The position numbers and the translations under genes were made by a program. A stretch of 42,462 bases of DNA from Candidatus Saccharimonadota bacterium (GTDB taxonomy: Bacteria; Patescibacteriota; Saccharimonadia; Saccharimonadales; Saccharimonadaceae): NCBI GenBank assembly GCA_017404325.1, contig JAFRCO010000003.1:1-42462 (forward strand), in the 5' to 3' direction. Numbering within the stretch: the stretch's first letter is position 1; each line of letters begins with the position of its first letter. A model generated the notes under the pieces. The model was not told where the DNA came from and made no database searches. It saw only the letters and a program-made list of their open reading frames with translations. This document shows, in pieces, positions 1 through 42,462 of the stretch.

Positions 1-696
1 AGATACTATAGTGTATCCAGCTTCTTTCAAATTCTTGATGTAATTATAATAATTATCATCAAATTCGTAATCTCCGATTTCGTAATCATCATCGAGTGAA
101 TTATATACTACGTCTATTTTTGAAAGTGGAATTTTATATTTCTCGTGCACGATGCGTTTAGTTAGTTCAGATACCGCGATGATTTTGTCGGCCATCATGA
201 GACCTTCATATTCAATCTCATGGATGAGCGGATTGCCGCTGTTCATACCAGAACGATCGAACTCAGTAGCATGAACATGTGCAACCAGAGGGATTTTATA
301 TTTTTTCTTCGCCATGACACCAGCTTCGTAAGTCAACCAATCATGAGCATGGATAATATCCGGATGGTTAGTTTTTACAAAATCATCAACATATTTTCCG
401 TATTCATTTTGAATTTCGCGGATTGAAGCCAATTTTCCTTCTTTAAAAGTCGGGATAAATTCTTCTTCGATTTTTAATGATTCGTATGAGCCGCCTCCAT
501 ATCGGAATAGTGGGTCAAGCATGGTCGCAGAATAAATATTCATGAAATCAATGTCAGAATATTTAGCATTGTACGGCAGAATAAAATCAATTTTCGCACC
601 TACTTTTGCTAGGGCACGGGAAAGGTTCAAGCAGGCAACACCAAGCCCACCACTATTATGTGGCGGAAGTTCCCATCCTAGCATAAGTATTTTCAT
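1..696 (-). CDS. Glycosyltransferase, glycogen-synthase-like (N-terminal part, cut by window edge)
   Basis: Read on the minus strand from the ATG at 696, the frame is open to base 1, giving about 232 residues. The start MKILMLGWELPPHNSGGLG is typical of the nucleotide-sugar binding loop of GT4/GT5 retaining glycosyltransferases, where a GGLG motif contacts the donor. A HAHDWLTYEAG stretch and AHVHATEFDRSG fit the conserved histidines of the N-terminal Rossmann domain. The acceptor and the GT4 versus GT5 assignment cannot be settled because the C-terminal donor domain lies outside the window. A glucan role would match the phosphorylase at 13955-15700 and the GH97 enzyme, but that is inference. 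The start lies 7 bases after an extended -10 box and has no Shine-Dalgarno. Confidence 0.8.
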   Translation of the reverse strand, partial: MKILMLGWELPPHNSGGLGVACLNLSRALAKVGAKIDFILPYNAKYSDIDFMNIYSATMLDPLFRYGGGSYESLKIEEEFIPTFKEGKLASIREIQNEYGKYVDDFVKTNHPDIIHAHDWLTYEAGVMAKKKYKIPLVAHVHATEFDRSGMNSGNPLIHEIEYEGLMMADKIIAVSELTKRIVHEKYKIPLSKIDVVYNSLDDDYEIGDYEFDDNYYNYIKNLKEAGYTIVS

Positions 697-703
697 TTAT
701 ATT

Positions 704-712
704 ATTTTAGCA
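704..712 (-). promoter_or_regulatory. Extended -10 promoter of the glycosyltransferase gene
   Basis: On the minus strand the sequence is TGCTAAAAT, followed by 7 bases and the ATG at 696. Predicted transcription start is at or within a base or two of the start codon. Confidence 0.6.
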
Positions 713-728
713 TATTTTCTGTTTTTTG

Positions 729-737
729 TGATAAAAT
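729..737 (+). promoter_or_regulatory. Probable -10 promoter of tRNA-Trp
   Basis: TGATAAAAT ends 16 bases before the mature tRNA 5' end, leaving room for a short 5' leader to be removed by RNase P. A weaker alternative -10 (TATAAA, 743-748) lies closer. Confidence 0.45.
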
Positions 738-753
738 TAAGATATAAATTTAT

Positions 754-829
754 AGGGGTGTAGCTCAGTTGGTAGAGCACTGGTCTCCAAAACCAGGTGT
801 CGCGAGTTCAAGTCTTGCCACCCCTGCCA
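754..829 (+). tRNA. tRNA-Trp (anticodon CCA), 3' CCA encoded
   Basis: The acceptor strand AGGGGTG (754-760) pairs fully with CACCCCT (819-825). The D arm contains TAGCTCAGTTGGTAGAGC, the anticodon loop is CTCCAAA with anticodon CCA, and the T loop is GTTCAAG. The discriminator is G826 and CCA is encoded at 827-829. A leaderless kinase gene starts 20 bases downstream. Confidence 0.96.
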
Positions 830-833
830 TTAA

Positions 834-842
834 TGATATAAT
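834..842 (+). promoter_or_regulatory. Extended -10 promoter of the P-loop kinase gene
   Basis: TGATATAAT lies just after the tRNA-Trp CCA end and 7 bases before the ATG at 850. This spacing favours ATG 850 as a leaderless start over the in-frame ATG at 841, which overlaps the -10 box. Confidence 0.6.
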
Positions 843-849
843 GGGAGGT

Positions 850-1353
850 ATGATGGAAGGTAATAAATCTAGGCCGCGTGCATTGCTTGTCTTCGGTGCG
901 CCTTGTAGTGGGAAAACGACGTTCGGTGAGAAATTCGCAAAAAAATTCGGGTTGGCATTTTATGATTTAGGTGAATTGAAAGAGAAATATAGCTTTTCTC
1001 ATGAAAACTTATTAGTGGTTTTAGAACAAATTTTAAAAACTAGACAAACTATTTTGATTGAAGGTGAATTAAAGACTGAAAAAGAGCGTGAAGAAATTCG
1101 AACTTTGCTCAAAAATCAAGGATATGAGCCGTCTTTAATTTGGATTCAAACGGATGTAGCGACAATTAGGTCGCGTTTAAAGTCTCGCTTTAAAAATGTA
1201 GCGAAAGCCAAGGAAGTTTACGAAAAAGCTGTTTCTGAGATTGAAGCGCCGACTGAAATAGAAAGACCGATTATCCTTTCTGGTAAACATACTTTTGAAA
1301 CACAAACAAGGCATGTGATTACTGGTTTGGCTGAGCTCGGCGAAAACAGATGA
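850..1353 (+). CDS. Small P-loop kinase / AAA_33-like ATPase
   Basis: The protein has 167 residues if started at ATG 850. A Walker A loop, GAPCSGKTT, lies at about residues 16-24, followed by a short parallel alpha/beta fold like nucleotide or shikimate kinases and zeta-toxin-like proteins. A lid-like segment, TIRSRLKSRFKN, supplies arginines. The substrate is not recognisable. The start was chosen from the -10 spacing; ATG 853 with GGGAGG upstream (843-848) is the alternative. Upstream in-frame codons run into tRNA-Trp and are rejected. The gene overlaps the next one by 4 bases (ATGA), so the two are likely translated together. Confidence 0.75.
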   Translation: MMEGNKSRPRALLVFGAPCSGKTTFGEKFAKKFGLAFYDLGELKEKYSFSHENLLVVLEQILKTRQTILIEGELKTEKEREEIRTLLKNQGYEPSLIWIQTDVATIRSRLKSRFKNVAKAKEVYEKAVSEIEAPTEIERPIILSGKHTFETQTRHVITGLAELGENR

Positions 1354-1895
1354 TTATTGTTGACAAAGAATTCGGAGAGGTAATTGTTCGAAAAAATCCA
1401 CTTGCTAGAGGGGTAAGATTTTCTGTTTCGACTTCTGGACGTTTACAAATGTCAGTACCGAAATACACTTCAGAGTTTTTAGCGAAGCGTTTTCTAAATT
1501 CAAATCGAAAAAATATTCGAGAAAAATTACCGATTAAAGATCCGAAAAATCAACGTGCGCGAGATTATCAGAAAAAAGTTTTAATGAAAAAAGCGAAGGA
1601 GTATTTGCCATATCGTTTAGAATATTTAGCAAATTTACACGGATATAAATATAATAAGTGTCGTTTAACACATGCGAATACGAGATGGGGAAGTTGCTCG
1701 TCTAATAAAACGATTTCTTTAAATATTGGTTTAATGAAGATTCCTGAGGTTTTAAGGGATTATGTAATCCTACATGAACTTGCACATCTTAACCATATGG
1801 ATCATTCAAGAGCTTTTTGGAGTGAAGTGGGTTCGCACGATAAAAATTACAAAATACATGAAAAAAAATTAAAATATTTTAGTCCTGGTATTTAA
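1350..1895 (+). CDS. YgjP/WLM-type zinc metallopeptidase (DUF45)
   Basis: This 181-residue protein carries HELAHL at residues 142-147, with the HExxH zinc site at 142-146 and a third ligand His at about 152 in MDHSRAFW. TRWGSCSS near residue 112 is the second hallmark of the YgjP-like/DUF45 family. The N-terminal half is rich in Arg and Lys and has no signal peptide, so it is probably cytoplasmic. The family resembles minimal gluzincins and SprT-like proteases acting on DNA-bound substrates, but the bacterial role is poorly known. It overlaps the kinase gene by 4 bases and has no separate promoter. Confidence 0.88.
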   Translation: MIIVDKEFGEVIVRKNPLARGVRFSVSTSGRLQMSVPKYTSEFLAKRFLNSNRKNIREKLPIKDPKNQRARDYQKKVLMKKAKEYLPYRLEYLANLHGYKYNKCRLTHANTRWGSCSSNKTISLNIGLMKIPEVLRDYVILHELAHLNHMDHSRAFWSEVGSHDKNYKIHEKKLKYFSPGI

Positions 1896-1904
1896 AAAAG
1901 CTTG

Positions 1905-1913
1905 TGCTATAAT
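1905..1913 (+). promoter_or_regulatory. Extended -10 promoter of the sortase gene
   Basis: TGCTATAAT is followed by a short leader carrying AAGGAGG (1922-1928) before the GTG at 1934. This is one of the minority of first genes here that has both a short leader and a clear Shine-Dalgarno. Confidence 0.65.
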
Positions 1914-1933
1914 AGATACATAAGGAGGAGTGT

Positions 1934-2425
1934 GTGGAAATCGGCAAACGATTAAATCCTAGGTATATATTCTTTGGATTGTATATTTTTGCTTTTCTAG
2001 TATACATTGTTGTTGGTTTACAGCCAGCAGAAGCTGCGAATTATCAGATTTCCGCAAAACTTATTATTCCGACGATTGAACTTAATTCTGATGTGACGAG
2101 CTTAAAAATAGAGAATCATGAATTAAAGACTCCGGACACAATAGTCGGTAGTTATTCTGGTGCGGAAAATAAAACATTATTAATCGGACATTCGAGCACA
2201 GTATTTAATAATTTAGAGAATGTAAAAATTGGTGATGAAATTATTTATGATGATGTAAAATATATCGTTGGCGAGCGAGAGATTGTTGAAAAAGATGATG
2301 TTGTGATGCCAGAATTGTTGGAGTCTAGTGAAATAGAAACAATTGTAATAATGACTTGCGCTGGGGAAGATTTAGGAATGGGCGATGCAACGCATCGATT
2401 AATTATTACTGCTGAACAAATCTAA
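1934..2425 (+). CDS. Sortase-fold membrane-anchored transpeptidase
   Basis: The 163-residue protein has one membrane segment at about residues 11-30 followed by an extracytoplasmic sortase barrel. The catalytic trio is in place: His86 in LIGHSST, Cys142 in MTCAGED, and Arg155 in THRLII. Sortases cut sorting signals of surface proteins and join them to amino groups on the cell wall or on pilin subunits. At 163 residues it is short, closest to class D/E-like enzymes, but the exact class is unsure because the usual TLxTC context is altered to VIMTC. The start is GTG 1934, set by AAGGAGG 6 bases upstream. Possible clients include secreted proteins such as the one at 40868, whose C-terminus is not visible. 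Confidence 0.85.
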   Translation: MEIGKRLNPRYIFFGLYIFAFLVYIVVGLQPAEAANYQISAKLIIPTIELNSDVTSLKIENHELKTPDTIVGSYSGAENKTLLIGHSSTVFNNLENVKIGDEIIYDDVKYIVGEREIVEKDDVVMPELLESSEIETIVIMTCAGEDLGMGDATHRLIITAEQI

Positions 2426-2427
2426 AT

Positions 2428-4380
2428 TTATAGTTTTTTGAGTCTAATAGCAAAGCCACCGCCAGGAGCCATGTAGATATCGATTGTATTAGTTCTGCCA
2501 ACGCGTTTTTTGGTGATTAAAATGCCGAAAGGATTATCACGGAAATGTGCTTCATCAGAATCGGAATAGATATCAGCTTCATAGGTTCCTTCAGATAAGA
2601 AGTCGAGATGGAGATTAACACGACGATTAAATTCGTCAGTTACTCCGCCAATATACCAATCATCGCTATCGCGATCTTGTCTTGCGACAATATAATATTC
2701 ACCGATTTCTCCAGCTAGTGGAATTGTCTTAGCGAAATTGGTTGGAACTTCAGAAACGAAACGAAAAACGTCAGGGAAACGTTGTTCGTAAATGTAGGGT
2801 CGATCTGCCGCCATCTGCATACCAGAATAAATTGTGACGAAATAGGCGACTTGGCGCGCAAGCGTTGTTGCCATGCGCTTAACAGCGTTCTCGATGTCAA
2901 AAATGCCGCTAGTATAATCCATGCCGCCGGATAGTAATCTAGTGTAGGGAAGATAACACGCATGAGATGGACTTAAAGCACCGCCTTCGTATTCTTGGCC
3001 TCTAGCACCTTCACGAGTGAGGAGGTTTGGCCAAGTGCGTTCGATACCAGTACCTTTTATAGGTTCATGAATATCTAGACAAATGTGTTTTTTCGCAGCT
3101 AATTCTAATGTCTTTTGATAGTGTTTTACTCCCACTTGAGAATGATGATACTCGCGTCGGCCATTGATCAACATTTTACTACTAGCATATCCAGTTTTAA
3201 TATAATGAATATTATTGGCAGCATAGTAATTGTAGGCCTTCTCAAGTTGTTTTTCGTAATTATCGACAAAGCCGACAGTTTCGTGGTGTCCCACTATTTC
3301 GACATTACGAATTTGCGCATAGCGGGCCACCTCTTCGAGGTCAAAATCCTGAGTAGCAACTGTAAATTTATTGTTAATTCCATTTTCGAGCCAGTCACCT
3401 TCCCAACCGTCATTCCAACCTTCGATAAGTAACCCGGAGATTCCTAAACGCACTGCGGCATCAATATATTCTTTTGCGTGTTCAGTCGTGGCGCCATGTC
3501 TTTCGCCTGGAGCCCAAGTCCATTCTCCGACATACATTGCCCACCAAATACCGATAAACTTTAATGTTTTAACCCATGAAAAATCTTGTTTAGGCGGGTC
3601 ATTTAAAACATATATCAGACGATTAGTTGTTAATTCGGTTGCACTATCTGCAAGCATAATAAGTCGCCATGGTGTTTGAAATGGTAGGGCGACGTGGGCT
3701 TTAGTATCGTCAGATAATGGTGTAATGTCAGTTTTTAGAATGTTTCTCTCATTAAGTTTTAGGGTCATGGCGCCATAGTCATAAAGTGCGGCTTCGTGGA
3801 TTGATAAATACACCTCATTTGGAGTTTTTAAAGTAAGTGGTGTGTGAACTGAATTATTTAAATCATAGACTGCACTTTTGGTGTAACTATACTCATAACG
3901 ATCGGGTTGATAAGCTGGAATGCTCCAAGCGACCGTATTGGGATTCAAATTAAATTCTGTAAGCTCATCTTTAATAGTGATTTGACTGAATTTTGGCTGA
4001 GGAGGAATTTCATAGCGAAAAGCTACGCCGTTATCGAAAACACGAAAACGTAATGTAAAAATACGATTGGGTTCTTTTTTTTCAGATAGATAGAAGGCAC
4101 TTTCGGTGTAATTATTATCAAGATATCTATCTTCACCCCATGGCATTTCAACAATTTCTTGATGCTTTTTACGTTGTTCGCGAATCAGTTTAAGATTTTC
4201 GCCCAGTAGTTTTTCACCGCAAATAAAAAACCCGAGGCGCGAAGGCTTAATCACTAATTTATCATTTTTATAAACTTCATAAGAAATTTTACCCGCTTCT
4301 AAAATAACTTGGCATTTGACAGTACGATTAGGAGAATATAGCTCCCTATTAACCTCGTTGCGAGTAAACCAGTTTAACAT
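2428..4380 (-). CDS. Glycoside hydrolase family 97 (alpha-glucosidase/alpha-galactosidase type)
   Basis: The 650-residue protein shows the full GH97 layout. The N-terminal beta-sandwich spans about residues 15-270 (SPNRTVKCQVILEAG). The TIM barrel starts near WKTLKFIGIWWAMYVGEW-like sequence at about 270-287, and a C-terminal beta domain ends it. Within the barrel, GLLIEGWNDGW (317-327), LDIHEPIKGTG (435-445) and the ADRPYIYE region (525-532) hold the likely catalytic and calcium-binding acids. The Glu in the HEP motif suggests the inverting alpha-glucosidase branch, not the retaining branch that uses an Asp nucleophile; this is inference. There is no signal peptide, so it appears cytoplasmic, unlike the secreted Bacteroidetes members. 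Start ATG 4380 lies 6 bases after a -10 box. Confidence 0.9.
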   Translation of the reverse strand: MLNWFTRNEVNRELYSPNRTVKCQVILEAGKISYEVYKNDKLVIKPSRLGFFICGEKLLGENLKLIREQRKKHQEIVEMPWGEDRYLDNNYTESAFYLSEKKEPNRIFTLRFRVFDNGVAFRYEIPPQPKFSQITIKDELTEFNLNPNTVAWSIPAYQPDRYEYSYTKSAVYDLNNSVHTPLTLKTPNEVYLSIHEAALYDYGAMTLKLNERNILKTDITPLSDDTKAHVALPFQTPWRLIMLADSATELTTNRLIYVLNDPPKQDFSWVKTLKFIGIWWAMYVGEWTWAPGERHGATTEHAKEYIDAAVRLGISGLLIEGWNDGWEGDWLENGINNKFTVATQDFDLEEVARYAQIRNVEIVGHHETVGFVDNYEKQLEKAYNYYAANNIHYIKTGYASSKMLINGRREYHHSQVGVKHYQKTLELAAKKHICLDIHEPIKGTGIERTWPNLLTREGARGQEYEGGALSPSHACYLPYTRLLSGGMDYTSGIFDIENAVKRMATTLARQVAYFVTIYSGMQMAADRPYIYEQRFPDVFRFVSEVPTNFAKTIPLAGEIGEYYIVARQDRDSDDWYIGGVTDEFNRRVNLHLDFLSEGTYEADIYSDSDEAHFRDNPFGILITKKRVGRTNTIDIYMAPGGGFAIRLKKL

Positions 4381-4386
4381 AAGCTT

Positions 4387-4395
4387 ATTATAACA
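4387..4395 (-). promoter_or_regulatory. Extended -10 promoter of the GH97 gene
   Basis: Minus-strand TGTTATAAT, then 6 bases, then ATG 4380. No Shine-Dalgarno fits, so a leaderless mRNA is predicted. Confidence 0.65.
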
Positions 4396-4432
4396 CGTCT
4401 AGAAAGGCTTCACGCCAATCGACGTAATATTA

Positions 4433-4441
4433 TGCTACAAT
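4433..4441 (+). promoter_or_regulatory. Extended -10 promoter of the CapA-like gene
   Basis: TGCTACAAT is followed by 6 bases and ATG 4448. It diverges from the GH97 promoter within the same 67-base gap. Confidence 0.6.
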
Positions 4442-4447
4442 AGAATC

Positions 4448-5932
4448 ATGAAGAAGAGAGATAAGAAGAGTCGTATTTTAATAGGTTCTATTCTATTTGT
4501 TTTAACATTTGCGTTGGTATTTTTTGGGGTGCAATGGTTTACGAAAACTGGTTTTTTTAGATTACCTGGTGTGGTATATTATGATGAAAGTTTAAATGAT
4601 TCGGAATTAGAAGTACTAGCTACTATTTTTACTGACGAGCTAGAATTAGATAGAGATGTAACGGTTTCCGCGAAGAATTATCTCCAATATCCTGAGCTTA
4701 ATGAGAACGATTTTCTATATAATGTTTTTGTCCCAGTTACAGATTTTTACAGCACAGGCACTAACGTAACGGCAGATAGCTCTGAAATATTATTTTCTGA
4801 TTCTTACGCTACGGAAAATTCGTTTAATATGATTGATGTTTCTGAACTTGATTTTCGAGAAAAACTACTAAGTATCAATGGGGAATATTATCTAGATAAT
4901 TATAATAATGGTGCAATTTTTAGAGTAATTTCTTTTGATTCAAAAAAGTACGATGAAGAAATCAAACCTTTGGTAGAACAGGCTTTTAAAAAAGAATATC
5001 CGAGCAAGAAGAACGTATTAACAATGGCACAAACCGGAGTTACTGCGTTGTCTCGTGCAATGAATGCTAAATTGGATGAGGTTGGCGATGCTACTTACTT
5101 TTCACAGAATTTAGGAGAGTATCTCTCAAGTTTTGATTTAACACACACGTCGAATGAGTCGTCGTTTTCGGAATATGCCTATTCTGGGAATATTTGTTCT
5201 GATCCGCGCTTTATTGATACTTTGACTGCGATTGGTTTAGATATTGTCGAATTAACTGGTAATCATAATCAGGATTGTGGTGATGAAGCGGCGCTCGAGA
5301 CGATAGATATATATAACAATAATAGTATAAAGATTGTTGGTGGAGGAAAAACTGCGGATGAGGCCGCAATACCGCTTCAAATCAATGAAAAGGGAAATGG
5401 GATTACTTTTCTAGCGTATAATTTGTCGACTGGTGGTGCGACTTATGATGATACTCCTGGCGCGAATCAATATTATGAAGAAAATGCGGTAGATGAGATA
5501 AAAAAGGCGAAAGAGCAAGGAAATTTAGTCATTGTGGATATTCAGTATTATGAATGTAGCGCCTATGTCGCTACGGAAGAAGATACAACTTGTGATTATG
5601 CAGATTCAGCGGCTGGAGACCAAATTGGCTTCTTTAGACACTTAATTGACCTTGGTGCAGATATAGTTGTCGGGACAAGTGCACATCAACCTCAAACTTT
5701 TGAGTTGTATGGTGACGGTGCAATTTATTACGGGCTTGGAAATCTTTTCTTCGATCAAGCTTGGTGGCCAGGGACTACTAGAAGTTTGGTTCTCGAGCAT
5801 TATTTCTATAATAATAAATTATTGCAAACGAGAATTAATGTTACGGTTTATGGTTCCGAATTACAAACTTCCTTAATGTTTGAGGATATGAAAAATCAAT
5901 TCTTAGAACGATTAATCAGTGAGAGACCTTAA
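4448..5932 (+). CDS. CapA / poly-gamma-glutamate synthesis-like protein (PGA_cap metallophosphatase fold)
   Basis: The 494-residue protein starts with a basic segment and one membrane anchor (about residues 9-28). A long unassigned extracytoplasmic region of about 160 residues follows. From about residue 190 the PGA_cap domain is recognisable: MAQTGVTALSR, then DIVELTGNHNQDCGDE with an NHN metal-site motif, then VVGTSAHQPQTFELYGDGA and IYYGLGNLFFDQ. These are hallmarks of CapA-type calcineurin-like proteins tied to capsule or poly-gamma-glutamate handling. The usual first-motif GD pair at the domain start is not evident, so catalysis is uncertain. The 3' end overlaps the convergent CAP gene by 4 bases. 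Confidence 0.82.
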   Translation: MKKRDKKSRILIGSILFVLTFALVFFGVQWFTKTGFFRLPGVVYYDESLNDSELEVLATIFTDELELDRDVTVSAKNYLQYPELNENDFLYNVFVPVTDFYSTGTNVTADSSEILFSDSYATENSFNMIDVSELDFREKLLSINGEYYLDNYNNGAIFRVISFDSKKYDEEIKPLVEQAFKKEYPSKKNVLTMAQTGVTALSRAMNAKLDEVGDATYFSQNLGEYLSSFDLTHTSNESSFSEYAYSGNICSDPRFIDTLTAIGLDIVELTGNHNQDCGDEAALETIDIYNNNSIKIVGGGKTADEAAIPLQINEKGNGITFLAYNLSTGGATYDDTPGANQYYEENAVDEIKKAKEQGNLVIVDIQYYECSAYVATEEDTTCDYADSAAGDQIGFFRHLIDLGADIVVGTSAHQPQTFELYGDGAIYYGLGNLFFDQAWWPGTTRSLVLEHYFYNNKLLQTRINVTVYGSELQTSLMFEDMKNQFLERLISERP

Positions 5933-6888
5933 TAAGTGCTAAAGAATTGCGACCAGTAGGTCTTTTCTTCAGAATCAAGATCAAAGATAAAACCAACAGC
6001 TAATTTCGTATAATCCGGGTTTAAAATATTGGCACGGTGAGCTTCTGATCCCATCCAAGCAGAAACGGCTGTAACGGGAGAAACAGCTGAATTACCAATA
6101 ACAAGGTTTTCGCCGCTCACACCACCAGATTCAGGAGGTGGGCAGACAGTGTGCCAGCTACTACCATCTGGACGGGTGTGACTATAGAGAGCAATAGTTT
6201 CTTTTGCGCGGACATCGGCGGCTGATTCACAAGTTTCACCCCAAGATAGCTGATTTAAGTTGTTTTTGACGCGTATTTTATTAACTAATGTTAAAACTTC
6301 ATGCTTCCACTGTTCGATTGGCGGCTCGACGACTGTTACCGTAATGGAATCCTTACGTTTACCGTCGTAAGTACCAGCCGTAATTGTAGTTGTTCCGATA
6401 CCGCTAATTAATGGATATCTACAAGTGTCTTTATCATATCCAAGCCAAGTTCTCGCTGTATTATAAAAGCCGCTAATGACATTGGCGTCTGAGGTCTGCC
6501 AGTACATTTCTCCGAGATCTGTCAAACCACCACCAACACAGATGTCGATATCTGGTGTGGCGTAAATTTTAATCGACTTTTCATTCCAAAGTTCTCCAGC
6601 AGGTACGTCTGAATTATCGTATTCGTGACTAGATGTTGAAATATAATCATCATTGCCAATATAATTTATCGTTTCTGCTTTGGCGTTGGAACTAGATGCT
6701 GCGTCTAGAAGTTCGGTTTCCTCAACATCGTTTGAAATGATATCCGAACGTTCGCCGACGACTCTAAATTCCAAACCGCCATTGAACCAGATTGCACTTG
6801 CGATTGCAATGCCAGCCACTAAAATTGCAACTGCATTAATCGAAAGCAGGATGGTCCACCGAGTTTGTTTTAACATAATCGACGCCAT
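5929..6888 (-). CDS. Membrane-anchored CAP (SCP/PR-1) domain protein
   Basis: The 319-residue protein has a membrane anchor at about residues 12-34, a low-complexity Ser/Asp/Glu stretch, a central beta-rich region (about 80-185) and a C-terminal CAP domain (about 190-319). The four CAP-tetrad residues are visible: His in LYSHTRPDG, Glu in SGENLVIG, and Glu and His in GSEAHRANIL. Bacterial CAP proteins are secreted or surface proteins with mostly unknown roles. It is the last gene of the five-gene minus-strand operon, 8 bases after the sensor gene. The AAAGG at the sensor 3' end serves the ATG at 6888; ATG 6876 is an alternative. Confidence 0.88.
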   Translation of the reverse strand: MASIMLKQTRWTILLSINAVAILVAGIAIASAIWFNGGLEFRVVGERSDIISNDVEETELLDAASSSNAKAETINYIGNDDYISTSSHEYDNSDVPAGELWNEKSIKIYATPDIDICVGGGLTDLGEMYWQTSDANVISGFYNTARTWLGYDKDTCRYPLISGIGTTTITAGTYDGKRKDSITVTVVEPPIEQWKHEVLTLVNKIRVKNNLNQLSWGETCESAADVRAKETIALYSHTRPDGSSWHTVCPPPESGGVSGENLVIGNSAVSPVTAVSAWMGSEAHRANILNPDYTKLAVGFIFDLDSEEKTYWSQFFSTY

Positions 6889-6896
6889 CTCGTCGG

Positions 6897-8237
6897 TTAC
6901 CTTTCATTAGAATGTTTTTTGGAATCCACGATTACAGACACTATATTGAGGATAGTTTCTATTTGTACTAAATCTTGACGGTTAAAGTTAGTTTTACCTA
7001 TCGGTTTACCGAGCATAATTTGGCCAAAGGTTTTGTCGTTAACATCTCTCAACACAGCTACTGCGGATAGATCCAGATGTTGCCATTCTGGAGAAGCTTC
7101 ATCAACTTTTTGCCAGACACCATTTTCGGGTTTACCTAGCTTAGAAACCATTTTAACTTCATTAGCTGTAAACTCACGTGGAGTAGAACCGTAAATCTGG
7201 TTATCAATCAAGAAACCAATGTATTTAAAATGCATGTGTTCTGCTAAGAAACTAGCTAATTCGTTCAGACTAGTTTGCTTTGGCGAAGCTTTAACTAGCT
7301 TTTTAACTATGTAGACTGTATCGATTTTTTGGTTCGAGATTAACGAACGAATAAACATGTTAAGCTCATTGGTTGCTGGTAGAAGCAACAGTACGATAAG
7401 AATCATAATAAAGTTTAAAACTATAACTTCAGTTGATGGTGTAGCACCTCTGAACATGGCAGCAAAGACGATAGAAAAGATAACCATATAAACTACTGCA
7501 AGTGAAGTGATAATAACAATATAAGAAAGAACTTTAAGCCACGTTGAATAAAGGTTCAAGACTCTATATCGCAAAATTGAATAGTAGAAGGCTATAATTG
7601 TCGTCGAAATTGCGAGCGGGCCTAACCAGATTAAGTCCCAACGCCAAAATGTTAGGATTAGGTTAAAAATTAAGGACATGGTTCCGGAAATGCCAAAACC
7701 GATGAGTAAGACTAAGTCTCCACCGCGTTTTTTGAATGAAGATGAAGTTATAATTTGTTTTAGAAGAGTTAACATAACGGCTGGTACTAGAAGACAGAAG
7801 AACCCAGCATAAGCAAAATAGAAAGGCCCAACGTTTGTCACAAGGCTATTACCAGAGTTTGCTAGTATAATATCTGTATATAACAGAGCTGGATTATTGA
7901 CGAAAATCCCTGTTAAAACTAAACCTAAGATAAAGAAGAAAGCCGTAATGAGTTTTCCGAATTTTTCTTGCCAGCTTATATATGCAAGGAGGGCTATATC
8001 GATAAAAATTGCGCTAACAAAAGTCCAGTTTGTATGCCAAGCCATATTAAATGTTGAATTCGGGGCTGCTCTTAAGAATATACAGATTGATACTATCCAA
8101 ATTGCAGCAAAAATAGTCGCCACAAAAAACCAGAACGATTTAAGGCGTTCACCTTTTTTGGCGCCAAAAAATACTGTCGCGCCAGACAGCACTGTCAAAA
8201 TTGATACAGTAATTAGTAAAATTACAATTAACTGCAT
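6897..8237 (-). CDS. Multi-pass membrane sensor with C-terminal GAF-like domain, no kinase domain
   Basis: The 446-residue protein has about eight or nine hydrophobic helices in residues 1-310, arranged like the N-terminal 7TM region of many histidine kinases. It includes the typical LGPLAISTTIIAFYYSILRYR element. A roughly 130-residue GAF-like cytoplasmic domain follows (about 315-440). The chain then ends without a His box or HATPase domain, so it cannot autophosphorylate. Its start ATG 8237 is set by AAAGGAGG in the tail of the upstream gene, leaving one base between the two genes. The context suggests signal input to the envelope operon or to the nearby two-component pair, which is inference. 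Confidence 0.75.
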   Translation of the reverse strand: MQLIVILLITVSILTVLSGATVFFGAKKGERLKSFWFFVATIFAAIWIVSICIFLRAAPNSTFNMAWHTNWTFVSAIFIDIALLAYISWQEKFGKLITAFFFILGLVLTGIFVNNPALLYTDIILANSGNSLVTNVGPFYFAYAGFFCLLVPAVMLTLLKQIITSSSFKKRGGDLVLLIGFGISGTMSLIFNLILTFWRWDLIWLGPLAISTTIIAFYYSILRYRVLNLYSTWLKVLSYIVIITSLAVVYMVIFSIVFAAMFRGATPSTEVIVLNFIMILIVLLLLPATNELNMFIRSLISNQKIDTVYIVKKLVKASPKQTSLNELASFLAEHMHFKYIGFLIDNQIYGSTPREFTANEVKMVSKLGKPENGVWQKVDEASPEWQHLDLSAVAVLRDVNDKTFGQIMLGKPIGKTNFNRQDLVQIETILNIVSVIVDSKKHSNER

Positions 8238-8238
8238 T

Positions 8239-9807
8239 TTACCTCCTTTGTTTCATTATATCATAAGAATTACCAACTGTTGTGACAATATTTGAAATTG
8301 TAAAGCTTTCATATTCTTCGTCATCGATATAAATAGTATAAGTTTTGGTCGGAATAAAATCTTCCGAACCTGCTGCGATGTGGTTAAAAGATTTAGCCGA
8401 GGTATGATTTAAAATAGTTTTTCCGTCAGAGTCTTTGATTTCTACTTTAGTTCCGGCTAGCTCTGTCGTTTTAAAATAGATACTAATATTGTAAATCGTT
8501 GAACCGGAACCTAAGTCTTCGGCCATACCAGAGGCGCCAATGGCAATAACCTCACCGCCATTCATTACGATGTCTATTCCGCTATCGAGAGCTCCGTTAC
8601 CATTATTGGTGGGTCCATCAACTATGACCTTGCCGCCATTAAAGTAAAGATAGCCGTTTGAATCAACTCCGTCCCCAGCGGCGTTAATATAAATATCTCC
8701 GCCATTAATAGTTAGGACGCAATTTTCATCAGCGTCGAATGGGTTAGCACCCATACGGTTCATCGAGGAACCATCTGCTCCACCACCAGCATTAATGCCA
8801 TCATCTGAAGAAATTAATGAGATTTCGCCGTCATAAATCGTAACAGCTTGAGCTTCAAGCGCCTCATAACTTTTTTCTATTACTATATTTCCACCGTCAA
8901 TAATTAATTCACGATCCGCGTGAATGCCGTCATCTCCGGAATCGATTTTAATCTCACCATCGATAATGCCAACATAATTATTCGAATGAATTGCATCGTC
9001 ATACGAGTTTATTTCGTATTCACCACCATATATTAATATACTGTTGATGGCTTTTATACCTTTTGCCCCGGATTTAATATCAAAAGTTCCATTTTCAATT
9101 AGTATAAAACCCTTACCGGCAGTTGTTTCGTTGGTGGATTTTATTGCATCGGCAGTGGATTCTAATTTGAAGTCGCCATTTAGAATATAGACTGAATCTT
9201 TACCACGAATTGCATCATCAGCAGCAGTTATATTATAAGTACCGGATTTAATTTTTAAATCATCTTTTGCAACAATACCGTCTTGATAATTACCGGTTAG
9301 ATTTAAAATTCCGTCACCTTCGAAAGTCAGATCGGCTCTTGAGTAGAGGGCGCCTTCAATGTCTTCATTTAAGTTACCTGAATATTCTGCTCCGTCCTCT
9401 AAAGAATTTTCGCCAACTAGTTCTATTACTAAATCATCGCCATCTAAACAGCTAATTGCGGGACCAGTGCTATTTTTAATTGTAACGTTATCTAAGATTA
9501 ACTTCACGACATCTTCTTTAGTAATATCAATAGTAATTGAACCGTCAGGAATAGAACCAGTTAAATGATAAATACCGGATTTCATAATTTTGTAAGAATC
9601 AGTTAGGTTGACATTAACTGTCTGATAACGTCCCCAATTGATTTTTTCATCGCCATTGTCTACCGTTACTGTTCCAATTACTCTCTCCGCAAAGTTATTG
9701 GTTTTATTAAGATTAATAATCAGAGTGGCGATGAGGATAGCTAATAAGAGAATAACTAGAAATAACCATCGTGAGTTAAATTTTTGCTCACGAACGTCTG
9801 TCGCCAT
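8239..9807 (-). CDS. Membrane-anchored carbohydrate-binding-like beta-helix protein (DUF4353 / Cthe_2159 type)
   Basis: The 522-residue protein has an N-terminal membrane segment at about residues 12-32 and then a long right-handed beta-helix-like repeat. Short strands of the form DGDLVI, DDLKIKSGTYNI, DDAIRGKDSVYILNG and DDGIHADRELIIDGG recur about every 20-25 residues. The DDGI/DDAI turns match the Cthe_2159/DUF4353 family, whose founding member binds polysaccharide and calcium. A small beta-domain closes the C-terminus. The start is ATG 9807 rather than the upstream in-frame ATG 9858, because GAGGAGG sits just before it and it shares a base with the stop of the DUF4956 gene (TAATG), implying coupled translation. 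Confidence 0.83.
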   Translation of the reverse strand: MATDVREQKFNSRWLFLVILLLAILIATLIINLNKTNNFAERVIGTVTVDNGDEKINWGRYQTVNVNLTDSYKIMKSGIYHLTGSIPDGSITIDITKEDVVKLILDNVTIKNSTGPAISCLDGDDLVIELVGENSLEDGAEYSGNLNEDIEGALYSRADLTFEGDGILNLTGNYQDGIVAKDDLKIKSGTYNITAADDAIRGKDSVYILNGDFKLESTADAIKSTNETTAGKGFILIENGTFDIKSGAKGIKAINSILIYGGEYEINSYDDAIHSNNYVGIIDGEIKIDSGDDGIHADRELIIDGGNIVIEKSYEALEAQAVTIYDGEISLISSDDGINAGGGADGSSMNRMGANPFDADENCVLTINGGDIYINAAGDGVDSNGYLYFNGGKVIVDGPTNNGNGALDSGIDIVMNGGEVIAIGASGMAEDLGSGSTIYNISIYFKTTELAGTKVEIKDSDGKTILNHTSAKSFNHIAAGSEDFIPTKTYTIYIDDEEYESFTISNIVTTVGNSYDIMKQRR

Positions 9808-10478
9808 TAAATTTCCTCCTCGAGTACTGGATGGGAAAGTAAGACTTTCAAATTGCAATTTTTTACTCTAAGTTCATCGAGAAAAGCTTTTTCTTTGACC
9901 CCACTTTTTAGAACCACATCATAAGTTAGTTTATAAAGACTACCCATATTGACAGTCTTCATCCGTACAAGGTCGGCCTTTTTAGTATATTTTTTAAATA
10001 TTTCATCAAATACTTCTTCATAATCTAAATCTTCCGGAACAACAATTTTTAACACGCGTTGGTTTTTGTTTGGTTCAAGGAAATGCGTAAAGGAAAAGAT
10101 AAGGATTGCGACAACAGCGATGGCTGTGATTACGGCACCGAAGAAAACATGTCCCATACCACAAGCAAGGCCAATCATCATGGCAAAGAAGACACTAAGA
10201 AGTTCTTTTGCGTTGCCTTGAATGGAACGAAAACGGATTAACGAAAAAGCACCAAGAATAGCAATCGAAGTACCAAGATTGCCGTTAATCATAATCATTA
10301 CAGCCATGACTAGGAGTGGCAAAGTTGCGAGAGTGACAAGAAAGCTTTTGCTAGTTTGAGAAGTCACCATATGGGTAATAGCGATGACGATCCCGAGACC
10401 TAGGGCAACACCAGAACAAATCAAAGCCGTTGTAACATCTAGACCAGTAGCGGTTGAATCAAATATTGTGTTAAACAT
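9807..10478 (-). CDS. DUF4956 multi-pass membrane protein
   Basis: The 223-residue protein has about four membrane helices in residues 18-135, including the conserved GAFSLIRFRSIQGNAKELLSVFFAMMIG-type segment of DUF4956. A soluble alpha/beta tail of about 85 residues follows. The family has no proven activity but is regularly encoded with VTC-domain and CotH or carbohydrate-binding proteins in Firmicutes, and the same grouping occurs here. The gene overlaps the VTC gene by 8 bases, with GAAAGG upstream of ATG 10478, and the next gene by 1 base. Confidence 0.88.
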   Translation of the reverse strand: MFNTIFDSTATGLDVTTALICSGVALGLGIVIAITHMVTSQTSKSFLVTLATLPLLVMAVMIMINGNLGTSIAILGAFSLIRFRSIQGNAKELLSVFFAMMIGLACGMGHVFFGAVITAIAVVAILIFSFTHFLEPNKNQRVLKIVVPEDLDYEEVFDEIFKKYTKKADLVRMKTVNMGSLYKLTYDVVLKSGVKEKAFLDELRVKNCNLKVLLSHPVLEEEI

Positions 10479-11196
10479 GTTTTTCCTTTCTTATTTTTTC
10501 AAATATTTTGCCAACTTTGCTAAATTGTTGAGGATAAATTTTATTTTCCGACATGGTGCTTACTAACCAGAGAGGCAGAACACCGTGTGCTTTAACCTCC
10601 ATGATGATATCACGTTTGTCCTTAAAATAGATTTTATCACCTTTTGCTTTATTAAAGCTTAAATTATTATCACGATATTTTAATTTTTCATCAAAAGTTA
10701 TTCTAAGTTTATTCTCTCCTTGATAACTTTCGCGATGATACATAACCAAAAGTTTCGGTTTTAAATCAAAATTTTCTATTAAATAATCCACTTCTTTTGC
10801 AATCTGGAGATCATTTTTAGTTTCAATGGAGCGAGAAGCTAGTTCTAACATAGTTGCTTTTTTATTGACTAGTTCATCAAAGTCACTAATCGTAATCATT
10901 ACTCGTCGTTTATAGCCCGGGTTAGCATCTTTTTCGCGGATTTTAGTTTTGATTTCGAGGAAGACTCGATCGTAACCACCATAAGAGCGAGCACGAAGCT
11001 TTTCTTTAAAAATCGGTTGGTCGATCGATTGAATGATTAAATCATAATTATCGGTGTCAAAATATAAATTGAAGACTTCAGATTTAAAATAAACATCTTC
11101 TTTCATATTCTTTTTAACCACTTTAAGCATATTGCGTTTTTGCTCTTTTGTGATTAAATATTTCTTCTCAATGCGATCGAAAACTTTGTTTTCCAT
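10471..11196 (-). CDS. VTC-domain protein (polyphosphate polymerase-like)
   Basis: The 241-residue protein is a stand-alone VTC domain. It shows EKKYLIT near residue 10, LYFDTDNYDL (44-53), KLRARSYGGYDRVFLEIKTK-type basic strands (about 65-85), YKRRV, and RITFDEKL, followed by KRDIIMEVKAHG. The alternating Arg, Lys and Glu inside strands match the tunnel enzyme fold (CYTH-like) that makes polyphosphate from ATP in yeast Vtc4. Bacterial stand-alone versions are assumed, not shown, to do the same. It is the first gene of the envelope operon, starting 7 bases after a -10 box, with a DUF4956 membrane partner next. Confidence 0.87.
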   Translation of the reverse strand: MENKVFDRIEKKYLITKEQKRNMLKVVKKNMKEDVYFKSEVFNLYFDTDNYDLIIQSIDQPIFKEKLRARSYGGYDRVFLEIKTKIREKDANPGYKRRVMITISDFDELVNKKATMLELASRSIETKNDLQIAKEVDYLIENFDLKPKLLVMYHRESYQGENKLRITFDEKLKYRDNNLSFNKAKGDKIYFKDKRDIIMEVKAHGVLPLWLVSTMSENKIYPQQFSKVGKIFEKIRKEKHV

Positions 11197-11203
11197 ACTA
11201 TAT

Positions 11204-11209
11204 ATTATA
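11204..11209 (-). promoter_or_regulatory. -10 promoter of the VTC/envelope operon
   Basis: Minus-strand TATAAT with 7 bases to ATG 11196. It faces away from the response-regulator promoter, across the repeat block at 11221-11253. Confidence 0.55.
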
Positions 11210-11220
11210 TATGATTAAAA

Positions 11221-11253
11221 TTAAAAACTAGTTTTAAAAACTAAGTTTTAAGG
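11221..11253. promoter_or_regulatory. Candidate operator: phased repeats between divergent promoters
   Basis: TTAAAAACTA occurs at 11221-11230 and again at 11234-11243, a 13-base period. It is interleaved with GTTTTAA at 11231-11237 and 11245-11251. The block contains the perfect 12-base palindrome AAAACTAGTTTT (11224-11235) and AAAACTAAGTTTT (11237-11249). Tandem direct repeats near one helical turn suit an OmpR-family dimer. Binding by the adjacent regulator is inference. Confidence 0.5.
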
Positions 11254-11273
11254 TTGATTTAATTTGTGTATAT

Positions 11274-11279
11274 TATAAT
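11274..11279 (+). promoter_or_regulatory. -10 promoter of the response regulator gene
   Basis: TATAAT, then 6 bases, then ATG 11286. No Shine-Dalgarno is present. Confidence 0.6.
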
Positions 11280-11285
11280 AGAGAC

Positions 11286-11948
11286 ATGAGAATATTATAT
11301 GTAGAAGACGAAAAATTTTTAGCAGAAGCGGTCATTCATTTACTAAAAAAAGAAAGAATTAATGTTGATCATGCGGCAGATGGGGAAGAAGGATTGAAAC
11401 TAGCTTTGAAACCAAATTATGACGTGATAGTGTTAGATATCATGCTTCCAAAGATGTCGGGTTTAGATATTTTAAAAACCGTGCGACACCGTGGTATTAA
11501 AACTCCGATTATAATGTTGTCGGCACTAAATGAAGTTGAGGATAAAGTACGTGGGCTTGACTTCGGCGCAGATGATTATCTAGCGAAGCCGTTTAAATCA
11601 ATAGAATTAATTGCAAGAATTAAGGCTTTAGTAAGAAGACCTGCTTTAAGTGAAGCGAAAGTTTTAAACTTTGAGGATTTGAAACTCAATCTCACTAATC
11701 GCACATTAAATGGGGTTGAGCTAACTGACAAAGAAGCTAGGATTTTCGAAATGCTAATAAAAACTCCTGGCTCGGCAATTACAAAAGAACAGATTTTAGC
11801 ATATGTGTGGGGATCAGAAGTAGAGTTTGAGGAAAACTATGTAGAAGTATATATTTCTTATCTAAGAAAGAAACTTAAAAGTCTTAAATCAAAAGTCGAG
11901 ATTAAGACGATTCGTAATCTGGGTTATAAGCTATGTTCAAAAAATTAA
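11286..11948 (+). CDS. OmpR-family DNA-binding response regulator
   Basis: The 220-residue protein has a receiver domain at residues 1-115, with acidic residues in VEDE (6-9), phospho-acceptor Asp51 in VLDIMLPKMSG, switch Ser in MLSA (about 79) and Lys101 in LAKPF. A winged-helix domain (about 125-218) includes VEVYISYLRKKL and the final RNLGYKL of the OmpR/PhoB class. It acts with the histidine kinase that overlaps its 3' end by 16 bases. It is divergent from the VTC operon, so that operon is the first target to consider, together with self-regulation through the repeats at 11221-11253. Confidence 0.95.
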   Translation: MRILYVEDEKFLAEAVIHLLKKERINVDHAADGEEGLKLALKPNYDVIVLDIMLPKMSGLDILKTVRHRGIKTPIIMLSALNEVEDKVRGLDFGADDYLAKPFKSIELIARIKALVRRPALSEAKVLNFEDLKLNLTNRTLNGVELTDKEARIFEMLIKTPGSAITKEQILAYVWGSEVEFEENYVEVYISYLRKKLKSLKSKVEIKTIRNLGYKLCSKN

Positions 11949-12859
11949 GGAATCGTTTAATTTTAATCAATCTTGGAATCACATCGATCGTAATTTTAAT
12001 TATTTTTTCTGTAATATATATAATTGCAACTCAATCGGCAAATCGACGACCGCCGATGCCAGAAAACCAAATTAATATTTATACAGATGATTTTGAGAAT
12101 TTGATTAATGTAACAATTCAAAATGAGAAACAAGCAGCAGCAAAAGATTTGTTAATTATGTTGATTGTTTCGGGTGTAGTAATTGAAATTATTGTAGCCT
12201 TTGTATCATATTTCTTGGCCGAAGAAGCAATAAAGCCGGTGCGTGAAGCGTATGAATCACAGAAAGTTTTTATCGCGAATGCATCGCACGAAATTAAAAC
12301 ACCTTTAGCTGCAATCTCAGCCAATTTAGAAGCAGCTGACATAAAAGGCAATAAATGGATTTCGAATGTTGAAAAAGAAACAACGAAATTAACTATTCTC
12401 AATAATGAGTTACTGGCGCTTGCACGAACAGATTTGATAAAAGATGTAGAATATGATGAAGTAAATTTAGATAAATTGTTAACCGAAAATCTAAAAAGTT
12501 TCGAGCCACGTTTAGGAAAAATTAAGTTTACGAAATATATTAATACACCTGAAAATATAAAAATTAATAAAAATGACTTCTTGCAAGTTTTGAATATTTT
12601 AATGGATAATGCAATTAAATACTGTGATAAAAGAATCAAATTAGAACTTGATAGTCATTCGTTAACTATTTCGAATGATGGTGCCAAAATTTCAGAAAAA
12701 GATTTGGAGCATATTTTTGAACGTTTTTATCAAGTAGATAAAACTTCGGAAGGAGTCGGTTTAGGTCTTTCGATTGCAAAAGCGACGGCTAAAAGAAGCG
12801 GATGGGATTTATCAGCTACTTGCGATAAAAAATTCACGACATTTTGTTTGAAGTTTTAA
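11933..12859 (+). CDS. Membrane histidine kinase
   Basis: The 308-residue protein has two membrane helices at about residues 9-32 and 73-95, enclosing a short extracytoplasmic loop of about 40 residues. The dimerisation helix with the phospho-accepting His119 in ANASHEIKTPLAA follows, then the HATPase domain with the N box (LMDNAIKYC, about 224) and the G2 box (VGLGLSIAKA, about 277). There is no obvious HAMP domain. The sensor loop is too short for a large ligand domain, so the signal may come through the membrane or a partner; the kinase-less sensor at 6897-8237 is a candidate. ATG 11933 lies inside the regulator gene. Confidence 0.93.
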   Translation: MFKKLRNRLILINLGITSIVILIIFSVIYIIATQSANRRPPMPENQINIYTDDFENLINVTIQNEKQAAAKDLLIMLIVSGVVIEIIVAFVSYFLAEEAIKPVREAYESQKVFIANASHEIKTPLAAISANLEAADIKGNKWISNVEKETTKLTILNNELLALARTDLIKDVEYDEVNLDKLLTENLKSFEPRLGKIKFTKYINTPENIKINKNDFLQVLNILMDNAIKYCDKRIKLELDSHSLTISNDGAKISEKDLEHIFERFYQVDKTSEGVGLGLSIAKATAKRSGWDLSATCDKKFTTFCLKF

Positions 12860-12862
12860 TTG

Positions 12863-12871
12863 TGTTATAAT
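12863..12871 (+). promoter_or_regulatory. Extended -10 promoter of tRNA-Gln
   Basis: TGTTATAAT ends 11 bases before the mature tRNA 5' end. Confidence 0.65.
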
Positions 12872-12882
12872 AAGTAACGCAT

Positions 12883-12957
12883 TGGGGCGTCGCCAAGTGG
12901 TAAGGCAGCGGGTTCTGATCCCGCCATGCGTGGGTTCGAGTCCTACCGCCCCAGCCA
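12883..12957 (+). tRNA. tRNA-Gln (anticodon CTG), 3' CCA encoded
   Basis: TGGGGCG (12883-12889) pairs with CGCCCCA (12947-12953). The anticodon arm is GCGGG-TTCTGAT-CCCGC, giving anticodon CTG, which reads CAG. The T arm is GTGGG-TTCGAGT-CCTAC. G12954 is the discriminator and CCA is encoded at 12955-12957. The next coding region starts 20 bases later with no promoter between. Confidence 0.95.
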
Positions 12958-12976
12958 TAACTTATTTAGGAGCTAA

Positions 12977-13936
12977 ATGACAAAGAAAAAAGTTTTTACT
13001 ATTGATCAACTTAAAACACTTTCCGCAGAGGAAGTGATTGATAAAATACAACATAAAAATTATTCTTTACTTGAAACTTTTGATGCTGGAAAATTAAGAC
13101 GAGAAATGGTCCCAGTAGGGAAAGCTTGCAATACAGCGATTAATTATTTTCTCGGGACTACTGGACCAAAAAGTAATTCCGAAAAACATACTAAAGCAGC
13201 AAGAAAGAAATTAGTAAAAGTTTTATCTAAATTAACTCCGGGGGATTATGCTGGTATGCCAAAAGATACAAAAAATGGCCTTGTGGTTGGCTTTAATCAT
13301 CCATCTCTTGGCGAGATTGCGCGGATTTTGATGATGAAAATCGATATTATGGGTGAAAGTTTGATGTATTTTCCAGTTAATTTACCTTGGTATGAAGCAT
13401 TAGCACCAAATTATGATCGAATTCTTCGACTTGGTATCGTAATTACTCCAACCATTACTCCTTCAACTTGGAAAAAGATGAATTTAAGAGAGGGGACTGA
13501 ATTATATGAGGTTGGAAATCGTCTGAAACGTGATTTTAGAAATATTTATACGAATTTATCACATGATGGATTGAAAGATGGCGGTGTGGTTTTTGTTGCT
13601 CCATCGGCAACTAGACAAGCTACAGTTTTTAAGAATGAGGATGTTTATGAAAAACAAGAAGAGATTATTCCGACAATGTCGATGTTGGCGTTAAAACTAT
13701 ATAGTGATCCGGAAATGAAATGTGATTTTCTACCAATGGCAGTTTTGCCACCGGATAACTATAAACGTGGTTTAAATTTCTATAAGAAATATACTTTAAT
13801 TCCCGGAAAGAAAATGACAGCGGCGGAGATTCGAAAAAAATATTTTAAAACAAAGAATCCGAAACGACTCGAAGGGTTTGACTGGGATTTTCATCAAAGA
13901 ATTGCCGAAAAATTACCAAAAACATTTTGGTATTAA
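12977..13936 (+). CDS. Possible lysophospholipid-acyltransferase-like protein
   Basis: The family of this 319-residue protein is not firmly recognised. Residues 102-116 read LVVGFNHPSLGEIAR, which resembles the catalytic HxxxxD block of PlsC/LPLAT acyltransferases with Glu113 in place of Asp. VVFVAPSATRQ (about 204-214) resembles the later P-EGTRS acyl-acceptor block, also altered. There is no signal peptide or clear membrane helix. The Lys-rich N-terminal 90 residues match nothing I recognise. It follows tRNA-Gln by 19 bases, with AGGAG 4 bases before the ATG, so it is probably read from the tRNA promoter. An acyltransferase role would fit the lipid genes at 29019-32015, but it could be a catalytically inactive relative. 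Confidence 0.5.
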   Translation: MTKKKVFTIDQLKTLSAEEVIDKIQHKNYSLLETFDAGKLRREMVPVGKACNTAINYFLGTTGPKSNSEKHTKAARKKLVKVLSKLTPGDYAGMPKDTKNGLVVGFNHPSLGEIARILMMKIDIMGESLMYFPVNLPWYEALAPNYDRILRLGIVITPTITPSTWKKMNLREGTELYEVGNRLKRDFRNIYTNLSHDGLKDGGVVFVAPSATRQATVFKNEDVYEKQEEIIPTMSMLALKLYSDPEMKCDFLPMAVLPPDNYKRGLNFYKKYTLIPGKKMTAAEIRKKYFKTKNPKRLEGFDWDFHQRIAEKLPKTFWY

Positions 13937-13938
13937 TG

Positions 13939-13947
13939 TGATATAAT
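13939..13947 (+). promoter_or_regulatory. Extended -10 promoter of the glucan phosphorylase gene
   Basis: TGATATAAT then 7 bases to ATG 13955. No Shine-Dalgarno. Confidence 0.65.
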
Positions 13948-13954
13948 CATAAGC

Positions 13955-15700
13955 ATGGAAACGGAAGGGCAGTTTTTTTACCATCCACTAGAAAATATTG
14001 AGGACGTAGATGTCTTTTATGAGGCTACCGAACGTAAACACTTAACAAAATCAATTGCCCCCGAACGACCTTATACTTATTGGACGATTGAAATGTATGA
14101 CCAAGAAAATGGTTTCAGAGGAGGCGGTGGACTTGGAGTGCTTGCGGCTGATACTAGAAGAGTTGCCGAAAAAATGGATGTCCCTTTTGTCACAGTCGTA
14201 CCATTTTATCCTCAAGAATCTAAACAAGTGATGAAAGATGGCGTACTGGTCGATGAACATATCTCGAAAAATTATCATGATTTTGGTTTTAACTTAGTTG
14301 ATAAAGTTTATATAAAATGCCGCGGAGAGCTTTGCCCGCTTGAGGTTATTGAAAAGAGATTTAAAAACACAAGAATTCTTTCGATTACTGAACCTAATTA
14401 TGGCGAATTATATTCCGATACGAGCGGATCAGATCATCGTCTATATCAAGAAGTGGCTTTGGGTTTTGGCGGATACGCAGCTTTAAAGCTAGTAGGATTA
14501 AGACCGGCAATTATACAACTAAATGAAGTGGCAACTTTCTTTGCAGCATTAGCCAGACTTGATGAATTAACTAATAATGGTATGGATTTTTATGAAGCAA
14601 TGGTTTATACGCGAAAACATACTTTATATACCAATCATACTTTAGTGCAGGCCGCAGAGGCGGAGTTTACTTATGAACAGTTTGAACAATATGTATTTCC
14701 TAACATTCGATCGCTTGCAGTAAAAAAATGGTTAACTGAAAAGTTTACAGATGGAAGAATTAAGCTTTCGTCAGTTTCGATTGAAATTGCGGAACTTAGA
14801 AGTGGCGTCTCAAAGTTGCACGCAAGAATTGCGAACTATTATGATCTTGCCGGAAATAAAGTTAGATTCAAACCTATTACGAACGGAATTGATTTAGAAA
14901 GATGGGTTTTACCGGAGATTTTGGAATTTTTCAAGAAAAATGAAATCTTTGACAATCAAGACATATTGACGCCGAATTTTACAACAAAAATCGATAAAAT
15001 TACGACTGATGATATTCGAGAGTTTAAAAGAATAGGTCGAAATATTTTAAATGAAACCTTAAAGACTCGCCCGGATCAAGAGGGTCGAATTTTAAATTTC
15101 AGTAACGATGACTTCATCTTTGATTTTAAACGTCGCTTTGTTGATTATAAGAGGCCGGATTTGCCTTTCCGCGATCCTTTAAGATTAAGAAATGTTTTAG
15201 AGAACCGTAATGCACATTATATTATCGCCGGAAGAATACATACTGGTGATGAAAATATGTTAAGAAAGCTCAATCATATCTTAGATGTAGTACGCAAAGA
15301 TGATTATTTACGAGACCATGTACATTATCTCGCTGACTATGATGAAAAGTTGGCGTATGGGCTTTCAGTTGGATCAAACGTAGCGATAAATATTCCGATT
15401 GTTGGGCTTGAAGCTTGTGGAACATCTTGGATGAAAGATGTTGCAAACTATAATATTTTAATTTCTACGCATGATGGCGGCGTGGCGGATGCATCGAATA
15501 AGTCTTATCTAAATGTTTCGGGCGAAGATGACCATGAAGAACTTAATAATCTCCTACAGAGGATGGAGGAGTCGATGGCGATTTGGAGTAGTGATTTTGA
15601 TTTAGAGTATATGATTAAATTACAATTAACTAATTTTCTACCGATTATATCCGGTACGAGAATGATGAAGGATTATCTTGACTATCTATTTCCAGTGTAG
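13955..15700 (+). CDS. Short-form alpha-glucan phosphorylase-like protein (GT35)
   Basis: The 581-residue protein is near the length of the compact bacterial/archaeal GT35 branch (about 550-700), versus over 800 for classical GlgP. Recognisable pieces in order: GFRGGGGLGVLAADTRR (about 51-67), where GGLG contacts the donor; TLYTNHTLVQAAEAE (about 226-240); FKPITNGIDLERWV (about 305-318), equivalent to the NGVHxxxW block; and GLEACGTSWMKDV near the C-terminus, whose Lys (about 493) corresponds to the pyridoxal-phosphate lysine. The enzyme would release glucose-1-phosphate from alpha-glucan. The conserved GTSGMK is GTSWMK here and the following NG is NY, so specificity may differ. The gene starts leaderless and ends inside the secE promoter. 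Confidence 0.75.
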   Translation: METEGQFFYHPLENIEDVDVFYEATERKHLTKSIAPERPYTYWTIEMYDQENGFRGGGGLGVLAADTRRVAEKMDVPFVTVVPFYPQESKQVMKDGVLVDEHISKNYHDFGFNLVDKVYIKCRGELCPLEVIEKRFKNTRILSITEPNYGELYSDTSGSDHRLYQEVALGFGGYAALKLVGLRPAIIQLNEVATFFAALARLDELTNNGMDFYEAMVYTRKHTLYTNHTLVQAAEAEFTYEQFEQYVFPNIRSLAVKKWLTEKFTDGRIKLSSVSIEIAELRSGVSKLHARIANYYDLAGNKVRFKPITNGIDLERWVLPEILEFFKKNEIFDNQDILTPNFTTKIDKITTDDIREFKRIGRNILNETLKTRPDQEGRILNFSNDDFIFDFKRRFVDYKRPDLPFRDPLRLRNVLENRNAHYIIAGRIHTGDENMLRKLNHILDVVRKDDYLRDHVHYLADYDEKLAYGLSVGSNVAINIPIVGLEACGTSWMKDVANYNILISTHDGGVADASNKSYLNVSGEDDHEELNNLLQRMEESMAIWSSDFDLEYMIKLQLTNFLPIISGTRMMKDYLDYLFPV

Positions 15701-15706
15701 TATAAT
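15678..15706 (+). promoter_or_regulatory. secE-nusG promoter with -35 and -10
   Basis: TTGACT (15678-15683), 17 bases, then TATAAT (15701-15706). The -35 lies inside the 3' end of the phosphorylase gene and the -10 directly follows its stop. Transcription should begin near 15713. Confidence 0.7.
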
Positions 15707-15712
15707 CTTGAC

Positions 15713-15734
15713 AAGTCTGGTATCAGACTTTTTT
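15713..15734 (+). terminator. Terminator-like hairpin in the secE leader
   Basis: AAGTCTG (15713-15719) pairs with CAGACTT (15724-15730) around GTAT, followed by a T run to 15734. It could end glucan-phosphorylase transcripts. The predicted secE transcript would begin at its first base. Confidence 0.6.
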
Positions 15735-15740
15735 GATACC
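15719..15740 (+). promoter_or_regulatory. Alternative hairpin overlapping the secE terminator
   Basis: GGTATCA (15719-15725) pairs perfectly with TGATACC (15734-15740). This pairing uses the loop and 3' arm of the terminator-like hairpin and its T run as loop, so only one of the two can form. Confidence 0.55.
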
Positions 15741-15756
15741 TAAGTAAAGGAGTAAA

Positions 15757-16137
15757 ATGGCGAAGATTACGAGAATCAAAGCAAGCGACTCTCCTAAGAA
15801 GAAAGAGGAAGAGACGCCAACAATTACTCGGAAAAAAGTAGTTGTTGAAGATAAAAAATCGGAAAAGTTAAAAAGAAAAGAAGCTAAAAAAGCTGAAAAA
15901 AATATTGATAAAAAATCTGAAAAAAAACCATTTATTTTAATTAGACCGATTGTTTATCTTTTTAGATATATTCGCGATTCATGGCGAGAACTTCGACAGG
16001 TAAGGTGGCCAAACCGAAAAGCGACTTGGAAAATGGTACTTGCAGTGATTGTGTACACAATTCTATTCGTTGTAATTATTTCTTTACTTGATATATTCTT
16101 TAGCTGGTTATTTAATTTAATTTTAGGAAAGGGTTAA
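15757..16137 (+). CDS. secE: SecE preprotein translocase subunit
   Basis: The 126-residue protein has a Lys/Glu-rich N-terminal region of about 55 residues. The SecE core comprises the amphipathic RYIRDSWRELRQVRWPNRKA element (about 69-88) and one membrane helix (about 92-118). The RELRQVRWP motif is diagnostic. SecE clamps SecY in the membrane. The highly charged N-terminal extension is longer than in typical single-helix SecE proteins of about 60-65 residues. AAAGGAG stands 5 bases before the ATG. nusG follows after 4 bases, the classical bacterial order. Confidence 0.94.
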   Translation: MAKITRIKASDSPKKKEEETPTITRKKVVVEDKKSEKLKRKEAKKAEKNIDKKSEKKPFILIRPIVYLFRYIRDSWRELRQVRWPNRKATWKMVLAVIVYTILFVVIISLLDIFFSWLFNLILGKG

Positions 16138-16141
16138 AACA

Positions 16142-16687
16142 ATGGCAGTAAACAGATATGACGATACAAGAGCCTGGTATGCAATTTCAACATATTCTGG
16201 CTATGAGGATAAAGTTGCTGATTCAATCAACCAACGTGTAAACACGGTCGAGATGGCAGATAAGATTTTTGAAGCAATCGTACCGAAAGAAAAACAAATT
16301 GAAATTAAAAATGGGAAGAGAAAAATCGTTGATCGTAAGATTTTACAAGGTTATGTACTCGTCGATATGAAACTATCAGATGAGACTTGGTATATTATTC
16401 GTAATACTCCTGGTGTAACTGGTTTTATTGGCACTGGAACGCAGCCAACACCGGTTTCCGCTAAAGAAATTGCAAAGATAAAGAAACGTATGGGCGTTGA
16501 GGATCCTAAATTCTCGGTTAAATATGAAGTTGGTGAAGTTGTTTCGATTACGGATGGTCCGTTCAAGGGCTTTGATGGATCGATTTCAGAAATTGATGCG
16601 GCTAAAGGCAAACTAAAAGTGATGGTTTCGATGTTTGGACGCGAAACGCCAGTCGAACTCGACGCTTTACAAGTAAAGCAATTGTGA
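16142..16687 (+). CDS. nusG: Transcription termination/antitermination factor NusG
   Basis: The 181-residue protein has the NGN domain (residues 8-115, starting RAWYAISTYSGYEDKVADSI and including GYVLVDM and NTPGVTGFIGTG) and a C-terminal KOW domain (about 128-180, VGEVVSITDGPFKGFDGSI). Both are of normal length. NusG binds RNA polymerase and links it to Rho or to ribosomal protein S10. It is co-transcribed with secE. The stop TGA (16685-16687) is part of the rplK -10 element. Confidence 0.97.
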   Translation: MAVNRYDDTRAWYAISTYSGYEDKVADSINQRVNTVEMADKIFEAIVPKEKQIEIKNGKRKIVDRKILQGYVLVDMKLSDETWYIIRNTPGVTGFIGTGTQPTPVSAKEIAKIKKRMGVEDPKFSVKYEVGEVVSITDGPFKGFDGSISEIDAAKGKLKVMVSMFGRETPVELDALQVKQL

Positions 16688-16693
16688 TATAAT
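16685..16693 (+). promoter_or_regulatory. Extended -10 promoter of rplK
   Basis: TGATATAAT, whose TGA is the nusG stop codon. A leader of about 24 bases with GAAAGG (16711-16716) precedes ATG 16724. Confidence 0.6.
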
Positions 16694-16723
16694 AATAGAG
16701 TTACGCACTAGAAAGGTATTTTC

Positions 16724-17152
16724 ATGGCAGAAAAGAAAGTAATTGGAAATTTGAAGTTACGCATTCCGGCAGGACGTGCAACAGCAGGACCTCCAGTAGG
16801 TTCAACCCTTGGTCAATGGGGCTTAAATATGATGGATTTCATCAATCCGTTTAATGAAGCTACTAAAGATTTAATGGGCAAAAATGTTATAGTCCACATT
16901 CGCGTATTTGAAGATCGAACTTTTGATTGGAAGTGTTTAGGACAACCAGTTGATGATTTGATTCGTGAAACAATCAAGATTGAAAAAGGTTCTGGAAAAC
17001 CGAATGTTGATAAAGTCGGCAAAATTACTAGAGCACAACTTGAAGAAATTGCAAAAAAGAAAATGGATCAACTTAATGCTGTTGATTTAGATGGTGCTGT
17101 TAAGATTGTAGCTGGTACTGCTCGTTCAATGGGTGTTGAAGTTGTAGACTAA
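16724..17152 (+). CDS. rplK: 50S ribosomal protein L11
   Basis: The 142-residue protein is full length. The N-terminal domain starts KLRIPAGRATAGPPVGSTLGQWGLNMMDF, with the proline- and glycine-rich loop that carries thiostrepton-site prolines. The RNA-binding C-terminal domain ends KIVAGTARSMGVEVVD. It binds the 23S rRNA GTPase-associated region together with L10-L12. Unlike most bacteria, rplA is not next: a terminator, an orphan gene and a new promoter lie between. Confidence 0.98.
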   Translation: MAEKKVIGNLKLRIPAGRATAGPPVGSTLGQWGLNMMDFINPFNEATKDLMGKNVIVHIRVFEDRTFDWKCLGQPVDDLIRETIKIEKGSGKPNVDKVGKITRAQLEEIAKKKMDQLNAVDLDGAVKIVAGTARSMGVEVVD

Positions 17153-17153
17153 T

Positions 17154-17186
17154 ATCATAAAAACAGCCTAATAATGGCTGTTTTTT
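17154..17186 (+). terminator. Rho-independent terminator after rplK
   Basis: AAACAGCC (17161-17168) pairs with GGCTGTTT (17176-17183) around TAATAAT, followed by a T run to 17186. Flanking ATCA and TGAT extend the stem. Confidence 0.85.
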
Positions 17187-17216
17187 GATGCCTAAATTGA
17201 CTGAATAGTAAAAGTA

Positions 17217-17225
17217 TGGTAAAAT
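17217..17225 (+). promoter_or_regulatory. Extended -10 promoter of the 161-residue orphan gene
   Basis: TGGTAAAAT, with a leader of about 40 bases and a strong AAGGAGG (17258-17264) before ATG 17273. Confidence 0.55.
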
Positions 17226-17272
17226 AGTAACGGGTTTTATTTTTCCTAGAAAAAATCAAGGAGGGCGTAAAC

Positions 17273-17758
17273 ATGGGAAAAAAAGCACGTTACTATTTTA
17301 CTATTCAAGAGCTTCAACAAAAAGCTCTGAAGGCATGGAAAACCTACGCAGAAGAGTATAGGAACTTAGTTCCTAAGTATCAAAGTCTTCTATCGAAGAA
17401 AAGGTGGCTAAAAATGAACGAGCGTGGCTATGGAAATATGCCAATACGCAGACTCAACAAGAGCGTTCTTGAAGAATTTGTCCAAATTCCTTTTTTCGAT
17501 ATCAAATCCGAAAAGGATGCAGTTGATTTTGTTCATGGACTTGAATATGGTGAGCTGAATAATCTTGTGGCAACTATTTATGCCGCATTAGATGACCATT
17601 CTTACAGAACCATAAAATCACGTATTAGTGATTACGAGCATGAGATAAAATACTGGAAGTACTCCAGAGCGTTTGGGTATGACCCTACATATCCAGTATC
17701 ATCGAGCCAACACGCAAGAAGCACTGTCAGGCGCTCGAGCGGATCATCAGATGAGTAG
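17273..17758 (+). CDS. Uncharacterised 161-residue basic protein inserted in the ribosomal cluster
   Basis: I do not recognise the family. The protein is soluble and mostly helical, rich in Lys, Arg and Tyr (KARYYFTIQELQQKALKAW at the N-terminus, ISDYEHEIKYWKYSRAFGYDP near residue 120-140). It ends in a Ser/Arg-rich tail of about 20 residues (SSSQHARSTVRRSSGSSDE). There is no signal peptide, membrane helix or cysteine. Its own promoter, a near-perfect Shine-Dalgarno and terminators on both sides make it an independent, probably well-expressed unit splitting rplK from rplA. The composition suggests nucleic-acid or ribosome binding, but nothing proves this. Confidence 0.8.
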   Translation: MGKKARYYFTIQELQQKALKAWKTYAEEYRNLVPKYQSLLSKKRWLKMNERGYGNMPIRRLNKSVLEEFVQIPFFDIKSEKDAVDFVHGLEYGELNNLVATIYAALDDHSYRTIKSRISDYEHEIKYWKYSRAFGYDPTYPVSSSQHARSTVRRSSGSSDE

Positions 17759-17771
17759 AATGTAGGGTTAC

Positions 17772-17796
17772 GGGAGACTTAAGTCTCCCTTTTTTC
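17772..17796 (+). terminator. Rho-independent terminator after the 161-residue orphan
   Basis: GGGAGACTTAAGTCTCCC (17772-17789) is a perfect 18-base palindrome followed directly by a run of T. Confidence 0.9.
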
Positions 17797-17817
17797 ATTG
17801 CTTATTTTAATTAGTTC

Positions 17818-17826
17818 TGGTATAAT
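17818..17826 (+). promoter_or_regulatory. Extended -10 promoter and leader of rplA
   Basis: TGGTATAAT, followed by a leader of about 53 bases with a small GGG-TTTTA-CCC hairpin near 17853-17863 and GAAAGG before ATG 17886. A leader of this length could hold an L1 autoregulatory site, as L1 binds its own mRNA in other bacteria, but I cannot match the motif. Confidence 0.6.
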
Positions 17827-17885
17827 ATATAGATATTATTAGTAGTTGGGAGGGTTTTACCCGTTAATACCACAGAAAGGAAATT

Positions 17886-18794
17886 ATGGCTAAAGAAGAG
17901 GCCAAAAACTTAAAAGATACTGAAGTAGTCGTTGAGGCTCCGGAAGTAGAAGAACCAGAAAAATTTGCAAAATCTGGTAAGAAATCAAAGAAGCATATTG
18001 AAGAAGTAAAAGCTGAAGAAGAACGCCAAGCTCGTAAAGAAGAGCGTAAGGCTTCTGAAGCAGTCGAGAAATCGAAAGGCGCTAAACCAATTGTACGCCC
18101 ACTCATCGAACGACGTGGTAAGAAATATCAAGAAGTAGCTAAATTAGTCGAAAAGGGAAAAGTATATAGTCTTAAAGATGCAATTGAACTTGCAATTAAG
18201 ACTAATCCGGCTAAATTTGACGCTTCGGTTGAAATTCACGCAAGACTCGGCGTTGATCCACGCCAAGCTGATCAAAATATTCGTACTACTATCGTACTTC
18301 CGAATGGAAACGGTAAAACTGTACGCGTGGCTGTTTTTGCGCCAGCTGATGTCTGTAAAGCCGCAAAAGCTGCAGGAGCAGATATTGCCGAAGATGAAGA
18401 ATTCTTAAAGAAACTTGATAAAGGTACGATTGACTTCGACGTATTAATTTCGACTCCTGCATACATGCCAAAGCTTGGTAAATATGCCCGTGTTCTTGGT
18501 CCAAAAGGTTTGATGCCAAACCCGAAAGCCGGGACGGTAACGATGGACGTTGAAAAGGCTGTAAAAGAATCTAAAGCTGGTAAAGTTGAATATCGTGTCG
18601 ACAAACAATCGATTGTTCATATTGGAATTGGTAAAGTTTCGTTTGGGACTGAAAAGTTACTTGAGAATGCTAATACGTTCTTTGATAGCTTAAAGGCGCA
18701 AAAACCTGCTTCGCTCAAAGGTTCTTATGTGAAGTCGGTATTCATCACTACTACTATGGGTCCTTCGATTCAACTAGAAAATCTTTATAACTAA
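17886..18794 (+). CDS. rplA: 50S ribosomal protein L1 with charged N-terminal extension
   Basis: The 302-residue protein is about 70 residues longer than typical L1. Residues 1-75 are a Lys/Glu/Arg-rich, low-complexity extension with likely coiled-coil character. The L1 core starts at about RGKKYQEVAKLVEKG (residue 77). It contains DQNIRTTIVLPNG, the domain II segment ISTPAYMPKLGKYARVLGPKGLMPNPKAGTV-type signature (about 185-215) and VEYRVDKQSIVHIGIG. L1 forms the stalk that guides tRNA release. The extension recalls the Lys/Glu-rich tail of SecE in the same region. A palindromic element begins about 6 bases after the stop. Confidence 0.96.
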   Translation: MAKEEAKNLKDTEVVVEAPEVEEPEKFAKSGKKSKKHIEEVKAEEERQARKEERKASEAVEKSKGAKPIVRPLIERRGKKYQEVAKLVEKGKVYSLKDAIELAIKTNPAKFDASVEIHARLGVDPRQADQNIRTTIVLPNGNGKTVRVAVFAPADVCKAAKAAGADIAEDEEFLKKLDKGTIDFDVLISTPAYMPKLGKYARVLGPKGLMPNPKAGTVTMDVEKAVKESKAGKVEYRVDKQSIVHIGIGKVSFGTEKLLENANTFFDSLKAQKPASLKGSYVKSVFITTTMGPSIQLENLYN

Positions 18795-18799
18795 TCTTA

Positions 18800-18915
18800 T
18801 ATAACAAAATAATATCTTTGAGACACGGGTCGCTTTCGCCCATCGTCATGGGGAAAGCGCCCTCAAGCTCGGTCGTAACCTCCGCATGTTCCCAAAGATA
18901 TTATTTTTTGTTATA
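18800..18915. repeat. Palindromic element A (GC-rich core with locus-specific inverted arms)
   Basis: The left arm AACAAAATAATATCTTTG (18803-18820) matches the inverted right arm CAAAGATATTATTTTTTGTT (18893-18912) apart from two extra T. Pairing extends through TATA/TATA to 18800 and 18915. The 72-base core is far richer in G+C than its surroundings. It holds a hairpin CGCTTTC/GAAAGCG (18831-18859) enclosing CCCAT-CGTC-ATGGG (18839-18852). On the minus strand that loop reads GACG, the same as in element C. ACCTC lies at 18878-18882. The right arm contains the promoter of the next gene. The element could also act as terminator for rplA. Confidence 0.75.
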
Positions 18916-18917
18916 AT
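18909..18917 (+). promoter_or_regulatory. Extended -10 promoter inside the right arm of element A
   Basis: TGTTATAAT, then 9 bases to ATG 18927. Almost the whole box lies in the right arm of the inverted repeat, so the fold could mask it. Confidence 0.6.
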
Positions 18918-18926
18918 GAAATTATT

Positions 18927-19511
18927 ATGGATAAGATCAAAGAAATTGCAAATAGAATTGGGGGAATGGAAATATATGAATCGTTAATAGTGGCAGCAAT
19001 TGGGCTTGCCGTTTTATTATTCGGATACCGAATTAAGAAAGTTGCCTTCTTTATAATTTGGTTTTTGATTGGTTATAATCTTATGTTACTTTTGATGCCG
19101 CTTATTAATGGTGCAGTTCCACAAATTGCAACCGATCATTTGTGGCAAATTCTACTACCGATTGCTGGTGGCCTACTTTTAGCTTTGTGCGGGTTTTCAA
19201 TCGAAAAACTCTGTGTTGCTGGGATTTGTTTCTTCCTAGTAATGCTAATTACAGTACAATATTTCGGAACTGATATCTTAACCTTAGCAATTGGAGCGAT
19301 TATTGGCGTAGTCGCAGCTGCCGCAGCAACCGCAATGATAAAGCCAGCAATTATTATCGCAACTTCGATTGCTGGAGCGTGGGCTTTAACGCTCGCATTA
19401 TTAAATATTTTCCCAGTAATTGATGGCGCAGTTTTCTTCTTGCCGTTTATTGCGGCGTTTGCTTTGCTTGGTGCGATTTTCCAATTTGCGACTACAAAAC
19501 ATTGTGACTAG
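18927..19511 (+). CDS. TM198/DUF4203-like seven-helix membrane protein
   Basis: The 194-residue protein is almost entirely hydrophobic, with about seven membrane helices starting near residue 17. A short polar N-terminus (MDKIKEIANRIGGMEIYES) and tail (TTKHCD) flank them. The repeated glycine-rich helices (LAVLLFGYRIKKVAFFIIWFLIG, AIGAIIGVVAAAAATAMIKPA) resemble the TM7S3/TM198-like (DUF4203) group. No catalytic motif is visible and the function is unknown. It starts with almost no leader, downstream of palindromic element A, and precedes the L10 leader. Confidence 0.65.
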   Translation: MDKIKEIANRIGGMEIYESLIVAAIGLAVLLFGYRIKKVAFFIIWFLIGYNLMLLLMPLINGAVPQIATDHLWQILLPIAGGLLLALCGFSIEKLCVAGICFFLVMLITVQYFGTDILTLAIGAIIGVVAAAAATAMIKPAIIIATSIAGAWALTLALLNIFPVIDGAVFFLPFIAAFALLGAIFQFATTKHCD

Positions 19512-19528
19512 ACAATTTTAATTGATTT

Positions 19529-19537
19529 TGTTATAAT
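19529..19537 (+). promoter_or_regulatory. Extended -10 promoter of rplJ-rplL
   Basis: TGTTATAAT, with predicted transcription start near 19544 at the foot of the L10 leader structure. Confidence 0.65.
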
Positions 19538-19544
19538 TAGATTA

Positions 19545-19640
19545 GTTACCAAAGACAGCGACGGGAGTAATCCTTAATTATGTCGCCGAGGAGAATTTCT
19601 TATAATTTGTTTGGTGACGCTATTTAACAATTAGCTAACT
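19545..19640 (+). ncRNA. Ribosomal protein L10 leader (autoregulatory mRNA structure)
   Basis: The sequence TTACCAAAGACAGCGACGGG and the later TGTCGCCGAGGAGAA match the conserved kink-turn part of the L10 leader family. GTTACC (19545-19550) pairs with GGTGAC (19613-19618), allowing one G-U pair. GCGAC (19558-19562) pairs with GTCGC (19582-19586). In known cases L10 or the L10-L12 complex binds here and lowers translation of rplJ-rplL. The exact 3' end is uncertain. Confidence 0.85.
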
Positions 19641-19669
19641 AAATATTAAAATAACCAAAGGAACTTTTT

Positions 19670-20191
19670 ATGGCAATTACAAAGGATAAAAAGAACGAAT
19701 TGGTTGCTGATTTGACGGAGCTTCTTTCTAATGCAAAAACTACAGTTTATGCCAAATATCAAGGCTTAACTGTAGCAGAATTGCAAGAACTACGAAAAGC
19801 CGCTCGCGAAGCGGGCATAAAAATTAAGGTAGTTAAAAACCGTTTAGTACGAGTCGCAATGGGTCAAATTGCGGTTTATAAAGATACTGATACGACTGGT
19901 TTAACCGGACAGTTACTTTATGCAATTTCGGCTGATGACGAAGTTGCACCAGCAAAAGTTTTAGCAACTTTTGCAAAGACTCATGATGCACTTGATCTAG
20001 TTGGTGGTTTTAACGATCTTGGTAATGCTTTATCGAAAGACGAAGTTAACGCTCTTGCGGCTATGCCGAGCAAGAACGAACTTATTGCGCAGGTCGTTGC
20101 ACAACTTCTCTCGCCGGTTACAGATTCTATTTCTGGTCTTTCTGGCGGACTTTCGGGAATTATCTCGGGTCTAGAAGCGCACGCAAGTTAG
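19670..20191 (+). CDS. rplJ: 50S ribosomal protein L10
   Basis: The 173-residue protein is full length. It starts AITKDKKNELVADLTELLSNAKTTVYAKYQGLTVAELQELRKAAREAG, the usual L10 N-terminal rRNA-binding domain, with KVVKNRLVRVA (about 53-63). The C-terminal helix after residue 140 (IAQVVAQLLSPVTDSISGLSGGL) anchors L12 dimers. AAAGGAAC precedes the ATG. Expression is likely controlled by the L10 leader upstream. Confidence 0.97.
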   Translation: MAITKDKKNELVADLTELLSNAKTTVYAKYQGLTVAELQELRKAAREAGIKIKVVKNRLVRVAMGQIAVYKDTDTTGLTGQLLYAISADDEVAPAKVLATFAKTHDALDLVGGFNDLGNALSKDEVNALAAMPSKNELIAQVVAQLLSPVTDSISGLSGGLSGIISGLEAHAS

Positions 20192-20224
20192 TAACCCTAA
20201 ATTATTAATTAGAAAGGATTTAAA

Positions 20225-20608
20225 ATGGCTACAGATATTAAGAAATTAGCCGAAGAACTAGTTAAATTAACTGTTCTCGAAGTAAACGAATTAAAGAACG
20301 TCCTTAAGGACGAATATGGCATCGAGCCGGCTGCTGCTGCAGTCGCCGTTGCTGCTGGTCCAGCTGCTGAAGCTGGCGCTGCTGCTGATGAAGGTAAATC
20401 TGAATACGACGTCGTCTTAAAAGACGCTGGCGCACAAAAGATTGCAGTCATCAAGGCTGTTAAGGAAGCTACCGGATTGGGTCTTGGCGAAGCTAAAGCT
20501 ATCGTCGATGGTGCTCCGGCAACTGTAAAAGAGAAAGTCGCTAAAGACGAAGCTGAAGCGATGAAGAAAGCGCTTGAAGAAGCTGGCGCTACTGTCGAAC
20601 TCGCTTAA
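20225..20608 (+). CDS. rplL: 50S ribosomal protein L7/L12
   Basis: The 127-residue protein has an N-terminal dimerisation helix region (1-35), an Ala/Gly-rich hinge at about 38-58, and the C-terminal factor-binding domain [38 protein letters not shown] (about 60-97), ending [10 protein letters not shown]. It recruits translational GTPases. GAAAGG lies 7 bases before the ATG, 33 bases after rplJ. A terminator follows. Confidence 0.98.
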
Positions 20609-20636
20609 TCATTAAAGTTAGCTAATTGTATTGTTT

Positions 20637-20668
20637 AAATGAAACCCGGGTAACTGGGTTTCATTTTT
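20637..20668 (+). terminator. Rho-independent terminator after rplL
   Basis: ATGAAACCC (20639-20647) pairs with GGGTTTCAT (20656-20664), flanked by A and T runs, so it can act on both strands. Confidence 0.88.
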
Positions 20669-20670
20669 AT

Positions 20671-20700
20671 AAAAAATTGCCCAGGTAAAGATACCTGGGC
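20671..20700 (-). terminator. Rho-independent terminator of the 81-residue orphan gene
   Basis: GCCCAGGTA (20679-20687) pairs perfectly with TACCTGGGC (20692-20700) around AAGA. On the minus strand it is followed by a run of T (A run 20671-20676 on the plus strand). Confidence 0.88.
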
Positions 20701-20707
20701 ACGGAGT

Positions 20708-20953
20708 TTAGTCCATAAAATAGCCTTTGTGATCGATCGGATTATAAACTGCGGTAATTTTAATTTCATTTTCGTCGACCAGAGTCAACTGGATATTCCC
20801 GTCTTCAAGGTCTTTTTTGTCGACTACTTTGTAGTAAGGATTCGCCGTATAATCATTCGACGGGCATCCATCGTCGACATAAAACTTTACACGAAACTTA
20901 TAAGTCTCGCCGACCTCAATTTCTGACGGACCATAACGAATCTTGTCCCTCAT
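20708..20953 (-). CDS. Uncharacterised 81-residue acidic protein with a consensus promoter
   Basis: The family is not recognised. The protein is soluble, acidic and probably beta-rich (GETYKFRVKFYVDDGCPSND, then NIQLTLVDENEIKITAVYNP). It has one Cys at about residue 30 and no signal peptide. The ATG at 20953 is placed 8 bases after AAGGAGG. The gene is monocistronic, with a TTGACA-17-TATAAT promoter and a 9-bp-stem terminator. Its G+C content looks higher than that of neighbouring genes. The alternation of strands suggests a small Ig- or OB-like fold, but this is a guess from the pattern only. Confidence 0.8.
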   Translation of the reverse strand: MRDKIRYGPSEIEVGETYKFRVKFYVDDGCPSNDYTANPYYKVVDKKDLEDGNIQLTLVDENEIKITAVYNPIDHKGYFMD

Positions 20954-21003
20954 CTTACCAACCTCCTTAATAATACAAGCTAGAATTATCTAACCATTAT
21001 TTA

Positions 21004-21032
21004 ATTATATCACACTCTAGATAAAATGTCAA
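21004..21032 (-). promoter_or_regulatory. Consensus sigma-70-type promoter of the 81-residue orphan
   Basis: On the minus strand TTGACA (21027-21032), 17 bases, TATAAT (21004-21009), with TG one base upstream of the -10. This is the closest match to full consensus in the window. The leader is about 43 bases with AAGGAGG. Confidence 0.85.
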
Positions 21033-21054
21033 TGCTTATAATGTTTTAGGGTAG

Positions 21055-21062
21055 TGTATAAT
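21055..21062 (+). promoter_or_regulatory. -10 promoter of the cysteine desulfurase gene
   Basis: TGTATAAT, then 6 bases to ATG 21069. An in-frame GTG at 21054 overlaps the box and is rejected as the start. Confidence 0.65.
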
Positions 21063-21068
21063 AGAGGT

Positions 21069-22232
21069 ATGAATGATTTTGATTATTTAGGCAAAGGGGA
21101 AGTCTATTTAGACAGCGCGTGTCAGAGTTTACGGCCTCGTCCGGTGATTGACGCGATTAATAAATACTATACTGAGCATAATTCTTGCGGCGAACGAGTG
21201 AAGTATAAATGGGGCGTCGAAACTGATGAGAAAGTCGAAGCAACTAGAGAAAAGGTTTTGAGGTTTTTAAAACTTTCGGGGCGAAAATATACGGTTTCTT
21301 TTACGCTTAATACGACTTATGGAATTAATCTCATTTTAAGTCAGTTAGACGATCGGAAATTTAAGAAGGTGATGACGAGCGAGATTGAACATAACTCGCC
21401 ATTTCTTTCGACAATCGCTTTTTCGGAGAGGACTGGGTTGCCGCGCGAAGTAATGGCTCGAAACGAGGATGGTTCTATTGATGTCGATAGTTATGATTTC
21501 ACTAAGGCAGTAGTAGTTATAAACTGTGCTTCAAATTTTGACGGAAGAAAACTAGTTAATATAAAGGAAATCGTCAAAGCCGTACATAAAGCGGGTGGGA
21601 TAATCATTATTGATGCAGCACAGGCTATGGCACATTCGTCTGATATTATTCGAGGAGTTGAAGTTGATGCGATTTGTTTCTCAGCACATAAGTTGTATGC
21701 CCCTTCGCTGGGCGTAATCGTTTGGAGAGATGAACTAGCTGAGAAAATGAATGTTGGTTTTGTTGGTGGTGGAATGGTTGATGATGTTAATAAGGAGTCG
21801 TATTTATTATCAGCGGAAGGAAAAGAACATCGCTACACACGCTTTGAGGCCGGGCTTCAAGCTTGGGGTGAGATTGTCGGACTTGGGGCCGCTTTGGATT
21901 GGCTAGATAAACTTCCGAAATCGGTTTGGAAGAATCTAGAAGACAATACGAAAGAATTACATGATTTTTTGTCATCTTCCAATAAAGTACACTTAGTAAA
22001 TAAAGCTGCAAATCCAACAATGTCGTTCTATGTAGAGAGTTTAGATTCGCATCTTTTAGGAAGTGCTCTATCGAGAGAAAACATTATGGCTCGAACCGGG
22101 TACTTCTGTGCACATTATTTTCTTGATCATGTCTCAAAATTTCCGCCATTGATTAGATTTTCTTTAGGTCTGCACAATCTACCTGAAGACATTGAAAAAG
22201 TTAAAAAGATAATGGAAAAAATCATCCGTTGA
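21069..22232 (+). CDS. SufS/CsdA-type cysteine desulfurase (class V aminotransferase fold)
   Basis: The 387-residue protein begins YLGKGEVYLDSACQSLRPRPV, the usual opening with the LD-A substrate loop. The pyridoxal-phosphate lysine is Lys208 in CFSAHKLYAP. Asp in IIIIDAAQAMAHS and His in the EIEHNSP segment complete the cofactor pocket. Cys347 in ARTGYFCAHYF sits where SufS carries its persulfide cysteine (RxGxxCA), so sulfur transfer from cysteine is likely. No SufU, SufBCD or IscU partner is in the window. tRNA thiolation or Fe-S assembly are both possible uses. Kynureninase-like or isopenicillin-epimerase-like relatives are less likely because of the Cys. Confidence 0.85.
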   Translation: MNDFDYLGKGEVYLDSACQSLRPRPVIDAINKYYTEHNSCGERVKYKWGVETDEKVEATREKVLRFLKLSGRKYTVSFTLNTTYGINLILSQLDDRKFKKVMTSEIEHNSPFLSTIAFSERTGLPREVMARNEDGSIDVDSYDFTKAVVVINCASNFDGRKLVNIKEIVKAVHKAGGIIIIDAAQAMAHSSDIIRGVEVDAICFSAHKLYAPSLGVIVWRDELAEKMNVGFVGGGMVDDVNKESYLLSAEGKEHRYTRFEAGLQAWGEIVGLGAALDWLDKLPKSVWKNLEDNTKELHDFLSSSNKVHLVNKAANPTMSFYVESLDSHLLGSALSRENIMARTGYFCAHYFLDHVSKFPPLIRFSLGLHNLPEDIEKVKKIMEKIIR

Positions 22233-22241
22233 TGATAGAAT
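22233..22241 (+). promoter_or_regulatory. Extended -10 promoter of the DsbA-like gene
   Basis: TGATAGAAT overlaps the TGA stop region of the desulfurase gene, with 10 bases to ATG 22252, so the leader is at most a few bases. Confidence 0.5.
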
Positions 22242-22251
22242 AGTTTTAGTT

Positions 22252-23301
22252 ATGGTTTGTATTGCGGCGTTTATTATTTTAGCTTTAATTGGTGTTTTTG
22301 TAGCTATTGTTTCAATTTTTAAACCGAAAATTGGCAAAGCCTACTTGAAGGCTTTGAAGAAAGCATGGGGGTGTTTGTGGAAGAAGGTCCGATTACAAAA
22401 ATGCGAGACTGGGTTTAAAGATGACGTAAAAAACACTTTACTTTCGCGTATAATGTTGAAGCACCCTAAATGGGTAAAGCCATTATCGATTATAATTGAA
22501 ATATTCTCCATTGTTATAGTGGTGGTTGCAGTTTGGGCACTTTTGACTGCAATAAAATCACTCCTAGCGTTATGGGCACTTGGAACTTGTAATGTAACAA
22601 AACCAGCTGCATGTTCACTAGGTGCAGAAGTTTGTTCAATTGACGAGAGTGAACCGACTAACGCACTAGAGGCGACTGGAAGATGGTTCACGGAATGGGG
22701 CGAAATATTTGAAGCAATTCCGGATAAATTTAAAACTTATCGCGCTGATGATTTCGAATTTGATTATATACGTATTAGTGGCGACGAAGTGGAAGGATTA
22801 AGGACTGCAGTTGATATTTTTGATCCTGGATGTTCAGTATGTATGATTTCTTATCGAAATCAAAAAGAAACTGGGTTCTTTGATAGTTATAACGTAAGAT
22901 TAGTGCCGTTTGCGATTCAAGATGCGGAAGGAAATTATAAGTTCAAGAATTCTGAGATTATTGTGCGTTATATGTTTGCAACTGAACAAGTAAAATCTGG
23001 CATATCACTTGGTATTATTGATAGGATTTTTACTGAAAAAAATAGCGAAGGTATTTCGTATCAAAACAAATTCAATGAAGATTATTCGCGCGAAGAAGCG
23101 ATTAAAAAAATCGAGTCATGGCTAAAAAAGAGTGGTTTAGATAGTAAGGAGATTGAAAAAGTTCGTGAGCTAGTTGATACTCAAGATATTACTGAGAAAC
23201 TGAACCAGAATAAAATAGTAGTAGAAGATATCTTACGAGTAAAAGGTATTCCGACGATGATATATGACGGTAAAAAACATACTGGTCTTTTTGAATTGTA
23301 A
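22252..23301 (+). CDS. Membrane-anchored thioredoxin-fold (DsbA-like) protein
   Basis: The 349-residue protein has two membrane segments (about residues 2-22 and 80-105) around a basic cytoplasmic loop. The C-terminal thioredoxin-fold domain carries the CxxC motif Cys194-Ser-Val-Cys197 in DPGCSVCMISYR and a cis-proline loop at Pro334 in KGIPTMIYDG. A helical insert between them is typical of DsbA-like proteins. Extra cysteines in the extracytoplasmic stretch (GTCNVTKPAACSLGAEVCS, about 113-131) may form internal disulfides. Likely role: disulfide formation or exchange in exported proteins. The redox partner is not visible. Confidence 0.78.
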   Translation: MVCIAAFIILALIGVFVAIVSIFKPKIGKAYLKALKKAWGCLWKKVRLQKCETGFKDDVKNTLLSRIMLKHPKWVKPLSIIIEIFSIVIVVVAVWALLTAIKSLLALWALGTCNVTKPAACSLGAEVCSIDESEPTNALEATGRWFTEWGEIFEAIPDKFKTYRADDFEFDYIRISGDEVEGLRTAVDIFDPGCSVCMISYRNQKETGFFDSYNVRLVPFAIQDAEGNYKFKNSEIIVRYMFATEQVKSGISLGIIDRIFTEKNSEGISYQNKFNEDYSREEAIKKIESWLKKSGLDSKEIEKVRELVDTQDITEKLNQNKIVVEDILRVKGIPTMIYDGKKHTGLFEL

Positions 23302-23362
23302 AAAAAACAACAATTTTAACGTGACCGATGTTATTTTAGTGGAAAACTTTTGACAAAAAAGC

Positions 23363-23394
23363 TTGACTTTATGGGGCCGAAGATATAATATAAT
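23363..23394 (+). promoter_or_regulatory. Promoter before the dnaX-linked gene
   Basis: TTGACT (23363-23368) and two overlapping TATAAT boxes (23384-23389 and 23389-23394). Spacings of 15 and 20 bases are both off the optimum of 17. TTGACA at 23350-23355 is too far upstream. The surrounding 23302-23423 gap shows no other clear feature. Confidence 0.5.
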
Positions 23395-23426
23395 ATTAAT
23401 ACTATATTTAGACAGGATGCGAGGTG

Positions 23427-23945
23427 ATGTCTGAAATACCAGAAAAACAAATAAAAAGATTACGCACGCTTCTAGGTGAAGCTGAAACTAGTTTGTCAGC
23501 TGCAAAGGAGCTCTTAATTTCGATTATTGGAGATGGCGAAACAATTTCGGCTCCACGCGAGACGATTGTTTCTGGACCGGAAGGAAAGATTATTGAGGGG
23601 ATCTTTGATGGACAAATTATGATTGGTCCAGATGGAAAGAATTACCCAGTTCCGGCAAACTATGCTTCGAAGTCAAAGCTAGTTGAAGGCGATATTATGA
23701 AGCTTACAATTACTGAAGATGGTAAGTTCCTTTATAAACAGATTGGTCCAGTCGAAAGGAAGACTGTTATTGGCACTTTAGTTCATCATGATGACAAATA
23801 TTTTGTAGAAGTTTCTGGCAAGGAATATCAGATTCTTTATGCTTCAGTTACTTATTTCCATCTTCGTGAAGGTTCACAAGTTTCCGTCACAATTCCGGTA
23901 AATAATGACGACGCGACTTGGGCAGCGGTCGAAGCTGCTCTATAA
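23427..23945 (+). CDS. Conserved-looking 172-residue protein co-transcribed with dnaX
   Basis: No family is recognised with confidence. Residues 1-35 form a helix that could be a coiled coil (KQIKRLRTLLGEAETSLSAAKELL). The rest is beta-rich with repeated short loops (GQIMIGPDGKNYPVPANY, VEGDIMKLTITEDGKFLYKQIGP, TVIGTLVHHDDKYFVEVSG), which suggests one or two small barrel (OB- or KOW-like) domains. The start is ATG 23427 or the adjoining GTG 23424; neither has ideal spacing. The stop overlaps the dnaX start in TAATG, so the protein is likely made in step with DnaX. Confidence 0.75.
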   Translation: MSEIPEKQIKRLRTLLGEAETSLSAAKELLISIIGDGETISAPRETIVSGPEGKIIEGIFDGQIMIGPDGKNYPVPANYASKSKLVEGDIMKLTITEDGKFLYKQIGPVERKTVIGTLVHHDDKYFVEVSGKEYQILYASVTYFHLREGSQVSVTIPVNNDDATWAAVEAAL

Positions 23946-25312
23946 TGACAAAAGCGCTTTATCGAAAATATAGACCAAAAACCCTTGAAGGGGTTATTGG
24001 TCAACCTCAAGTAACTGATGTATTAGCTAAGTCTTTAAAGACTGGTAAAATATCACACGCTTATCTTTTTGTCGGTCCGCGTGGGACCGGAAAAACTTCA
24101 GTTGCACGAATTTTAGCACATGAAATAAATGGTTTTTCTTATGAAATTGAGGATGACTATGTTGATATTATCGAAATTGATGGGGCTAGCAATCGTGGAA
24201 TTGACAACATAAGGGATTTACGTGAAAAAGCTTTAATCGCACCTACGAGTGGAAAATATAAAGTATATATTATCGATGAAGTCCATATGTTAACGAAAGA
24301 AGCGTTTAATGCGCTGCTAAAAATACTTGAAGAACCGCCAAAGCATGTTGTTTTTGTTATGGCGACGACAGACGCTTATAAAGTTCCGGTTACGATTACT
24401 TCTAGAGCTCAGACTTATACTTTTACACTCGCGGACAAAAAGACAATGTTCGATTTTTTAAAGTCTGTAGCCGAAAAGGAAAAAATCAAAATCAATGATA
24501 AAGCTTTATCTTTAATTGTGAAAAAAGGTGGGGGATCTTTCCGGGATTCATTATCGTTATTAGATCAGATTTCAACTTTGTCAGATTCGAAAATTACGGA
24601 AGAGCTTGTAATTTCTGCTATGGGGCTACCGGAAGATGAGAAGATTAAAGCATTATTAGAGGAATATCTTAATGGTGATGTTGTAAAAATCACAACAATA
24701 TTGAAAAATCTATTAGTTTCTGGAGTAAAACCAGAAACTTTAGCTGAAGAATTGATTTCAAATATTATTGAAAACCCGCAGGTAGAATATCTTCCTTTGC
24801 TTGAAAAACTCCCGGATGTAAAAGCTCCTTTTCCGGAAGCAAAATTATTAGTCGCTCTGATTGTAAAAACATCAGATACTTCTCACTCGGGAGCGCGTCC
24901 GGCCGACCAGTCACCACTTGCGGCCGGCGTTACACCTCGTGCTGCCGCGCTCCGGACCCCCCTTCGTCGAGAAGTATCTGATTCCGCCACTCCCACCAGT
25001 GACGCCACTAATTTCAATTGGGAAGAGTTTTCGGGTCGAGTTAAGGAGGCAAATGATGCGATTTATGCGCAGCTTTTAAAGACGGAACACAATTTTTCAA
25101 ATAATGTTTTGGAAATCTACCCGCAAAGAAAAATTGTTAAAACGATTTTGGAACGAGACAATAATAAAAGGATTTTAATCGATGCGGGCGGTGGAATAAA
25201 AATCGAAATTAAAGAGGTTGGGGTGAATAAACCAAAAGACGAGACGCTTGCCAAGATTTCTGATATAATGGGAGGAGAGGTAAAAAACGATGGAGGAGAA
25301 AACCCGTTCTAA
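23945..25312 (+). CDS. dnaX: DNA polymerase III clamp-loader subunit (gamma/tau), zinc module reduced, palindromic insert
   Basis: The 455-residue protein starts MTKALYRKYRPKTLEGVIGQ and has Walker A GPRGTGKTS (44-52), Walker B IIDEVHMLTKEAFNALLKILEEPP and sensor-1 MATTDAYKVP. Two oddities stand out. The Cys4 zinc module normally found between Walker A and DLIEIDAASN is absent: only HEINGFSYEIEDDYVD lies there and no Cys is present. Also, the SRC motif reads SRA. Residues about 309-346, between the AAA+ core and the C-terminal domain, are encoded by palindromic element B. The C-terminus is short, with no long tau-type tail. The start ATG 23945 shares a base with the preceding stop. Confidence 0.93.
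   Translation: MTKALYRKYRPKTLEGVIGQPQVTDVLAKSLKTGKISHAYLFVGPRGTGKTSVARILAHEINGFSYEIEDDYVDIIEIDGASNRGIDNIRDLREKALIAPTSGKYKVYIIDEVHMLTKEAFNALLKILEEPPKHVVFVMATTDAYKVPVTITSRAQTYTFTLADKKTMFDFLKSVAEKEKIKINDKALSLIVKKGGGSFRDSLSLLDQISTLSDSKITEELVISAMGLPEDEKIKALLEEYLNGDVVKITTILKNLLVSGVKPETLAEELISNIIENPQVEYLPLLEKLPDVKAPFPEAKLLVALIVKTSDTSHSGARPADQSPLAAGVTPRAAALRTPLRREVSDSATPTSDATNFNWEEFSGRVKEANDAIYAQLLKTEHNFSNNVLEIYPQRKIVKTILERDNNKRILIDAGGGIKIEIKEVGVNKPKDETLAKISDIMGGEVKNDGGENPF
24871..24982. repeat. Palindromic element B inside dnaX
   Basis: ATCAGATACTTCTC (24871-24884) and GAGAAGTATCTGAT (24969-24982) form a perfect 14-base inverted repeat around an 84-base GC-rich core. Within the core, GGAGCGCG (24890-24897) pairs with CGCGCTCC (24946-24953), and CCGGCCG (24899-24905) pairs with CGGCCGG (24921-24927). 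ACCTCG occurs at 24934-24939, as in element C. The frame stays open through it, adding a Pro/Ala/Arg/Ser-rich linker to DnaX. The arms do not match those of elements A or C. Confidence 0.8.
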
Positions 25313-26648
25313 AGATCCTAGCGGTCGTGTACCGCCACAGGATATTGTCGCCGAGAAGTCTTTACTTGGCGCAATTATGCTTTCTAATGACACGTTGCCG
25401 GATATTCTGAATTTCTTGCGTCCACAAGATTTTTATGAAGAGCGACATAAAACCATCTTCCAATCTGTCCTTGACCTGTATGACCAACACAAGCCAGTTG
25501 ATCTTTTGACTTTAACTGCTGATTTGCGCGCGAAAAAGAAACTAAAAGAAGTTGGTGGTGCGGCCTATTTGACTGAAATTTCGAATTTTGTACCAGCAGC
25601 ATCACACGCAAAAGCTTATGCAGAAATTATTGAAAAAGCATCAGTTCGACGCCGTTTAATTAAGGCGGGAACTGAAATCGCAAATAAGGCCTATGAAGAC
25701 GATGCAGAAGTAGATAGTTTAGTCGGAAAAGCTGAGAAAGAATTATTTGAAGTTTCCGACAAAGTTATCAAAAGTGACTATGTCGCGATGAATGATTTGC
25801 TCGCGGATGCTTTTGATAGGATTGAAGATCTACATAAAAATAAGGGAGCGTTACGTGGTCTAAAAACAGGATTTACAGATTTAGATAAAAAGACTGCTGG
25901 GTTCCAAAAAGGCGATTTTATTGTTATTGGCGCACGTCCAGCAATGGGTAAAACTACATTCGCACAAAACTTAGCTTATAATATTGCAGATATTAACAAA
26001 AAAGGTGTTTTATTCTTTTCAATGGAAATGGCGGCAAATGAGATTGTCGATCGTATGATTTCGGATATTTCGGGAGTTGATAACTGGAAGATGAGAACTG
26101 GAAATTTGTCTGATGAAGAATTCGCCAAAATCGGTGATGCGCTTGGAGATATGGATGAAATTCCAATTTATATCGACGATACTAGCTCAATGACGATTGT
26201 TGAATTGAGAAATAAGGCTAGACGTGCAATGCATGATCACAATATTGGCATAGTAATTGTCGATTATTTGCAATTAATTGCTGGTTCGGATCGTTATGCT
26301 GGAAATCGAGTTCAAGAAGTAACTGAAATATCGCGTGGATTAAAAATTTTAGCGAGGGAATTAAGTATTCCGGTTGTCGCACTCGCACAGCTTTCAAGAA
26401 ACGTAACCGGACGAGAGGACCCGAGGCCGGTCTTGTCAGATCTTCGCGAATCTGGCTCTATCGAGCAGGATGCAGATTTGGTAATATTTATCCATCGACC
26501 TGATTACTACAAAAAGCCAGACGAAGAACAGACTAATATTACCGAGCTGTTGATTAGAAAACACCGTCATGGTGCACTTGGTGAAATAGAATTGTACTTT
26601 GACGGGTCACACAACCGTTTTATGTCACTCGACAAAACCCACGAATAG
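25290..26648 (+). CDS. dnaB: Replicative DNA helicase DnaB
   Basis: The 452-residue protein has the N-terminal DnaB domain (about 18-120, PQDIVAEKSLLGAIMLSNDTLPDIL), a linker helix and the RecA-like ATPase. The ATPase shows Walker A GARPAMGKTT (about 213-222), FFSMEMAANEIVDRM, Walker B IVIVDYLQLI and LSDLRESGSIEQDADLVIFIHR with the arginine-finger region. Length is normal. The ATG lies 23 bases inside dnaX, downstream of GGGAGGAGAGG. Placement directly after dnaX makes a replication operon. Confidence 0.97.
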   Translation: MEEKTRSKDPSGRVPPQDIVAEKSLLGAIMLSNDTLPDILNFLRPQDFYEERHKTIFQSVLDLYDQHKPVDLLTLTADLRAKKKLKEVGGAAYLTEISNFVPAASHAKAYAEIIEKASVRRRLIKAGTEIANKAYEDDAEVDSLVGKAEKELFEVSDKVIKSDYVAMNDLLADAFDRIEDLHKNKGALRGLKTGFTDLDKKTAGFQKGDFIVIGARPAMGKTTFAQNLAYNIADINKKGVLFFSMEMAANEIVDRMISDISGVDNWKMRTGNLSDEEFAKIGDALGDMDEIPIYIDDTSSMTIVELRNKARRAMHDHNIGIVIVDYLQLIAGSDRYAGNRVQEVTEISRGLKILARELSIPVVALAQLSRNVTGREDPRPVLSDLRESGSIEQDADLVIFIHRPDYYKKPDEEQTNITELLIRKHRHGALGEIELYFDGSHNRFMSLDKTHE

Positions 26649-26649
26649 A

Positions 26650-26658
26650 TGCTATAAT
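26650..26658 (+). promoter_or_regulatory. Extended -10 promoter of the GT-C-like gene; sets a GTG start
   Basis: TGCTATAAT then 6 bases to GTG 26665. The ATG at 26663 is followed at once by TGA, so it cannot be the start. Confidence 0.65.
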
Positions 26659-26664
26659 ACTTAT

Positions 26665-28110
26665 GTGAAGAAAATAATAATTTCTAAACTTTTTTTGTAC
26701 CGATATCGGTTCATTATCGGCTATATAGTGCTTGGTTTCGTATTCGCATCTTTGCTGTTTTTATTGCCGATGATTGCCCAACGAGGATTATCGCAAGAAG
26801 AGATTAATTCAGCTACTACATCCTTTAGTCTTAGCGCCTCGAATATGTTAGAGGGTAATTTAATCGATTTACCATACCATGTTTTACAGAAACTATCGAT
26901 TCTGATCTTCGGGCTTACACCATTCGCAATCAAACTACCGAGTATTCTAGTCGGTCTAGCTTTAGGTTTCTTACTAATATTACTACTTAACCGTTGGTTT
27001 AAAAGCAATGTATCCTTACTCGCTTCTTGTTTAGTAATATTATCGACACCATTCTTATTCTTAGCTGGTTCTGGGACGCCTTTAATTATGCTAGTTCTCT
27101 GGCCAACTCTGCTTCTTTGGCTTGGTTCTAAAATCCAAGGCGAAAAAAGACCAAAGCCGTTATATTGTTTTGCTTTCACAATAGCTATGTTAATCTCTGT
27201 TTTTACACCATATATGATATATTTTGCAGTTTTTTGCATCCTATTTGTTTTATTCCAACCACACTTACGTTTTATTGTTAAAGATCTACCGAAATTGCCA
27301 CTTGTAATTACATTAATAGTTTTGCTTGGTGGATTTATGGTGCTCGGAATAGGGATTTTCCATCGACCAGAAATTATCCCTGAATTGATGTTAAGCAAGA
27401 ATTTTGAGCTAAATAACTTTTTGAATAATATTACGAGTGCATTGGCGTTGGTCTTTTCTTGGCACCAAAGCATTGAAAGTACATTTCTATCGCCATTAAT
27501 CAGTTTACCGGTATTCGCATTGGCGCTGATTGGACTATTTTCGACCACTAAAGGGTTCTTTGCTTCGAGAAATTCAATTGCATCGCTCCTGCTTGTATTC
27601 TGTTTGATTATTACTGGTTTCAACCAAGATGCAATAATCTTCCTTATTCTGCCTTGCTCGATTTTAGTGGCGCACGGAATTAAATATTTACTCGAAAAAT
27701 GGTATGGCCTATTCCCAGAGAATCCATACGCAAGAATTTCAGCCTTACTGCCGCTCGTGATTTTATTTGCTCTTATTATTATTCCTGGGCTTTTGCAGTA
27801 TACCTACGGGTATCGTTATAATCCAACTGTTGCAGAGCGTTTTTCCTATAAACTATCCGTGATAAACGAAAATGTAAAAGACGGCACTTTATTAGTATTT
27901 GATAATTATGAGTTCTATAAAATTTTAGAGCGCTCTACTGACATTAAAGTAATAAATACTTTAGATGAGAAATTAGAAAAAATCACATTCTTAGGTAAAC
28001 CAGAAGACTTAGATGATAGTTATAATCTAGTACAAATATTTACTTCGCCAATGAGGGACAACTCTGATATAATATATCTATATACATACACTGAAAAAGA
28101 AGGAGAATAA
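26665..28110 (+). CDS. Multi-pass membrane protein, GT-C glycosyltransferase-like (PMT/ArnT type)
   Basis: The 481-residue protein has about ten or eleven membrane helices from residue 13 to 378 and a soluble C-terminal domain of about 100 residues. The first extracytoplasmic loop (AQRGLSQEEINSATTSF, about 38-54) carries acidic residues where GT-C enzymes hold the catalytic Asp/Glu. The layout matches dolichyl- or undecaprenyl-phosphate-sugar mannosyl- or arabinosyltransferases. The DE pair typical of PMT enzymes is EE here, so donor and activity are uncertain. The start is the leaderless GTG 26665; upstream in-frame codons lie inside dnaB. It sits between dnaB and ybaB without a clear functional link. 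Confidence 0.65.
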   Translation: MKKIIISKLFLYRYRFIIGYIVLGFVFASLLFLLPMIAQRGLSQEEINSATTSFSLSASNMLEGNLIDLPYHVLQKLSILIFGLTPFAIKLPSILVGLALGFLLILLLNRWFKSNVSLLASCLVILSTPFLFLAGSGTPLIMLVLWPTLLLWLGSKIQGEKRPKPLYCFAFTIAMLISVFTPYMIYFAVFCILFVLFQPHLRFIVKDLPKLPLVITLIVLLGGFMVLGIGIFHRPEIIPELMLSKNFELNNFLNNITSALALVFSWHQSIESTFLSPLISLPVFALALIGLFSTTKGFFASRNSIASLLLVFCLIITGFNQDAIIFLILPCSILVAHGIKYLLEKWYGLFPENPYARISALLPLVILFALIIIPGLLQYTYGYRYNPTVAERFSYKLSVINENVKDGTLLVFDNYEFYKILERSTDIKVINTLDEKLEKITFLGKPEDLDDSYNLVQIFTSPMRDNSDIIYLYTYTEKEGE

Positions 28111-28111
28111 T

Positions 28112-28417
28112 ATGGGTCAAACAATGGACCAAATGAAATTATTAAACCAACTCAGAAAAGCCCAGAAAGAGTTAAAAAATGAAATTGTGGAAGTTGAAGC
28201 TGGAGACGGCGCGGTTGTAATACAAATTAATGGGGAACTAAAAGTTAAAAAAGTTAAAATTGATCCAGAAAAAGTTGATTTAGATGATATCCATGAATTA
28301 GAAAGATGGATTGAAAACTGTATGCGAGATGGGTTTGCTAAGGCCCAGGAAATTGCGACTGACAAAATGAAGCCCTTAATGGGCGGACTTGGGAACTTAG
28401 GTCTCGGCGGAATGTAA
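28112..28417 (+). CDS. ybaB: YbaB/EbfC nucleoid-associated protein
   Basis: The 101-residue protein is full length. It opens with a Met/Gln-rich helix (MDQMKLLNQLRKAQKELKNE), followed by the central beta sheet (VVIQINGELKVKKVKIDPE) and a C-terminal helix with the glycine-rich end LMGGLGNLGLGGM. The dimer binds DNA with little sequence preference. The usual dnaX-ybaB-recR order is kept except for dnaB and a membrane-protein gene in between. AAGGAG lies 5 bases upstream. Confidence 0.94.
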   Translation: MGQTMDQMKLLNQLRKAQKELKNEIVEVEAGDGAVVIQINGELKVKKVKIDPEKVDLDDIHELERWIENCMRDGFAKAQEIATDKMKPLMGGLGNLGLGGM

Positions 28418-28418
28418 G

Positions 28419-29024
28419 ATGCTCCCAAAAGCCCTTGAAGATGCAATTAATGCGCTTTCAATGTTGCCTGGCGTAGGGCCAAAAACGGCTGAACGCTATG
28501 CTTATTATTTATTTAAATCTAATTCGAAGATTTCTGAAGGAATTAGCGAAGCACTCGATAAATTACATAGCGAAGTACACTCTTGCCCGATAACTTTTGC
28601 TTTGATAAGTTCTGATGAGGAATACTCTCCTTTTTATACAGATTCTTCGCGCGATAAAACAACGGTGCTGGTAGTTGAAGAACCGCTTGATATTTATGCA
28701 ATTGAGCAGACAAAGTCTTATAAAGGGACATACCACGTGCTCGGCGGTGCAATTTCTCCAATTGATGGTATTACGCCGGAACAATTGCATATTGGAGAGT
28801 TAATTAAGCGTGTGAACGATGATAATGTAAAAGAAGTAATTATCGCTACAAATCCTTCCGTAGAAGGGGAATCAACGGCACTCTTACTGGAAAAAATGTT
28901 GCATGAACAAAACCCGAACTTGAAGTTAACTCGACTCGCACGTGGATTACCACTTGGAGTCGATTTATCTTACGCTGATCAAATCACGCTTAGTGCCGCG
29001 TTAGAGAATAGAACAGATTTATAA
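28419..29024 (+). CDS. recR: Recombination protein RecR lacking its zinc finger
   Basis: The 201-residue protein has the helix-hairpin-helix LPGVGPKTAERYAYYL (16-31), the Toprim domain TVLVVEEPLDIYAIEQT with GGAISPIDGI (about 81-120), and the Walker-B-like C-terminal LPLGVDLSYAD. The Cys4 zinc finger expected between residues 54 and 78 is degenerate: only Cys56 remains in HSCPITFALISSDEEYSPFYTDSSRD. The SRD that follows the fourth cysteine in other RecR proteins is kept, so the loop length is close to normal. RecR loads RecA with RecFO. Only 1 base separates it from ybaB. Its 3' end overlaps the convergent gene by 6 bases. Confidence 0.93.
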   Translation: MLPKALEDAINALSMLPGVGPKTAERYAYYLFKSNSKISEGISEALDKLHSEVHSCPITFALISSDEEYSPFYTDSSRDKTTVLVVEEPLDIYAIEQTKSYKGTYHVLGGAISPIDGITPEQLHIGELIKRVNDDNVKEVIIATNPSVEGESTALLLEKMLHEQNPNLKLTRLARGLPLGVDLSYADQITLSAALENRTDL

Positions 29025-30752
29025 TTTTTCGAGAGCTTTAAAGTCAATTTTGGCTAATTTAGTCTTTGGTAATTCAGGAATAAAATGAATCTCGCGTGGA
29101 ATCTCATACTTCGCGAGATACTTTTTATAGATCTGGTTAAGTTCTTTTCTAGCTGTTCTTTCAGAAGCGTCTTTTTCAAGTACAGCGAATACTACAACTT
29201 TTTCGCCGCGCAATTTATCTTCACGGCCAACTACAGCACAGCTATTAATTAGTTTACACTTTAAGGTAATGTCCTCGATATTAGCTGGGTAAATGTTGTA
29301 ACCGTTTGAGATAATCATACGTTTCAAACGAGAGCGGAAATGGAAAACGCCATCTTCATCGACATAGCCAATGTCACCAGTACGAAGATATTTTTTACCG
29401 CCTACGACAGTAAATGCTTCTTCGGTTTCTTTTGGTTTATTAAGGTATCCCTGCATAACGGCGAGACCGCGTACAAGGATTTCGCCATCCTCCCCGGTCT
29501 TTGCTTCTTTTTTAGTTTTTAAATCCATTACAATAACGTCATTATCTGGTATTGGATAACCGATGACATCCGGACCTTCAGCTACACTGCGCGGTGAAAA
29601 GATGAAGCCACCTGAAGCCTCGGTCAGCCCATAGCCGTTTTCAAGAATGGCACTCGAACCATGAGCGCTCAAAAATTCATTAATCCTTTCCTTATTTGCC
29701 ATACTAATCATGTCACCGCCAGACACTGCGAATTTAACATGCTTTAAATCTTTTTTCTTAAATTTAATTTTAGTCAGAAAATCAAAGACGGACGGAACGC
29801 CAACTAAAACGTTAACTTTATGTTTCATAATATAGCTTTTGAATTTTTTCGGATTAAATTGAGGGATGAGGAAGCTACGTGCTCCGAAATATAAAGGCAT
29901 ATGAATACAACAACCTAGACCAAAAGCGTGGAAGTTCGGTAAAAAGGCCATAAAGGAGTTGTTCGGTTTAAAGAATTCGGGGACAAGGTATTTTGCACCA
30001 AGGGCTTGGGCATTAAAGTTTAAGTTAGAAAGCATAATACCTTTCGGCTTACCGGTCGTTCCACCGGAATACATAATGACCGCTGTGTCTTTTGATTCAA
30101 CGCGTGCATGAGGGTTGCCAATATATTGATCAGCTTTCGAAAGGAATTTATCCCAAGTCATAACGTGCTGGCTCTTTTTTACGTGGTTTTTACGTCCTTT
30201 AGTGATTTTGTATAAAGCACGAACTATAAAATCCATAGAGCGAGTCGCGGAAACAACGATCACTTGTTCTACACTAGTGTTTTTAAGAATCGCTTCAACT
30301 TTAGGATAAGAAATGTCAATACAGAGGATGATTTTTGACTCTGCTTGGTTTAAGTAATCCTCGATTTCTTTTTCAGAAGATAAAGGGTGAATCATATTCG
30401 CTACCGCGCCAATCTCGTTCACGGCATAAAAACAATACACCGACTCCGGAGTATTGGGCATACAAATAGTAATTCTTTCGCCTTTTTCAGCTCCGATTGC
30501 TTTTAAGGCTGCGGCAACTTTATTGATTTTCTTGATTAACTCTTTAAAGGTAATCTGAGTGTCAAAATATTCTAGCGCAACGTTGTGCGGCCATTTATAA
30601 GACGATTCATAAATTGCGTCGTACATGCTACCATTAAAGTATTCTAACTTTTTCGGTAAGTGTTCGATATATCCGTACTTCGCTTTTTCAAGCTTCATAT
30701 CGATTTTGCGTAAAGTATTTTTAATCTTGTTATATATAAATTCAAAAGCCAT
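29019..30752 (-). CDS. AMP-forming acyl-CoA synthetase / ligase
   Basis: The 577-residue ANL-superfamily enzyme has the P-loop AVIMYSGGTTGKPKGIMLS (about 227-245), the A5 motif GYGLTEASGG (about 372), RTGDIGYVDEDG (about 476) and the hinge RMIISNGYNIYPANIED (about 495), with the catalytic Lys near the C-terminus in PKTKLAKIDFKAL. Its length and FHAFGLG segment fit long- or medium-chain fatty acyl-CoA (or acyl-ACP) synthetases. It could activate host-derived fatty acids for the phospholipid genes nearby. It starts 6 bases after a -10 box and has no secretion signal. Confidence 0.9.
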   Translation of the reverse strand: MAFEFIYNKIKNTLRKIDMKLEKAKYGYIEHLPKKLEYFNGSMYDAIYESSYKWPHNVALEYFDTQITFKELIKKINKVAAALKAIGAEKGERITICMPNTPESVYCFYAVNEIGAVANMIHPLSSEKEIEDYLNQAESKIILCIDISYPKVEAILKNTSVEQVIVVSATRSMDFIVRALYKITKGRKNHVKKSQHVMTWDKFLSKADQYIGNPHARVESKDTAVIMYSGGTTGKPKGIMLSNLNFNAQALGAKYLVPEFFKPNNSFMAFLPNFHAFGLGCCIHMPLYFGARSFLIPQFNPKKFKSYIMKHKVNVLVGVPSVFDFLTKIKFKKKDLKHVKFAVSGGDMISMANKERINEFLSAHGSSAILENGYGLTEASGGFIFSPRSVAEGPDVIGYPIPDNDVIVMDLKTKKEAKTGEDGEILVRGLAVMQGYLNKPKETEEAFTVVGGKKYLRTGDIGYVDEDGVFHFRSRLKRMIISNGYNIYPANIEDITLKCKLINSCAVVGREDKLRGEKVVVFAVLEKDASERTARKELNQIYKKYLAKYEIPREIHFIPELPKTKLAKIDFKALEKL

Positions 30753-30758
30753 GTTACT

Positions 30759-30767
30759 ATTCTATCA
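30759..30767 (-). promoter_or_regulatory. Extended -10 promoter of the acyl-CoA synthetase gene
   Basis: Minus-strand TGATAGAAT, then 6 bases to ATG 30752. Confidence 0.6.
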
Positions 30768-30787
30768 TTTTTTTATAGATTTGGGTG

Positions 30788-30793
30788 TATAAT
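30788..30793 (+). promoter_or_regulatory. -10 promoter of cdsA
   Basis: TATAAT directly preceded by TG, with 6 bases to ATG 30800. The in-frame GTG 30785 overlaps the box and is rejected as the start. Confidence 0.6.
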
Positions 30794-30799
30794 GTCTTT

Positions 30800-31486
30800 A
30801 TGGACAAAAACTTTAAGGTTAGAGTTTCAGTCGGCGTTTTAATGTTCGCCGTTGCTCTAATCTCACTCTACACTTTTAATAGTATCCCTTTTAAAATTAT
30901 CTTCGGTCTGTTTTCTTTAGTGGCAGCGCTTGAGCTTTTAAGCTTCTTCGAGCGTAAATTTACAATTTTTAATGGCTTTCTATCTATGATTGAGATTGCC
31001 TTTTTGATTTTAGGCGTGATTTTTGTTGCAGAAACAGATTTGGAGCACTTTTGGTATATTATCTTCGGGGTTCCGGGATATGATATTTTTGCTTATCTTT
31101 TCGGCAAAATGATAGGCGGTCGTATCTTCAAAAAATCTCGCCCTTTCCCACGTATTTCTAAAAATAAAACTTGGGAAGGAACTATACTTGGGTTAACTAT
31201 GACAATAGGAATGGTAGCGATTTATATGGCTACTAGGGGAGCTTTTGATACTGAATGGATTTACCTTCTCTGCGGACCGCTAGCTTTAGTGGGTGATCTG
31301 TATGAAAGCTTCTTAAAACGAAAATGTGATGTAAAAGATTCTAACGAAATTTTAATCAAAAACAAATTCTTTGAGAAATTAGAATTAGTGGTCGGCGGTT
31401 CGGAAGGACATGGCGGATTTTTGGATCGAATTGATTCTGTCGCCTTTACTTGTAGTATTCTTTTAATTATTTCTTTGATTTTTTAA
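30800..31486 (+). CDS. cdsA: Phosphatidate cytidylyltransferase (CDP-diacylglycerol synthase)
   Basis: The 228-residue protein has about six to seven membrane helices. The C-terminal CdsA signature is clear: SKNKTWEG (about 115-122), GDLYESFLKRKCDVKDSNE (about 168-186) and GGSEGHGGFLDRIDSVAF (about 201-218), in place of the usual PGHGGxLDRxDS. It converts phosphatidate and CTP to CDP-diacylglycerol at the membrane. It is slightly shorter than typical CdsA (about 260-285) because N-terminal helices are reduced. The 3' end overlaps convergent pgsA, the next enzyme of the pathway, by 20 bases. Confidence 0.9.
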   Translation: MDKNFKVRVSVGVLMFAVALISLYTFNSIPFKIIFGLFSLVAALELLSFFERKFTIFNGFLSMIEIAFLILGVIFVAETDLEHFWYIIFGVPGYDIFAYLFGKMIGGRIFKKSRPFPRISKNKTWEGTILGLTMTIGMVAIYMATRGAFDTEWIYLLCGPLALVGDLYESFLKRKCDVKDSNEILIKNKFFEKLELVVGGSEGHGGFLDRIDSVAFTCSILLIISLIF

Positions 31487-32015
31487 TTACTAATTTATAT
31501 CCTTTAGCTAGATAGTCAACACCTGAGAAAATAGTCAGGATAAGCGCGAGATAGAGCGCTATATTGCCTAGGATGGTAAAAACTTCTAGATTCACGATTA
31601 AATTAAGAATAAGAATAATTAGCGCAATCATCTGGACGGTAGTTTTTAATTTACCGTAATAAGAAGCGGCTATTGTAACACCATCTCTTGCCGCCATCAT
31701 GCGCATTCCGTCAACGGCAAAATCTCGAACGAGAATTATCGCAAAAACCCACAATGGAACTACATTAAGATAAACTAAAACAAGGAATGCTAAATTGACT
31801 AGCATTTTGTCCGCTAACGGATCAAGAAAAGCGCCAAGGTCAGTTACAATTTTCTTTTTGCGCGCCCATTTACCATCAATACGATCAGTAATAGCTCCAA
31901 TAATAAATACTACGAGGGCAACAACTTTTGCCCAATCGTACGGAAGTAAAGCAAAAACCATAAAGACGATTGATAGAATCATTCTTGAAATAGTTAATAT
32001 TGTTGGTCCCGTCAT
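31467..32015 (-). CDS. pgsA: CDP-diacylglycerol-glycerol-3-phosphate 3-phosphatidyltransferase
   Basis: The 182-residue protein has four to five membrane helices and the CDP-alcohol phosphotransferase motif. DRIDGKWARKKKIVTDLGAF (about 43-62) followed by LDPLADK gives the DG-x2-AR-x8-G-x3-D-x3-D pattern with all acidic residues present. It makes phosphatidylglycerol phosphate from the CdsA product. GAAAGG lies at the end of the YqeG gene, and start and stop overlap in ATGA. Confidence 0.93.
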   Translation of the reverse strand: MTGPTILTISRMILSIVFMVFALLPYDWAKVVALVVFIIGAITDRIDGKWARKKKIVTDLGAFLDPLADKMLVNLAFLVLVYLNVVPLWVFAIILVRDFAVDGMRMMAARDGVTIAASYYGKLKTTVQMIALIILILNLIVNLEVFTILGNIALYLALILTIFSGVDYLAKGYKLVIKKSKK

Positions 32016-32443
32016 ATAATATCCTTTCTATGTTCGACTTTCCATGCGCGTATTTTAGCAGCTTTGGCCGCCAAAACGTCAGTTGACCATTTATCACCGA
32101 GCATCACAGAATTTTCAGGTGATACATTATAGGTCTTCATGGCCGCAGTAAGTTTTTTGCTGAGTGGTTTTTTGGCCCACCAAACACAATCCACGCCGAT
32201 TGGTTTACAAAACTTTCGCATCATTTTCTTACGACCATTATTAGAAATAATCACAATCTTTACGCCAGCCTTTTTACAATCTTCTACCCAGTCTTGAAGC
32301 TCATCGGCAGGTTCTTTTTCGGAATGGAGTCTCAAGGTATTATCTAGATCGCACAAAAGTAACTTGACGCCTTCGTCTTTTAATAGTTCCGGCGTAACAT
32401 CCTCGAAGCGTTCGAATTTTCTATCTGCTCGAAAAATACTCAT
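32012..32443 (-). CDS. YqeG-family HAD phosphatase (IIIA type)
   Basis: The 143-residue protein has the HAD motifs DLDNTL (about 32-37, nucleophile and acid Asp), ISNNG (about 66) with motif II Ser, Lys in KKPLSKK and LGDKWSTD (about 113-120) for magnesium binding. YqeG relatives include mitochondrial phosphatidylglycerophosphate phosphatases. Being co-transcribed with pgsA, whose product is phosphatidylglycerol phosphate, supports that role here, though this is inference. It starts 6 bases after a -10 box. Confidence 0.88.
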   Translation of the reverse strand: MSIFRADRKFERFEDVTPELLKDEGVKLLLCDLDNTLRLHSEKEPADELQDWVEDCKKAGVKIVIISNNGRKKMMRKFCKPIGVDCVWWAKKPLSKKLTAAMKTYNVSPENSVMLGDKWSTDVLAAKAAKIRAWKVEHRKDII

Positions 32444-32449
32444 GCGTAT

Positions 32450-32458
32450 ATTTTAACA
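32450..32458 (-). promoter_or_regulatory. Extended -10 promoter of YqeG-pgsA
   Basis: Minus-strand TGTTAAAAT with 6 bases to ATG 32443. It directly abuts the opposite promoter at 32459. Confidence 0.65.
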
Positions 32459-32467
32459 TGATATAAT
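32459..32467 (+). promoter_or_regulatory. Extended -10 promoter of the DHH phosphoesterase operon
   Basis: TGATATAAT with 6 bases to ATG 32474. Back to back with the YqeG promoter, with no base between. Confidence 0.65.
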
Positions 32468-32473
32468 TAATAT

Positions 32474-33457
32474 ATGTACAATGTTTTTAATGAGTTTTTG
32501 AAGGATAAGAAAAAAATCTGCGTGATTCAGGCGGAAAATCCAGATGGGGATTCTTTAGGATCGGCAATCGCGTTAGATTATTTGCTGGGTGACAAAGAAG
32601 TTTCCTTATATTGTCCGGTTGATATCCCGAAGTATTTGAGATATTTTAGCGATTGGTCAAGAGTGACAAATGAATTCGATTTTAAGGCAGATGGATATAT
32701 AGTCGTCGATACGGCGGCAAACATTTTATTGTCGAAATTATTAGACGACACAGCAATTCGGAATCGTTTATTTTCTGCGCCGGTTTTAGTAATTGACCAC
32801 CATGAGACGGAAGATGATTTGAGTTTTCCACATGAAAGTATTATAGAGGTAAGGTGTGCCTGCGCGGAGTTAATATATCGAATTGCGAAAGAATTAAAGT
32901 ATGAAATCAGTAAAGAAGCAGCGGAAGCGATTTTTCAAGGTATCTTATCAGATACTTTAGGTTTTACAAGCTCGTCAATGACAGCTGAAACATTTGAAAT
33001 TGCAGCGGAATTAACTAAGCTCGGAGCTGATGTTTCGATTCTAGAGGACCGTCGACGTGAGTTTATGAAAAAATCACCACGTATTTTAGATTACAAGGCA
33101 GATTTAATTAGACGTATTGAATACTCTTTAGATGGTAAGCTTGCCACTGTGCATATTCCATGGGATGATATCCGTGAATACTCAGATGAATATAACCCGA
33201 ATGTACTAATTCTAGAAGAAATGAGATTGGTCGAAGGCGTAAAAGTCGCAGTAGCGGTAAAAACGTATCCGGATGGGAAAGTAACAGGAAAGATTCGTTG
33301 TTCGTCGGATGCACCGGTGGCGGAAAAGGTTGCAGGATATTTTGGTGGAGGTGGGCATAAAATGGCGGCCGGATTTAGAACCTATGACACGACTTATGAA
33401 GAGGTGGTAAATGAGCTAGTAAAAATTGTACCGGAGTTACTAAAGGATGTGGAATAA
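32474..33457 (+). CDS. DHH/DHHA1 phosphoesterase (NrnA-like oligoribonuclease)
   Basis: The 327-residue protein has the DHH domain with ENPDGDSLGSA (about 22-32), a VVDTA motif, VIDHHETED (about 105-113) and DTLGFTSSS (about 160), together giving the metal-binding aspartates and histidines. The C-terminal DHHA1 domain ends in GGGGHKMAAGF (about 292-302). NrnA-type enzymes degrade short RNA or pApA and dephosphorylate pAp. It heads an operon with the hydrolase and cysS. pAp or linear dinucleotide clearance is likely, but not more exact. Confidence 0.92.
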   Translation: MYNVFNEFLKDKKKICVIQAENPDGDSLGSAIALDYLLGDKEVSLYCPVDIPKYLRYFSDWSRVTNEFDFKADGYIVVDTAANILLSKLLDDTAIRNRLFSAPVLVIDHHETEDDLSFPHESIIEVRCACAELIYRIAKELKYEISKEAAEAIFQGILSDTLGFTSSSMTAETFEIAAELTKLGADVSILEDRRREFMKKSPRILDYKADLIRRIEYSLDGKLATVHIPWDDIREYSDEYNPNVLILEEMRLVEGVKVAVAVKTYPDGKVTGKIRCSSDAPVAEKVAGYFGGGGHKMAAGFRTYDTTYEEVVNELVKIVPELLKDVE

Positions 33458-34181
33458 AGAACTTGTCTTAAAAAAGACCCATGATTTTTCAGCAGTTAAA
33501 GATCCGAAATTGGCGGTGATTTTTATTCATGGGATTGCATCAGATTCTTCAACCTTTAAAAATGCTTTAAGGTATTTAGAGGGAACGAGATCCTTAAAAG
33601 AAGTGCGTTTTGTTACATTTGATTTATTGGGATCAGGAAAATCTCCAAAAAGCGCTAAGTTGAACTACGATTACAAAGACCAACTTGAAGCGCTACATAA
33701 TGCAATAAGTAAGTTGAAATTAAGAGTGCCGTTGATTTTGGTTGGGCATTCGCTTGGAACTTTTATCGTAACAAGATACGCGGATACTTACAAAAAGTCG
33801 GTGAAAAAGTTAATTTTAGTTTCGCCACCAGTTTATACAATAGAAGATTTAGAAAATCCGGCATTTGAGGCAGGAATAAAAGTATTTAAAGACGCAGTAA
33901 GTTTAAAGAATCGCAAGATTTTAAAGGAAAAAGCATTTATTAACTCGATGGAAAAAATTGTTTTAGATAAACGGAATTATAAAGTCTTATCTGAAATTAA
34001 AACTCCGACCGTATTAATATATGGGAAATTGGATCAATTTATTAGTTCATATAACATACCGAAGATTTTAAAGACTAACCCGAAATATTTAAGCGCGATA
34101 AAGACTGAAGGGCGGCATGGGGTGTCGCATGATAAATATAGCAAATTAGTAGGAATTCTAGAGGAGGAACTAAATGCTTAG
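33447..34181 (+). CDS. Alpha/beta hydrolase
   Basis: The 244-residue protein shows the oxyanion region FIHGIASDSSTF (about 26-37), the nucleophile elbow VGHSLGTF with Ser (about 99), an acid near YGKLDQFIS (about 192) and His in EGRHGVSHDKY (about 222). All catalytic positions appear present. The substrate is unknown. It overlaps the DHH gene by 11 bases and cysS by 8 bases, so the three genes are translated as a tight unit. Confidence 0.88.
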   Translation: MWNKELVLKKTHDFSAVKDPKLAVIFIHGIASDSSTFKNALRYLEGTRSLKEVRFVTFDLLGSGKSPKSAKLNYDYKDQLEALHNAISKLKLRVPLILVGHSLGTFIVTRYADTYKKSVKKLILVSPPVYTIEDLENPAFEAGIKVFKDAVSLKNRKILKEKAFINSMEKIVLDKRNYKVLSEIKTPTVLIYGKLDQFISSYNIPKILKTNPKYLSAIKTEGRHGVSHDKYSKLVGILEEELNA

Positions 34182-35514
34182 AATATACAATACAGCTACG
34201 AGAAAAGTTGAGAATTTTAAGCCGTTAGGTGAGGTGGTGAAGATTTATACTTGCGGTCCGACGGTCTATTCGGAAGCGCATATCGGGAATTTGACAGCGT
34301 ATATTTACTGGGATTTGTTGGTAAGATGTCTTAGGACTAATGGTTATAATGTAAAACGAATTTTGAATCTGACCGATGTGGGACATTTAGTTTCGGACGC
34401 GGACGAAGGCGAAGATAAACTAGAAAAGGGAGCAGAACGCGAAGGAAAGACGGTTTGGGAAGTAGCAGAAACTTATATTGACAAATTTAAAAAAGATTAT
34501 AAAACATTAGAATTAGTAGAGCCGGAAATTTGGGCAAGGGCGACGGATTATATCGAGGAAGATATGTCGGCGGTAGACGCGATGACGGAGCGCGGATTTA
34601 CTTATGAAACTACTGATGGGGTTTATTATGATACTTCGAAATTCGAACGTTATGCTGATTTCGCGAAATTAGATCTCGAAGGTTTACAGGCTGGGGCGAG
34701 AGTCGGGTTTTCGGATGAAAAGAAGAATGTTTCAGATTTTGCGGTTTGGAAATTTATTCGTGAAGGCGAAAAACATGCAATGCGCTGGGGCTATCTCGGA
34801 CGACCGGGCTATCCGGGGTGGCATCTAGAATGTGCGACGATCATTCATAAAGAACTCGGTGAGCCGATTGATATTCATACTGGCGGAATTGATCATATTC
34901 CAATTCATCATACGAACGAGATAGCGGAATGTTATGCGGCGTATGGACGAGATTTGTCAAAGTATTGGCTGCATTGTAATTTTATTACGATTGACGGCGA
35001 GAAGATTTCGAAATCTCTCGGAAATGTTTATTCATTATCTGATTTAGATGAGCGCGGCTTTTCGGCGCTAGATTATAAGATGTGGGTATTGTCCGGACAT
35101 TATCAAGGAACGCGAAATTTTACGTTCGAATCGTTAGAGGCGGCGAAGGTGAGGAGATTGGCTTGGCGGAATCGAATTGCCGAATGTTATCAAAAGGAAA
35201 TTTCTGGCTGCGGAGCTTTTGAAAAGATTTTAGAAGCTGTAAATAATAATTTAAATTCGGCAGAAGCCTATGCGCTAGTTGATAATTCAGAACTATCACT
35301 AGAAGATTGGAAGAAGATTGATGAATTATTCGGATTAAGACTGATTGCGGATTCACCGAAGATTTCGGAAGAAACCCAGGCGCTGGTTTTAGAGCGCGAA
35401 AAGGCACGTACGGAGAAAGACTTCGCAAGAGCTGATGAAATTCGCGACAAATTGGCGGCTCAGGGGATTACCGTAAAAGATACTTCGGATGGTCCGATTT
35501 GGCAATATATTTGA
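34174..35514 (+). CDS. cysS: Cysteinyl-tRNA synthetase
   Basis: The 446-residue class I synthetase has KIYTCGPTVYSEAHIGNL (about 23-40) with the first zinc-ligand Cys and the HIGN (HIGH-type) signature. GWHLECATI and HHTNEIAECYA (about 220-250) supply further zinc ligands, and KISKSLGN is the KMSKS motif (about 272). The C-terminal helical region is standard though short. GAGGAGG lies upstream within the hydrolase gene. It ends 12 bases before the adenylate-kinase-like gene, which has its own promoter. Confidence 0.97.
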   Translation: MLRIYNTATRKVENFKPLGEVVKIYTCGPTVYSEAHIGNLTAYIYWDLLVRCLRTNGYNVKRILNLTDVGHLVSDADEGEDKLEKGAEREGKTVWEVAETYIDKFKKDYKTLELVEPEIWARATDYIEEDMSAVDAMTERGFTYETTDGVYYDTSKFERYADFAKLDLEGLQAGARVGFSDEKKNVSDFAVWKFIREGEKHAMRWGYLGRPGYPGWHLECATIIHKELGEPIDIHTGGIDHIPIHHTNEIAECYAAYGRDLSKYWLHCNFITIDGEKISKSLGNVYSLSDLDERGFSALDYKMWVLSGHYQGTRNFTFESLEAAKVRRLAWRNRIAECYQKEISGCGAFEKILEAVNNNLNSAEAYALVDNSELSLEDWKKIDELFGLRLIADSPKISEETQALVLEREKARTEKDFARADEIRDKLAAQGITVKDTSDGPIWQYI

Positions 35515-35520
35515 TATAAT
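35512..35520 (+). promoter_or_regulatory. Extended -10 promoter of the adenylate-kinase-like gene
   Basis: TGATATAAT, overlapping the cysS stop, with 6 bases to ATG 35527. Confidence 0.65.
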
Positions 35521-35526
35521 TAGGTT

Positions 35527-36108
35527 ATGATTACTTTATTTGGTGCACCGGGCGCAGGAAAAACTGAACAAGGTAGATTGTTGGCTCGGAAATATGGTTG
35601 GGAATGGATTTCATATCGTGATCTTTTATTGAATTTACACGATAAAGATATTCGTTTTGCACTAGAACACGGGATGTTTATTGACGATGATATAGCTACA
35701 AGAGTGGTTCAGGGAACCTTAAATAGGCTAAGGGCAAGAAGCTATAGGCGCGAAATAATCTTAGATGGATTTCCGGCGGACTATCAACAAGTAAAATGGT
35801 TAGTAGAAAATGGCGAGATTAAAAACCTAACTGGGGCAATAGTCCTAAGAGTGCCACGTGGAGAATTATGGAAAAGATTGGTAGCAAGAAAACGCGTTGA
35901 TGATACGAGAGCCGCGATTGAAAGGCGACAAGATTTATATGACCGTAATATTACTGGCATGATTAAGACTTTAACTAAAAACGGTGTTTTAGCGCGTGAG
36001 GTTGATGGTTGCAACGCACCCGAAGACGTCTTGGAGAGAGTCGAGGAAGTGTTGGCTGATTGGGGAATGGTGCCGAAAAAACAATACGAAAAGATTAGAG
36101 AAAAATAG
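35527..36108 (+). CDS. Adenylate-kinase-like nucleoside monophosphate kinase
   Basis: The 193-residue protein has the P-loop GAPGAGKTEQGRLLA (about 6-20), a mobile NMP-binding helix (FALEHGMFIDDDIATRVV), the DGFPADYQQVKWL segment (about 79-91) and a short lid with RLVARKRVDDTRAAIERR (about 117-134). The lid is of the short, zinc-less type. Residues that select adenine are altered: the usual RAGT/S after the P-loop region reads ISYRDLL. It could therefore be the cell's adenylate kinase or a paralogue with another nucleotide. A terminator follows. Confidence 0.82.
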   Translation: MITLFGAPGAGKTEQGRLLARKYGWEWISYRDLLLNLHDKDIRFALEHGMFIDDDIATRVVQGTLNRLRARSYRREIILDGFPADYQQVKWLVENGEIKNLTGAIVLRVPRGELWKRLVARKRVDDTRAAIERRQDLYDRNITGMIKTLTKNGVLAREVDGCNAPEDVLERVEEVLADWGMVPKKQYEKIREK

Positions 36109-36113
36109 ACAAC

Positions 36114-36146
36114 AAAAAATCCGGCTTTAAGAGGCCGGATTTTTTC
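36114..36146. terminator. Bidirectional Rho-independent terminator
   Basis: AAAAAATCCGGC pairs with GCCGGATTTTTT across TTTAAGAG. A and T runs on the two sides allow termination of both the adenylate-kinase-like gene and the convergent slipin gene. Confidence 0.9.
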
Positions 36147-36149
36147 TTG

Positions 36150-36893
36150 TTAGCTTAACTTCTTAACTAAGTCACTCGGAATCATAATGACTGTCTTCTG
36201 AGACGGATCAGAAGAAATCTTCTCAAGCGTCTGGAGAGTACGAATATTAATACCGCCTGGGGTACGCGCAAGCAAACTAGCAGCTTCGGCGACTGCATTA
36301 GCAGCGGATTTCTCGCCTTCCGCAGAAATGATTGCGGCACGACGTTCACGCTCAGCTTCAGCTTGTTTTGCCATTGCACGTTTCATATCGGCCGGAAGCT
36401 CGATGTTCTGTAATTTAACGTTTTCAATATCGATACCCCATTTATCGGTTTGGACATCGACGATTTCGCGAATTTTTTCTGAAATCTCATCACGCTTGCT
36501 AAGAATTTCGTCAAGATCAAAGTTACCAGTAACATCACGAAGTGCGGTTTGGGCGAAAGTACTAGTCGCGTAAGTATAGTTAGTAGTCTCGAGTACAGCT
36601 TTTTCAGCATTTAAGACTTTAAAATATACGACTGCGTCTACGTTTACAGTAACGTTATCTTTCGTAATTACTTCCTGTTTCGGGATGTCCATTGGCGTAG
36701 TACGAACGTCGACTTTGGTTAGCTTATCAATATATGGAACTATTAGCCTAAGACCTGGATTAATCGTGCGGTGATATTTACCTAAACGTAAAACAATACC
36801 GCGCTCGTATTGATTAACGATGCGAATCCCCGGAATAATGACAAAAATCAAAATCATTATCACGAAGAACATGATAGAACTAAATGCTTCCAT
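36150..36893 (-). CDS. Slipin/stomatin-family SPFH membrane protein
   Basis: The 247-residue protein has an N-terminal membrane helix (about 4-24) and the SPFH domain starting RIVNQYERGIVLRLGKYHRTINPGLRLIVPYID (about 25-57). Typical strands DVRTTPMDIPKQEVITKDNVTVNVDAVVYFKV follow, then a coiled Ala/Glu/Arg-rich helix (KRAMAKQAEAERERRAAIISAEGEK). It probably forms ring-shaped membrane scaffolds. The NfeD-type partner protein usual for slipins is not adjacent. AAGGAG (plus-strand CTCCTT 36898-36903) precedes the ATG by 4 bases. Confidence 0.93.
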   Translation of the reverse strand: MEAFSSIMFFVIMILIFVIIPGIRIVNQYERGIVLRLGKYHRTINPGLRLIVPYIDKLTKVDVRTTPMDIPKQEVITKDNVTVNVDAVVYFKVLNAEKAVLETTNYTYATSTFAQTALRDVTGNFDLDEILSKRDEISEKIREIVDVQTDKWGIDIENVKLQNIELPADMKRAMAKQAEAERERRAAIISAEGEKSAANAVAEAASLLARTPGGINIRTLQTLEKISSDPSQKTVIMIPSDLVKKLS

Positions 36894-36919
36894 AAAACTC
36901 CTTATGTTAATTAATTGTA

Positions 36920-36934
36920 ATTATACAGTATAAT
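36920..36934. promoter_or_regulatory. Perfectly palindromic bidirectional promoter (slipin / uvrX)
   Basis: ATTATACAGTATAAT is a 15-base palindrome. The minus-strand TATAAT (36920-36925) drives the slipin gene with a short leader and Shine-Dalgarno. The plus-strand TATAAT (36929-36934) lies 6 bases before ATG 36941, a leaderless start. Only three bases separate the two boxes. I see no LexA-type operator. Confidence 0.7.
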
Positions 36935-36940
36935 TAAAAA

Positions 36941-38296
36941 ATGGGGAAGAGTTATATTGCGATTGATTTGAAGTCGTTTTATGCTTCAGTTGAATGCGTA
37001 GAGCGCGGACTAGATCCTTTAACAGCTAAATTAGTAGTAGCCGACGAATCGCGAACAAACAAGACGATTTGTCTTGCCGTATCGCCGGCCCTCAAAGCGC
37101 TAGGGATTCCCGGACGAGCGAGGTTATATGAAGTGAAGCGGAAAGCGCGAGATTTTTTGATTGCGCCACCGAGGATGGCTTTTTATATTAGTTATAGTAC
37201 AAGGATATATAATATATATCTAAAATTTATTGCGGAAGAAGATATGCACGTTTATTCGATTGATGAGGTTTTTATCGATGCGACGCCATATCTTAAGAAT
37301 TATAAATGTACTGCGCGGGAATTGGCGCAGAAGATTATAAAGGCAGTTTATGATAATACGGGGATTACAGCGACGGCGGGAATTGGAACGAATATGTATC
37401 TTGCGAAAGTGGCGATGGATATTTTAGCGAAAAAAGCAAAGCCAGATGAAAATGGGGCCAGAATTGCCGAGCTAGACGAAATGAGCTATCGACAAAAATT
37501 ATGGGCTCATCGACCGCTTACAGATTTTTGGCGAGTGGGGCGAGGATACGCTAAACGTTTAGAAGCGGCAGGGCTCTATACGATGGGCGATATTGCTATT
37601 TGCTCAGAAAAAGATGAAGATTATTTATATAGGTTATTCGGCATTAATGCGGAACTTTTAATTGATCACGCTTGGGGATGGGAGCCCTGTGAAATAAAAG
37701 AAATTCGAGAATACCGACCGACTACAAACTCGTTTTCTTCAGGTCAGGTATTAAAAGAGCCTTACGATTTCGAACAAGCAAAAATAGTGGCGCTCGAGAT
37801 GGCGGAGGAAGTTAGCCTTGGACTATTATCTAAAAAGATGGTGACGAATCAAGTCATATTGACAGTAGGATATGACAAAGTAAGTTCGGCGAATTACGAT
37901 GGTGAGAAAATGAAAGATTTTTATGGGCGAGAAGTACCTAGACACGCGCACGGAACATATAACTTAGAACGTTATACTGCGTCTTCGAAACTAATTTCTG
38001 AAGCCGTGGCTAAAATATTTGACGATAAAGTAAATCCGAAACTAAAAATCCGAAGGATTACGATAGACGTTAATAGGGTTAAATTAGAAAAAGATGCCGG
38101 AAAGGAATTAAGGCAATTAGGATTATTCGATCAGCCGCTTGATGAATCTTTGTTCCGAAAAGAAAAACGAACCGAGGAGGCGATACTTTCGATTAAAAGA
38201 AAATACGGCAGAAACGCGATTTTGAAAGGAATTAATTTTGAAAAGGGAGCGACGGGGCGAGAGCGGAACGCACAAATCGGAGGACATAGAAAATGA
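36941..38296 (+). CDS. Y-family DNA polymerase, UvrX/ImpB-MucB-SamB type
   Basis: The 451-residue protein opens IAIDLKSFYASVECVERGLDPLTAKLVVAD, holding the first catalytic Asp and the steric-gate region. VYSIDEVFIDATPY (about 103-116) provides the second acidic pair. The little-finger domain covers about 240-400. The closest resemblance is to the Firmicute UvrX/YqjW translesion polymerases of plasmids, prophages and chromosomes. A beta-clamp-binding motif is plausible in LRQLGLFDQPLDE (about 386-398). It is partnered with a YolD-like gene overlapping by 4 bases, as in Bacillus. Likely role: bypass of damaged bases, with mutagenic outcome. Confidence 0.92.
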   Translation: MGKSYIAIDLKSFYASVECVERGLDPLTAKLVVADESRTNKTICLAVSPALKALGIPGRARLYEVKRKARDFLIAPPRMAFYISYSTRIYNIYLKFIAEEDMHVYSIDEVFIDATPYLKNYKCTARELAQKIIKAVYDNTGITATAGIGTNMYLAKVAMDILAKKAKPDENGARIAELDEMSYRQKLWAHRPLTDFWRVGRGYAKRLEAAGLYTMGDIAICSEKDEDYLYRLFGINAELLIDHAWGWEPCEIKEIREYRPTTNSFSSGQVLKEPYDFEQAKIVALEMAEEVSLGLLSKKMVTNQVILTVGYDKVSSANYDGEKMKDFYGREVPRHAHGTYNLERYTASSKLISEAVAKIFDDKVNPKLKIRRITIDVNRVKLEKDAGKELRQLGLFDQPLDESLFRKEKRTEEAILSIKRKYGRNAILKGINFEKGATGRERNAQIGGHRK

Positions 38297-38499
38297 ATAA
38301 CTCGGAATTATCTAAATACCAAGAGATTATTAATCATCCTCATTATGAGCCGAAGCATCATACGCGGATGAGTAAGGAAATGCGGGCGGCGCAGTTCGCG
38401 CCATACGCGGCTTTATCTGGCCACGCGAATGCAATACGTCGCACCGCAAAATTTGCAGCACTTCGTAGTAAGAGAATTATCGAGACTAACAATGATTGA
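38293..38499 (+). CDS. YolD-like protein
   Basis: The 68-residue protein carries the YolD-like core HHTRMSKEMRAAQFAPYAALSGH (about 22-44), followed by a basic helix. In Firmicutes YolD-like proteins are encoded next to UvrX-type Y-family polymerases and are thought to be their partners, functionally compared with UmuD. Here only the short core remains, without a longer tail. The ATGA overlap with the polymerase gene implies coupled translation. Confidence 0.85.
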   Translation: MNNSELSKYQEIINHPHYEPKHHTRMSKEMRAAQFAPYAALSGHANAIRRTAKFAALRSKRIIETNND

Positions 38500-38505
38500 T
38501 AGTTT

Positions 38506-40676
<2,171 letters not shown>

Positions 40677-40684
40677 ATTTGTAT

Positions 40685-40693
40685 ATTATAACA
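40685..40693 (-). promoter_or_regulatory. Extended -10 promoter of queA-tgt
   Basis: Minus-strand TGTTATAAT with 8 bases to ATG 40676. Confidence 0.65.
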
Positions 40694-40780
40694 TATTTCT
40701 AAAAAATAACGAATCAGCACTATATATTATATATACTCTTTAAATCAATAAAAAAGTTGTGCAAAACTTGCATAAGAACT

Positions 40781-40810
40781 TTGACACTTTTTTCATAAGC
40801 ATGTTATAAT
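40781..40810 (+). promoter_or_regulatory. Strong promoter of the surface-protein gene
   Basis: TTGACA (40781-40786), 18 bases, TATAAT (40805-40810) with TG one base upstream. The leader of about 50 bases holds a possible small hairpin (GGGGTA with TATCCC) and AGAGG 5 bases before GTG 40868. The rest of the 40694-40780 gap shows nothing definite. Confidence 0.75.
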
Positions 40811-40867
40811 AGGGGTATCGGTTTTTATCCCGAGAGTTTTGGAGTAAAGAGAGGTGTAGAGGAAAAA

Positions 40868-42462
40868 GTGCTAGACACAAAAAAATTAAAGAGTGTGCTG
40901 GAGTGGAGGTGTTATTCCAGTCTGAGTAGGTTGAAATGTATTTCTCCTACTAAGATTTTGGTTACGCTAGCTTTCTGGTTTGTGTTTTCTGGAGTATTCA
41001 GTATCGTTTTTGCTTCCTCTGTCTCCGCCCACACCGCTTCCATAACTACTGATGATACGGTGGTTGTTAATGCTGCGGCAGTAGGAGATTATGCTGGTAT
41101 TGAGGATGATTCTCTAAATATTACTTCTACTTGTCCATTAGGCTATACGGTTTCTATTAAAGGACCTAGTGATAATAAACTATATAAGGATGGAGATAAT
41201 ACAGAAACTAGTTACATTAGTCCATCTGCTGGTACTACTGCTAATCCAGCATCTATTCTTGGTAATAATCTAGGAACATGGGGATACACTACAAGTAATA
41301 ATGCAACCACTAGTTCTAACTTTATTGGTCTAACTAGTACAGAAGCACAAATTGCTTCTAAGGCTAGTGCTTCAGGAAATGATGGAGATATAATTAGAGT
41401 TTATTATGGAGCATCAGTAACAGATAGTTTACTAGCAGGAAGATATAGTCTAGCTGAATCATCTCAAGGAGCAGATGATAATAAGATTGTTTATTATCTT
41501 ACTCCTAATGCTAACTGCGCTAATTATGTAATTCGTTACAATGATAATGGAGCTAATTCTACTACTACTATGGGTATTACCCATAACGTAATAGAAGATG
41601 ATGAAGTTACATTAGCTGCTTCTAACTATAAACGAGCTGGTTATGGGTTTGCAGGATGGTCTACAGTACAACTTAATCCAAATGCTTCTTCTTTCCAAAC
41701 TGATTTAGCTACAGCAGTAGCTGCTGGTAAAGTATTTGGTCCTAACGAAACCATCACAGCTGATGCTAGTTTACTAGCCCAAGCTACGGCACAAAACAAT
41801 ACTCAATACATTACTTTATATGCTGTTTGGGTAAAACCAGCTACAAATACTACTTACTTACAGAATTGGCATGGTTGTGACAGTCTCAGTACTGGCAGTG
41901 TAATTGCTTTAATTGATCAACGTGATAATCAGGCTTATGCTGTGTCTAAACTAGCTGATGGCGAATGCTGGATGATTGAAAACTTAAGACTTGAGGCTGC
42001 TAACTCTAATGATGCTACTAAGGCACAAGGATATGGTGGAGTATTTGCTGGGCTAGCTACTGCTGAAACATCTAATTTCTCTAATTCCACTACAGCTAAC
42101 AGTAAATACTATAGTGGTACTCAGAGTGGCACTGCTACGATAAATATCGGTACAACTGATAGCCCAGGCTATAGATTCCCAAGATACAATAATTCCAATA
42201 CTAATTCTACTGTTTCAAATATGACCGCAGCTAATGCTAATGTCTATTCTTATGGCAATTATTACAACTGGCCTGCAGCTAAAGCTAATACGAGTAAGCT
42301 AGATAATGAGAATAATTCTAGTAATGCTAATACTTCACTTTGTCCTGCTGGCTGGAAACTACCAACTGGTAAAGGAGATGGCGACTACGGCAAACTCAGT
42401 AATAGCTTAGGTGGTTATAAGAACGCTTATAATGTAGCGCAACCAATGAGTAGTAGTACTAC
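40868..42462 (+). CDS. Large secreted surface protein with InlB-type repeat and FISUMP-like domain (cut at window end)
   Basis: The frame is open from GTG 40868 to the window end, giving 531 residues. A long basic N-region (about 28 residues) precedes a hydrophobic signal segment, with likely cleavage near ASSVSA/HTA at about residue 55-60. A Ser/Thr/Asn-rich region follows. At about 235-325 there is an InlB B-type repeat (IRYNDNGANSTT..., YGFAGWST, ITLYAVW). From about 335 a FISUMP-like (Fibrobacter major paralogous domain) module contains DQRDNQAYAVSKLADGECWMIENL and LCPAGWKLPTGKGDGDY. Such modules occur on cell-surface proteins of host-associated bacteria. Sorting signals at the C-terminus are not visible. 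Codons are strongly T- and A-ending. Confidence 0.85.
   Translation, partial: MLDTKKLKSVLEWRCYSSLSRLKCISPTKILVTLAFWFVFSGVFSIVFASSVSAHTASITTDDTVVVNAAAVGDYAGIEDDSLNITSTCPLGYTVSIKGPSDNKLYKDGDNTETSYISPSAGTTANPASILGNNLGTWGYTTSNNATTSSNFIGLTSTEAQIASKASASGNDGDIIRVYYGASVTDSLLAGRYSLAESSQGADDNKIVYYLTPNANCANYVIRYNDNGANSTTTMGITHNVIEDDEVTLAASNYKRAGYGFAGWSTVQLNPNASSFQTDLATAVAAGKVFGPNETITADASLLAQATAQNNTQYITLYAVWVKPATNTTYLQNWHGCDSLSTGSVIALIDQRDNQAYAVSKLADGECWMIENLRLEAANSNDATKAQGYGGVFAGLATAETSNFSNSTTANSKYYSGTQSGTATINIGTTDSPGYRFPRYNNSNTNSTVSNMTAANANVYSYGNYYNWPAAKANTSKLDNENNSSNANTSLCPAGWKLPTGKGDGDYGKLSNSLGGYKNAYNVAQPMSSST

Follow-up and report, generated by a model that had tools for sequence, protein, structure and literature searches.

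The three GC-rich islands of the window, by which we mean the whole 42,462-nucleotide stretch that was analysed (contig C12, from a genome of 766 kb), belong to a single family of palindromic elements, which includes the middle island (copy B) and is larger than first described. Each copy has a GC-rich core of about 79 bp, made up of two hairpins on a closing stem, and this core is framed by arms, inverted repeats with a median length of 17-18 bp that are different at every locus. Housekeeping genes host most of the copies, and their reading frames stay intact. As the best reading of the comparative patterns, and one that we consider rather probable, the arms of this dispersed double-hairpin core would be made and kept matched by template switching.

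In the window, all three islands were found where a preliminary description had placed them, each as an arm-framed core, with weaker arms in copy C. ORFs and Pfam matches bear out that copy A lies in the gap between rplA (17886-18794; PF00687, 1e-62) and a membrane-protein gene (18927-19511; weak TM7S3/TM198-like match, below cut-off), all on the forward strand. Its double-hairpin core (18818-18895; 70.7 bits with covariance model R1) is preceded by an A-rich left arm lying outside the core (18797-18817; inverted repeat I1, with the core edge taken from the covariance-model match) and followed by a T-rich, terminator-like right arm (18896-18916; placed by the inverted repeat and site comparison). 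The full inverted repeat, 18797-18823 with 18890-18916, spans 27 nt and is 85% complementary. As had been proposed, the right arm overlaps the promoter of the next gene, since it runs into a putative -10 hexamer, TATAAT (18912-18917), recognised by consensus match alone. Copy B (core 24886-24964; 73.5 bits, with an open ORF) lies in frame in a variable linker of a dnaX-like gene for DNA polymerase III gamma/tau (23918-25312, forward strand; PF13177, PF22608 and orthologues), and its arms at 24871-24884 and 24969-24982 (inverted repeat I11) are 14/14 complementary (100%). Copy C (core 39085-39165; 69.1 bits) is carried in frame and antisense by tgt, encoding queuine tRNA-ribosyltransferase (38506-39696, reverse strand; PF01702, 1.1e-123), between arms read from the sequence at 39072-39084 and 39163-39174.

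The arm scores of A, B and C were 16.5, 14.0 and 8.0, against a 99th percentile of 9.5 in a mispaired control; the inverted repeats of A and B are among the top-listed of the window, and copy C has short, weak arms. A shared skeleton had been reported for the cores of A and C; B had been left out, but has the same core, as its covariance-model score compares with those of the other two, all three copies having been in the seed alignment of the model. The window contains a background of 28 inverted-repeat pairs (12 nt or longer, within 200 nt). Since a single inverted repeat is thus common, the case rests on the recurrence of the core, that is, on the family. Two further structures were observed in the window: a long AT-rich inverted repeat without a GC-rich core at 17202-17307 (27 nt arms, 85%), which also has a 12-nt perfect pair 82 nt apart, and a Ribosomal protein L10 leader (RF00557) downstream of copy A at 19531-19679.

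Each of A, B and C retrieved further copies when used as a DNA query, and a covariance model was built from 11 copies, these three included. In the window's own genome, the model detected 11 copies, which are the 11 seeds and no more. Searching Saccharibacteria with this model recovered the family across the genus, 152 of whose 174 species genomes have at least one match; the cores do recur, and the claim of a multi-copy family is confirmed. Copies per genome are lower bounds, several genomes having at least 27 scored candidates, and many loci come from metagenome assemblies. Sampling the whole class gave matches in 75 of 295 genomes, which belong to 4 of the 129 genera and all to the same taxonomic family; the matches beyond the genus were weak. 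A pattern scan of GTDB DNA gave at least 119 stretches, of which those listed, including one from Candidatus Nanosyncoccus alces, are mostly from Saccharibacteria of the ruminant gut; a few matches in Streptomyces and elsewhere are probably due to chance. A viral origin was considered and rejected, as the single pattern match in IMG/VR (without arms, score 6.0) was judged to be chance. At the gathering score, Rfam had no match to the element in the window, and two other copies gave no match at E ≤ 5.

The core is composed of a GGG/CCC stem, hairpin 1 (GCGTC..CCCGTCGYCACGGG..GCGCT) and hairpin 2 (CTCGCGCTGCCGCGCTCC or variants). In an alignment of 117 copies, 96.3% of the cells were standard pairs, a statistic to be read bearing in mind that the model used to fit the alignment already had a very similar structure, and both-side changes were found in 371 cells compared with 132 in shuffles. 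An internally shortened core was observed in der/engA (G000:C4:77577-77634; L021, L182), where the arms are still strong.

The first sample comprised 150 distinct copies, and in 91% of these the arms scored above the 99th percentile of arms mispaired across loci. In genome UBA1235, three cores that are identical at 79/79 positions (two in L059, one in L065) carry three unrelated arm pairs, each of them mirrored. For core pairs of at least 97% identity the mean arm identity was 0.44-0.47, with a baseline of 0.37-0.38 for distant cores. Unrelated arms on identical cores indicate that the arms do not travel with the core, and inheritance of the arms with the core was ruled out on this ground. That the arms are locus-specific and mirrored, as first described, is thereby borne out. 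The two identical cores in L059 (240-318 and 1425-1503) are situated 1.2 kb apart in one tRNA-synthetase-like ORF and have different arms.

At orthologous occupied sites, paired arm positions showed 207 both-side changes versus 50 one-side changes, counted only in columns that pair in both species, a condition biased towards pairing; as orthologous pairs share history and are not independent, this ratio serves as a guide and carries no probability. Among the 207 both-side changes, 195 were Watson-Crick in both species. Mismatches of arms in genes, read in the mRNA sense, comprised 31 G-U and 42 A-C, modest numbers that give no sign of selection on mRNA pairing; maintenance of the pairing by mRNA structure was therefore rejected. 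In the core sense, an excess of A-C is concentrated 4-7 nt from the core, and was for this reason not taken as strand-specific wobble.

Core orientation was opposite in 43 of 125 orthologous pairs. In L046/L160, the flanks are 91.5% and the cores 99% identical, the outer flanks are collinear, and the inner 16 nt of one left arm equal the right arm of the other (16/16), the reverse match being nearly as good; the event is an inversion whose breakpoints fall inside the arms. In L189/L207, core type and orientation both differ between flanks of 92% identity. A species pair close enough to display a single arm-changing event was not found.

The preliminary description lacked the insight that the majority of copies are located in frame inside genes and that the intergenic ones tend to terminator-like A-tract/T-tract arms. 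In total, 104 of 150 copies lie within ORFs that are open through the element, in both orientations, and the net difference between occupied and empty sites was a multiple of three in 119 of 139 comparisons. Genic copies read the core in all six frames (16/38/7 sense, 15/24/10 antisense), which rules out a conserved encoded peptide. Among the hosts, Pfam identifies mnmA, elongation-factor-like GTPases, tRNA synthetases, obg, der/engA, dnaX, queA, tatD and ligA, and a trmD host was named from sequence; in the window, B is hosted by dnaX and C by tgt.

Arms with an A-tract on the left and a T-tract on the right were found in 26 of 72 intergenic and 9 of 110 genic copies (p = 5e-6). The copy-A site, the 3' end of rplA, varies among relatives: four (L243, L245, L246, L250) have an ordinary intrinsic terminator, L248 and, inverted, L247 have an element of the copy-A family with A-tract/T-tract arms, L249 and L252 have hairpins with other cores, and L251 and L253 have short gaps with no evident hairpin. 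A simple terminator scan did not flag copy A. Our inference is that intergenic copies settle in terminator stems and take these over.

Occupied sites were compared with empty ones between species. Among 53 sites with an empty relative, the gain beyond the core had a median of 11 nt, amounting to less than 10 nt at 26 sites, 10-29 nt at 16 and at least 30 nt at 11. In a LeuRS-like gene (L059 vs L128) and in MnmA (L069 vs L031), conserved host codons are found in one arm and their mirror in the other. A simple alignment test on 40 sites found one host-like arm plus its mirror in 9, both arms host-like in 8 and neither in 8. The notion that the arms mirror the insertion site therefore stands in so far as the arms are mirrored, but they are not simply a mirror of the untouched site, as the gain ranges from the core alone to the core plus two arms. 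In L219 vs L233, for instance, about 120 nt were gained, both arms included. A close relative that could supply exact empty sites for copies A, B and C was not found, as none of the relatives listed exceeded about 82% identity over the queried stretch. No target-site duplication was visible by eye at L219/L233 or L215/L103, a reading made tentative by the divergence of even the closest pairs.

In obg (L215 vs L103), 114 nt were gained inside a divergent tract of about 240 nt. This tract (L215:1455-1700) is 78% identical, compared with about 97% elsewhere, which suggests that the L215 allele may have been imported by recombination. Empty sites were not unusually hairpin-prone (mean rank 0.57, p = 0.16) and are mostly genic; insertion into pre-existing hairpins was thus unsupported. 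At old sites the best paralogous core beat the orthologue in 72-78% of cases, a figure in which the best of several paralogues is set against one orthologue, and such paralogue-like cores would fit core turnover by conversion or new insertion.

If template switching shapes the arms, the stem of the core would let the replication fork switch template between its two sides, and one flank would be copied as the reverse complement of the other. Such switches would repair arm-arm mismatches and would sometimes invert the spacer. In genes, the variants that preserve the frame and the conserved side would survive, with the result that one arm may stay host sequence and the linker side is turned into its mirror; between genes, the arms would merge with the upstream terminator stem. 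Homogenised arms and inverted spacers of inverted repeats have been described as products of template switching (PMC8604942), which is also described as able to create and maintain hairpins or stems (PMC8794818). Template switching alone would explain why identical cores have unrelated arms, why arms change in concert, why cores are inverted and why a wobble bias is missing. The model, drawn from comparative patterns alone, covers the arms and leaves the spread of the cores, whether by transposition or by gene conversion among sites, outside its reach. Between the two mechanisms offered previously, template switching fits best with concerted arms, in-place inversions and no G-U excess, and selection for paired arms fits less. 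Against template switching, the clean pattern of one host arm and one mirror was seen at only 9 of the 40 sites, and several sites gained the core plus about two arms (L219 vs L233; MnmA with 117 nt), so that at some sites the arms may arrive with the insert; in-place inversion could also be explained by recombination between the arms. We only tentatively advance the more far-reaching proposal that a bare core spreads and then, through template switching, fashions its inverted ends out of the host DNA of each site, with essential genes carrying in-frame palindromes that are continually rewritten and inverted.

Alternatively, selection on RNA structure might keep the arms paired, as terminator stems in intergenic copies and as a hairpin for excision or ribosome bypass in genic ones. 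This would agree with the intergenic enrichment of A-tract/T-tract arms, with the plain intrinsic terminator at site A in several relatives and with the co-variation of arms between orthologues, but G-U does not exceed A-C in genes in the mRNA sense, the use of six frames and the ORFs open through the insert make excision or bypass needless, and the selection would have to act alike across dozens of unrelated genes, for which we regard it as unlikely. One-step insertion, in which an enzyme adds the core together with a fold-back copy of the target flank and the arms are fixed at insertion, is in our estimate quite unlikely: identical cores with unrelated arms, an extra length of core plus roughly one arm at about 16 of 53 sites and the sites with one host-like and one new arm would be expected from it, whereas 26 of the 53 sites gained about the core length (less than 10 nt excess), concerted arm change continues long after insertion, and no candidate enzyme was found (a Y1 transposase in 0 of 24 genus genomes). 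Cores might also have been swapped or homogenised in older palindromic sites by gene conversion or nested loop insertion, leaving the arms as relics of earlier elements or terminators. The frequent advantage of paralogous cores at old sites (best of several versus one), different element families at the same site in sister genomes (L186/L234, L210/L238), nested inserts in the hairpin-1 loop (L045, the second copy of L215, L239) and an arm motif common to several core families argue for such swapping; that empty sites are not hairpin-prone, and that arms are absent from empty genic homologues in several cases, leaves it very unlikely.

Rickettsia palindromic elements (RPEs), repeats of about 150 bp of which many are in frame in unrelated genes and encode a conserved peptide (PMC10969869), had been named as the closest analogue. 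The analogy is apt for in-frame tolerance in many unrelated genes and for a small palindromic repeat, but the likeness need not mean kinship, and the core here has about 79 bp, uses six frames without a conserved peptide and has locus-specific arms. Double-hairpin elements of the mtDNA of the fungus Allomyces are described as mostly intergenic with some in genes, and flanking duplications are not reported for them (PMC2800124); they and related hairpin-forming elements share the small size and the double-hairpin architecture but reside in organelle genomes, and locus-specific mirrored arms and in-place inversion do not figure in that description. REP/REPIN and CGTC-REP sequences are likewise bacterial hairpin repeats, some of them intragenic; CGTC-REPs lack a dedicated transposase, and these repeats are defined by an unpaired GTAG or CGTC tag at one end, with stems of 8-9 bp and a CCA tail for the CGTC type (PMC3733652). 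The present elements, unlike these, have no terminal GTAG/CGTC tag and no CCA tail, their stems exceed 8-9 bp in the 117-copy alignment, and they are mainly genic. A Y1 (RAYT) transposase gene (PF01797) was absent from all 24 genus genomes searched, the window's own included, and Y1/RAYT mobilisation was rejected; PF01797 is present in several other families of the order. In contrast to MITEs, constant terminal inverted repeats are missing, and arms on identical cores are unrelated. Arm homogenisation and spacer inversion are shared with quasipalindrome template switching (PMC8604942, PMC8794818), which is known as a mutational mechanism, whereas in the present case the mechanism would operate at the many sites of a dispersed repeat. 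Coding palindromes of Nematomorpha mtDNA are also perfect inverted repeats inside functional genes, but have no shared mobile-looking core, and both their arms encode conserved protein (PMC6649704). A search of open literature turned up no paper that names such repeats in Saccharibacteria.

With well over 100 copies sampled, many of them orthologous, the family provides a natural replicated system whose sequences allow one to follow how inverted repeats are created, repaired and inverted, and with these copies the question how long stems arise and stay paired becomes directly testable. It also illustrates that the dnaX, tgt, mnmA, trmD, obg and tRNA synthetase genes of tiny, reduced genomes tolerate palindromes in frame, and that terminators there may be occupied by repeats.

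Different hairpin elements were observed at one site in L186 vs L234, L210 vs L238 and L206 vs L239, with flanks of about 94-96% identity, which indicates that sites turn over. A second hairpin family has a CCCCC..GGGGGTCCCCC core and arms with an internal loop, GGGTCCTG../..CACCC, and its copies were located at L234:1565, L238:4419 and L053:4946 and, on the reverse strand, at L067:6136, L065:5997 and L236:4929. In 12 of 182 copies of the first family, the arm motif GGGTCCTG..CACCC lies 13-14 nt away from the core, and it is also seen together with further core types. Nested insertions in the hairpin-1 loop of first-family copies were found at L239:279-500 (reverse strand), L215:640-900 and L045:5992-6105, and two of these three share a palindrome resembling GAGAACTAA..TTAGTTCTC.
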